Positions 1 to 39,399 of a stretch of DNA of 39,399 nucleotides are shown here, one piece after another (the first letter of the stretch is position 1; the number at the start of each line of letters is the position of its first letter). The stretch comes from Candidatus Collierbacteria bacterium (GTDB lineage Bacteria; Patescibacteriota; Microgenomatia; UBA1400; MFAQ01), in the NCBI GenBank assembly GCA_903873735.1, contig CAIQPO010000043.1, positions 1 through 39,399 of the forward strand, read 5' to 3'. The translations under genes were made by a program, and so were the position numbers. The notes beneath the pieces were generated by a model that was not told where the DNA came from, did not search any database, and saw only the letters and a program-made list of their open reading frames with translations.

Positions 1-1496
1 GACATCTTTCCTTTAAACTTTACCAAAAGTTTATCATTTATCAGTATTACCGCCCCGTTGTACATAGCATCTACCAATCTAGGTTCAGCATCGCTACAAA
101 GACCCCATCCATTATGCTCAAGCTTTAATGATTGTTCATGTAAAACCAGATCAGAAGCCAATGCCTCTCTAATCTCTTGCGAACAATCAAAATAATTTAC
201 TGCTGCTAGAAGTGCACCGGCTTGAAATCTAAACTGTGGCAATCTTGACACCAATCTCAATAGCTCCATCCCCTCTCTTGTACTCATTAAAACTTTTAAA
301 TTTTTCGAGGGATACCCATCTTCATCAATAGACACGTCTCTATCTAAATTATCTGACTCACTACTACTGAAAATATCTCTTACCACCATCGACCTAGAAG
401 TATAATCACCAAGTTCTTCAATAATTTTTAACAACCTCATTCCATCCTCATCAGATAAACTTTCCATCAAATCTTCCATACACTCAAAATCTGTTCTTTC
501 TAGACAGTCAGTATCAACAGCCTGGCTAGGTGCTGATTCTTCCTTATTTTCTTCTACAATTTTCCATATTTTTCTCATAAATCCCCTCGGCAAGCTCCTT
601 TCGATACCAATTTGATCTGCATTCATCCAATTTCCCATCGCTCTTGCTATAAACTTCTCATGTCCTCTAGAACTCCAAAAAGTCATACAATTATTTATTT
701 CTTGACACAAATCAGATAATCTTCCAATTTCTGGTTCAAGAGCTGTCCTAACATCTCTCATCCCATCCCATCTCAATCTAGTAGCTTTCTTTTCAAATGA
801 GCTTTGCAACATCTCTATCGGTCCATCACTATAAAAAGTATCCATTTCGTTTCCAGATGAAAAATGTTTACTTACTATCTCAATTTGACCACCAATCTCA
901 TAACAATTACGCACTAGAGACCATGCCTCGCTTCTTTCCGCATAGTATGTAGACTTTGTCATCTCCACCACTAGTGGCATCGCCACCTCCAACAGCTCCT
1001 TATCTCTCTGAAGGATAGGTTCTAAGTTAGAAACTATTCTATGAGAGCTTTCATCAGCTCTTTGCCTCCTGAGTTTTCTTCTTTCAGCCTCAAACAACAA
1101 TCCAACTGCCCCTACCTCATTTTCTGATAACCTAGCTCCCCTATTTCTAAGTTTGTATCTCTCAAGCTTCTCTCCTAAAGTGGCAAGGGCACTATCATAC
1201 TCAGTTACTGCATCAGAAGAGTCATTCACCTCAACAAAACCGGACAGAAATATCGCTAACTCTACAATACTCATCCTCTCTGAGGCAGTGTGCATCGCCT
1301 TTACAATAACTAAACTGTCATCACTCCACACCCCATCGCATCTATACTCCTCTGCCAGTTCTTCAGATAGCCGCGCTACCATCTTTCTTACTTCTGGGCT
1401 GCTAGAGTCGAGCATTAAACTTACATCAACCTCTTGCTTTTGCTCCTCTTCCCCCCTCGACGACCCAAACATATTTTCAATAAATCTCCATGTCAT
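1..1496 (-). CDS. Hypothetical protein, partial (C-terminus beyond window)
   Basis: An open frame of about 498 codons runs from an ATG at 1496 to the window edge without a stop. I do not recognise a family. The visible protein is acidic, predicted mostly helical, rich in Glu, Arg and Ser, with no signal peptide or obvious membrane segment and no catalytic motif I can name. It starts 9 bases after the stop of the 71-residue gene upstream, and that follows dnaX, so the three are probably co-transcribed. No Shine-Dalgarno sequence precedes the ATG. Codon use is AT-rich like the housekeeping genes. The frame is clearly coding by its length; the exact start is uncertain. Confidence 0.7.
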   Translation of the reverse strand, partial: MTWRFIENMFGSSRGEEEQKQEVDVSLMLDSSSPEVRKMVARLSEELAEEYRCDGVWSDDSLVIVKAMHTASERMSIVELAIFLSGFVEVNDSSDAVTEYDSALATLGEKLERYKLRNRGARLSENEVGAVGLLFEAERRKLRRQRADESSHRIVSNLEPILQRDKELLEVAMPLVVEMTKSTYYAERSEAWSLVRNCYEIGGQIEIVSKHFSSGNEMDTFYSDGPIEMLQSSFEKKATRLRWDGMRDVRTALEPEIGRLSDLCQEINNCMTFWSSRGHEKFIARAMGNWMNADQIGIERSLPRGFMRKIWKIVEENKEESAPSQAVDTDCLERTDFECMEDLMESLSDEDGMRLLKIIEELGDYTSRSMVVRDIFSSSESDNLDRDVSIDEDGYPSKNLKVLMSTREGMELLRLVSRLPQFRFQAGALLAAVNYFDCSQEIREALASDLVLHEQSLKLEHNGWGLCSDAEPRLVDAMYNGAVILINDKLLVKFKGKM

Positions 1497-1504
1497 ACAA
1501 AATC

Positions 1505-1720
1505 TCAGTTGAAAATATATTTTGCTAAAAATGGCCTTATTTCAGGAAACTTTTCTCCCATGACCACCATTTTTTTCTTTAATTCAAAAACTGAGATTCC
1601 ATCCAAAAGAAGATTATCCGCATATACCATCACTAACCTTTTTCTTTCCATATCAATATCAATACTAGACAAAAAACTGCCAATGTCTAACCTAATATTT
1701 ATTAGTTGATTATCCGTCAT
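1505..1720 (-). CDS. Small hypothetical protein downstream of dnaX
   Basis: This gene encodes 71 residues with alternating hydrophobic and charged positions and Lys-rich helices, and no recognised domain. It lies between dnaX (52-bp gap) and the unknown gene starting at 1496, in the position where many bacteria carry ybaB/ebfC or recR. The sequence does not resemble either of those. The upstream region has only a weak ribosome site, so it is probably translated as part of the dnaX transcript. The reading frame is supported by position and by codon use matching its neighbours. Confidence 0.5.
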   Translation of the reverse strand: MTDNQLINIRLDIGSFLSSIDIDMERKRLVMVYADNLLLDGISVFELKKKMVVMGEKFPEIRPFLAKYIFN

Positions 1721-1772
1721 ATCTTCGGGCAGATACGCGCGAATATACTAAACCTTTACGAAAAATGCAAAC

Positions 1773-3287
1773 TCACCCAAAAATCTCTTCTACACTCGCT
1801 TCCTTCTTAGTATCATGATCAGTACCTGCCTTAATCTCATCACCACCTGCCCTCACTTTTTCTCCCAAAACACACCTCACATTCATCGGTCCCCAGACAG
1901 CTGCCACAGCCTCCTCGACCACTTTTCTCTTTGAATCCTGTTCAAGTTGACTTTTGTGAAACGGATAAAACACTTCAAGCATTAACTCTCTACCATCAAT
2001 ATATTTTGGCATTGCAGATCGAAGCAAGCCAGCGATAGACTGATTCTTTGGCGCCAAGCCAGACAAAAATGTATCCCACTCTGTCTTTACTTTCTCTATA
2101 CTAGCCAGCTCTGTGACCGATGTCGTTCCTGCAGACTCCACTTTTAATTCGACAGTCGTGTGAACATCATCATTTTTCTCCACGCTATCAGATCTTTTAG
2201 TTTCTGTTCTTTCTACTTTATTCACTGCACCACCAGAGGCAAAGCCAGTACTAGCCACAGGAGTTGACTTATCTACCGCGGCAGACAGCAATGCCAGTTC
2301 AATCGGCAAGATTGGAATTGGTGAATACTTTACCTTCTCTGATGCTGTTACCAATCTGTCAATTAGCCTGGCATACCTTACAAAATCAGCCCCACCCATA
2401 CTTTCTTCCATCTTCACCCGAATATAAGCTAATAAATCCGACAAAAGTATTGTAGCCCTTACCCCTTCCTCTTCCAACACTTTAATAGCCCGAACCAGCT
2501 CTTCAGGCTGACCCGACACCGACAACTCTACCAATCTTCCAACGACTCTTGTACCTACCAAACCCAATGAGGATCTCGCGAGCTCCTCATTAACCAACGC
2601 CTGTCTTGATGCTAATTGTTCAAGAAGCTTGTGTCCCTCTCTAAAACTCCCATCCGCCGCCTCAGCCACCAACTCCAAGCCACCCTCAAACACTTCGAGA
2701 CCTTCACCCGAAACCGCTTTAGACAAAGACCTAACAATTTCTTTAGTTGTGGCTCTGGTAAAGTTAATTCTTGCGCAACGACTAATTATCGTTTCTGGCA
2801 CCTTGTGAGCCTCTGTGGTGCACAAGAAAAACATTGCATGTGCTGGTGGCTCCTCCAGTGTTTTAAGCAAGGCATTAAAGGCCTCGTTGGTCAACATGTG
2901 AACCTCATCAATAATGTACACCTTCTTCTTCAAGGACACGGGAGAAAGCCTAATCTTTGATCTCAAATCACGCACGTCGTCAATACTTCTATGTGACGCA
3001 GCATCCATCTCTAAGATATCAACCGAGCTTGATTTCAATATACTTTTACAGTTCTCGCACTCACCACAAGGCTCGACTAAGTTTACTTTCTTTTCACCAT
3101 TTTTCTTACAATTTACCGCTTGAGCCAATATCCTTGCTGCACTTGTTTTTCCCGCTCCTCTTGGTCCAACCAATAAATATGCGTGAGAAAAATTCCCAGA
3201 CTTCAACACCGACAAAAAAATCTCCCTCACACCATCAAGGTCTAGTTCCTCTATCTTTCTTGGTCGATATTTCTGGTAATAACTCAC
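1773..3287 (-). CDS. dnaX: DNA polymerase III subunit gamma/tau
   Basis: This is the AAA+ clamp-loader subunit that opens and loads the sliding clamp in the replisome. It has 504 residues. Visible motifs are Walker A GPRGAGKT (41-48), a four-cysteine zinc module (C60, C74, C77, C80), Walker B with DEVH (127-130), sensor 1 TTEAHKVP and the arginine-finger motif ISRC (168-171). The C-terminal third is a Ser/Thr/Lys-rich linker followed by a small conserved-looking domain, as in short gamma/tau forms. The start is GTG. A TAAGGT box ends 6 nt before it and a perfect TTGACA lies 17 bp further up, so the mRNA should be leaderless. Confidence 0.95.
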   Translation of the reverse strand: MSYYQKYRPRKIEELDLDGVREIFLSVLKSGNFSHAYLLVGPRGAGKTSAARILAQAVNCKKNGEKKVNLVEPCGECENCKSILKSSSVDILEMDAASHRSIDDVRDLRSKIRLSPVSLKKKVYIIDEVHMLTNEAFNALLKTLEEPPAHAMFFLCTTEAHKVPETIISRCARINFTRATTKEIVRSLSKAVSGEGLEVFEGGLELVAEAADGSFREGHKLLEQLASRQALVNEELARSSLGLVGTRVVGRLVELSVSGQPEELVRAIKVLEEEGVRATILLSDLLAYIRVKMEESMGGADFVRYARLIDRLVTASEKVKYSPIPILPIELALLSAAVDKSTPVASTGFASGGAVNKVERTETKRSDSVEKNDDVHTTVELKVESAGTTSVTELASIEKVKTEWDTFLSGLAPKNQSIAGLLRSAMPKYIDGRELMLEVFYPFHKSQLEQDSKRKVVEEAVAAVWGPMNVRCVLGEKVRAGGDEIKAGTDHDTKKEASVEEIFG

Positions 3288-3293
3288 CTTTAA

Positions 3294-3322
3294 ACCTTAT
3301 GGCTAATACTCCTCACTGTCAA
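3294..3322 (-). promoter_or_regulatory. dnaX promoter, leaderless type
   Basis: TTGACA (3317-3322), 17-bp spacer, TAAGGT (3294-3299), then 6 nt to the GTG start. Transcription should begin at or next to the start codon. Confidence 0.55.
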
Positions 3323-3442
3323 CTGGATTTAATTTACTCAATTACGAAAAAATTACCGATGATCCAACATCATCATCAAGCGCCATGCCTATCTGAAAAA
3401 CAAATAATTTATTACTATATAATACCGAAGATTATACGAACT

Positions 3443-3832
3443 TTATTCGTGATGTATGCCTAAAAGATGAAGAAGCCCATGACAGGCTAGAAACTCTATC
3501 TCATCATCAAGGAGTTTATTCCACTGCATTGCTTGTCTCTTTGCCTGCGGATAGCAAATCACAATATCCCCCAAAGACATTCCATCTGGATCTTCAGGAG
3601 CATCTCCCCCTTCTTTCATAGGAAACGACAACACATCTGTTACCTCATCTCTATCAAAAAACTTCTTCTCAAGCTCTCTAATTTTTCTCTCCCCCACCAC
3701 AGACAGACTTATTTTGTATTCGCCTGTCTCTTCGGTGTTTTCAGTTAGCACACGCACCAGTGCCTCTTTAATCTGCTTTCTGTTAAACGGATATCTAGAG
3801 TCTGCATCTATTGTTAGATCAAGTTTTACCAT
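3443..3832 (-). CDS. ybeY: Endoribonuclease YbeY (rRNA maturation factor)
   Basis: This is a zinc-dependent endoribonuclease of the UPF0054 family, involved in 16S rRNA 3' processing and ribosome quality control. At 129 residues it is slightly short. The metal-binding H-x3-H-x5-H motif is present at the extreme C-terminus as HGLLHLLGIHH, followed by one Glu and the stop, so the usual tail after the motif is missing. It lies upstream of dnaX with a 155-bp gap. No Shine-Dalgarno is seen. A TAAAAT box 7 nt before the ATG sits directly behind the terminator of the upstream zinc-ribbon gene. Confidence 0.9.
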   Translation of the reverse strand: MVKLDLTIDADSRYPFNRKQIKEALVRVLTENTEETGEYKISLSVVGERKIRELEKKFFDRDEVTDVLSFPMKEGGDAPEDPDGMSLGDIVICYPQAKRQAMQWNKLLDDEIEFLACHGLLHLLGIHHE

Positions 3833-3839
3833 TGGCTAT

Positions 3840-3845
3840 ATTTTA
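3840..3845 (-). promoter_or_regulatory. -10 box for leaderless ybeY
   Basis: TAAAAT followed by 7 nt and the ybeY ATG. It begins 4 nt after the U-tract of the 3850-3875 terminator. Confidence 0.5.
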
Positions 3846-3849
3846 GCCG

Positions 3850-3875
3850 AAAAAAAACCCAGATAAAATCTGGGT
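3850..3875 (-). terminator. Terminator of zinc-ribbon gene
   Basis: An 8-bp stem (ACCCAGAT/ATCTGGGT) with a 3-nt loop is followed on the minus strand by eight T residues. Confidence 0.85.
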
Positions 3876-3883
3876 CAATCATG

Positions 3884-4120
3884 CTACTCGGCGAAAGCCG
3901 GTATCTTCTCCTTGATCAGGTCGGAGGTGTCTTCATCGTCAACTGGGCGAACATCATGCCCGCAATCAGGGCAGACCGCCTTGACATCTACCGGCATCTC
4001 ACCGGCCATCTTGAATTCAAAGTCGACAAACCGCTGAACATCGTACAGGTGCTGACAACCTTCGCAGCGACAAAGTACAGGGAAATGCAAACCATCATGC
4101 TGACGGCGAACAACAGACAT
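3884..4120 (-). CDS. Small zinc-ribbon protein (class B cassette)
   Basis: The gene encodes 78 residues with two cysteine knuckles, C17-x-C19-x2-C22 and C50-P-D-C53, a likely zinc ribbon. The tail is acidic. There are no membrane segments. I do not recognise a family; a zinc-binding RNA or protein adaptor is a guess. It is a self-contained unit: a TTGACT-17-TAGAAT promoter, a strong GAGGAGGT ribosome site just before the ATG, and its own terminator. Its codons are richer in G and C (CGC, CTG, GCC) than those of yqeY and ybeY, between which it sits. Confidence 0.75.
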   Translation of the reverse strand: MSVVRRQHDGLHFPVLCRCEGCQHLYDVQRFVDFEFKMAGEMPVDVKAVCPDCGHDVRPVDDEDTSDLIKEKIPAFAE

Positions 4121-4156
4121 AGAAACCTCCTCAAATTAAAAAGTTCGGATTTGAGT

Positions 4157-4185
4157 ATTCTACCCTATAACCTAAAATAAGTCAA
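4157..4185 (-). promoter_or_regulatory. Promoter of zinc-ribbon gene
   Basis: TTGACT (4180-4185), 17-bp spacer, TAGAAT (4157-4162). It overlaps the yqeY stop region. Confidence 0.75.
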
Positions 4186-4187
4186 AA

Positions 4188-4619
4188 TTACCCAGGGAAA
4201 TTTTTACTTACCAGCCTGTTCACCACGCTACCATCTACTTTTCCTCTAAGCTTGCCCATCACCAACCCCATTAGTCTCCCGCCTCTCACACCACTCGTCT
4301 CTGCTTCAGCCTTAATCACAGACAGCACCTCTTCCTCATCCATCATTTTTGGTAAATATTTTTGAATTTCTTCCAGTTCGTATTTCTCTTGATCTGCCCT
4401 CTCTACTGCTCCTGCTTTCTCATAAACTTCAATCGACTCCCTTCTCTTTTTCTGCTCCTTCATCAGCACTTTGATTATCTCCTCATCATTCAACTCACTT
4501 TGCTTATCCACCTGGGCATAACCAATTTCTGTAAGCAGCAATCTGATTACACCCAGCAAACGAACATCTTTGGCTTTTTGAGCCTCTACCATGTCCGCTT
4601 TTATTTGTGAATAAAGCAT
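4188..4619 (-). CDS. yqeY: GatB/YqeY domain protein
   Basis: This 143-residue protein is the stand-alone YqeY family, related to the tRNA-binding tail domain of the GatB amidotransferase subunit. Its cellular role is not settled, though it commonly sits next to rpsU. Typical features are seen: the opening helix with KDVRLLGVIRLLLTEI, the basic EQKKRRESIEVYEKAG segment, the YLPKMMDEEEV hinge and a C-terminal GxxMGxVMGKL-like stretch (GRLMGLVMGKLRGKVDG). It starts 6 bases after the rpsU stop and is co-transcribed with it. Confidence 0.9.
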   Translation of the reverse strand: MLYSQIKADMVEAQKAKDVRLLGVIRLLLTEIGYAQVDKQSELNDEEIIKVLMKEQKKRRESIEVYEKAGAVERADQEKYELEEIQKYLPKMMDEEEVLSVIKAEAETSGVRGGRLMGLVMGKLRGKVDGSVVNRLVSKNFPG

Positions 4620-4625
4620 TTTTTA

Positions 4626-4853
4626 TTATTTTTTAGTGATACCTGCAAGTCTCTTATTTCTTCTTCTAATCTTAGCAGAAGCCTTTCTTAGCTCAGTCAT
4701 TTTGATATTCTTAAGCTTTGATGGCTTTTGGTATCCAGTCATGCCCACAGACTTGACCCGTTCAAGACCCTGATCTTCAAAAGTCAGTTTCCTAAATTCA
4801 TTGATCATCTGTTGTGCATTTTGTCCTTGCTTCTTGCGCACGACAATTGCCAT
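4626..4853 (-). CDS. rpsU: 30S ribosomal protein S21
   Basis: This 75-residue S21 carries the family opening (MAIVVRKKQGQ) and basic C-terminal half (KASAKIRRRNKRLAG). S21 binds the 30S platform near the 16S rRNA 3' end and helps initiation. Unlike most housekeeping genes here it has a strong Shine-Dalgarno (AAAGGAGGTG) 8 nt before the ATG. The rpsU-yqeY pairing is common in bacteria. There is a short gap of 37 bp after the HIT gene. Confidence 0.92.
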   Translation of the reverse strand: MAIVVRKKQGQNAQQMINEFRKLTFEDQGLERVKSVGMTGYQKPSKLKNIKMTELRKASAKIRRRNKRLAGITKK

Positions 4854-4890
4854 AAAGATACACCTCCTTTTTTTAAATACAATCTACTTA

Positions 4891-5238
4891 TTAAGTTTGG
4901 CCGGCTGGTTCAGTCTTTGTTCCACCTAATATATGAATATGTTCATGACTAAAGTGGTTATATCCTGCCCCATTATTCACCAGCTTGTATCCAGTCTTAT
5001 CCAAACCCTGCTCCGATACAACGGCAAAAACGGCTTCCATTATTTTACCCCAAAACACCCCTGAATTACTAGAGGCTACTTCTTTCTTGTCTTTATGATC
5101 TTTTGGAATAACCAGTAGATGTACTGGTGCAACCGGATACTTGTTTTTTATACACAAAAACTTATCATTTTCCCAAACTTTCACTGAGGGCTCTACACCT
5201 TCAGTGATTTTGCAAAACAAACAAGATTGATCTTTCAT
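4891..5238 (-). CDS. HIT family nucleotide-binding hydrolase
   Basis: This histidine-triad protein of 115 residues probably hydrolyses nucleoside phosphoramidates or dinucleotides. The catalytic triad HEHIHIL lies near the C-terminus, and a CxxC pair (CLFCK) near the N-terminus is typical of the HinT/PKCI branch. I place the start at the ATG at 5238 rather than 5253, because this start is preceded by AAGG and lies just past the rseP stop codon, whereas the longer form runs into rseP. It is translated with rseP. Confidence 0.9.
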   Translation of the reverse strand: MKDQSCLFCKITEGVEPSVKVWENDKFLCIKNKYPVAPVHLLVIPKDHKDKKEVASSNSGVFWGKIMEAVFAVVSEQGLDKTGYKLVNNGAGYNHFSHEHIHILGGTKTEPAGQT

Positions 5239-5239
5239 G

Positions 5240-6322
5240 CTATACCTTACCAAACAACCTTAATATATCTCTAATGGTAATAAGCACCATTAGACCCAAC
5301 AAAAACACCATCCCCCCAGTATGGACATACCCCTCAATTTTATTTTTCAACTTTTTTCCAATAATAATTTCCAAAAACAAAAAGGCTATTCTGCCACCGT
5401 CCAGAGCCGGAAAAGGCATGATGTTCATTATTGCCAAATTTATTGACAATACTCCCATAAACATCAATATAGGTAAAATTCCACTTCCATAGACATTCTT
5501 TGTTGCCTGATAAATTCCCACTGGACCAGCCACATCTTTTGGTGCTCCTTTTCCTGAAAATACATCCACCACTAAATTCTTCAATCCCAAGGTTATTTCT
5601 CTACCCCAAGACAAAGCTTCATCCAGTCCTGCCATAATGCCTCTAAAAGGCTTTTCGTACCAGGGATAGTTTACTATCTTCACACTGGTAAGTGTCACTC
5701 CCAATGCTCCCTCCCCCTGAGGCGGATTTTCTCTAGGGATAAGTGACTTCTTGAGTTTTTCTCCCCCTCTGTTCACAGTCAGAACAATCTCTTTTCCTTT
5801 GTTTTTTGAAACGATGTCTATAAAACCAGATACATCTTTAAACGAAACCGCAACACCATCTACCTCTAAAACCTCGAACACATCTTCTGACTTTATTTCT
5901 ACTTTTTCCGCAGGAGAGCCTGAAGCCACCCCATCAACAATCACCAAATTAGTCTTCACTGGGATACCCACAAAAGAGTAGACTACTGCAAACAAGATTA
6001 CCCCCAAGACAAAGTTCATTACTACTCCTGCAACCAAAACACCAGCTCTTTGCCAGATTGGCTTGTTAAAAAACGCTTCCGGAGAAGATGCTTGAGACTC
6101 ATCCTCCATATCTTCACCCCAAAGTTTTACAAATCCTCCTATCGGTAACCAATTTAAGCTAAAAATTGTACCTCCTTTTGTAAATAACTTTCTAGCTCTC
6201 GGTGGTAAGCCAATTCCAAATTCTTCAACCCTCATCTTGAAAACTCTGGCCATCACAAAATGTCCAAGCTCATGAATTAATACCAAAACAGACAGAATCA
6301 CTATAAAAATTAAAATACCCAT
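5240..6322 (-). CDS. rseP: RIP metalloprotease RseP (site-2 protease)
   Basis: This is an intramembrane zinc protease of the M50 family that cleaves membrane-anchored regulators or signal-peptide remnants. Its 360 residues show the catalytic HELGH in the first membrane helix, a single PDZ-like domain around residues 130-210, and the second metal-ligand motif as MPFPALDGGR near residue 305. In many bacteria rseP follows dxr, cdsA, uppS and frr; here frr is nearby but the intervening genes are gone. A TAAAAT box 6 nt before the ATG, directly behind the terminator of the upstream cassette, indicates a leaderless transcript. Confidence 0.93.
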   Translation of the reverse strand: MGILIFIVILSVLVLIHELGHFVMARVFKMRVEEFGIGLPPRARKLFTKGGTIFSLNWLPIGGFVKLWGEDMEDESQASSPEAFFNKPIWQRAGVLVAGVVMNFVLGVILFAVVYSFVGIPVKTNLVIVDGVASGSPAEKVEIKSEDVFEVLEVDGVAVSFKDVSGFIDIVSKNKGKEIVLTVNRGGEKLKKSLIPRENPPQGEGALGVTLTSVKIVNYPWYEKPFRGIMAGLDEALSWGREITLGLKNLVVDVFSGKGAPKDVAGPVGIYQATKNVYGSGILPILMFMGVLSINLAIMNIMPFPALDGGRIAFLFLEIIIGKKLKNKIEGYVHTGGMVFLLGLMVLITIRDILRLFGKV

Positions 6323-6328
6323 TGCCTA

Positions 6329-6334
6329 ATTTTA
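6329..6334 (-). promoter_or_regulatory. -10 box for leaderless rseP
   Basis: TAAAAT, 6 nt, ATG. It lies 3 nt beyond the U-tract of the 6338-6360 terminator. Confidence 0.5.
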
Positions 6335-6337
6335 CAT

Positions 6338-6360
6338 AAAAAACCCGCCAATTGGCGGGT
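6338..6360 (-). terminator. Terminator of Cys-motif cassette
   Basis: The palindrome ACCCGCCAATTGGCGGGT is followed on the minus strand by a run of T residues. Confidence 0.88.
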
Positions 6361-6367
6361 AAATCTT

Positions 6368-6655
6368 TCAAGCAGCAACAGGTAAAGCCTGCAGCTTTTC
6401 ATAGGCGAGGCGCACTTCAGTTTCCATTTCTGGACGGTAAGTGCAGATTCCGCGCGTGTCACGCGGCTGTCCTTCAATGTACTGCGCCGTTGACGGTGAA
6501 CCAATACATTCGCCCTCTGGCAGAATATGACGACTCTCTCCTTCATCGAAGACCATCTGATTTCTGGTGTAACCCATCAATTCATAGAGCAACCAGGCGT
6601 CATTGTTGGGTTGCACTGGCTGGCCACAGCGATCACAGGTAGGTAAGTTGCACAT
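6368..6655 (-). CDS. Small Cys-motif protein (class B cassette)
   Basis: The gene encodes 95 residues of no recognised family. The N-terminus has C2, C7 and C10 (a CxxC), with C50 and C71 further on, so metal binding is possible. I chose the ATG at 6655 because AGAGGAGA lies just upstream; a longer frame to 6739 exists but would run through the promoter. The unit has a near-perfect promoter and its own terminator. Codons are G+C-richer than in rseP. Confidence 0.72.
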   Translation of the reverse strand: MCNLPTCDRCGQPVQPNNDAWLLYELMGYTRNQMVFDEGESRHILPEGECIGSPSTAQYIEGQPRDTRGICTYRPEMETEVRLAYEKLQALPVAA

Positions 6656-6701
6656 ATCATCTCCTCTGACAACAAAGTCCAGTTTAAAGAGCAATTGATG
6701 C

Positions 6702-6730
6702 ATTATAGGGTATATTCTCCTAAAAGTCAA
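6702..6730 (-). promoter_or_regulatory. Promoter of Cys-motif cassette
   Basis: TTGACT (6725-6730), 17-bp spacer, perfect TATAAT (6702-6707). The -35 box grows out of the T-tract of the preceding terminator. Confidence 0.85.
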
Positions 6731-6755
6731 AAAACCCACCCCTTCTAAGGGTGGG
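6729..6755 (-). terminator. Terminator of 6764-7111 cassette
   Basis: A 7-bp GC stem (CCCACCC/GGGTGGG) is followed on the minus strand by a T run that reads directly into the next promoter's TTGACT. Confidence 0.87.
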
Positions 6756-6763
6756 CAATCATC

Positions 6764-7111
6764 TCAACACATCTTGTTAATTCTGCTTTCCAGATCAGCC
6801 ATCTGCTGAGCAATAATCTGATCCCAGTCAGAGGTATAAGCTTTAGCAGGATTTTCAGGCTCAACATAATCTCCAAGCACGTCGCCCGCCCTAACCTTGA
6901 AAACAGCCCCATTCAACAGATGAAGCTCGATCAGGTTATCCTCAAGACGTACTACACTCAAGCATGCTGGAGATGTTTTTGCCTGCTGCTCAAAGGCAGA
7001 AAGTGCAGTCAGCTGATTTGACCCTACTGCCGTAAAACCAGGAACAACTTGAAAATCCTTCCCCGGCCATGAAGCTTCTAGAGCAAAAACCTTCTCTGGA
7101 ATAGAGTTCAT
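6764..7111 (-). CDS. Hypothetical protein (class B cassette)
   Basis: This gene encodes 115 soluble residues of no recognised family, with a beta-rich centre (VVRLEDNLIELHLLNGAV) and a C-terminal helix. It has a strong GGAGGTGA site before the ATG and its own terminator. A perfect TATAAT lies just past the frr stop, but I see no good -35, so some expression may come from frr read-through. The gene occupies the slot after frr where uppS is usual, but it is not an undecaprenyl pyrophosphate synthase. Confidence 0.7.
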   Translation of the reverse strand: MNSIPEKVFALEASWPGKDFQVVPGFTAVGSNQLTALSAFEQQAKTSPACLSVVRLEDNLIELHLLNGAVFKVRAGDVLGDYVEPENPAKAYTSDWDQIIAQQMADLESRINKMC

Positions 7112-7152
7112 TCGTCACCTCCAAAGACTTCAGAATAAATGTTCGATGCTTA

Positions 7153-7158
7153 ATTATA
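7153..7158 (-). promoter_or_regulatory. -10 box before 7111 gene
   Basis: TATAAT lies about 40 nt before the ATG, immediately after the frr stop codon. No recognisable -35 is present. Confidence 0.4.
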
Positions 7159-7165
7159 CTATAAG

Positions 7166-7729
7166 TTACACGTCCATGATTTCGTCCTCTTTTGCCTTAG
7201 CCAACTGCTCAATCTTTGTATTGTAATCACCCGTAACTTTATCCAGCTGCTCATGTAACATGAATATCTCATCCTCCGATACAGCCCCAGTATCTTTTAG
7301 ACCATCAACCTTCTCCTTAACATCTTGTCTTGCCTGCCTAAGCATCACCTTTCCACTCTCTGTTTTTTGCTTTAGTAGTTTTACGAAATCCAACCTTCTC
7401 TCTTGTGTTAAAGGAGGCAAAACGATCCTAATCTGATCACCAGATACCGCTGGAGATAATTGCATCTCGCTCTCCGCAATCGCCTTCTCAATTTCTCTTA
7501 TTAGACTTTTATCGTAGGGAGAAATTACCAACATGTTTGTGTCTGGAGCAGAAATAGTAGCTACTTCTACCAATCTCATCTTCGTCCCATACGCAAAGAC
7601 TAATACATTCTCTACCATATCAGGCTTAGCTCTACCGACCCGCACAGTAGACATATCTTCCTTCACAAGCTCCATCACCTTATCAAACTTTTGTTTTAAC
7701 AGTACTATCAGTTCGTGTTCCATTTGCAT
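7166..7729 (-). CDS. frr: Ribosome recycling factor
   Basis: RRF splits post-termination ribosomes together with EF-G. The 187 residues match the family's usual length of about 185. The conserved helical signature VRVGRAKPDMVENV is near residue 30 and the C-terminal half carries ERRLDFVKLLKQKTESGKVMLRQARQD. The first ATG (7729) has a TAAAAT box 5 nt upstream; a second in-frame ATG two codons later is possible. It follows a small unknown gene where pyrH would be expected. Confidence 0.95.
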   Translation of the reverse strand: MQMEHELIVLLKQKFDKVMELVKEDMSTVRVGRAKPDMVENVLVFAYGTKMRLVEVATISAPDTNMLVISPYDKSLIREIEKAIAESEMQLSPAVSGDQIRIVLPPLTQERRLDFVKLLKQKTESGKVMLRQARQDVKEKVDGLKDTGAVSEDEIFMLHEQLDKVTGDYNTKIEQLAKAKEDEIMDV

Positions 7730-7734
7730 AATCT

Positions 7735-7740
7735 ATTTTA
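7735..7740 (-). promoter_or_regulatory. Possible -10 box for leaderless frr
   Basis: TAAAAT, 5 nt, then the first frr ATG, in the 13-bp gap between frr and the gene upstream. frr may also be co-transcribed. Confidence 0.35.
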
Positions 7741-7742
7741 AC

Positions 7743-8021
7743 TTATTGTTTTTTTTGATACCAATCTCTTCTTTTATCACCCAACACTACCTCCTCCGGA
7801 TTTCTACCTAAAAACTCTTCACCTTCTGTTTCAGGTAAATTTATAACTGCTTGGTCTAAACTCTTACCACCCAAACTGACCTTGCCACCCAATTCACCCT
7901 GATTTAAAGGAGGAGTGCTTTCTCTCGCCTTTTCCGCCTTCTTCCTACCCGCCTCTGCCCTAGCTTGCTGCTCGGCAATCATGTCATTCATTATCTTCTG
8001 CATTTCTGGTGTTACTTCCAT
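7743..8021 (-). CDS. Hypothetical protein between tsf and frr
   Basis: This gene encodes 92 residues, charged and probably largely disordered, with an Ala/Glu/Lys-rich N-terminal helix and a C-terminal segment ending DWYQKKQ. No family is recognised. I start it at the ATG at 8021, which has a TAAATT box 7 nt upstream; a longer frame to 8258 would overlap the divergent cassette. It takes the place of pyrH in the conserved tsf-pyrH-frr order but is not a kinase. Confidence 0.6.
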   Translation of the reverse strand: MEVTPEMQKIMNDMIAEQQARAEAGRKKAEKARESTPPLNQGELGGKVSLGGKSLDQAVINLPETEGEEFLGRNPEEVVLGDKRRDWYQKKQ

Positions 8022-8028
8022 ACCATAC

Positions 8029-8034
8029 AATTTA
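8029..8034 (-). promoter_or_regulatory. -10 box for leaderless 8021 gene
   Basis: TAAATT, 7 nt, ATG; no Shine-Dalgarno. Confidence 0.4.
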
Positions 8035-8046
8035 CCACACTTACCC

Positions 8047-8075
8047 TTAAATAAAGTAAAATACATCCCTATAAA
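8047..8075 (+). promoter_or_regulatory. Promoter of 8106 cassette
   Basis: TTAAAT (8047-8052), 17-bp spacer, TATAAA (8070-8075). The -35 is imperfect. Confidence 0.5.
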
Positions 8076-8105
8076 CAGCACTTTGACCAAGAAAAGGAGG
8101 TACCC

Positions 8106-8396
8106 ATGAATACTCTCTATGTCCTTATGAGCCTTTTTGGCATTAATTTTCTTCCTAAAGGCTTCGCCCCCATCCCCGGTAAGACATTCTCCAAAGGAAG
8201 CGGCATAATTTACGGACACGAAATTGGGGCAAATAAAAACCTGCGTCTGGAATATCAAGGTGCCACCGCCAACCCGACTTTCAAAAAGGATAAAGACTCC
8301 ATCTGTGTTTATTTCGGCAACGGCTTTGTCTGCCTTTTCCCCGATGGCAGTGTGGTCATCACCGACTGTATCAACCTCTCACTCCAGGTATACTAA
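8106..8396 (+). CDS. Hypothetical protein (class B cassette, inverted in operon)
   Basis: This gene encodes 96 residues of unknown family, predicted beta-rich with Gly turns and a hydrophobic N-terminus that could be a short membrane anchor or a buried strand. An AAAGGAGGT ribosome site sits 5 nt before the ATG. The gene lies opposite to the surrounding operon and converges on tsf, with a shared bidirectional terminator between them. Codons such as GGC, CTC and ACC are preferred, unlike tsf. Confidence 0.72.
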   Translation: MNTLYVLMSLFGINFLPKGFAPIPGKTFSKGSGIIYGHEIGANKNLRLEYQGATANPTFKKDKDSICVYFGNGFVCLFPDGSVVITDCINLSLQVY

Positions 8397-8397
8397 C

Positions 8398-8430
8398 CAA
8401 AAAAGCCCGCATATAGCGGGCTCTTTTATT
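8398..8430. terminator. Bidirectional terminator between 8106 gene and tsf
   Basis: Stem AGCCCGC/GCGGGCT with a 5-nt loop. It has an A tract on its left and a T-rich tract on its right, so it can end both converging transcripts. Confidence 0.85.
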
Positions 8431-8441
8431 AAAAATCTGAT

Positions 8442-8891
8442 TTATTCTTCTCCTAACTTAAACCTAGAAAACCTCATCACTCTGATGTTTTCTCCAGTTT
8501 TTCCTATCAAGCTTTTAACCAAGTTTTCAATAGTTATACCCGCATCTCTGATGTAGGCTTGAGCTAAAAGCTCATCTACATCTTTAGGATTCATTGAAAC
8601 AATCTGCATCGCCACCTCTTTACATAAAGTTTCAAACTCGGCTGTATCAGCCACAAAGTCTGTCTCACAGGCAATCTCCACCATAGCAGCAACTCTGCCA
8701 CCATTGTGGGTATAGCAATACACTTTGCCACTTCTCACCTCTCTGCTTGATTTACTTTCAGCTTTGGCTAAACCCTTGGCCTTGATAATTTCTTCAGCTT
8801 TTACCACATCTCCATTTGATTCCTCCAGTGCCTTCTTAGCGTCCATCACACCAGCACCAGTCTTCTCTCTTAATTCCTTTATTTTGTCCAT
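8442..8891 (-). CDS. tsf: Elongation factor Ts, short form
   Basis: EF-Ts exchanges GDP for GTP on EF-Tu. The N-terminal UBA-like domain (IKELREKTGAGVMDAKKALEE) and the TDFVA contact motif (CETDFVADTAEF) are present. The protein is only 149 residues, about half the E. coli length, and ends after the first core subdomain, as in the most compact EF-Ts forms. The second ATG (8891) is better spaced from GAGG than the first (8894). It follows rpsB by 12-15 bp in the usual order. Confidence 0.93.
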   Translation of the reverse strand: MDKIKELREKTGAGVMDAKKALEESNGDVVKAEEIIKAKGLAKAESKSSREVRSGKVYCYTHNGGRVAAMVEIACETDFVADTAEFETLCKEVAMQIVSMNPKDVDELLAQAYIRDAGITIENLVKSLIGKTGENIRVMRFSRFKLGEE

Positions 8892-8906
8892 CATAGCCTC
8901 AATAAA

Positions 8907-9785
8907 TTATTTTTTAATATCTTTAAGTCCTAAAGATAGGGCAGTTTCTACCTCTTTGACTACAATTTCCAATCCCTTTACGGAGTCATCATTCATTGGG
9001 ATGATGAAATCAACCATGTCAGGATTTGAATTTGAATCAACTAAACCAACTACCTTCACTCCTCTTGATTTAGCCTCTTTTACAGCCAATCTTTCCTTGT
9101 GAGTATCAAAAACAATCACCATCTCAGGAACATCCCTAAGGTTCACCAAACCACCCACTACTCTTTCAAGTCTAGCAATCTCCTTGTCAAACAATACTTG
9201 TTCCTTTTTGGTGTATTTCTTTAGCTGTCCAGAATCTCTCTTTGATCTTAAGGAAACTAATCTCTCGATTGTCTGTCTCACCTGTTTCCAGTTGGTAATC
9301 AAACCGCCCATCCATCTTTGGGATAAATAGGACACACCTATTCTCTTTGCCATTTCCTCGATCATGGGTTTTACTTGTCTTTTTGTACCAACTACCACGA
9401 TTCTCTTGCCAGATGATGCAGCTTGATTAATCTCTTTTGTAGCTTCAGCTAATTTACTTAATGTGATTTCCAAATCAAAAATATGAACTCCATTCTTCTC
9501 ACCCCAAAGATACTTCTTCATCTTTGGATTCCATTTTTTCACCACATGTCCGAAATGAGCTCCAGCTTCGAAAAGCTGTTCTACGGTTACTCCAACTTGT
9601 GGTTTAACTTCTTTCTCAACTTTTTTCTCTTCAACAACGGCTTCTACTTTTATTTCTTCAACTTCTTTTTTAGCAGCCACCTTTTTTACAGGAGTTTTCT
9701 TTACTACTTCTTTCTTAACAACTTTCTTTGTAGTAGTTTTTTTGGTCTCTACCTCGACCTTTTTTTCTTCGGCTTTTTTTGCCAT
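8907..9785 (-). CDS. rpsB: 30S ribosomal protein S2 with Lys-rich N-terminal extension
   Basis: The S2 core begins near residue 66 (VTVEQLFEAGAHFGHVVKKWNPKM) and contains the expected RWMGGLITNW and MVIVFDTHKE segments. Ahead of it lie about 63 extra residues made of Lys, Val, Glu and Thr in loose repeats (KKVVKKEVVKK, KKVAAKKEV), giving 292 residues in total against about 240 in most bacteria. The extension may be a flexible RNA- or membrane-facing tail. The leader of about 70 nt can form a small GAGAT/ATCTC hairpin that might serve autoregulation, which is speculative. Confidence 0.95.
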   Translation of the reverse strand: MAKKAEEKKVEVETKKTTTKKVVKKEVVKKTPVKKVAAKKEVEEIKVEAVVEEKKVEKEVKPQVGVTVEQLFEAGAHFGHVVKKWNPKMKKYLWGEKNGVHIFDLEITLSKLAEATKEINQAASSGKRIVVVGTKRQVKPMIEEMAKRIGVSYLSQRWMGGLITNWKQVRQTIERLVSLRSKRDSGQLKKYTKKEQVLFDKEIARLERVVGGLVNLRDVPEMVIVFDTHKERLAVKEAKSRGVKVVGLVDSNSNPDMVDFIIPMNDDSVKGLEIVVKEVETALSLGLKDIKK

Positions 9786-9856
9786 ATATCATCTCTTTTA
9801 GCTTAGGAGACATTTCAAGAGATTCATCTCCCAGCAAATTTGTAATTAACTGGAGT

Positions 9857-9862
9857 ATTTTA
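9857..9862 (-). promoter_or_regulatory. Possible rpsB -10 box
   Basis: TAAAAT lies about 70 nt upstream of rpsB with only a weak -35. A GAGAT-GA-ATCTC hairpin lies between it and the gene. Confidence 0.3.
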
Positions 9863-9920
9863 TCACAACCAGCCTCGTGAAGAAAGCATTAATTCAGCCA
9901 ATGTCCAAATACCCTATAAC

Positions 9921-9949
9921 TTGACTTTTACGCACAAATATGCTATCAT
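9921..9949 (+). promoter_or_regulatory. Promoter of 9999 cassette
   Basis: TTGACT (9921-9926), 17-bp spacer ending TGC, TATCAT (9944-9949). Confidence 0.8.
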
Positions 9950-9998
9950 CCACCATTAGCACTTTAACCTGACTGACACTGACCTAAGCGGAGGCACT

Positions 9999-10556
9999 AT
10001 GTTTTGGCAAATCTATTTACCCTTGGGTGTTTTTGCCCTGTTCTTCATTATGGGAATTATCAGCGCCGTCAGATCAGACGATCCTGAAATCGTCGGTAGT
10101 GGATTCAGGGTAGGAGTAGCATTTGGAATACTCTTCCTCTTCTTTGGCTTCTTGATCAACACTTTTTTCGGCCCAAAAATTTCGGCAAGTTCAATACCGG
10201 ATATCGAACATCCAACATATCTTGCCTCTTTCAGTGGTGACAAAGAACTTTTTGGCACATATGGTGCTTTCATAGTCGCCAGTGGCACTCTCAGTGAAAA
10301 ACGGCAGTATGAGTACTATTTCTATCTGCCTGATTCAAACAAGATTGCCTTCGCCAAAGTCGATGCTGCAACCGCCCTTATTGTGGAGGATAGCCCAGAT
10401 CGCCCATACATGATCAAGATTAAATCAGTATGCCCGAAAATCGACCCCCAAGGCAACTTCTGGCTTATTACCAGCTGCAACAATTACATCCCCTACGTTA
10501 TCGAATTCCATGTTCCGCAAGGCTCCGTAGTTCAGGAATTCATCGCCAACCCCTAG
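9999..10556 (+). CDS. Two-helix membrane protein, tandem paralogue A (class B)
   Basis: This gene encodes 185 residues with two membrane helices (about 5-22 and 38-56) and a soluble, beta-rich C-terminal domain. That domain shares its layout with the next gene: an SG turn, a YYFYLP strand and a closing xxFHVP motif (FHVPQGSVV here, FHIPANAIV there). The family is unknown; an envelope-facing sensor or structural protein is possible. It has a CGGAGG ribosome site, a full promoter and its own terminator, and G+C-rich codons. Confidence 0.75.
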   Translation: MFWQIYLPLGVFALFFIMGIISAVRSDDPEIVGSGFRVGVAFGILFLFFGFLINTFFGPKISASSIPDIEHPTYLASFSGDKELFGTYGAFIVASGTLSEKRQYEYYFYLPDSNKIAFAKVDAATALIVEDSPDRPYMIKIKSVCPKIDPQGNFWLITSCNNYIPYVIEFHVPQGSVVQEFIANP

Positions 10557-10565
10557 TGCTTTATC

Positions 10566-10590
10566 AACCCGTCTCCCAAGACGGGTTTTT
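10566..10590 (+). terminator. Terminator of 9999 gene
   Basis: An 8-bp stem (AACCCGTC/GACGGGTT) with a 6-nt loop and a T run. The next gene's TTGACA begins 8 nt after it. Confidence 0.87.
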
Positions 10591-10597
10591 ATTTGAT

Positions 10598-10626
10598 TTG
10601 ACATACAAATAACTCAGTGATATCCT
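10598..10626 (+). promoter_or_regulatory. Promoter of 10670 cassette
   Basis: TTGACA (10598-10603), 17-bp spacer, TATCCT (10621-10626). Confidence 0.75.
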
Positions 10627-10669
10627 ATAGGTCGTACTTTCCCATTTCTGTTCGATGGAGACCAAACAC

Positions 10670-11224
10670 ATGCTCACACCAATCATCGTTTTGCTTATCG
10701 GCTTGCTCATCTTCCGCAAGGTGTACTTCTATGCGGACCCTGACATTCGCGATAGTCGACCAAGCTTCGACAAAGAAATGTTTATCCTCGTGGCGATCGT
10801 TGCCATCTTTGCGGGACTTTTGACTGGTGTACTCACCAGCATGGCTTTCCCCACTGTTTCTGTCGCCAACGACCCAGTAAAGCTGGAAACCATGGATATC
10901 AGCGGCCCCGAAATTCAGGGTCGATTCTTCCTGGGATCAGGCTACATCGACAGCGAAGAATACTACGTCTTCCGCTATTATGTGCCTGGCATGAACAATG
11001 TCCTCCGCGACGGCAAAGTCTATCGCTACGAACCGCGTTACCAGGTTATCAACCTGATTCGCGATCAAGAAGCTGACTCTGCCTACTATGTCACCTATCA
11101 TTACGAGTTCGCCTGGGATTGGGCCAAGTGGTTAGCATACAGCCCCATGGACACCACCCCGGAAATATATGATTTCCACATTCCGGCGAACGCCATCGTC
11201 CCGCAGATCAGCATCCAGAAATAG
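10670..11224 (+). CDS. Two-helix membrane protein, tandem paralogue B (class B)
   Basis: This gene encodes 184 residues with membrane helices at the N-terminus (LTPIIVLLIGLLIF) and near residues 37-58, then a soluble domain of Tyr-rich strands (EYYVFRYYVPG, YYVTYHYEF) ending FHIPANAIV. It resembles the preceding gene over its whole length, which suggests duplication followed by strong divergence. I chose the ATG at 10670 because GGAG lies 9 nt before it; the ATG at 10655 has no ribosome site. Strongly G+C-biased third positions set it apart from folD. Confidence 0.75.
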   Translation: MLTPIIVLLIGLLIFRKVYFYADPDIRDSRPSFDKEMFILVAIVAIFAGLLTGVLTSMAFPTVSVANDPVKLETMDISGPEIQGRFFLGSGYIDSEEYYVFRYYVPGMNNVLRDGKVYRYEPRYQVINLIRDQEADSAYYVTYHYEFAWDWAKWLAYSPMDTTPEIYDFHIPANAIVPQISIQK

Positions 11225-11231
11225 CACCTCC

Positions 11232-11256
11232 ACCCGCCTCCATGGCGGGTTTTTTA
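11232..11256 (+). terminator. Terminator of 10670 gene
   Basis: Stem ACCCGCC/GGCGGGT, loop TCCAT, followed by T residues; lies between converging genes. Confidence 0.88.
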
Positions 11257-11260
11257 TTCA

Positions 11261-12037
11261 TTAATTACCAGTTTCAGCCAAATTCACAAACAAAGACACA
11301 ATCGTCAGAGGACCAACTCCACCTGGCACAGGTGTAATCGCTCTAGCCTTTCTTATCGCTCCCTCACTAAAATCAGCTTTCGGATATCCCAAATCAATAC
11401 CCACAAATTCATCCTTTACCATATTCTCAGTAATCAATTCCCCCGCCCCCGTCGCACCTATCACCACATCAAAATCTCTTAATAGATTTAAGTCATCACC
11501 CCTATCAAAGCCAGAAACCACAAAACCTAATTGGAGCAACCTCTCGTAAAGACGTCTTCCCACCATTCCTTCATGTCCAACCAAAGCAACACTCAAATCC
11601 CGCGCAATATTTAGTTTTTCAAAAACTGTCTCCACCGCCAAAACTACTGCAGGCACGAAGCTACTTTTCGGGTTTAATCCGTCTACATCTTTAGCCTCTG
11701 GCACTGTATACAAAATTTGCTCAACATCAATTTCTTCGACCCCTTTCATTGGCAGCTGCACCAAAATTCCATCTATGTCAGCCCTTTCATCTCCATTTAT
11801 AATTGTCTTTAAGATCTCTTCTTTACCATTGGCAAAAACCACTTCAACCACCGCACCAATTCTCTCTCCTGCCTCTCGCTTTAGTCTCACATATGTACTT
11901 TCTCTCCCCAAACCATCACACTGAATAATCATAAGCTTTTTACCCCTCAATAACCCTTGAACCTTTAAGCTTTCTTCTATTAAGGCAGCTTCTCTTTTTC
12001 CATCAAAGACTATCTTATTACTGGATATTTCTTGCAT
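11261..12037 (-). CDS. folD: Divergent methylene-THF dehydrogenase/cyclohydrolase
   Basis: FolD interconverts 5,10-methylene-THF and 10-formyl-THF. At 258 residues it is shorter than usual (about 285). The catalytic set is recognisable: Tyr and Lys in STYVRLKRE, Gln in DGILVQLP, Asp in KDVDGL, and the C-terminal PGGVGPLTI. Two usual motifs are changed: the PCTP segment is replaced by FVPAVVLAV, and the cofactor-side GRSxxVGxP is replaced by GHEGMVGRR. Cofactor or substrate handling may therefore differ. Its start overlaps the glyA stop by 28 bp, implying translational coupling. Confidence 0.85.
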   Translation of the reverse strand: MQEISSNKIVFDGKREAALIEESLKVQGLLRGKKLMIIQCDGLGRESTYVRLKREAGERIGAVVEVVFANGKEEILKTIINGDERADIDGILVQLPMKGVEEIDVEQILYTVPEAKDVDGLNPKSSFVPAVVLAVETVFEKLNIARDLSVALVGHEGMVGRRLYERLLQLGFVVSGFDRGDDLNLLRDFDVVIGATGAGELITENMVKDEFVGIDLGYPKADFSEGAIRKARAITPVPGGVGPLTIVSLFVNLAETGN

Positions 12038-13221
12038 AAGGTTGTTATTTTATCTAATAAATCGTTATTGGCTCCCCTATTAACCGAATGATCAATTACT
12101 TCAGCAATAATCTTCATCTCTTCCTCTCCAAGCCCCCTTGTAGTAATTGCCGGCGTACCGATTCTTATTCCTGATGGATTAAGTGGAGTACCTTTATCAC
12201 CAGGAATGGTATTTGCGTTTACCACAACACCTACTTTTTCAAGCTCCTTCGCCACTTCCCTACCCTTCCCCACTCCAACATCAACCACCATCAAGTGAGT
12301 ATCAGTTCCCCACACAACAAAACCTCTCCTTTTCAATTCACCAGACAATACTATTGCGTTACTCAACACTCGTTCGCAATACTCTTTATACCCTTCATCA
12401 CCAACTTCATACAAAGCCTGGCCTATACCTGCAATCGTATTCATGTGTGGGCCTCCCTGAAGTCCAGGGAAAACTGCCTTTTCAATCTTCTTTGCTAACT
12501 CACTATCCTTTGTCATTCCTCTTTTGGTCACCCCCAAAATTGCCCCCCTTGGGCCTCTTAATGTTTTATGTGTCGTGGTCATAACCACATCCACAAACGG
12601 TGACGGACTAAGCAGTGTTTTACCGGCAATCAAACCAGCAGTGTGTGAGATATCGGCTAATAAGATACAACTATTATCAGAAGTAATTTTACCCACTTTT
12701 TCCCAGTCGATTCTCCAAGGATATGATGTGCTCCCCACCACTACCAATTTTGGTCTTTCCTCCAAAATCACCCTTTCCATTTGTTCATAATCTATAAAGC
12801 CTTTTGTATCCAGACCAAACTTAAACGACTTAAACCATTTTCCCGTTATTGATACATCATGACCATGTGTTAAATGACCTCCACTACTAAGATTTAATCC
12901 CAATACTTTTTCTCCAGGGCTTAGAACAGCCAGATAAACTGCCAAATTTGCAGGGCTACCAGAGTATGGCTGAACATTAACCCACTCTAAGTCAAATATT
13001 TCTCTAGCCCTCATCTGCACATACTCTTCCAACTCATCCATGACAGCATTGCCCTGATAGTATCTCTTGTGGGGATAACCTTCGGCATATTTATCAGACA
13101 AACAAGAACCTACAACCTCCAATACCGCACTCGAAGTATGATTCTCTGAAGGAATGAGTGTAAGTGTGTTTTCCTGCCTCAGTCTCTCCTTATTGATTAT
13201 TTCCTTTATCAAAATATCCAT
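12010..13221 (-). CDS. glyA: Serine hydroxymethyltransferase
   Basis: GlyA converts serine and THF to glycine and 5,10-methylene-THF using PLP. Its 403 residues show the SENHTS opening, KRYYQGN, SGSPAN, ADISHTAGL, the PLP-lysine motif TTTHKTLRGPRG, and FPGLQGGPHMN. It feeds methylene-THF to FolD (overlapping gene) and to the ThyX-like enzyme at 15807. A GATAAT box 6 nt before the ATG and the absence of a spaced Shine-Dalgarno suggest a leaderless mRNA. Confidence 0.96.
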   Translation of the reverse strand: MDILIKEIINKERLRQENTLTLIPSENHTSSAVLEVVGSCLSDKYAEGYPHKRYYQGNAVMDELEEYVQMRAREIFDLEWVNVQPYSGSPANLAVYLAVLSPGEKVLGLNLSSGGHLTHGHDVSITGKWFKSFKFGLDTKGFIDYEQMERVILEERPKLVVVGSTSYPWRIDWEKVGKITSDNSCILLADISHTAGLIAGKTLLSPSPFVDVVMTTTHKTLRGPRGAILGVTKRGMTKDSELAKKIEKAVFPGLQGGPHMNTIAGIGQALYEVGDEGYKEYCERVLSNAIVLSGELKRRGFVVWGTDTHLMVVDVGVGKGREVAKELEKVGVVVNANTIPGDKGTPLNPSGIRIGTPAITTRGLGEEEMKIIAEVIDHSVNRGANNDLLDKITTLCKKYPVIR

Positions 13222-13227
13222 TCACCT

Positions 13228-13233
13228 ATTATC
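13228..13233 (-). promoter_or_regulatory. -10 box for leaderless glyA
   Basis: GATAAT, 6 nt, ATG. Confidence 0.45.
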
Positions 13234-13254
13234 TCACCTAAGAAGAAGATCCAA

Positions 13255-13881
13255 CTAGCACAATATACCAGCCATATTCATATAAGATAGGCAGTCTGAT
13301 ACCACCTCCTCTTTACTCTTAGATGCATCCACTACTCTCCAAAAATCAGGAAACTTTACCGATAACTCTAAGTAAGCATCCCTTACCCTTCTATGAAAAT
13401 CCAGCTCTTTCATGTCGTACCTATCAATATCACTACAACCTCTTTTCCTCAACAAAGCTAACTCTGGAGCCAAGTCGAAATGCAGTACCAAGTCAGGCAT
13501 CAAGCCTCTAGTAGCAATCTTACTTACTGCCACAATAATTTCTCTATCGATTTTTTCGCTCCCCTGATATGCATAAGTACTAAACCAATAACGATCAAGC
13601 AAAACCCCCCTGCTTTCTCTCTCTCCTTTGAGTACCGGCAGTATCTCATTTGCCACCAGGTTGGCTCTAGAAGCTGTGTAAGCGAAAAAAGATGCCATTG
13701 GGTCAATAACCAAATCTGGTCTCTGCTGTACTGCTTCCCTCATCAACTCTCCAAACTCAGTTCCCCCAGGTTCTCGTTTCAGCTCCCATAAAGGAAGATG
13801 TTCCATTAATCCATTTATCGCTGTAGTTTTACCACATCCACTACCACCCTCAGTCACCACAAACGGATATCTCTCATTCAT
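13255..13881 (-). CDS. tmk: Thymidylate kinase
   Basis: Tmk phosphorylates dTMP to dTDP. Visible motifs are the P-loop GGSGCGKTT, the substrate-binding REPGGTEFGELMRE, and the DRYWFSTYAYQG segment. The length, 208 residues, is typical. It overlaps the preceding 84-residue gene by 8 bp and lies two kilobases from the ThyX-like gene that would supply dTMP. The lid region around residues 145-160 is short. Confidence 0.9.
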   Translation of the reverse strand: MNERYPFVVTEGGSGCGKTTAINGLMEHLPLWELKREPGGTEFGELMREAVQQRPDLVIDPMASFFAYTASRANLVANEILPVLKGERESRGVLLDRYWFSTYAYQGSEKIDREIIVAVSKIATRGLMPDLVLHFDLAPELALLRKRGCSDIDRYDMKELDFHRRVRDAYLELSVKFPDFWRVVDASKSKEEVVSDCLSYMNMAGILC

Positions 13882-14128
13882 ATGAGCTTGCTTCTTCTCT
13901 TGTCATAAACATGGTTTCTAGCACCTCATCTGGCAAAATTGCTTCCGAATCTCTTACATACCTTCTAAACTCTGCCAGAACCTGAAGATATCGCTCTTTC
14001 CTATCTACCCCCTTATCTGCCCTTTCCGGTAATGGTTTCTCCACCACCAACCCTTCCCCGCCCACATACCATCTATGGAATCTACTTTCAAATACCTGAG
14101 CACCAGCCTCGACAATATTTTTGGTCAT
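13874..14128 (-). CDS. Small hypothetical protein upstream of tmk
   Basis: This gene encodes 84 charged residues of unknown family; the visible sequence includes VFESRFHRWYVGGEGLVVEKPLP. Its end overlaps tmk by 8 bp, so the two are translated together. A TAGTTT box sits 6 nt before the ATG and no Shine-Dalgarno is visible. It may be part of nucleotide metabolism by association only. Confidence 0.55.
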   Translation of the reverse strand: MTKNIVEAGAQVFESRFHRWYVGGEGLVVEKPLPERADKGVDRKERYLQVLAEFRRYVRDSEAILPDEVLETMFMTREEASSYE

Positions 14129-14134
14129 AAATAC

Positions 14135-14140
14135 AAACTA
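14135..14140 (-). promoter_or_regulatory. Possible -10 box for leaderless 14128 gene
   Basis: TAGTTT, 6 nt, ATG; a weak match. Confidence 0.3.
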
Positions 14141-14166
14141 ATTCTTCTATCTTCAAAAGTCTAGAC

Positions 14167-14195
14167 TTTTATTTTCCAGTTACAAGTCTTATACT
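14167..14195 (+). promoter_or_regulatory. Promoter of 14245 cassette
   Basis: TATACT (14190-14195) with a weak TTTTAT at the 17-bp position. Confidence 0.4.
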
Positions 14196-14244
14196 TTCCC
14201 ACCAGCGTACCTTTACAGGCTTCTTTTAGACACAAGGAGGTATT

Positions 14245-14463
14245 TTGTCCAAAAAAATTACCACAGTACTAAGTAAAAAGGAAAGGGCCAAGCTCCTAAA
14301 CCTTAACCCAACTCCTGGAAGTGAACTTACTCTTCATCGCAATCATCCCCATACCAGCGACGAACACCCTTTTCTGCATACAGACATTGTCCACGTTCGG
14401 TATCTTGGCGATGAAGTTTTTGAATATTTGTACAAAGAACACATTCCCTGTGAACCAAACTAA
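14245..14463 (+). CDS. Small hypothetical protein, TTG start (class B cassette)
   Basis: This gene encodes 72 residues with a basic N-terminus (SKKITTVLSKKERAK), a His-rich centre and a C-terminal YLYKEHIPCEPN. No family is recognised. An AAGGAGGT site is placed 5 nt before a TTG codon, which decides the start. It has its own terminator and converges on the NRAMP-like gene. Composition is intermediate between the two gene classes. Confidence 0.62.
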   Translation: MSKKITTVLSKKERAKLLNLNPTPGSELTLHRNHPHTSDEHPFLHTDIVHVRYLGDEVFEYLYKEHIPCEPN

Positions 14464-14470
14464 ATCTAGT

Positions 14471-14497
14471 AAACGGCAATCTCTTGCCGTTTTTTTA
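14471..14497 (+). terminator. Terminator of 14245 gene
   Basis: A 9-bp stem (AAACGGCAA/TTGCCGTTT) with loop TCTC and a T run. Confidence 0.88.
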
Positions 14498-14502
14498 TCT
14501 GT

Positions 14503-15762
14503 CTATCCCAGTAAATTTTTTATCATGAAGGTAGCCGCCAAAAACATTAACCCAATGGTAATTACCATAATTACATTGCTCAAACCGGACGACTTCCTTC
14601 TGCCTACTACTTCAGTTTTATTTGCTAGTACCAATATCATCACCAATAGCGGTACTGCGGCCACTCCATTAAAAATGGCCGCATAAAATAGTGCTTTAAT
14701 TGCATCTATCTTCAAAAAATTTATTAACAACCCGAGCAACGTGGCCAAAGTTATTGCCAAATAAAAAAACTTGGCTCTCTTAATATCCTTAGACAAACCT
14801 TCCGGTTTTCCCAAGGCTTCTGAAAAAGCATAGGCTAGTCCACCAGCCAGTATCGGAATTGACTGTAAACCAATTCCCACCATCCCAATAGTAAACAGCA
14901 AATAAGCTCCATTCCCAGCCAATGGCCTCAAGGCTTCTGCTGCTTCCTTGGCGGACGAAATCTCGAATATCCCATTTTGATGCAATACTCCTGCTGTCGT
15001 TAAAATAATGAAAAAGGTCATCAAGTTTGAAAAAATCATTCCAATAGCTGTATCTAATCTCATCTTCCTAATTTCGCGCCTAGAAACTTCTGGTCTAACT
15101 CCAAAATCTACAATCTTTTTATCAGCAATCTCCTCTTCCACCTCTTCTGATGTCTGCCAAAAAAATAAATAAGGTGATATTGTCGTACCCAAAAAACCCA
15201 CTACTGTCATCAACCAGTCTTCACTCCATACCGGCTTTATCAAAAATAAACTTTTCAGCGCCTCTCCCCAGTTGTTGGAAATCATCAAGCCTGTCACTAC
15301 ATAGGCAAGAAGTGACAAAGATAACCACTTTAACACCGCTGAATAGCGCTTGTAGGGCACAAACACCTCAATGAGTATTATTCCAACAGCCACCACACCC
15401 AGCCATATCTTTTTATCAAAACCAATCACCATTTCCAAGCTTTCTCCCATTACTCCCAAATTTGCTCCAATGTTTATTACATTTGCACAAGCAAGCAAAA
15501 CCACCGCAAACCACATCCAGTAGACAGAGAAATATTTCTTAATGAGGCTCGTAAGACCCATCCCAGTAATCATCCCCAAGCGACCACACATCTCCTGGAC
15601 TGCAATCATTGCAGGAATCAAAAACAGCGTCAAGAAATTCAGACCATATCCATATCTAGCCCCTGCAATAGAATACGTAGCTATTCCGCTTGGGTCATCA
15701 TCAGCTGCTCCGGTAATAAACCCTGGACCGATCCTTGAAAATAATCTCTTAATGAATCTCAT
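14503..15762 (-). CDS. NRAMP-related divalent metal transporter
   Basis: This polytopic membrane protein of the SLC11/NRAMP fold has about 11 helices in 419 residues. The TM1 metal site reads DPSG (23-26) instead of the DPGN of Mn/Fe transporters, and the TM6 site reads ISPY (195-198) instead of the usual Met-Pro-His. These are the positions that select soft metals, so a harder ion such as Mg2+ is plausible, by analogy with NRAMP-related magnesium transporters. I chose the ATG at 15762, which has a TATGAT box 7 nt upstream; an open frame extends to a TTG at 15813 that would overlap the divergent gene. Confidence 0.85.
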   Translation of the reverse strand: MRFIKRLFSRIGPGFITGAADDDPSGIATYSIAGARYGYGLNFLTLFLIPAMIAVQEMCGRLGMITGMGLTSLIKKYFSVYWMWFAVVLLACANVINIGANLGVMGESLEMVIGFDKKIWLGVVAVGIILIEVFVPYKRYSAVLKWLSLSLLAYVVTGLMISNNWGEALKSLFLIKPVWSEDWLMTVVGFLGTTISPYLFFWQTSEEVEEEIADKKIVDFGVRPEVSRREIRKMRLDTAIGMIFSNLMTFFIILTTAGVLHQNGIFEISSAKEAAEALRPLAGNGAYLLFTIGMVGIGLQSIPILAGGLAYAFSEALGKPEGLSKDIKRAKFFYLAITLATLLGLLINFLKIDAIKALFYAAIFNGVAAVPLLVMILVLANKTEVVGRRKSSGLSNVIMVITIGLMFLAATFMIKNLLG

Positions 15763-15769
15763 TTCTTTA

Positions 15770-15775
15770 ATCATA
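15770..15775 (-). promoter_or_regulatory. -10 box for leaderless NRAMP-like gene
   Basis: TATGAT, 7 nt, ATG at 15762. Confidence 0.4.
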
Positions 15776-15793
15776 CTAAATCGTTTCTTCTGA

Positions 15794-15799
15794 TAAACT
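15794..15799 (+). promoter_or_regulatory. -10 box for leaderless thyX-like gene
   Basis: TAAACT, 7 nt, ATG at 15807. The same hexamer precedes the 27570 gene. Confidence 0.45.
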
Positions 15800-15806
15800 G
15801 ACTCCA

Positions 15807-17405
15807 ATGACAAGAGAAATTTACCCCCAATCAGAATTTGAACACCACCAAAGCCACTCCAAAGTTTATCTAGTACTAAGATCTGAAAATCCCAATACCG
15901 ACACTAACTCTGAAGAAAACTATGCCACTACTATAGCTGGCCAATCTGGGCGCACATGTTATTCTGCCAACATTCAGTTCCCTAGTGACTACAGACACAA
16001 ATCAGATAAATACCGCCAAGTAACAGATGGAGTGGTCAGATCCACTCGAGAAGCAGGTCACCTTACCACCCGCCAACATGTTCACTACACTTTCGCCCTC
16101 GAGGGTGTATCAAGACTAGCAGTCAATTTCTTCCACTCTCATCCACACTACAATTCTGAAGAAATGAGTCAAAGATATGTAACAATCAAAAACAAGGAGC
16201 TAATTTCACCACAAACAGAAAATCCCGAAACTGCTGCCCTACTAGAGTCAGCAAGGATTGGTCTCATCTCAGGCTACGAGGAAATTACAGCAAGTCTTAC
16301 ACCCCTAGCTTTGTCAGAGCTGCAGGCAAGGTTTCCCGGAAGAAAAGGTGAACGATATCAAGAATTTTTTGAAAAAGAGGCACAAAAAAAAGCCCAAGAA
16401 GTAGCTAGATATTTACTACCACTTGGGACACCAACCAATCTTTATCACACAATATCTGAGCTCACACTTGTTCGCCTATATCACCTGTCAGAAACACTTC
16501 CTAATGGGACTGAAGCCAAAGCCATTGTCCAAGCCATGGTTGACACAGTTGCGGCAATAGATCCTAGTATCATTGATGAAATTGGTAAACCATACCCCAA
16601 ACCATATTCCCATACTCTTGCTCAGCCACTTCCAAAAGAGGCAAAAACAAACTTTGATTTGGCTATGACGGATAGCTTTTCACTCCAAGACACTCACCCT
16701 AATTTTATTTCCTCCCTCGCCAGATCTGTACAACTTACGCTCGGACTCGACATTCCAGAAGAGGAGTTGATTGGCTTACTGTTAGACCCCAAACAAAATT
16801 CTCTAATAAGTTCTGTCTGGGGAGAAACCGTACTCGACCAACTTGGTCTATGTTTAAATCAAGTACATCTCACTGGTTTAGTCTCGTTAAGCCACACTGC
16901 CAACTATCAACTTCACCGACATCGAGGCTTTACTCACACTGAACCCCTGATATTGGATATACCAGATCTTGACGATATCGTTATCCCAGCACTTATAAAA
17001 ACAAACTCTGAAATTGAAAAGCGTTATCTAGAAATTCACCATCAACATCTCCAAACTCTTCACCAACTCCAGGAGCAAGGCGTTAGCCTCCAGGAACTAC
17101 AATATTTACTCCCCAACTCCACCAGAGTCAGAAAGCAAATATCTGGTCCTTTGGGATCATATCTTCACTTCATCAAGTCAAGAACTTGTTTAAATGCCCA
17201 AGAGGAAATCTATCAAATCGCAGTTCAGCTAACCCAACAACTATCAATTCTTGAACCATCACTTGTTCCTTATTTGAATCAGCCGGCTCCATGTGGCTTA
17301 AGGAATCGAGCCTCAATCACACCCTACTGTCCTGAAGGCTCTCGTTTTTGTGGAATAAAAATTTGGGATTTAAATATTTCAGACTATCCTCAACGCACCA
17401 TATAA
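15807..17405 (+). CDS. thyX: Tandem ThyX-like protein (flavin-dependent thymidylate synthase, two modules)
   Basis: ThyX methylates dUMP to dTMP using methylene-THF and FAD. Normal ThyX is about 220-250 residues; this protein has 532 and two ThyX-like halves. The N-half has TTRQHVHYTFALEGVSRLA and a signature SHPHYNSEEMSQR (111-123), which keeps the E-x-S-x-R end but lacks both arginines of the RHR start. The C-half has an intact RHR (371-373) followed by GFTHTEP, and the later HFIKSRTCLNAQEEI segment typical of ThyX helices. The halves are thus complementary. ThyX active sites form between subunits, so the fusion may rebuild one site type per pseudo-dimer. The link to glyA, folD and tmk supports a role in dTMP synthesis. 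Confidence 0.8.
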   Translation: MTREIYPQSEFEHHQSHSKVYLVLRSENPNTDTNSEENYATTIAGQSGRTCYSANIQFPSDYRHKSDKYRQVTDGVVRSTREAGHLTTRQHVHYTFALEGVSRLAVNFFHSHPHYNSEEMSQRYVTIKNKELISPQTENPETAALLESARIGLISGYEEITASLTPLALSELQARFPGRKGERYQEFFEKEAQKKAQEVARYLLPLGTPTNLYHTISELTLVRLYHLSETLPNGTEAKAIVQAMVDTVAAIDPSIIDEIGKPYPKPYSHTLAQPLPKEAKTNFDLAMTDSFSLQDTHPNFISSLARSVQLTLGLDIPEEELIGLLLDPKQNSLISSVWGETVLDQLGLCLNQVHLTGLVSLSHTANYQLHRHRGFTHTEPLILDIPDLDDIVIPALIKTNSEIEKRYLEIHHQHLQTLHQLQEQGVSLQELQYLLPNSTRVRKQISGPLGSYLHFIKSRTCLNAQEEIYQIAVQLTQQLSILEPSLVPYLNQPAPCGLRNRASITPYCPEGSRFCGIKIWDLNISDYPQRTI

Positions 17406-17427
17406 AAAAGCGGGCCGTTAGGCCCGC
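17404..17427 (-). terminator. Terminator overlapping the end of the 17418 gene
   Basis: Stem GCGGGCC/GGCCCGC with a 4-nt loop and a T run on the minus strand. The stop codon of the gene lies at the loop. Confidence 0.88.
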
Positions 17428-17939
17428 AGAGCTTCGCATATCTCCACGTTGGAGATGCGAAAGAGATGGGGGCCCAGGTCTTTAACCAAAGGTTCGTCGT
17501 CTTGTACCGACCAACAAGCCTTGGCAAACAGTGAGTCTCCATCAATATCGTCGAGATAGAATCTCACTAAGTATGCCTGGCTTACCTCACGATAGCGTGC
17601 AATGTCCTGATCAGGCAGTGCGTGGACGGAAGGCTCTGATGCAAATCGGTATTTACCGCTTTCATCAGGGCAAATCACCGCCCAACATACCTGCTTACCA
17701 TTCAGCTTATGCATTGCTTTCAGCTTCTGGTAAAACAGCTCAGAGACTGCGTCAGCCGGATCGGTAATGACATGAAGGCCATCATCCTGCATTCCAAGCA
17801 CAGCCACTGCCTTGTCGCTCCAAAATACTTGAAACCGCGCCGGACCCTCATAAGGCCGAACAGCGCTCCCTTCCGGAAGCAACATTCGAATATCTTCTTC
17901 AGTCACAGAACCTGAAATTTGTAACACAGCATGGCACAT
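17418..17939 (-). CDS. Hypothetical protein (class B cassette)
   Basis: This gene encodes 173 soluble residues of unknown family with alternating strands and helices, no signal peptide and no obvious catalytic motif. AGGAGGA lies about 8 nt before the ATG. The promoter is TTGATA-17-TATAAT, and the terminator hairpin includes the last two sense codons, with the stop in the loop. The promoter's -35 overlaps the topA stop codon. Codons are markedly G+C-richer than topA. Confidence 0.73.
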   Translation of the reverse strand: MCHAVLQISGSVTEEDIRMLLPEGSAVRPYEGPARFQVFWSDKAVAVLGMQDDGLHVITDPADAVSELFYQKLKAMHKLNGKQVCWAVICPDESGKYRFASEPSVHALPDQDIARYREVSQAYLVRFYLDDIDGDSLFAKACWSVQDDEPLVKDLGPHLFRISNVEICEALRA

Positions 17940-17987
17940 AAGTTATTCCTCCTCTCTTTAAATAAGATTCATCAAAGTACAGCGCGT

Positions 17988-18016
17988 ATTATAAGACCAA
18001 ATCCTATATATATCAA
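17988..18016 (-). promoter_or_regulatory. Promoter of 17418 cassette
   Basis: TTGATA (18011-18016), 17-bp spacer, perfect TATAAT (17988-17993). The -35 contains the topA TGA stop. Confidence 0.82.
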
Positions 18017-20007
18017 GAAGCAGTCTCTACTTCTCCTTTTTGCTGTGGTTTGTGCCAACTTGCCCATGTACAGTTCGGGTAATCCTCACATCCATAAAAA
18101 TCTCTACCGGTCTTAGTTTTTTTAAGAACTACTCGCTTACCGCATTTCTCACAAGTCACTCCATCAACATATTCAATATACTGGTCTGTGTATTTACATT
18201 CTGGATATTTATCACAACTTAAAAACTTTCCAAACTTTCCATCTCTTATCACCACTTCTCCAGTTTTACACTCTGGGCATTTTTTTCCAGTAGAAATTGT
18301 GGGCACAGCTACCCTAGCACTTTCTTTATCTACTATTGCCAATCTATCCTTAAACGTATCCCAAAAATTACTTAGCATTTTTTCCCAGTTCTCCTTACCA
18401 TCAGCCACCAAATCCAAATCATCCTCCATCTTGGCTGTAAACTCATACTCCATCTCTGTTGGGAAGTTTTTCATTAAGAAATCAGTCACCGCTTCACCAA
18501 TTGAAGTAGCAAAAAATCTTCTTTCTCTTTGTTCTACATATCTTCTATCCTGAATGGTTGAAATAATTGCAGCATAAGTAGAAGGTCTACCGATTCCCCT
18601 CTTCTCCAACTCCCTTATCAAAGAGGCATCATTGTATCTTGCTGGAGGTTGGGTAAATTTTTGTTCCGACAACACTTTTTCTTTCTTCAATTTTTCTCCA
18701 GCTATCACTTCTGGAATTATTTGTGCCTCACCATTCTCCTTGGGAAATAGCTTCTTCCAACCTTCGAATTTAATTGTATTCCCATTACCAGTAAGCAAAT
18801 ACTTTCCACACAACACAGACACTCCAGTATCATCAAAAATCGCATCATTCATCTGACAAGCCACAGTTCTCCTCCAAATAAGCGAGTAAAGCTTAGATTG
18901 GTCAGCCATCATTCCATCTTGTCCTTTATAGGCACCAGGGGTAACACTGACATTTGTTGGTCTTACTGCCTCATGAGCTTCTTGCGCTACCACTTTCCCA
19001 CTTGCTTTATAAACTCTCGGCACATTTGACACAAAAGTCGCCCCATATTCTGACTCAATCTGTTTTCTAATCTGGTCAATAGCGGAATCAACTAAATTTA
19101 GAGAATCAGTACGATGGTAGGTAATGTCACCTTGTTCATATAATCTCTGAGCTACATTCATTGTCCTCTTTGCTGACCACCCAAAAGCATTTGCTGCAGC
19201 CTGCTGTAGAGTTGATGTTTTGAAGGGTGGGTGTGGAGCCACATGTCTTTCTGTCTTTGTAAGCTTGGAAACTTCATACTCGCCCTTCTCCAAATCAGAT
19301 ACAACTCTACCAGCAATCTCTCCGCTATTAACTACTGCTTTCTTGTTATCGATCTTTGCCAGCTGAATTTCAAATGCTTTACCGTTTTTTGTTGTCACCA
19401 AAGCGGAAATCTCCCAATACTCTACCGGTTTAAATTTTTGGATCTCTCTTTCCCGCTCTACTATCAACCTCACCGCAACGCTCTGGACTCTTCCAGCTGA
19501 TAAACCCCTTCTCACCTTTTTCCACAAAATTGGAGACAATTTATAGCCCACCAATCTATCCAAGAAGCGTCTAGCTTGTTGGGCATTCACCAGATTCATA
19601 TCTACCTGTCTGGGATTGTCCAAAGCCTCAAGAATTGCCTCTTTGGTAATTGAGTGAAAAGTAATTCGTTTTACTTCTGTCCCCTTTTTAAGTGAACTTC
19701 TAAGAAGTGATGACACATGCCAAGCTATTGCCTCCCCTTCACGGTCAGGATCTGATGCCAATATAATTTCACTGGCTTTTTTTGCCTCCTTCTCCAACAG
19801 GCTTACTTGTTCATCTTTTCCTTTCATCACTTTATATTCAGGAATGAAATCATAGACCGCTTTACCCTTTTCTTTAATTTCTATTCCAAATTTACTTTCA
19901 GGTAAGTCACGAACATGACCCATACTGGCCATGATCTTGAAATCACTTCCTAAGTACTTAGATAAACTTTTTGTTTTTGTGGGTGATTCGACAATGACTA
20001 AACGCAT
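18013..20007 (-). CDS. topA: DNA topoisomerase I (type IA)
   Basis: TopA relaxes negative supercoils by single-strand passage. Its 664 residues contain the Toprim metal motif SDPDREGEA (85-93), the core SAGRVQSVA, the active-site segment ITYHRTDS with Tyr297 (commonly ITYMRTDS), and RPTNV. The C-terminus has two four-cysteine zinc fingers (CPECKTG...CDKYPEC and CEKCGKR...CEDYPNC), fewer than in E. coli. A TAGAAT box at 20042 stands behind the ncRNA terminator and is the likely promoter; no Shine-Dalgarno is visible. Confidence 0.96.
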   Translation of the reverse strand: MRLVIVESPTKTKSLSKYLGSDFKIMASMGHVRDLPESKFGIEIKEKGKAVYDFIPEYKVMKGKDEQVSLLEKEAKKASEIILASDPDREGEAIAWHVSSLLRSSLKKGTEVKRITFHSITKEAILEALDNPRQVDMNLVNAQQARRFLDRLVGYKLSPILWKKVRRGLSAGRVQSVAVRLIVEREREIQKFKPVEYWEISALVTTKNGKAFEIQLAKIDNKKAVVNSGEIAGRVVSDLEKGEYEVSKLTKTERHVAPHPPFKTSTLQQAAANAFGWSAKRTMNVAQRLYEQGDITYHRTDSLNLVDSAIDQIRKQIESEYGATFVSNVPRVYKASGKVVAQEAHEAVRPTNVSVTPGAYKGQDGMMADQSKLYSLIWRRTVACQMNDAIFDDTGVSVLCGKYLLTGNGNTIKFEGWKKLFPKENGEAQIIPEVIAGEKLKKEKVLSEQKFTQPPARYNDASLIRELEKRGIGRPSTYAAIISTIQDRRYVEQRERRFFATSIGEAVTDFLMKNFPTEMEYEFTAKMEDDLDLVADGKENWEKMLSNFWDTFKDRLAIVDKESARVAVPTISTGKKCPECKTGEVVIRDGKFGKFLSCDKYPECKYTDQYIEYVDGVTCEKCGKRVVLKKTKTGRDFYGCEDYPNCTWASWHKPQQKGEVETAS

Positions 20008-20041
20008 ACTTAATAAGATTACAACATTTTTTAGTGAGGGT

Positions 20042-20070
20042 ATTCTAGCAAAAAAAATCTCCTGTGATAA
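20042..20070 (-). promoter_or_regulatory. Possible topA promoter embedded in ncRNA terminator
   Basis: TTATCA (20065-20070, in the terminator hairpin), 17-bp spacer, TAGAAT (20042-20047). About 34 nt precede the topA ATG. Confidence 0.4.
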
Positions 20071-20082
20071 ATCACAGGAGAT
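20050..20082 (-). terminator. Terminator of structured ncRNA
   Basis: A perfect 12-bp inverted repeat (ATCTCCTGTGAT/ATCACAGGAGAT) with a 2-nt spacer, then eight T residues on the minus strand. Confidence 0.93.
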
Positions 20083-20567
20083 AAGGCATCAAATGAGAGC
20101 AACCGGAGAGGGCGGCTAAGCCGCAAACATTGGGCTTGCCGCCCTCCCGGAAAAGAAAATACAGCATCACCTTTAGGTAGCCTAAAGACTCAATATGCAC
20201 TCTCGGGCCACATTGCCCGAAGCACGGAGTCTGGCACTACCTACTAAGCACGTGGCATGGAGCCACGCCCTACCCCATCTGGAGGAGGGTTGGCTTAGTC
20301 CGCATTGCGGCGTGCTGTTTCTGAAGTACCCCAAAAAGGGTATTTTATGCTAAGGCCGCGGAACGGTCTAGGCATCTTCAGCCAAGTCAGGATATCGAGG
20401 ACTTGGACTCTTACCCCGCCGCGAGGGAAAAAGAAAAAACGCGGGGCTTACAACCACAAGGGGCCGGTGCAGTGTCGCTGCTTTCGTCGGCTTCCCGAGA
20501 TAAAGACATTCATATCTTCATTTCAGGAAGTCGACTCTCATTTAATTAAAGTTCACTCAAAAAGAGT
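20050..20567 (-). ncRNA. Highly structured ~520-nt non-coding RNA of unknown family
   Basis: The only gene-sized stretch without a credible CDS. It is bounded by a TTGACA-17-TATTAT promoter and a 12-bp terminator. The ends pair: 20535-20543 with 20091-20099 forms a 9-bp closing helix. Inside, reading along the RNA, are a long near-perfect hairpin of about 24 bp (20486-20535), stems 469-472/478-481, 414-419/441-446, 382-388/400-406 and 327-331/338-342, a domain closed by 243-248/294-299, stems 251-256/262-267, 187-191/227-231, 203-208/215-220 and 171-177/181-187, and a composite 18-bp hairpin 103-150 (add 20000 throughout). It is more G+C-rich than its flanks. I find neither the RNase P RNA signatures (GGAAAGUC, ACAGAA) nor a tmRNA tRNA-like end nor the SRP tip. 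Confidence 0.8.
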
Positions 20568-20573
20568 ACGGGT

Positions 20574-20602
20574 ATAATATCACCACATTATCACTTTGTC
20601 AA
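20574..20602 (-). promoter_or_regulatory. Strong promoter of the ncRNA
   Basis: TTGACA (20597-20602), 17-bp spacer, TATTAT (20574-20579). It fires away from the mrdA stop codon. Confidence 0.85.
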
Positions 20603-20620
20603 GTACTATGAGTTTGATAC

Positions 20621-22162
20621 CTATTTTTTCATCAAAACTGGCATCATCTCTTTAACCACTGGACCAGCCACAGCCGACCCTTCTCCACCAGCTTCCACCA
20701 ACACCGTAACAACAAGCCATTCCTTTATGTCATCACCTTTGGGTACCACTACGCTAATCCAAGCATGCGGCTCATCCTTTTCACCTCCCTGCTGAGCGGT
20801 ACCTGTTTTGCAATAAATTTTCCCCCCATATTCAAAAAGTGGAAATGCCGTTCCACCCTCTCTACAAGTCATTTCCATACCTTTCTTAACCACTTCAATA
20901 TTTTTCTTAGTAATACCCACCTCGCGGCATCCTTTTATCCCCACCAGGAGCGGAGTACACCATTCTCCACTAATTACAGCAGCAGTCATTCTATTAATTT
21001 GAAGCGGTGTTACGAGCAAGTCACCTTGTCCAATAGACATGTGATAAGTATTCCCCAAAAACCACTTTGCACCTGAGTATTTTTCTCTCCAATATGGAGT
21101 CGGGACAAAACCATCTGCCTCAAATGGTAGATCTATTCCTGTCTTCTTTCCTAAACCCGTCGTCTCCGACCATTTGACCAACGACTCAACACCCAACATT
21201 TCACCCAATTTATAGAAAAAGATATCGTTACTTCTAGAAAGAGCTTTCTCCACATCCAAAGCCCCTTCAACCTTTCCATATTTATCCAAAAACCAATTAC
21301 CAAATCTGTATTCTCCAATTTTTATCTCTCCAGTATCCTCAATTATGGTTTCAGATGTAATTTTTCCTTCAGACAAACCAGCCAAGGCCGTAAGGACCTT
21401 ATAAACCGATCCAGGCGCAAACTGTCCAGAAACTACTCTATTGTACAAAGGCTTCTTATCATTATCCGACACAATAGACTGTACATCTTTAAACTCCCCA
21501 CCGTAATCGCTCCGTTTCCCAGAATTAATAAATAAGTTTGCATCATAAGATGGTAGGCTTACCAGAGCCAATACTTCACCATTAATTTTAGCGACCACCC
21601 CCGAAGCGCTCTTTCCAGTAGTATTGAGCATCGACTTAAGTGACAAAAACATGCTCTTTTGGATATCCAAGTCAATATTCGTTTTAATGTTCTCCCCAAA
21701 GACGGGATTTATTCTGGAAATTTCTTTGATATTTACTCCCTCTGCACTCTCCTCTACCAATACCTCACCCCAAGTACCCATCAAGCGATTGTCATATATC
21801 TTTTCTAACCCAGACTTACCCACCAGAGTCTCATTGCTACATTTGCTACATTTTTCCAAATCTTCCCTTGATGCTCTCGATAAATACCCAGTCACCCCCG
21901 CCAACATCTCGCCATATGGATAAAATCTAAACGTCTTACCACTCACTTCAATATTCAAAGCCATACTTTTACCAGTTCGATCTGTAATTATTCCCCTTGC
22001 TGGTAATATCGACACCCTCCTTACCATGTTCCCCTTTGCCATACCTTCATAGTAATCCCCCATAAACACGCTTAAAAACACTACCCTCGACAAACCCACT
22101 GACAACAGTAGCATCAAGGCAATTTTCAAGACAAAAAATGATATTCGTCGTTGACTCATCAA
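20621..22162 (-). CDS. mrdA: Penicillin-binding protein 2 (elongation transpeptidase)
   Basis: This class B PBP cross-links peptidoglycan during cell elongation. Its 513 residues comprise an N-terminal membrane anchor (about 8-30), a dimerisation domain with ARGIITDRTG, and a transpeptidase domain with SVYK (252-255), SND (311-313) and KTGTAQ. It overlaps mreD by 4 bp (ATGA), so the two are coupled. RodA is not in the window. Confidence 0.93.
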   Translation of the reverse strand: MMSQRRISFFVLKIALMLLLSVGLSRVVFLSVFMGDYYEGMAKGNMVRRVSILPARGIITDRTGKSMALNIEVSGKTFRFYPYGEMLAGVTGYLSRASREDLEKCSKCSNETLVGKSGLEKIYDNRLMGTWGEVLVEESAEGVNIKEISRINPVFGENIKTNIDLDIQKSMFLSLKSMLNTTGKSASGVVAKINGEVLALVSLPSYDANLFINSGKRSDYGGEFKDVQSIVSDNDKKPLYNRVVSGQFAPGSVYKVLTALAGLSEGKITSETIIEDTGEIKIGEYRFGNWFLDKYGKVEGALDVEKALSRSNDIFFYKLGEMLGVESLVKWSETTGLGKKTGIDLPFEADGFVPTPYWREKYSGAKWFLGNTYHMSIGQGDLLVTPLQINRMTAAVISGEWCTPLLVGIKGCREVGITKKNIEVVKKGMEMTCREGGTAFPLFEYGGKIYCKTGTAQQGGEKDEPHAWISVVVPKGDDIKEWLVVTVLVEAGGEGSAVAGPVVKEMMPVLMKK

Positions 22163-22584
22163 TATCTTAGTCTAATTGAATCTTGTGACTCAAACCACTT
22201 AAGAAACATTACAAATACCAATACCACTGAAATTAGCTCAAAAACAGACCAATTAATGTTAAAAACTTTATCAAAGACAATATTTGCTACCACCACCAGC
22301 ACAACCTGTACCATGCCTCCGATTTTCTTGATATCCGGAAATAACGATACAAGCCCACAAACAATTAATAAAAATAAACTTGGCACACCAATCGGCAGAC
22401 CATGAATACTCCCGACGACAAGCCCTAAAACTAGTGCCATCCAAAAAATTTCCTCACGATCTGAAAACAAAATCAAAGCTGGCCAATACCAACCAAATGC
22501 AAACAGACCCTCACCTAATAAAGTTAAGATAAATGTGATCGCTATCGCTTTTGTGATATTCTTGTCTTGATCTACAAAGTTCAT
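22159..22584 (-). CDS. mreD: MreD-like rod-shape membrane protein
   Basis: This small integral membrane protein of 141 residues has four or five hydrophobic helices and little polar sequence. The sequence alone is weakly diagnostic. Its place between mreC and mrdA and its overlap with mrdA support MreD, a partner of MreC in the elongasome. Its start codon lies only 2 bp from the divergent mreC start, which leaves no room for ordinary promoters between them. Confidence 0.72.
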   Translation of the reverse strand: MNFVDQDKNITKAIAITFILTLLGEGLFAFGWYWPALILFSDREEIFWMALVLGLVVGSIHGLPIGVPSLFLLIVCGLVSLFPDIKKIGGMVQVVLVVVANIVFDKVFNINWSVFELISVVLVFVMFLKWFESQDSIRLRY

Positions 22585-22586
22585 TT

Positions 22587-23348
22587 ATGAGTAGTAGCAA
22601 AATTAGTTTATTACTTTTACCACTTCTGGTGTCCATCCTACTATCAACGCTTAGTAATCTCAAGGTAGGAAAAGCACTCGAATCGGCATTAAATTATTCA
22701 CTTTCTCCAATCCTTTTTCCACTAGGGCAAGGTAGAGCTTTTATTACTCAAAAAGTTTTACTAATTAAGAACGCCCCATCAGTTTATAAGGAAAATCAAA
22801 ATCTATCTCAAGAAAACACTTCGCTAAAAAGCGAAAATCAAACCTTAAAAGACTTATTATCTGAAAACAAAATCACCCACAAATACAACCAATATCAGAT
22901 CGTTCCGATTAGAATCACCAGAGTTACAAATTTAATCACCGCCACCACTAATCAAGACTTTACTCAAATCGCAAAAGGTCAACCAGTTGTTAGTGGCAGC
23001 AACTTAATCGGTTTTGTCGATCAGGTCAAAGCTCCAATTATTGAAATTGTCCCTCTTGACTCAGATTCATGCCCCACTTTCCCAGTCAGGACTAGCTCAA
23101 ATCAAATTGCCAAGTACTCTCACGAAAACCGAATATCTATCATTTCTGACATCCCTAGTGTTAGCCAAATAAACCTAAATGACACCATATTCACCGAAGC
23201 CTCTCCCACCACACCCGCAAATCTTGTAATTGGCACAATAAAAAGGATCATCTCTAGTCCTCAAGAACCAATACAAAAAGCTGAAATAAACTTAGAATCA
23301 AGTTTTTCAAACAATCCAAGTGACTTGGTCATAATCACTAAACCATAG
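22587..23348 (+). CDS. mreC: Rod-shape-determining protein MreC
   Basis: MreC is a membrane-anchored elongasome scaffold on the outer face of the membrane. Its 253 residues comprise an N-terminal anchor (6-22), a coiled coil of about residues 65-97 (rich in ENQNLSQEN-type heptads), and a C-terminal double beta-barrel with typical Gly turns (KGQPVVSGSNLIGFVDQV). It is transcribed opposite to mreB, mreD and mrdA, which is unusual because mreBCD is normally one operon. Neither Shine-Dalgarno nor a clear -10 is visible. Confidence 0.88.
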   Translation: MSSSKISLLLLPLLVSILLSTLSNLKVGKALESALNYSLSPILFPLGQGRAFITQKVLLIKNAPSVYKENQNLSQENTSLKSENQTLKDLLSENKITHKYNQYQIVPIRITRVTNLITATTNQDFTQIAKGQPVVSGSNLIGFVDQVKAPIIEIVPLDSDSCPTFPVRTSSNQIAKYSHENRISIISDIPSVSQINLNDTIFTEASPTTPANLVIGTIKRIISSPQEPIQKAEINLESSFSNNPSDLVIITKP

Positions 23349-23353
23349 GAAAA

Positions 23354-23941
23354 TTAATACCCAAGTAGCTGAAACCCTACCACCGAAAGTAAAGTCGCCA
23401 AAGCTGCCCCAGCCATCACTTGAGTTAAGGTGTGTTTTCTCAAATAAACCCTTGACCAAATTACAAGCAACAGTATAGACACCATCCATCCATAACTTCT
23501 CCAACCCCAAAATACATTCAATGTCACCATCAGTAATGCATTCACTCCTCCATGGACTGATATTTTCCAGTAGTTATTAATCCACATAAAGCACAGTGAC
23601 ACAAACAACAAAAGCCCCAAGACCTCTGCCAATCGGATTTCACCAGCAAGTGCTGTCACTACCACCCCTAAAGTGTGGCAACCAAGAGTAAATAAATATA
23701 ATGGCTTCCTCTCCTCTCTCTTTGTCACATCAAAATCTGTAAGCTTTCCTTTTTTGGCCCTAGTGATAGCAAATATCGCTGGGGTTATCACATCTACAAT
23801 CATCAACACAGCACTAAACACAAATACTTTTTCAATAGGCACCGAATATCTCACCGCCATAAGCATAATTACCGGGATTTCCCATGCCGGCTCAAACGCC
23901 CTTGATACCAACCAAGCTAATCTCCTTAAAGTCTTTTTCAT
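23354..23941 (-). CDS. PAP2-like membrane protein
   Basis: This gene encodes 195 residues with about five membrane helices. Remnants of the PAP2 phosphatase motifs are seen in order: KREERKP (motif 1, KxxxxxxRP), SVHGGVNAL (in place of PSGH) and SRVYLRKHTLTQVMAGA (motif 3, SRxxxxxHxxxD, with Gln instead of Asp). It could be a lipid phosphate phosphatase, perhaps acting on undecaprenyl pyrophosphate for wall synthesis, or an inactive relative. The ATG at 23941 has a CATAAT box 6 nt upstream; a longer frame to 24118 only overlaps the neighbouring gene. Confidence 0.65.
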   Translation of the reverse strand: MKKTLRRLAWLVSRAFEPAWEIPVIMLMAVRYSVPIEKVFVFSAVLMIVDVITPAIFAITRAKKGKLTDFDVTKREERKPLYLFTLGCHTLGVVVTALAGEIRLAEVLGLLLFVSLCFMWINNYWKISVHGGVNALLMVTLNVFWGWRSYGWMVSILLLVIWSRVYLRKHTLTQVMAGAALATLLSVVGFQLLGY

Positions 23942-23947
23942 ATTTTT

Positions 23948-23953
23948 ATTATG
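23948..23953 (-). promoter_or_regulatory. -10 box for leaderless PAP2-like gene
   Basis: CATAAT, 6 nt, ATG at 23941. It overlaps the stop of the upstream gene. Confidence 0.35.
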
Positions 23954-25094
23954 ACAGAATAATTCTTTTTGCTCTTTCCTTAATCTCTCTCCAGCTTCTA
24001 ACTCGCTCTGCTTCTTGATATGGAGTGATTGTCTTAGTTCTATAGAGATCAAATGCCTCCAAAGACACAACTCTAGCATTTGGACAATTCTCAGATACCC
24101 ATTTTTTAACTTCCTCAATGTGACCCAAATTGCACATCACCACCTCAACCATATCCATAGTAACCTCCTCACCTATTTGTATGCCATCTGGCACACTAAT
24201 CATTGATGGTGCCTCCACTCCCAAAACTTTTTCAGCATGATTCACTACTTTATCTCTACTTGTACCAAAAACCACAGGCCATCTGTCAAACCAATTCACA
24301 AAACTATATCCCATTCTTGGCAAGCTATCTGCATAAATTTCATTTAATCCATACTCCTTCTTGTCATGAGCTCCAACAATAACATCAACATTGTCCTCTG
24401 CATATTCACCAGTCAGTAATCTATGTCCTGTTTCTCTTGCCCTACTAGCTGCCAATATCGCCCGCTTCTCTGATATTCCAGGTAAGGCAGCCGAATTCGT
24501 CACATGATATAAGTTGCTCAGCACCTCGCCTCCCTTTTCTTGCATTTCAATTAATTCCTCCACAACTCTAACATCTACTAACTCTGCTTCAGAATACTTG
24601 TCCGCTACTGGCAAATAGACATACTCTCCTGGTCTTGTGAACTCACCTTGAACAGGACTAATCGTCATTTCCATATCGTAAATCTCAATCACTGCATCCG
24701 GATCTCCCACTCGCCACATAAAATTATTTATTCTATTTCCCAAGGTTCTCATAGCTTCATGTCTACCTTTTTTACCATAGGCCTGGTAGAACCCTTCTGG
24801 AGATTTAATCTTCTCTTTGATGGCATTGTAGTCTTCTCTGTCTTTTAGTGCCAAATAACACTCATACAAAAACTTAATCTCTTGCTCTGTATCTCTTGTT
24901 TGTGACCCTCTCCTTCTCCAGCAATCTCCCATGAGAGCTCTAGCCCTTTCATCAATCAATTCAGGTAAGACTTCTGGTTCCACTCCATTTTCATTAGCAA
25001 TCTCTTCAAATGTCTTTGGTGTGTATCTTTCAAGATGTGTTTCAACCCTTACCTCTACAGGTCTACCTGCATATTCCCAACCTCTAGTTTCCAT
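23949..25094 (-). CDS. Hypothetical protein with possible ADP-ribosyltransferase-like segment
   Basis: This gene encodes 381 soluble residues. The N-terminal half is helical and charged. Near residue 195 is NLYHVTNSAALPGISEKR, which resembles the H-x-T motif of DarT/KptA-type ADP-ribosyltransferases (YHxT...L..I...G), followed by ILAASRARETG. I do not recognise the rest. A role in tRNA repair, nucleic-acid ADP-ribosylation or something unrelated cannot be decided. It lies 9 bp after mreB and has a TAAGAT box 6 nt before its ATG. Composition matches the housekeeping genes. Confidence 0.6.
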   Translation of the reverse strand: METRGWEYAGRPVEVRVETHLERYTPKTFEEIANENGVEPEVLPELIDERARALMGDCWRRRGSQTRDTEQEIKFLYECYLALKDREDYNAIKEKIKSPEGFYQAYGKKGRHEAMRTLGNRINNFMWRVGDPDAVIEIYDMEMTISPVQGEFTRPGEYVYLPVADKYSEAELVDVRVVEELIEMQEKGGEVLSNLYHVTNSAALPGISEKRAILAASRARETGHRLLTGEYAEDNVDVIVGAHDKKEYGLNEIYADSLPRMGYSFVNWFDRWPVVFGTSRDKVVNHAEKVLGVEAPSMISVPDGIQIGEEVTMDMVEVVMCNLGHIEEVKKWVSENCPNARVVSLEAFDLYRTKTITPYQEAERVRSWREIKERAKRIILS

Positions 25095-25100
25095 TATTTA

Positions 25101-25106
25101 ATCTTA
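25101..25106 (-). promoter_or_regulatory. -10 box for leaderless 25094 gene
   Basis: TAAGAT, 6 nt, ATG. It overlaps the mreB stop codon. Confidence 0.4.
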
Positions 25107-26171
25107 CCTCAATCCACCCACTACTCTTACCTTAGAAAGCAGCTTGTCATCCTCAAGTACTTTCGCACACCCTCGAACCACAGCTTCAAGTGGGTTTTCA
25201 GTTACCCACACAGGCATTCCAGTTTGCTCTGATATCAATTTATCAATATTTCGAATTAACGCTCCACCTCCTGCCATCACCAAACCCTTTTCTAAAATAT
25301 CAGACACCAAATCTGGTGGTGTTTCTTCAATTATTAAATGAATCTCAGATAATATCTGATTGATTACCGGCATCATTGCTTCTCTAATCTCAACACTATC
25401 AAGCTTTAAAGACTTAGGCAAACCATTATCCAAGCTTCTTCCTCTCACCACCACCTGTAAGGGGTTACCTTCTTTTTCTCGCTTCAAAGGATAAGCAGAT
25501 CCAACAGCAATTTTTACCTCTTCTGCTGTACTTTCTCCTAAAAGCATGTTGTACTTTAATCGAACATAATTCATGATCGATTCTGTTAATTCATCGCCTG
25601 CTACCCGCAAACTTCGATTTAACACCAAACCTCCAAGAGAAATTACTCCAATCTCGCTCGTTCCTCCACCAATATCACAAACCATATGACCTTCTGGCTT
25701 CTGGACCTGAAGTCCAGCTCCAATTGCAGCTGCCATTGGTTCTTCTACCAAAAATGCAGCCCTTGCTCCCGCAGATAAAGCCGCCTCCTGGACTGCCCGT
25801 CTTTCCACCTCTGTCACACCACTGGGTATACCAATTGCTACTCTAGGTCTAGGAATCTTCATTCCCAAGCCTTTATAGTATTCGTGCACCTCAACAATAT
25901 AATGCTTGAGCATGGCTTCAGCTGCATCAAAATCAGCTATTACACCATCTCGCAGTGGTCTCACCACTTCAATATTGGCTGGATTCTTACCCAGCATCTT
26001 CTTGGCCTCGTCACCAATTGCCAAAATCTCCTTCGACTTCATTTGTCTCGCCACCACCGATGGTTGTTTTATCACCACCCCCTTACCTCGCACGTGAACT
26101 ACGGTGTTTGCCGTTCCCAAGTCTATCCCTACATCCAGAGTGGCTAGCCTCCATAGTTTTTCCAGTATCAT
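25104..26171 (-). CDS. mreB: Rod-shape-determining protein MreB
   Basis: MreB is the bacterial actin that guides lateral wall synthesis. The 355 residues carry the phosphate-1 motif DLGTANTVVHVRGKG, the phosphate-2 motif CDIGGGTSEIGVISLGG, the FLVEEPMAAAIGAG segment and the adenosine motif GLVMAGGGALIRNID. No Shine-Dalgarno precedes the ATG; a TAGACT box is 7 nt away. It is separated from mreC and mreD by two unrelated genes. Confidence 0.97.
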   Translation of the reverse strand: MILEKLWRLATLDVGIDLGTANTVVHVRGKGVVIKQPSVVARQMKSKEILAIGDEAKKMLGKNPANIEVVRPLRDGVIADFDAAEAMLKHYIVEVHEYYKGLGMKIPRPRVAIGIPSGVTEVERRAVQEAALSAGARAAFLVEEPMAAAIGAGLQVQKPEGHMVCDIGGGTSEIGVISLGGLVLNRSLRVAGDELTESIMNYVRLKYNMLLGESTAEEVKIAVGSAYPLKREKEGNPLQVVVRGRSLDNGLPKSLKLDSVEIREAMMPVINQILSEIHLIIEETPPDLVSDILEKGLVMAGGGALIRNIDKLISEQTGMPVWVTENPLEAVVRGCAKVLEDDKLLSKVRVVGGLR

Positions 26172-26178
26172 TTTAAAA

Positions 26179-26184
26179 AGTCTA
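26179..26184 (-). promoter_or_regulatory. -10 box for leaderless mreB
   Basis: TAGACT, 7 nt, ATG; an alternative TAAGAT lies 5 nt further up. Confidence 0.4.
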
Positions 26185-26239
26185 TCTTAATACGCCTAAT
26201 CATATCAAACTATGCTATCATTGCGTACCCCCAAATATC

Positions 26240-26268
26240 TTGACTTTTTAGCTCAATTATGATATATT
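26240..26268 (+). promoter_or_regulatory. Promoter of 26342 cassette
   Basis: TTGACT (26240-26245), 17-bp spacer, TATATT (26263-26268). It gives a 5' leader of about 65 nt. Confidence 0.8.
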
Positions 26269-26341
26269 ATAGGACTGTATTTGGCTAGCACTTTGAGAGT
26301 GTAAGACTCCCCTTTTCAGTAAAACAACAGGAGATACTCAG

Positions 26342-26905
26342 ATGAAGAGATTCGCAGCCTTTATCGTGTTCTGTGTTCTGGTGGCAGCCATGTTTTTTGG
26401 GTTTGTACGCCCGGACCCCACGGAGTGTGGGAATTTCCATCCCCACCTCGACCAGTTCGGGAACAATCCCGCAGAAGTACTAAAGGCCATGGACTGGCTC
26501 ATCAGCTCTGGCAACTTCAACGCCTGGCAAGATGGGGCCCGCATTGTCCTGCAATTTAAATATGCAGGGCGCCTTGGCTTCGGTGCCTTTGGTACTGGCA
26601 ACCCCACCTTCTTCTTCCCTGACAACGGCATCGAGTACATCAGACAGCAGACAAATGGCCTCAACAAAATCACCAGCCAAAAGTCTCTCGATCAAATCAC
26701 TAACCACCTGTACTCATGTCGCAACAGCTTTGCCCGGCAGTATCAGCTAGCTGAAGTCCCTGTCCCTGCTCAACAACCAGCTCAGCAGCCTGCGGTCAAT
26801 TTTTCTCTCGACAGCTTGGCTCCACTGGCCATGACCGCCATGTTGGCAATCATCGTTATTGGCTGTGGCGCGCTGACCTTCGGGCGCAAACTGGCAATGG
26901 GGTAA
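26342..26905 (+). CDS. Envelope-associated hypothetical protein (class B cassette)
   Basis: This gene encodes 187 residues: an N-terminal signal peptide or anchor (FAAFIVFCVLVAAMFFGFV), an extracytoplasmic domain of about 110 residues with two cysteines (C29 and C130 region), a short Pro/Gln/Ala linker (PVPAQQPAQQPA) and a C-terminal membrane helix with GCGALTFGRK. No family is recognised. AGGAGA precedes the ATG. It has its own promoter and terminator. Codons are strongly G+C-rich compared with mreB next door. Confidence 0.75.
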   Translation: MKRFAAFIVFCVLVAAMFFGFVRPDPTECGNFHPHLDQFGNNPAEVLKAMDWLISSGNFNAWQDGARIVLQFKYAGRLGFGAFGTGNPTFFFPDNGIEYIRQQTNGLNKITSQKSLDQITNHLYSCRNSFARQYQLAEVPVPAQQPAQQPAVNFSLDSLAPLAMTAMLAIIVIGCGALTFGRKLAMG

Positions 26906-26930
26906 ACACAACTCAATATGTAGTCAACAA

Positions 26931-26958
26931 AACACGGTCCACCAGACCGTGTTTTTTT
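26931..26958 (+). terminator. Terminator of 26342 gene
   Basis: A 9-bp stem (AACACGGTC/GACCGTGTT), loop CACCA, and seven T residues. Confidence 0.9.
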
Positions 26959-27571
26959 ATTCCTGAACTTGAGAAAACCTCTTACCAATCATCACATCCA
27001 CCCCAGAAATCCACTTTTCAGCAGAACCTCCAAGCAGACTCACCTCAGGACTCATTAGATATCCTTCATTCTCCTTAACTGCTGAAAATACCGGCTCGAT
27101 CACAGACCACCTCTCCTCTGTGTCTTTGGGAGCAACATTGCTTGCCACGAATTTTTCTACTAGCTGAATTACTGGTAACCAAAGCTGGGTTGGTAATGCA
27201 CCCATTTTTTGTTTTTCTCTTACCAACTCCGCTAAAGTGGTAAAGTCTGACTTCATCTCTTCCAAATCAGGTAACCTGATCACTCCATCTGGACCCACAG
27301 GAGGCTCAATCACTTCAACAGGCAAAACTGCACTATCAGCTACAGGATCTGGAGGTAAGTAGAATTCGTCATCAGGATCAGCAATTTCTGGCTCAGGAGG
27401 AGTAGTTCTTAGTGCACAATATCCTCTAATTTTTGTCTCAAGTAATCCAATTCTATCTACAGACGCAAAAAGCTCTCCTGCTAATGAATTATCCTGCTCA
27501 CCCGCTCCCTGTGTTGTATCTGGCATATATAAGTCAATATAAACCACCTCTTTCTGATAAACTAGTCCCAT
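26957..27571 (-). CDS. Hypothetical acidic protein
   Basis: This gene encodes up to 204 residues: an acidic, Pro-rich stretch (PDDEFYLPPDPV) around 70-85 and a helical C-terminal half. No family is recognised and no membrane segment is seen. The first ATG (27571) forms an overlapping CCATGG with the start of the divergent gene; the ATG at 27526 is an alternative that would leave space for regulation. Codon use is of the AT-rich class. Confidence 0.6.
   Translation of the reverse strand: MGLVYQKEVVYIDLYMPDTTQGAGEQDNSLAGELFASVDRIGLLETKIRGYCALRTTPPEPEIADPDDEFYLPPDPVADSAVLPVEVIEPPVGPDGVIRLPDLEEMKSDFTTLAELVREKQKMGALPTQLWLPVIQLVEKFVASNVAPKDTEERWSVIEPVFSAVKENEGYLMSPEVSLLGGSAEKWISGVDVMIGKRFSQVQE
27558..27563 (+). 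promoter_or_regulatory. -10 box for leaderless 27570 gene
   Basis: TAAACT, 6 nt, ATG; no Shine-Dalgarno. Confidence 0.45.
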
Positions 27572-29684
27572 GGCTACTTCAGAATCAGTCTACACAAAAT
27601 ATATTCGTTTTTGTTTCTACGCTCTCCTATTTTTTACTCCCCTAATTCTCTGGACCAAAACCTCTGAAGTTTTTGAGTTTAATAAAATGCTTTTTGTTTA
27701 TGCGAGCACTGCCATTATCTCCACCCTTTGGATAATAGACTCGGCTCAAAAAGGCAAGTTCTCGCTTGTACGTACTCCACTTGATCTTCCCATTGCTCTA
27801 TTCTTAATATCTCAATCAATCTCTACCCTCACTTCAATCGACAAACATACCAGTCTCTTTGGTTATTACTCAAGATTCCACGGGGGTCTCGCATCCACCA
27901 TTTGCTACCTAATACTTTATTTCGCATTTACTTCACATTTCATCGGCAAAATTAAGGAGGTTAAACTCACCTTGTTATCGATAATTGCCTCATCTACTAT
28001 CGTCTGTGCCTACGGTATTCTTGAGCATTTCGGCATTGATAAACACATCTGGGTTCAGGATGTACAAAGTAGAGTCTTCTCGACTCTCGGGCAACCCAAC
28101 TGGCTCTCTGCATATCTCATCACTATCCTACCTCTTAACATATACTTCTATCAAAAAGCACAATCAGGTTTTCTTAAATATTTTCTTTTAGCAGCTGCCT
28201 TGTCAAACTTAGTTACCATTCTCTTTACCAAATCTAAGTCAGGAATCGGTGCCACCATCCTCACACTCCTAATTTACTTTTCCTTCCAAACTCTGAAAAA
28301 CAGACAATATCTAAAACTAAAAACTACTGCGATTATTTTGTCCTCTTTCCTTGTAATTACTTTTATCATCGGCACCCCCTGGACCTCAAACCCAGCATAC
28401 ATCAACAAGGCTCTAACATTAGGCGGTCCTACTTTTCCCTCATTTGAAAAGTACCTAAACCGTATCGGTCTCACCACCCAAGTAAAACCCATCGATACTA
28501 CAAAAATAAGCCAACAAGAGGTCAAACAACTTGATCTAGAAGCGAAGGGGATAAGAGTGGGTGGTTCTGACTCAATGGACATTAGAAAGGTAGTCTGGCA
28601 AGGAGCCATAAAACTTGGCTTAAAATATCCCTTCTTTGGTCCGGGTGTTGAGACTTTTGGTTACACCTACTACACAGTAAGGCCTGCCTCACACAACTTG
28701 CTCTCTGAATGGGATTTCTTATACAACAAAGCACACAATGAGTATCTAAACTTCCTGGCTACCACTGGCTTCATCGGTTTAGGCACTTACCTTTTCCTCA
28801 TTATCTCAACTCTATTTCTTTTGGTAAAAACAATAAAACATCCAGACTCCGGAGAGCTATCTCTTGCTCTTCTATCAGGATATATCTCCATTCTTATTAC
28901 CAACTACTATGGCTTTTCGGTTGTTAATGTGGCTTTACTATTTTTCCTTATCCCAGCCTTTATCTTTACATATTCACCTCCAAAGAATGTCTTCATATCC
29001 ACAGTTTCAATACACCTTCCATTTATCACATCCGCAATTGCCATTACCCTATTACTATTCACCCTCTACCAGACACATATCACCTGGAAAGCAGACATCA
29101 ACTACGCCACTGGCAAAGCACTAATGCAAGTCAACTATGACTATCTAGCTGACGCCATCTCTAGCCTGTCTAAAGCCGTTAACTCCAGACCAAACGAACC
29201 TGTTTTCAGATCCACCCTTGCCGAGTCTCACGCTATGGCTGCAGTCTACATTAATAGCCTACTTCAAACTCCAGAAGCCTCTGCTGCATCAACCCAACAA
29301 AAACTCAAAGAACAAAGACAGCTCTATACAAATTCCGCTATTGCCAATGCACAAGAATCTATAAAACAAAACCCGTTTCACACCAATTTTTACAAAAACA
29401 AAGCAAAAATTGAAATTATGCTAGCTAGCACCGATCCTATTTACTACGAGCAAGCAATAAAGACTTTTGAAAAGATTATTGAGCTCTCACCTACTGAAGC
29501 CAAAATGTACTACAACTTAGGACTTATACACTACACCCTAGGTAATCTAGAACAAGCCAAATCTTACTACGCCAAAGCTCTGGAACTCAAGCCAGACTAC
29601 TTCAAATGGGAAGAATTCATGAAAACACTTTCAGATAGACAAAAGGAACTAGACAAGGCAAAAACCAATAAAAAAGGCAGGTAA
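27570..29684 (+). CDS. O-antigen ligase/polymerase-like membrane protein with C-terminal TPRs
   Basis: This 704-residue protein has about 11 membrane helices and belongs to the Wzy/WaaL O-antigen ligase superfamily, which joins or polymerises lipid-linked glycans at the outer face of the membrane. Typical are LGQPNWLSAYL, the extracytoplasmic loop GPGVETFGYTYYTVRP, and the catalytic-loop-like KAHNEYLNFLATTGFIGL. The C-terminus (about 500-690) has TPR repeats (AIKTFEKIIELSP, YYNLGLIHYTLGNLEQAKSYY). In CPR bacteria such proteins may build surface glycans. Its stop codon lies inside the hairpin that ends the opposing gene. Confidence 0.85.
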   Translation: MATSESVYTKYIRFCFYALLFFTPLILWTKTSEVFEFNKMLFVYASTAIISTLWIIDSAQKGKFSLVRTPLDLPIALFLISQSISTLTSIDKHTSLFGYYSRFHGGLASTICYLILYFAFTSHFIGKIKEVKLTLLSIIASSTIVCAYGILEHFGIDKHIWVQDVQSRVFSTLGQPNWLSAYLITILPLNIYFYQKAQSGFLKYFLLAAALSNLVTILFTKSKSGIGATILTLLIYFSFQTLKNRQYLKLKTTAIILSSFLVITFIIGTPWTSNPAYINKALTLGGPTFPSFEKYLNRIGLTTQVKPIDTTKISQQEVKQLDLEAKGIRVGGSDSMDIRKVVWQGAIKLGLKYPFFGPGVETFGYTYYTVRPASHNLLSEWDFLYNKAHNEYLNFLATTGFIGLGTYLFLIISTLFLLVKTIKHPDSGELSLALLSGYISILITNYYGFSVVNVALLFFLIPAFIFTYSPPKNVFISTVSIHLPFITSAIAITLLLFTLYQTHITWKADINYATGKALMQVNYDYLADAISSLSKAVNSRPNEPVFRSTLAESHAMAAVYINSLLQTPEASAASTQQKLKEQRQLYTNSAIANAQESIKQNPFHTNFYKNKAKIEIMLASTDPIYYEQAIKTFEKIIELSPTEAKMYYNLGLIHYTLGNLEQAKSYYAKALELKPDYFKWEEFMKTLSDRQKELDKAKTNKKGR

Positions 29685-29694
29685 TTTACCTGCC
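29670..29694 (-). terminator. Terminator of 29696 gene
   Basis: GGCAGGTAA/TTACCTGCC stem followed on the minus strand by a T run; the hairpin overlaps the end of the convergent 27570 gene. Confidence 0.8.
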
Positions 29695-29695
29695 A

Positions 29696-30061
29696 TCACC
29701 TACCCACCTGCCTTAGGAAAAACAAATAATCCTTCCAAGTCAGTGCTACTACCACCGTATCATTTTGCCTTAACACCTTTATGTCGGCTGTTGGGTATGT
29801 TTCAATAAATTGCGTAAGCTGCCCCTCAGTCATCATTATAAAAAACATCGCCACTAATCTTTCAGGAAAGACCTCCACCACACAGCCAATTCTCACAAAT
29901 CCAGCCAGGTTTTCAATCTTTCGAGTCCCGATCAAACCCTTCATATTTTTACGACCCCACACAGCCTTACCCGCAAGCGATGCCCTTTTAACATACAGCA
30001 TCAACTGCCTGTCGGTCTCTTCCCTTTTACTACCAGAAAGAAAAACTTTCTCTCTTATCAT
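29696..30061 (-). CDS. Hypothetical protein (class B cassette)
   Basis: This gene encodes 121 residues with a basic N-terminal region and a compact alpha/beta centre. No family is recognised and no membrane helix is convincing. GGAGGCG is placed before the ATG, with a TTGTTA-17-TAGAAT promoter and a private terminator. Its codon use is less G+C-biased than the other cassettes, but the control layout is the same. Confidence 0.68.
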   Translation of the reverse strand: MIREKVFLSGSKREETDRQLMLYVKRASLAGKAVWGRKNMKGLIGTRKIENLAGFVRIGCVVEVFPERLVAMFFIMMTEGQLTQFIETYPTADIKVLRQNDTVVVALTWKDYLFFLRQVGR

Positions 30062-30106
30062 TTTCGCCTCCGTCGTGTCTAAAGTTTCTCAATGTTCGAT
30101 TTGTAT

Positions 30107-30135
30107 ATTCTAAACTCCATCTATTACATTAACAA
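30107..30135 (-). promoter_or_regulatory. Promoter of 29696 cassette
   Basis: TTGTTA (30130-30135), 17-bp spacer, TAGAAT (30107-30112). Confidence 0.6.
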
Positions 30136-30164
30136 CCCCACATTACAGGGTATTTGGTAAAATA

Positions 30165-30170
30165 TATTAT
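30165..30170 (+). promoter_or_regulatory. -10 box for leaderless def
   Basis: TATTAT, 6 nt, ATG at 30177. Confidence 0.45.
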
Positions 30171-30176
30171 TCCGAT

Positions 30177-30713
30177 ATGAAAATTCTTGTATCACCAGAC
30201 CCATTTCTAAAAATTGTAGCCAAGCCGGTTGAAAAGATTGATAAGAAACTTCTAGACCAGCTTAGCGACATGACTCAAACCCTAAAACAGGCTCAAGACC
30301 CGGAGGGTGTTGGCTTGGCAGCTACACAGGTAGGTATTGATAAGAGACTCTTCATTCTCAATCTCCACAACCAAATAGAAGTCATCATAAATCCCAAAAT
30401 CATCCAAGTTTCCGAAGCAAAACTATCAGAAATCTACACCAAGAAAAAGGACAGGTGGCTTGAAGGCTGTCTTTCACTTCCCCAAATCTGGGGTTTCGTA
30501 GACAGACCTTTCTGGGTAGATATTGAATACCAAACAATCAAAAACAACCAGCTTGTTTCAAAAACCAGAAGATTTGAAGGGGTTGAGTCATCCTATGCTC
30601 TACATGAATATGACCATCTGGATGGAATTCTTTTCACCGATAGGATTCTTGAACAAAAAGGCATTATCTATCAAGAAACGGAACACGGCTTATCTCCCAT
30701 AGACTTGATATAA
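30177..30713 (+). CDS. def: Peptide deformylase
   Basis: Def removes the N-formyl group from nascent proteins. The three motifs are present: GVGLAATQVG, EGCLSLP, and HEYDHLDG (the usual QHExDHL with Leu for the first Gln). The length of 178 residues is normal. It lies near fmt, which adds the formyl group, with one inverted cassette between them. The start has no Shine-Dalgarno and a close -10. Confidence 0.95.
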   Translation: MKILVSPDPFLKIVAKPVEKIDKKLLDQLSDMTQTLKQAQDPEGVGLAATQVGIDKRLFILNLHNQIEVIINPKIIQVSEAKLSEIYTKKKDRWLEGCLSLPQIWGFVDRPFWVDIEYQTIKNNQLVSKTRRFEGVESSYALHEYDHLDGILFTDRILEQKGIIYQETEHGLSPIDLI

Positions 30714-30736
30714 AAAATCCCCGCCTGAAGCGGGGA
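30712..30736 (-). terminator. Terminator of 30742 gene
   Basis: Stem TCCCCGC/GCGGGGA with loop CTGAA and a T run on the minus strand, immediately after def. Confidence 0.88.
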
Positions 30737-30741
30737 ATCTC

Positions 30742-31230
30742 TTACCAGAGCACGACAAAGGAGACAAATAACCATACAGCCAAGAGGAGAAACGTGATAA
30801 ACATCGTAAACTCTGATGTTCCCACTTGACCCACCTGGTTAGTGGCAGTAAGCTCCACTGGGTTGTCAGCATTTACCACCTTGATGTACACATCGGTGGA
30901 ACATTTTTCTACTACCACCACCGTCCCTGGTCTAAGTACCAGCGAAGAGGTGTAGCCGTAAGGCGCACCACCTTCTGCCCGAGTTGAATCGATGTATTCA
31001 CCGTCAACCTTAAGCAAAAAAGTGTCACGGCTCACAATTGTTACCGACAGCTCCTCTTCGCGTTGTGGGTTGGCGTATGATACTGTCACTTTGCTACCAA
31101 CCCCAAGCTCCATAGATAAGTCGTGCCCGACCTGGTGACCGTTTTTGGTGGCATAAGACACACCACCCAAGAAAACGACAATCACCGCAGCTACAAATAC
31201 GAAGGTAAGCAATTTTTCCCAGAATTTCAA
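30742..31230 (-). CDS. Membrane-anchored hypothetical protein, TTG start (class B cassette)
   Basis: This gene encodes 162 residues with hydrophobic helices at both ends (8-26 and about 138-161) and a beta-rich domain of about 110 residues between them, probably outside the cytoplasm. No family is recognised. AAGGAGGC sits 5 nt before a TTG, which sets the start. Its promoter overlaps the start of the divergent fmt. Codons are G+C-rich. Confidence 0.72.
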   Translation of the reverse strand: MKFWEKLLTFVFVAAVIVVFLGGVSYATKNGHQVGHDLSMELGVGSKVTVSYANPQREEELSVTIVSRDTFLLKVDGEYIDSTRAEGGAPYGYTSSLVLRPGTVVVVEKCSTDVYIKVVNADNPVELTATNQVGQVGTSEFTMFITFLLLAVWLFVSFVVLW

Positions 31231-31253
31231 AACAGCCTCCTTAATGTACGATA

Positions 31254-31282
31254 TTTACCCTATAGAATATCACAGGTATAAT
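31254..31282 (+). promoter_or_regulatory. fmt promoter, leaderless type
   Basis: TTTACC (31254-31259), 17-bp spacer, TATAAT (31277-31282), 9 nt to ATG. It is interleaved with the divergent 30742 promoter. Confidence 0.6.
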
Positions 31283-31292
31283 ATATTTGCAA
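31264..31292 (-). promoter_or_regulatory. Promoter of 30742 cassette
   Basis: TTGCAA (31287-31292), 17-bp spacer, TATTCT (31264-31269). The -35 overlaps the first base of the fmt ATG. Confidence 0.65.
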
Positions 31293-32179
31293 TGAAAAAG
31301 AACTTAGTCTATTTTGGCTCACCCCAATTCTCTGCAGAAATTCTCGAAAGCCTCCTTACCAACCCCGAAATTAATTTGGTGGGTATTGTCACTCAAAAGG
31401 ATAAACCAGTAGGTAGAAAACAAATTATTACACCATCACCTGTATCCCAAACTGCCGAAAAACACCAACTACCCACATTCAAACCAGACAGGCTAGACGA
31501 TGCAAACTTGGCTCACATTAAACTTCTCAAGCCAGATATCTTTCTTGTCGTTTCTTATGGCAAAATTATTCCACAATCCTGGCTAGATTGTCCCAAAGTT
31601 GGCACTTTCAATGTTCATTTTTCACTCCTTCCCAAGTATAGAGGCGCTTTGTGTATCAGCGAAGCCATCAAAAACCAAGACAAAGAAACAGGGGTCACCT
31701 TAATGGAGATGGACAGTAAACTCGATCACGGCAATATCATCTCCCAATCCTCAATCACCATTGATACCCATGACGACTACGCTACTCTGTCCACAAAACT
31801 TACTCAAGAAGCCATTAAAATTATCGAGCGTAAATTACCCGAAATCTGTGCTCAAAAATATCACTCACTACCCCAAGATGAGTCACTGGCCACTTACACC
31901 CCACTCCACAAAAACATCACCAGACAAGATTCATATATTCCTCTCACTACGTTACTCAAAGCCACTGATGGAATAGGCAGCTCCGAGACCTATGCCCTAA
32001 TCAGATCCCTATCCCCGGAACCGGGTGCGTGGACCACAGTGCAGGGAAAAGACTTAAAAATCATAAGTTGTACCCTTATAGATAGAAAGTTAGTCTTGAA
32101 CCAGGTTCAACTTAGTGGCAAGCAACCAATCAGCTGGAAACAATTTTCTGCAGGATACAAATCAACTTTCAAAGCTTAA
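31292..32179 (+). CDS. fmt: Methionyl-tRNA formyltransferase
   Basis: Fmt formylates initiator Met-tRNA with 10-formyl-THF, the product of FolD chemistry. Its 295 residues open with MKKNLVYFGSPQFS and have FNVHFSLLPKYRG with the catalytic Asn and His, then TGVTLMEMDSKLDHG with the catalytic Asp, and a small C-terminal tRNA-binding domain. I use the ATG at 31292; an upstream frame to 31244 would start inside the promoter. The end overlaps the opposing 32176 gene by 4 bp. Confidence 0.93.
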   Translation: MKKNLVYFGSPQFSAEILESLLTNPEINLVGIVTQKDKPVGRKQIITPSPVSQTAEKHQLPTFKPDRLDDANLAHIKLLKPDIFLVVSYGKIIPQSWLDCPKVGTFNVHFSLLPKYRGALCISEAIKNQDKETGVTLMEMDSKLDHGNIISQSSITIDTHDDYATLSTKLTQEAIKIIERKLPEICAQKYHSLPQDESLATYTPLHKNITRQDSYIPLTTLLKATDGIGSSETYALIRSLSPEPGAWTTVQGKDLKIISCTLIDRKLVLNQVQLSGKQPISWKQFSAGYKSTFKA

Positions 32180-32841
32180 GTCAGAATTATCTTCGCCGCC
32201 AATCTCTGCATACGCTTAGGATCATCACCAAACATCTCAGCTTCGTAGTTTACATTCAAACTAGACTCAACACCCACGAGCTTTGTTCTCTTACCATCAG
32301 ACTCTCCAAACGCCACCAATAAATCATCACCATAATCAGTAATCTCAAAAGACATCTCCTCCCCCTTCACTCCAAACACCCCAGACATAGACTGTCTCAA
32401 ATTATCAAAAGATACAGTTCTAACTACCTCTGGATCTTCATCAGACAACAAGTCAGCCATGGTAATTTCCATTATCTTCTCATCAAACATTATCGTCACA
32501 TAAAAATCTACCTTTTCCTTAATCATCCATCTCAAAAAATCCAAAACTTTCTTCCCACCACAAGGCATAGTCTCAACCTCCTTTGCATTCATACTGGAAA
32601 GATATGGCCTCAAATTTACCGACATCGTAGCCAGACTTCCATCATCCAAATACTGATAAATCAGACCGAATTCAGGAAAACTAGTTAGTAGTGAACCATC
32701 ATCCAAAATTTCACCCACCATCTCACCATGCCTAGTGTAAGCTACTATTCCACCTTCATCAGTGTAAGCGAACAAGCTACCACCGGTTTCTGGACCAGAA
32801 CTATTTGGCAGATTATTGAAATCCTCTTTATTTCGCGGCAT
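32176..32841 (-). CDS. Hypothetical protein
   Basis: This gene encodes 221 acidic, soluble residues of unknown family. The first 60 residues look like short repeated strands around Asp-Gly turns (TDEGGIVAYT, LDDGSLLTSF, LDDGSLATMS). The rest is alpha/beta. It overlaps rpmB by 14 bp and so is probably translated from the same mRNA. AT-rich codons. Confidence 0.65.
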   Translation of the reverse strand: MPRNKEDFNNLPNSSGPETGGSLFAYTDEGGIVAYTRHGEMVGEILDDGSLLTSFPEFGLIYQYLDDGSLATMSVNLRPYLSSMNAKEVETMPCGGKKVLDFLRWMIKEKVDFYVTIMFDEKIMEITMADLLSDEDPEVVRTVSFDNLRQSMSGVFGVKGEEMSFEITDYGDDLLVAFGESDGKRTKLVGVESSLNVNYEAEMFGDDPKRMQRLAAKIILT

Positions 32842-33061
32842 TAACCTTTTGAGCTTCTCGCTCTGATTGTCTTATCGATCTTTTACAGATCGTGCAAACT
32901 TTTATCTTCAATCTCTTACCTTCAATAACAAGGTGATGAACGTGAAGATTTGGTTTTCTTACATGCTTAACTCTTCTCTTGGAAAAGCTAACTAAATTTG
33001 CAGTCTGAATTCCCTTTCCGCAAATTGCACATTCGTATCTGGAATAAGTTGTTTGTTTCAT
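32828..33061 (-). CDS. rpmB: 50S ribosomal protein L28, zinc-binding type
   Basis: L28 is a small large-subunit protein. Its 77 residues show two Cys pairs, CAICGKG near the N-terminus and CTICKR near the C-terminus, so this is a Cys-containing (zinc) form. The basic centre FSKRRVKHVRKPNLH matches the family. The ATG at 33061 is chosen because GGGGAG lies just before it; the open frame continues upstream to 33190 without support. A TAAAAT box about 11 nt before the ATG gives a very short leader. Confidence 0.9.
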   Translation of the reverse strand: MKQTTYSRYECAICGKGIQTANLVSFSKRRVKHVRKPNLHVHHLVIEGKRLKIKVCTICKRSIRQSEREAQKVNAAK

Positions 33062-33116
33062 AAAGCTCCCCAATTTTATCACAACAGCCTCACATAAGGT
33101 ATACTTTATTGGATAT

Positions 33117-33734
33117 ATGATTTCACAATTATTTTCGTCGCCAGTATTTTTTGTCCTATACTTTATCAGCTTGCTAATAGCGATAACCATTCATGAGTTT
33201 TCTCACGCATTAGCAGCCGACAGACTTGGTGACCCTACACCTAGGTCACAAGGCAGACTTACACTTAATCCCCTGAAGCATCTTGACCCAATAGGTACTA
33301 TCTCTATGCTCCTTGTTGGCTTTGGTTGGGGTAGACCAGTAGAATTTGATCCCTACAATCTCGACAAGCCCAGAAGAGACGCAGCAATCATTTCACTCGC
33401 TGGTCCGGTTAGTAATATTCTTCTAGCAATAGCCTTTTCTCTAGTTCTAAAATTTTTTCCTCAAAGTCTTGTGATTAGCCTACTATCTTATTCCATCATC
33501 ACCATTAATGTATCTCTTGCAATCTTCAACCTAGTACCAATTGGTCCTCTCGATGGTCAAAAAATCCTATCTGGAATTCTCCCAAGAGATCTTGCCTATG
33601 AGTTTGAAGCTATCATGCATCGTTATGGTACACTCCTACTTCTACTCTTTATAGTTCCCTCGTTTGGCGGTCAAACGCCAATCCACAGTCTTATCAGTCC
33701 AATCATCGGAGCTATACTCAAACTTCTAGTTTAA
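33117..33734 (+). CDS. Site-2-protease-type membrane metalloprotease (M50)
   Basis: This gene encodes 205 residues with about six membrane helices. The zinc site HEFSH lies in the first helix and the second motif appears as LVPIGPLDGQKI. There is no PDZ domain, so it belongs to the compact S2P group that is often annotated simply as site-2 protease. The substrate is unknown. A TATACT box lies 11 nt before the ATG. Its last 4 bp overlap the stop of the convergent 33731 gene. Confidence 0.88.
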   Translation: MISQLFSSPVFFVLYFISLLIAITIHEFSHALAADRLGDPTPRSQGRLTLNPLKHLDPIGTISMLLVGFGWGRPVEFDPYNLDKPRRDAAIISLAGPVSNILLAIAFSLVLKFFPQSLVISLLSYSIITINVSLAIFNLVPIGPLDGQKILSGILPRDLAYEFEAIMHRYGTLLLLLFIVPSFGGQTPIHSLISPIIGAILKLLV

Positions 33735-34348
33735 AGACTTCTTCTCCTCGAAAGGAAGCTAAACACTCCCACAATTAAAAGTAAGGCACCAAATCCGAGT
33801 AAGACAATTTTAAACACAGCTCCTAGGGTAGAACCCAAGCCGCCCTGCTCTGCTTCTTCAACTTGTTCATCTTTTGGAGTAATCACCGCTTTTTTCTGTG
33901 TTGGTGTAGGAGTAATCAAAGACTCTGCTGGAGATACACCTGCTCCAAAATCAATATCTCTGACCTGACCAATGAGTAATACATCTTCTGACGGTTTAGT
34001 CACGTAGCCATCTCTTTCTACGGTAACAAACAGCTTGCTAAATTTCTGATCAACTTGTCCATAAAACTTACCATTTATCACCTCTCCCAATCTCCTAACC
34101 CTTTCTCCCTCATCAGACATCCACAACACATATCTATTTTTTTCAGGAGTCAATGCAATTTTTAGATCACGACAGGTTGCCATGATCTTGTAAACATTAT
34201 CAATAAATACCGAGGCAGCGAAACATGCTCCACCACTACCATTACTACGTAAATCTGCAATGCCTTCACTGGCATTTATCTTAGATGGCATCAACCCCAT
34301 CACCACAAAAAATAAAAATGCCGACAGAAACATTCTTTTCTTATCCAT
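33731..34348 (-). CDS. Secreted or membrane-anchored hypothetical protein
   Basis: This gene encodes 205 residues: a signal peptide (RMFLSAFLFFVVMGLMPSKINA), an extracytoplasmic domain of about 110 residues with two cysteines, a Thr/Pro/Lys/Glu linker and a C-terminal membrane helix (VFKIVLLGFGALLLIVGVF) ending in SRRR, so the C-terminus should stay inside. No family is recognised. The start at 34348 has a TAAAAT box 7 nt upstream, directly behind the terminator of the upstream zinc-finger gene. Confidence 0.7.
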   Translation of the reverse strand: MDKKRMFLSAFLFFVVMGLMPSKINASEGIADLRSNGSGGACFAASVFIDNVYKIMATCRDLKIALTPEKNRYVLWMSDEGERVRRLGEVINGKFYGQVDQKFSKLFVTVERDGYVTKPSEDVLLIGQVRDIDFGAGVSPAESLITPTPTQKKAVITPKDEQVEEAEQGGLGSTLGAVFKIVLLGFGALLLIVGVFSFLSRRRSL

Positions 34349-34355
34349 AACCACA

Positions 34356-34361
34356 ATTTTA
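34356..34361 (-). promoter_or_regulatory. -10 box for leaderless 34348 gene
   Basis: TAAAAT, 7 nt, ATG, 4 nt after the U-tract of the 34366-34395 terminator. Confidence 0.5.
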
Positions 34362-34365
34362 CACC

Positions 34366-34395
34366 AAAAAAATCCCTACCAAAGTTGGTAGGGAT
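34366..34395 (-). terminator. Terminator of DksA-type zinc-finger gene
   Basis: An 11-bp stem (ATCCCTACCAA/TTGGTAGGGAT), 2-nt loop, T run on the minus strand. Confidence 0.9.
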
Positions 34396-34414
34396 CATCT
34401 CACAAGCGGAGGGG

Positions 34415-35149
34415 CTAATACTCACCACGGGACTCAGCCAACTCACGATCGCGACGACGCTTTTTGGAGCCGTCATGACCACGTTCGTCAGCATATTCTC
34501 CCGTTTGAGAGCCACCCTTCTTGCCGCCCTTTTTGCCGCCCTTCTTGCCCTTCGGCTTGTCAGCCATGGGGGCGTCATTTGGGGCGACAGTCGCAACCGG
34601 AGCTGCCGGCTTCTTCTCGTCGGGCTTGTTGTAGCATACCCGGCAGAAGCGGAAGGGGCGGGCGCCGTCTTTGCGAGGCGGGATGGGTTCGCCACAGTCC
34701 TGGCAGAAGCCACCGTCCCATTGGAAAGTAGCCATCTCCTGCGAGATGTCGGTGATCAGCTTGACCACCTTGGTCGCCTCTGCTTTCGCCTCAGCAGCAC
34801 GAACCCGCAACAGGTCGTGGTAAGCCACATCAGCTTCGACCACCCTGTCGCGAAATGCCAGGTCAAAGAGCGCTTGGCCTTTGTGGCCCTTGGCGTTCTC
34901 TTCCCGGACAAATTCGGCGGCCTGGTCGAGAAGCTTGTAGTAGGCTTCCGTGGCCAGCTCGAGATCCGGCAGCTTGGCTGCAAAGCGCTTGATCGCGCCG
35001 TGCACGTCAAGCAGCTGCTGCACCGAGGCCGCGTCCTTAGCTACCTGCATTTTCTTCCAGTAGTGGGATTTTACCCCTTCATACTGAGCAGGAAGGTCCT
35101 CGATGGCCTTGATGATCTGCGACACGATGCGATCGATTCTTTCAGGCAT
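34415..35149 (-). CDS. DksA/TraR-type zinc-finger protein with basic Gly-Lys tail (class B cassette)
   Basis: This gene encodes 244 residues. The first 140 are helical and could form a coiled coil. Then comes a four-cysteine finger, C149-x2-C152 and C169-x2-C172, within FCQDCGEPIPPRKDGARPFRFC, which matches the DksA/TraR C-terminal zinc-finger pattern (CxxCGxxIPxxR...C..C). The tail is disordered, with Lys-Gly-Gly repeats (200-213) and a KKRRRDRE patch, likely to touch nucleic acid. A transcription- or ribosome-associated regulator is a reasonable guess. The AAAGGAGA site fixes the ATG at 35149. Third positions are the most G+C-rich in the window. Confidence 0.8.
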   Translation of the reverse strand: MPERIDRIVSQIIKAIEDLPAQYEGVKSHYWKKMQVAKDAASVQQLLDVHGAIKRFAAKLPDLELATEAYYKLLDQAAEFVREENAKGHKGQALFDLAFRDRVVEADVAYHDLLRVRAAEAKAEATKVVKLITDISQEMATFQWDGGFCQDCGEPIPPRKDGARPFRFCRVCYNKPDEKKPAAPVATVAPNDAPMADKPKGKKGGKKGGKKGGSQTGEYADERGHDGSKKRRRDRELAESRGEY

Positions 35150-35193
35150 AGTCTCATCTCCTTTGTGAAATAGGTGAATGTGCAAGTGGGAAT

Positions 35194-35222
35194 ATATTAC
35201 TCCTATAGGTTTATATTGTCAA
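35194..35222 (-). promoter_or_regulatory. Promoter of zinc-finger cassette
   Basis: TTGACA (35217-35222), 17-bp spacer, TAATAT (35194-35199), one base after the elp3 stop codon. Confidence 0.78.
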
Positions 35223-35223
35223 G

Positions 35224-36744
35224 CTACAAGTCCTTCACCATATACTGACCTTCCAACCTATAACCCAAGTTAAGATAATATTCTCTTGTGCCTATGGCTG
35301 AAATAATTGCCATTTTTTTATATCCATTTGTTAAGGCAATCTTTTCTGCCTCAATAAGAAGCTTCTTTCCCAATCCCCTATGCTGAGTTTTATCTTGTTC
35401 ATGAGTATTTAGCGATAAAACTTGACCATATGTGTGCACTTCTCTAACCACTGCTGCTCCTTTTATACCCAGCTTCTTTGCAATCTCACTTTCCTCATCA
35501 GGTAGTCTCAATCTAAGCATTGAATATAAATATGTATTATCTTCAAATGACAAAAACAGCTCCCTCCCTCCCAACGTTTTTCTATCATTACATCTTAACT
35601 CCAATCCTTCAGTCTGATGAACATTTCCCCTCACTTCTCTACATCTGATACATTTACAACTTCTCCCCTCCTCTTTTAGTTGTTTTTGTAATACTTGTCT
35701 TAGGTTTGTCCGCTGAGTTCCTACCGCCACCCATTTTTTGCTTATATCTCGCACCAGTCTATCAATCCTACAATAAACAGGTGTAAGCGTTTTTACCTCT
35801 TTCAACACTTCGATAAGCTTACTTTCATCATATGGTCTATACTCTCCCCGCTTCCACATTTCATACATCTCCGAACCTGGAATTGTCATTGCTGGATACA
35901 CCTTAAGATAGTCTGGACCAAAACGAGAATCCTCAAACATTAACTTTGCCATCTCATTATCTTTTTCAGGAGAAGAACCAGGCAAATTAGGCATAAAGTG
36001 ATAGCAAATTTTTAGTCCTGCATCTCTGCACATTCTAGTTGCTTCGGCTACTCTTTCCAAAGAGTGTCCTCTTTTAATTATACTTAGTATCTGTTCATCA
36101 AGCGCCTGCACTCCCATCTGTACTTTCGTCACCCCCATCGATCTCCATAAAACAATTTCATTTTCATTAATCCAATCAGGTCTTGTCTCAACTGATATCC
36201 CCACCACTCTTCTTTTTGCTGTCTGATTGAATTCAATTGCTCCCTCAAGTGACTCACTCACCACTCCATTTACCCCATCGTACATACCCTTAAAAAACTC
36301 TATCTTATATTCTCTTGTATACGCAGAAAATGTGCCTCCAATAACAATCAAGTCAATCTTATCTGTAGGGTGCCCGGTTTCTTCCATTTGTTTTATTCTG
36401 CCTTCAACTTGCAATCTTGGGTCAAAATTAAGCATTTTAGCTCTCTGCGCTGCTGGCTCATCGGAAAGATAAGACTTCGGCATCCCTTCTTCTAGTGGGC
36501 AATACACGCACTGCCCAGGACAAGGAAATGGCTTCATCATCACCGCGAATGGCGCCACACCACTTTCAGTTCTCACTCCTCTTGTTCTCAAGTACTCCCT
36601 CAAGTCAATATCATCAATATGTGGCCAAATATCAGAGTTTCTTGGCATCTGCCTTAACTCCCTTGACCATAGCCTGCGATAGTCCTCAAAATTTTCTAAA
36701 GTGATTTTCTCTCTGTCTCGCACTATTAATTCTTCTAGATTCAT
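35224..36744 (-). CDS. elp3: Elp3-family tRNA uridine-34 carboxymethyl transferase (radical SAM + GNAT)
   Basis: Elp3 uses S-adenosylmethionine and acetyl-CoA to build the cm5 group on wobble uridines. Its 506 residues begin with a radical-SAM domain with cluster cysteines C75, C79 and C82 (PCPGQCVYCP), then GGTFSAYTREYKIEFF, GISVETRPDW and MGVQALDEQIL typical of Elp3. Further on are a zinc-type Cys segment (SCKCIRCREVRG) and a GNAT domain with the acetyl-CoA loop HRGLGKKLL. The protein acts alone in archaea and in the few bacteria that have it. A TAAAAT box lies 6 nt before the ATG. Confidence 0.93.
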   Translation of the reverse strand: MNLEELIVRDREKITLENFEDYRRLWSRELRQMPRNSDIWPHIDDIDLREYLRTRGVRTESGVAPFAVMMKPFPCPGQCVYCPLEEGMPKSYLSDEPAAQRAKMLNFDPRLQVEGRIKQMEETGHPTDKIDLIVIGGTFSAYTREYKIEFFKGMYDGVNGVVSESLEGAIEFNQTAKRRVVGISVETRPDWINENEIVLWRSMGVTKVQMGVQALDEQILSIIKRGHSLERVAEATRMCRDAGLKICYHFMPNLPGSSPEKDNEMAKLMFEDSRFGPDYLKVYPAMTIPGSEMYEMWKRGEYRPYDESKLIEVLKEVKTLTPVYCRIDRLVRDISKKWVAVGTQRTNLRQVLQKQLKEEGRSCKCIRCREVRGNVHQTEGLELRCNDRKTLGGRELFLSFEDNTYLYSMLRLRLPDEESEIAKKLGIKGAAVVREVHTYGQVLSLNTHEQDKTQHRGLGKKLLIEAEKIALTNGYKKMAIISAIGTREYYLNLGYRLEGQYMVKDL

Positions 36745-36750
36745 CGCTTT

Positions 36751-36756
36751 ATTTTA
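36751..36756 (-). promoter_or_regulatory. -10 box for leaderless elp3
   Basis: TAAAAT, 6 nt, ATG; 4 nt after the U-tract of the 36761-36784 terminator. Confidence 0.5.
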
Positions 36757-36760
36757 ACCG

Positions 36761-36784
36761 AAAAAACCTACCATTAAGGTAGGT
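36761..36784 (-). terminator. Terminator overlapping the end of the 36774 gene
   Basis: Stem ACCTACC/GGTAGGT with the TAA stop in the loop, then a T run on the minus strand. Confidence 0.83.
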
Positions 36785-36992
36785 ATATCACAAACTTCTT
36801 GCTTGTATCCAGTTTAGCTAGATTACTCTTTTTCCAAAAAATTATGTACACATCTCCATTAGGCATAATCACTTCTTTCGTGACATATACCTCTCCAAGT
36901 TCGGGGTGTTCATCGACTACCAACACACGATTGTCGTCTTTACCCTCAATCTCACGAACGAAATATGTTTTTAAAGCCCGTTTTTCAACCAG
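36774..36992 (-). CDS. Small hypothetical protein, probable CTG start (class B cassette)
   Basis: This gene encodes about 72 residues, beta-rich and basic, ending KKFVIYLP. No family is recognised. A strong AGGGAGGT site is followed 6 nt later by an in-frame CTG (36992), with no ATG, GTG or TTG in frame close by, so CTG is the likely start. A GTG at 37079 is in frame but would lie in the promoter zone and has no ribosome site. A TAAAAT just ahead of the ribosome site may be the -10. The terminator contains the stop codon. Confidence 0.5.
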   Translation of the reverse strand: MVEKRALKTYFVREIEGKDDNRVLVVDEHPELGEVYVTKEVIMPNGDVYIIFWKKSNLAKLDTSKKFVIYLP

Positions 36993-37044
36993 TTCACACC
37001 TCCCTAATGTTTTCCATATTTTACTACACAAATACCTGAATAAC

Positions 37045-37073
37045 TTGAAAAATCTAATATTATCGGATATAAT
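37045..37073 (+). promoter_or_regulatory. Promoter of 37113 cassette
   Basis: TTGAAA (37045-37050), 17-bp spacer, perfect TATAAT (37068-37073). Confidence 0.8.
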
Positions 37074-37112
37074 ACGCACGAACGCACCCTAACATTCAAA
37101 GGAGAAAAACTT

Positions 37113-38930
37113 ATGATTGGATACATTGTCATTGGAGTTTTGCTGTGCACTCTGGCTGGGCTGGTTCCCCAATTAATCTCAAGGGACACCATGGCCAGGT
37201 CTGTCAAATGGGCCATCGCTGCCCTAGTTGGCAACATTATCTTCATCAGCGCCCAGGTCTATCTCGCCCCGCCGGCACATGTTGGACCGCTCGATGGCTA
37301 CCAGTTTCTCTGGCTTCCGCTCCTGGTGAATACAGTCATCGGCCTCGGCATCGCCCTCTTCAAATCTGATTCTTTTGATGGAGATGAAGAGACCAGTACC
37401 ATCAACATGCTTGCCGGTGCTGGTAATGGCGCCATACTCCTCATCCTGTTCGTTGTCATGGCTATCATCGCCATGGCGACTACTTGGGGTGAAGGAAACG
37501 CCAAGGCAAGAGCTTACTTTTTACCCATAGAAGAGGTGCAAATCGACCCCTCCTTGGGAACAAACGCTCCCGAAAGTTTTCCCGACAACGACCCCGCCCA
37601 CATCATCATGGTTGAAGAAGCCACCGCCCGCCATATCGGCTCACGAGCCATTGGCCAAACCGGCGTAAACTTCGGCTCAACCTACAAACCCGGTACCTAT
37701 ACCAAACAAATGGTACAGGGACACATGTACTGGGTGGCACCGGTGGAGTACCAAAACTTCTTTGCCAACCTCAAACTCCCCACCACCCCAGGCGTGATTG
37801 TAGTCGATGCAGAAAACCCCATGACCGAACCTCGATTCGACCAGACGTGTCAACTGCGGTATGTCCAAAGCGCCATCCTCAACCAGGATCCCATCCGCTA
37901 TCTTTACATCAGCGGCTACGATCAATATCTCTTTGTCGATCCTACATTTGAATACGACGACAACTGGGTTCCGTATATTACTGTGGATGGAAGCATTTAC
38001 CAGAGGGGGCTCTACGGATCACAGGTGGTCAAAGTCTTTACCATCAATGTCTGCACCGGTGAGATCGCTGAATACAGCTTGGCTGACAAACCGGCCTGGA
38101 TTGACCGCATTCTGCCACTGTCTGCCATTGATCAAAACCTCGACGACTACGGCAATTTCTACAAGGGAACCTGGCCAGTGATGTTCAACACCACCGGTCA
38201 AGGAATTGAAACAAGGGCAGACGACACTACCCCCACAGCCTACTCCTCCGTCTCAAAGAGCCCAGTCTATCAGTATGTCATGACCAGCAAAAACACCACC
38301 GACTTTAGCTCGCTGGGTATCATCCTGGTGGATACCAATTCTTACACTGCCAGGCGCTTCCCCATCTACGGCCTGCTGGTAGGCTCCAAGGTAACAGATG
38401 CCTTCATGGATATTGAGTGGAACAAGGCAGGTGATAGTCACAACTACGATATCACCGAACCAGTTCTCTACAATATCTACGGCCGCCTTACTTGGGTCAC
38501 CACCTACATCAACCCCGCAAGTAATGGTATGGCAGACTACAAATCCATCGCTTTCCTGGACGCCTACTTCGTCAGCTCGGCCAATGTCATCCGCGCCGAG
38601 ACCAAAGAAGAGGCTTTGTTGATGTACCAACTCTGGCAAGCAAACCGCCCTTCAAACGACACCGACCCTGGCAGCACAGCCAATCTTGTGCCCTTGTCCG
38701 GCGAGATCATCCAATTCAATGCCGAAGTAAAAAATGGCAACACCATTTACTACTTCATGATCAAGGGTGAAGATGGTGTGGTGGTCAATACTATCTTCTC
38801 AGTCACCCCCACCGACGCGGTTCGCGAAATTCGTTTCACCGAATACGGCGACCAGGTGAGCTTTACCTACGTCGAACTCGGTAGCGGCAGCGCTTCCGTC
38901 TCCTCCTTTGATAACCTCAACGTACCATAA
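37113..38930 (+). CDS. Large membrane protein of unknown function (class B cassette)
   Basis: This gene encodes 605 residues with four N-terminal membrane helices (about 2-20, 30-52, 65-83, 102-127) and a soluble domain of about 475 residues. That domain is rich in Tyr, Asp, Thr and beta strands and probably faces outward. No family is recognised and no repeats, catalytic motif or anchor signal are evident. AAAGGAGA lies before the ATG, and the gene has a full promoter and terminator. Codons favour GGC, ACC, CTG and ATC, quite unlike the adjacent elp3. Confidence 0.8.
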   Translation: MIGYIVIGVLLCTLAGLVPQLISRDTMARSVKWAIAALVGNIIFISAQVYLAPPAHVGPLDGYQFLWLPLLVNTVIGLGIALFKSDSFDGDEETSTINMLAGAGNGAILLILFVVMAIIAMATTWGEGNAKARAYFLPIEEVQIDPSLGTNAPESFPDNDPAHIIMVEEATARHIGSRAIGQTGVNFGSTYKPGTYTKQMVQGHMYWVAPVEYQNFFANLKLPTTPGVIVVDAENPMTEPRFDQTCQLRYVQSAILNQDPIRYLYISGYDQYLFVDPTFEYDDNWVPYITVDGSIYQRGLYGSQVVKVFTINVCTGEIAEYSLADKPAWIDRILPLSAIDQNLDDYGNFYKGTWPVMFNTTGQGIETRADDTTPTAYSSVSKSPVYQYVMTSKNTTDFSSLGIILVDTNSYTARRFPIYGLLVGSKVTDAFMDIEWNKAGDSHNYDITEPVLYNIYGRLTWVTTYINPASNGMADYKSIAFLDAYFVSSANVIRAETKEEALLMYQLWQANRPSNDTDPGSTANLVPLSGEIIQFNAEVKNGNTIYYFMIKGEDGVVVNTIFSVTPTDAVREIRFTEYGDQVSFTYVELGSGSASVSSFDNLNVP

Positions 38931-38940
38931 GATCCATCAG

Positions 38941-38966
38941 ACCCCGCAATTGCGGGGTCTTTTTTT
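38941..38966 (+). terminator. Terminator of 37113 gene
   Basis: Palindromic stem ACCCCGCAATTGCGGGGT followed by a T run. Confidence 0.9.
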
Positions 38967-38991
38967 ACTTGCTGCTACCCTGCTTTAGCGT

Positions 38992-38997
38992 CATAAT
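38992..38997 (+). promoter_or_regulatory. -10 box for leaderless methyltransferase gene
   Basis: CATAAT, 6 nt, ATG at 39004; the same hexamer and distance as for the PAP2-like gene. Confidence 0.35.
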
Positions 38998-39003
38998 AAA
39001 ACT

Positions 39004-39399
39004 ATGTCGCAAGACCAAAGCATTATCAGTCAAGTTAAAGACACCTACAACCTAATCGCCGACAACTTTTCCCAGACCAGACAATTTGTTTGGAAAGATC
39101 TAAGCCCTCTCCTTGAAAAAATACCACCCAAATCCTCTATCCTTGATGTTGGTTGCGGCAATGGCAGAATCATCAAAAGCCTGCCCAGAGATATCAAATA
39201 CACTGGCATAGATATTAGCAGTAAGTTACTTGAAAAAGCTGGTCAGTCGTTCCCCGAACACCATTTTATCGAAACAGACATCACCAAACCAGAAATCTGG
39301 AAACACTTAGGCCAATTCGATTACATTCTAGCCATCGCTTCACTCCATCACATCCCTTCAACCACAAATCAGCAATTTGTGATTGATCAAATCAAGAAA
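39004..39399 (+). CDS. Class I SAM methyltransferase, Trm9/ALKBH8-like (partial)
   Basis: The first 132 residues are visible; the C-terminus is beyond the window. The N-terminus (VKDTYNLIADNFSQTRQFVW) matches the Y-x-x-IA-x-x-F-S-x-TR-x-x-x-W opening of Trm9/ALKBH8 methyltransferases, which esterify cm5U34 of tRNA to mcm5U34. SAM motif I is ILDVGCGNGRII, followed by the acidic GIDIS and later ASLHHIPS. It lies 2.3 kb from elp3, which would make the cm5U substrate. A generic small-molecule methyltransferase remains possible. Confidence 0.75.
   Translation, partial: MSQDQSIISQVKDTYNLIADNFSQTRQFVWKDLSPLLEKIPPKSSILDVGCGNGRIIKSLPRDIKYTGIDISSKLLEKAGQSFPEHHFIETDITKPEIWKHLGQFDYILAIASLHHIPSTTNQQFVIDQIKK

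What the first reader, a model, noticed from the sequence alone, without database searches (positions are those of the whole stretch)
15807..17405. Double ThyX whose two modules hold complementary halves of the active-site motif
The family signature is RHRxxSxNExSxR. Module 1 reads SHPHYNSEEMSQR: both flanking arginines of RHR are lost, the E-x-S-x-R end is kept. Module 2 reads RHRGFTHTEP: RHR is intact, the rest is lost, but the later HFIKSRT...AQEEI helix is kept. ThyX sites lie at subunit interfaces, so each fused chain could supply both partial surfaces, making an asymmetric enzyme from a symmetric one.
Basis: partly seen in the sequence, partly recalled or inferred. Interest (0 to 1): 0.72.

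Follow-up and report, generated by a model that had tools for sequence, protein, structure and literature searches.

The report
Fused double ThyX with split active site
This small bacterium probably makes the DNA letter T with two copies of the enzyme ThyX fused end to end, each copy having lost the half of the active site that the other kept, a design shared by a large, unstudied family in many bacterial groups.

Summary
The 532-aa ORF (15807-17405, +) holds two ThyX (PF02511) modules; AlphaFold2 folds the whole chain confidently (pLDDT 88.6, pTM 0.89). Module 1 keeps S88, R90, Y91 and R147 (T. maritima numbering) and lacks R78, R80 and R174; module 2 is the reverse. In 90 distinct homologues (Patescibacteria, Acidobacteria, Myxococcota, others) the split is nearly absolute and no module has a complete motif. 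It follows published ThyX structures: residues kept in module 2 come from one subunit of a natural site, those kept in module 1 from its neighbours. The fused chain most likely dimerises into a pseudo-tetramer with two complete composite sites and two dead ones. It is probably the cell's only thymidylate synthase: no ThyA or DHFR was found in the genome, 38 of 40 family genomes sampled elsewhere have no ThyA hit, and tmk, glyA and folD lie close by. A 2009 paper noted in one sentence that Chloroflexi ThyX is duplicated and uncharacterised; I found no paper on the complementary split. Activity, stoichiometry and geometry are inferred. A second double-ThyX family shows the same split; whether it arose independently is unresolved.

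The parts
15807..17405 (+). fused double ThyX, 532 aa (probable FAD-dependent thymidylate synthase)
   Evidence: PF02511 141.8 bits, TIGR02170 thyX equivalog 105.9 bits (cut-off 87.9); AF2 pLDDT 88.6, pTM 0.89
15858..16580 (+). module 1: ThyX fold that keeps the neighbour-subunit half of the site (H85, T87, H91, R103, S121, R123, Y124, R201)
   Evidence: PF02511 84.2 bits at 15927-16565; conservation in 90 distinct homologues
16137..16175 (+). module 1 motif SHPHYNSEEMSQR: RHR lost (R80 equivalent is P), S88/R90 equivalents kept
16407..16409 (+). R201, equivalent of T. maritima R147; kept in module 1, absent in module 2
16638..17402 (+). module 2: ThyX fold that keeps the own-subunit half of the site (Q368, R371, H372, R373, R459) plus the Cys tail
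   Evidence: PF02511 56.6 bits at 16854-17246
16917..16946 (+). module 2 motif RHRGFTHTEP: RHR kept, S88/R90/Y91 equivalents lost
17166..17210 (+). module 2 helix HFIKSRTCLNAQEEI with R459 (R174 equivalent, dUMP activation)
17292..17351 (+). C-terminal tail with C496, C508, C515 (with C461 four invariant cysteines), shared with some single-domain ThyX proteins
13255..13881 (-). thymidylate kinase (tmk); uses the product dTMP
   Evidence: PF02223 107 bits; homologues near double thyX in L033/L004, L006, L037
12010..13221 (-). serine hydroxymethyltransferase (glyA); makes methylene-THF, the carbon donor
   Evidence: PF00464 425 bits; homologues near double thyX in L006, L036, L037, L054, L080, L082
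11261..12037 (-). FolD-like methylene-THF dehydrogenase/cyclohydrolase
   Evidence: PF02882 and PF00763; homologues near double thyX in L033/L004, L005, L037

Best explanation
The gene encodes a working flavin-dependent thymidylate synthase made of two fused ThyX modules that have lost complementary halves of the active site. Natural ThyX is a homotetramer whose four sites each take residues from three subunits. Here module 2 plays the subunit that holds FAD with RHR and activates dUMP with R174. Module 1 plays the neighbouring subunits that give R87 (Mtb), S88, R90, the Y91 lid and R147, and the H53/T55 helix. Two fused chains pair into a pseudo-tetramer with two complete composite sites and two dead ones. 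Methylene-THF (from the neighbouring SHMT) gives its carbon to dUMP through FAD, and Tmk phosphorylates the dTMP. Shown here: two ThyX folds (predicted), the near-absolute segregation of residues, no ThyA or DHFR match in this genome, and the gene neighbourhood. Inferred: catalytic activity, the dimer, and two sites per dimer.
For: Segregation in 90 distinct sequences: Mtb R87, S88, R90 and R147 equivalents 90/90 in module 1 and 0/90 in module 2; Y91 89/90 against 0/90; R78, R80 and R174 90/90 in module 2 against 3/90, 1/90 and 4/90 in module 1; Q75 90/90 in module 2. The published Mtb site takes R95 and R199 (Tm R78, R174) from subunit A, R87, S105, R107 and Y108 from C, and S71 and R190 from B (PMC6514825). 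S88A, R90A and Y91A mutations slow the reaction with dUMP and R174 activates dUMP (PMC8316439). Confident fold of the whole chain; top PDB matches are ThyX. No PF00303 ThyA in the own genome and the two nearest family members; in the class 1 of 18 family genomes has ThyA against 218 of 356 others (Fisher p 2e-6). 38 of 40 family genomes of other groups have no ThyA hit and every Thy1 hit listed there lies in a long double-ThyX frame. No DHFR match in the own genome. tmk, glyA or folD within 5 kb in several relatives.
Against: No biochemistry was found for any member. The FAD contact R165 (Mtb R190) is missing from both modules (0/90), while an Arg at the N169 position of module 1 is invariant (R223, 90/90), so the FAD pocket differs from the canonical one. 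No coordinates were available, so distances between the two half-sites in the model were not measured. The genome is 92% complete, so absence of ThyA there alone is weak. One family member in the class (G316) also has ThyA.
Confidence: 0.84

Rival explanations
1. Two ThyX-like modules have drifted into a non-catalytic or regulatory protein, so the half-motifs are decay.
For: Every module lacks part of the canonical motif; an atypical ThyX from Corynebacterium glutamicum that is not required for thymidylate synthesis is among the structural matches (entry titles 3fnn, 3ge9).
Against: The kept halves are invariant over 90 sequences, with 26-49% identity to this protein, which decay would not give. 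Nearly all family genomes sampled have no ThyA, and the genes for the methylene donor and for dTMP use lie close by.
Confidence: 0.05
2. The protein is an active flavin-dependent methylase, but for another substrate (UMP as in PolB, or a modified nucleotide).
For: An unusual UMP C-5 methylase, PolB, is described in a paper that also treats ThyX (PMC5003785, title and start of abstract; that PolB is a ThyX relative is from memory); the FAD contact R165 is lost.
Against: It is the only thymidylate synthase candidate found in most of these genomes; dUMP-binding residues are all kept between the two modules; tmk, glyA and folD are neighbours.
Confidence: 0.07
3. The chain is cut after translation or its modules assemble as if separate; the fusion itself has no role in assembly.
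For: The linker between the modules is low in confidence around residues 261-270 and variable in sequence.
Against: Every complete family member found is one open frame with both modules; no separate half-gene was seen among the loci examined.
Confidence: 0.04

Closest known systems
Canonical homotetrameric ThyX / FDTS (PF02511, TIGR02170; T. maritima TM0449, M. tuberculosis ThyX)
   Same: Fold of each module, nearly all FAD/dUMP residues when the two modules are taken together, genomes without ThyA, probable role in dTMP synthesis.
   Different: Two modules fused in one chain; each keeps only half of the residues, so two complete sites are expected per four modules instead of four; R165 missing; Arg at position 169 of module 1.
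Duplicated ThyX of Chloroflexi noted in one sentence in PMC3224940 (2009)
   Same: Domain duplication; the Thermomicrobium roseum protein found here (WP_012643046.1) is a member of this family, so this is very probably the protein meant.
   Different: The paper calls it uncharacterised; the passages read say nothing of complementary half-sites, structure, or spread beyond 'a few other species'.
Monomeric herpesvirus dUTPase (precedent for the principle)
   Same: An oligomeric nucleotide enzyme that became a longer single chain, reportedly by duplication, with the motifs rearranged and a single catalytic site (PMC8961515).
   Different: Unrelated fold and reaction; viral.
Family B double ThyX (L143-L162; also on Bacillus plasmids and in a Tunturiibacter phage)
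   Same: Two ThyX modules with the same direction of split (S-x-R-Y in the first, RHR and R174 in the second).
   Different: Different sequence family, 470-620 aa, mostly keeps R80 in module 1 and R165 in both modules, no Cys tail seen; common origin unresolved.

Membership tests
ThyX / flavin-dependent thymidylate synthase | Thy1 profile match above curated cut-off | tested here: met
   PF02511 in both modules, TIGR02170 105.9 bits over 87.9
ThyX / flavin-dependent thymidylate synthase | ThyX fold | tested here: met
   AF2 model, same order of elements in both halves; Foldseek best match Mtb ThyX 3gwc, probability 1.00
ThyX / flavin-dependent thymidylate synthase | RHR...S-x-R-Y signature contiguous in one domain | tested here: not met
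   0 of 90 distinct homologues; the halves are in different modules
ThyX / flavin-dependent thymidylate synthase | dUMP residues of a site (R78, R174, S88, R90, Y91, R147) present in the chain | tested here: met
   all present when the two modules are taken together
ThyX / flavin-dependent thymidylate synthase | FAD contact R165 (Mtb R190) | tested here: not met
   0/90 in either module
ThyX / flavin-dependent thymidylate synthase | FAD binding and dTMP synthesis in vitro | not testable with these tools
   needs protein
ThyX / flavin-dependent thymidylate synthase | homotetramer with four sites | not testable with these tools
   expected here: dimer of fused chains with two sites
ThyA thymidylate synthase | PF00303 match in the genome | tested here: not met
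   none in G000, G001, G014

The most novel reading that the evidence does not exclude
ThyX has been turned from a symmetric four-site tetramer into an obligate two-site pseudo-tetramer at least twice, by separate duplications (families A and B) that lost the same complementary halves; splitting one symmetric active site over two fused modules would then be a repeatable evolutionary route.
Probability: 0.35. Interest if true: 0.75.

Novelty: new variant of a known kind. Interest (0 to 1): 0.6.

Why it matters
An essential DNA-precursor enzyme of many bacteria would have two active and two dead sites by design. It gives a natural test of why ThyX sites lie between subunits: in this family each residue's subunit of origin can be read from sequence, and each half-site can be mutated without touching the other. 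It also shows that databases label as plain 'FAD-dependent thymidylate synthase' a protein whose single domains could probably not work alone, and it points to a cultured source, Thermomicrobium roseum.

Tried and rejected
Whether families A and B share one duplication: a module tree of 81 rows resolves each of the four module groups (bootstrap 100 each) but not their order; AU tests reject none of M2A+M2B (p 0.47), M1A+M2A (p 0.40) and M1B+M2B (p 0.10). Frameshift or assembly artefact rejected: complete homologues exist in many genomes and in a finished plasmid. The Cys cluster was considered as a mark unique to the double enzyme and rejected: single ThyX proteins of the same class have it. 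Literature searches for fused or duplicated ThyX gave only PMC3224940 (found, read; searches gave nothing further).

Full report
WHAT IS THERE. The ORF at 15807-17405 (+) encodes 532 aa with no interruption. Pfam Thy1 matches it twice, at 15927-16565 (84.2 bits) and 16854-17246 (56.6 bits), both above the curated cut-off of 24.8. NCBIfam's thyX equivalog also passes its cut-off (105.9 against 87.9 bits).

FOLD. AlphaFold2 on an alignment of 31 family members gives mean pLDDT 88.6 and pTM 0.89 for the whole chain, with a similar order of helices and strands in residues 19-251 and 291-482. The best PDB matches are M. tuberculosis ThyX structures (3gwc chain D: TM-score 0.75 by target length, 252 alignment columns, probability 1.00).

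FAMILY. Searching 374 genomes of the window's class found 18 with a long homologue. One scan of GTDB representatives found 164 encoding stretches, of which 80 were kept: Patescibacteria, many Acidobacteria, Myxococcota and other 'Deltaproteobacteria', Sericytochromatia, a Woesearchaeote, a Euryarchaeote and others. A same-family relative is Candidatus Collierbacteria GWA2_42_17: G014 contig C2 and LCDA01000002.1 have the same length. The cultured Thermomicrobium roseum carries one on its 918-kb plasmid (35% identity, annotated 'FAD-dependent thymidylate synthase'); its sequence shows the same split by eye.

THE SPLIT. T. maritima numbering was fixed from the alignments to PDB chains, where the R174A variant (5iot) gives the offset. 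Over 90 distinct family sequences: Mtb R87, S88, R90 and R147 equivalents are kept 90/90 in module 1 and 0/90 in module 2, and Y91 89/90 against 0/90. R78, R80 and R174 are kept 90/90 in module 2 against 3/90, 1/90 and 4/90 in module 1. H79 is less telling: 89/90 in module 2 but also 61/90 in module 1. Q75 is 90/90 in module 2. H53, T55 (T or S) and H59 are 90/90 in module 1. No sequence has the full signature in one module, so the second refutation fails too. R165 is missing from both modules, and the N169 position of module 1 is an invariant Arg (R223).

WHY THIS MAKES SENSE. In M. tuberculosis ThyX each site takes R95 and R199 (Tm R78, R174) and RHR from subunit A, R87, S105, R107 and the lid Y108 from subunit C, and S71 and R190 from subunit B (PMC6514825). 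H53 comes from a 'monomer-3' helix (PMC11940539). That R147 belongs with the S88/R90 group is from my memory of UniProt, not from a tool. The residues kept in module 2 are those of subunit A; those kept in module 1 are those of B and C, except R165 (Mtb R190, subunit B), which neither keeps. In a tetramer with two-fold axes, if A is a module 2 and B and C are module 1 of two chains, the fourth place D is the other module 2, and its site is completed by the same two module 1 domains. So two of four sites stay complete and two die. This is inference from symmetry. S88, R90 and Y91 matter for the reaction with dUMP, and R174 activates dUMP (PMC8316439), so both halves carry catalytic residues.

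FUNCTION. The window's genome has no ThyA match and no DHFR match; completeness is 92%. In the class 219 of 374 genomes have ThyA, but only 1 of the 18 with this family (Fisher p 2e-6; related genomes are not independent). Of 40 family genomes of other groups 38 have no ThyA hit and the other two have weak partial matches of 43 and 30.5 bits. All Thy1 hits listed for those 40 lie in the long frames. Near the gene in the window are thymidylate kinase, SHMT and FolD on the opposite strand, and homologues of at least one of these lie within the fetched flanks (up to 5 kb) of the double gene in L033/L004, L005, L006, L036, L037, L054, L080 and L082. This is what a sole thymidylate synthase would look like; it is not an assay.

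A SECOND FAMILY. The Thy1 search also showed another set of long proteins (470-620 aa). In the 18 examined in alignment, the first module keeps S-x-R-Y/F and R147 and lacks R78 and R174, and the second keeps R-[HNQ]-R and R174 and lacks S88, R90 and R147. Relatives lie on plasmids of Bacillus, Paenibacillus, Parabacteroides and Euzebya and in a Tunturiibacter phage next to dCMP deaminase. A module tree does not decide whether the two families share a duplication.

PRIOR ART. [quoted passage not shown] The T. roseum protein makes it very probable that this is the same family. Full-text searches found nothing on complementary half-sites; most subscription papers are not in the library. A comparable outcome in another nucleotide enzyme is the monomeric herpesvirus dUTPase (PMC8961515).

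VERDICT. Observation confirmed; interpretation supported, and widened from one sequence to a family. Not a new kind of enzyme: a new variant of ThyX whose gross architecture was already noted. Interest 0.6.

Noticed in passing
L143-L162 (family B); L164, L165: A second family of double ThyX proteins with the same direction of active-site split but distinct sequence, in Patescibacteria and, as relatives, on Bacillus-type plasmids and in a Tunturiibacter phage.
   Followed up: partly
window 17187-17351; L113-L124, L136, L137: Four invariant cysteines (C461, C496, C508, C515) near the C-terminus, also present in a subgroup of single-domain ThyX; possible metal site or disulfides, role unknown.
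   Followed up: partly
G171 (L008, L155) and G282 (L013, L156): Two genomes of the class carry both a family A and a family B double ThyX.
   Followed up: no
window 11261-13881 (-): tmk, glyA and folD form a tight run close to thyX; homologues of one or more recur near double thyX in other Patescibacteria.
   Followed up: partly
window residue R223 (nt 16473-16475): Invariant Arg at the N169 position of module 1 where the canonical FAD contact R165 is lost in both modules; may be a replacement contact.
   Followed up: no
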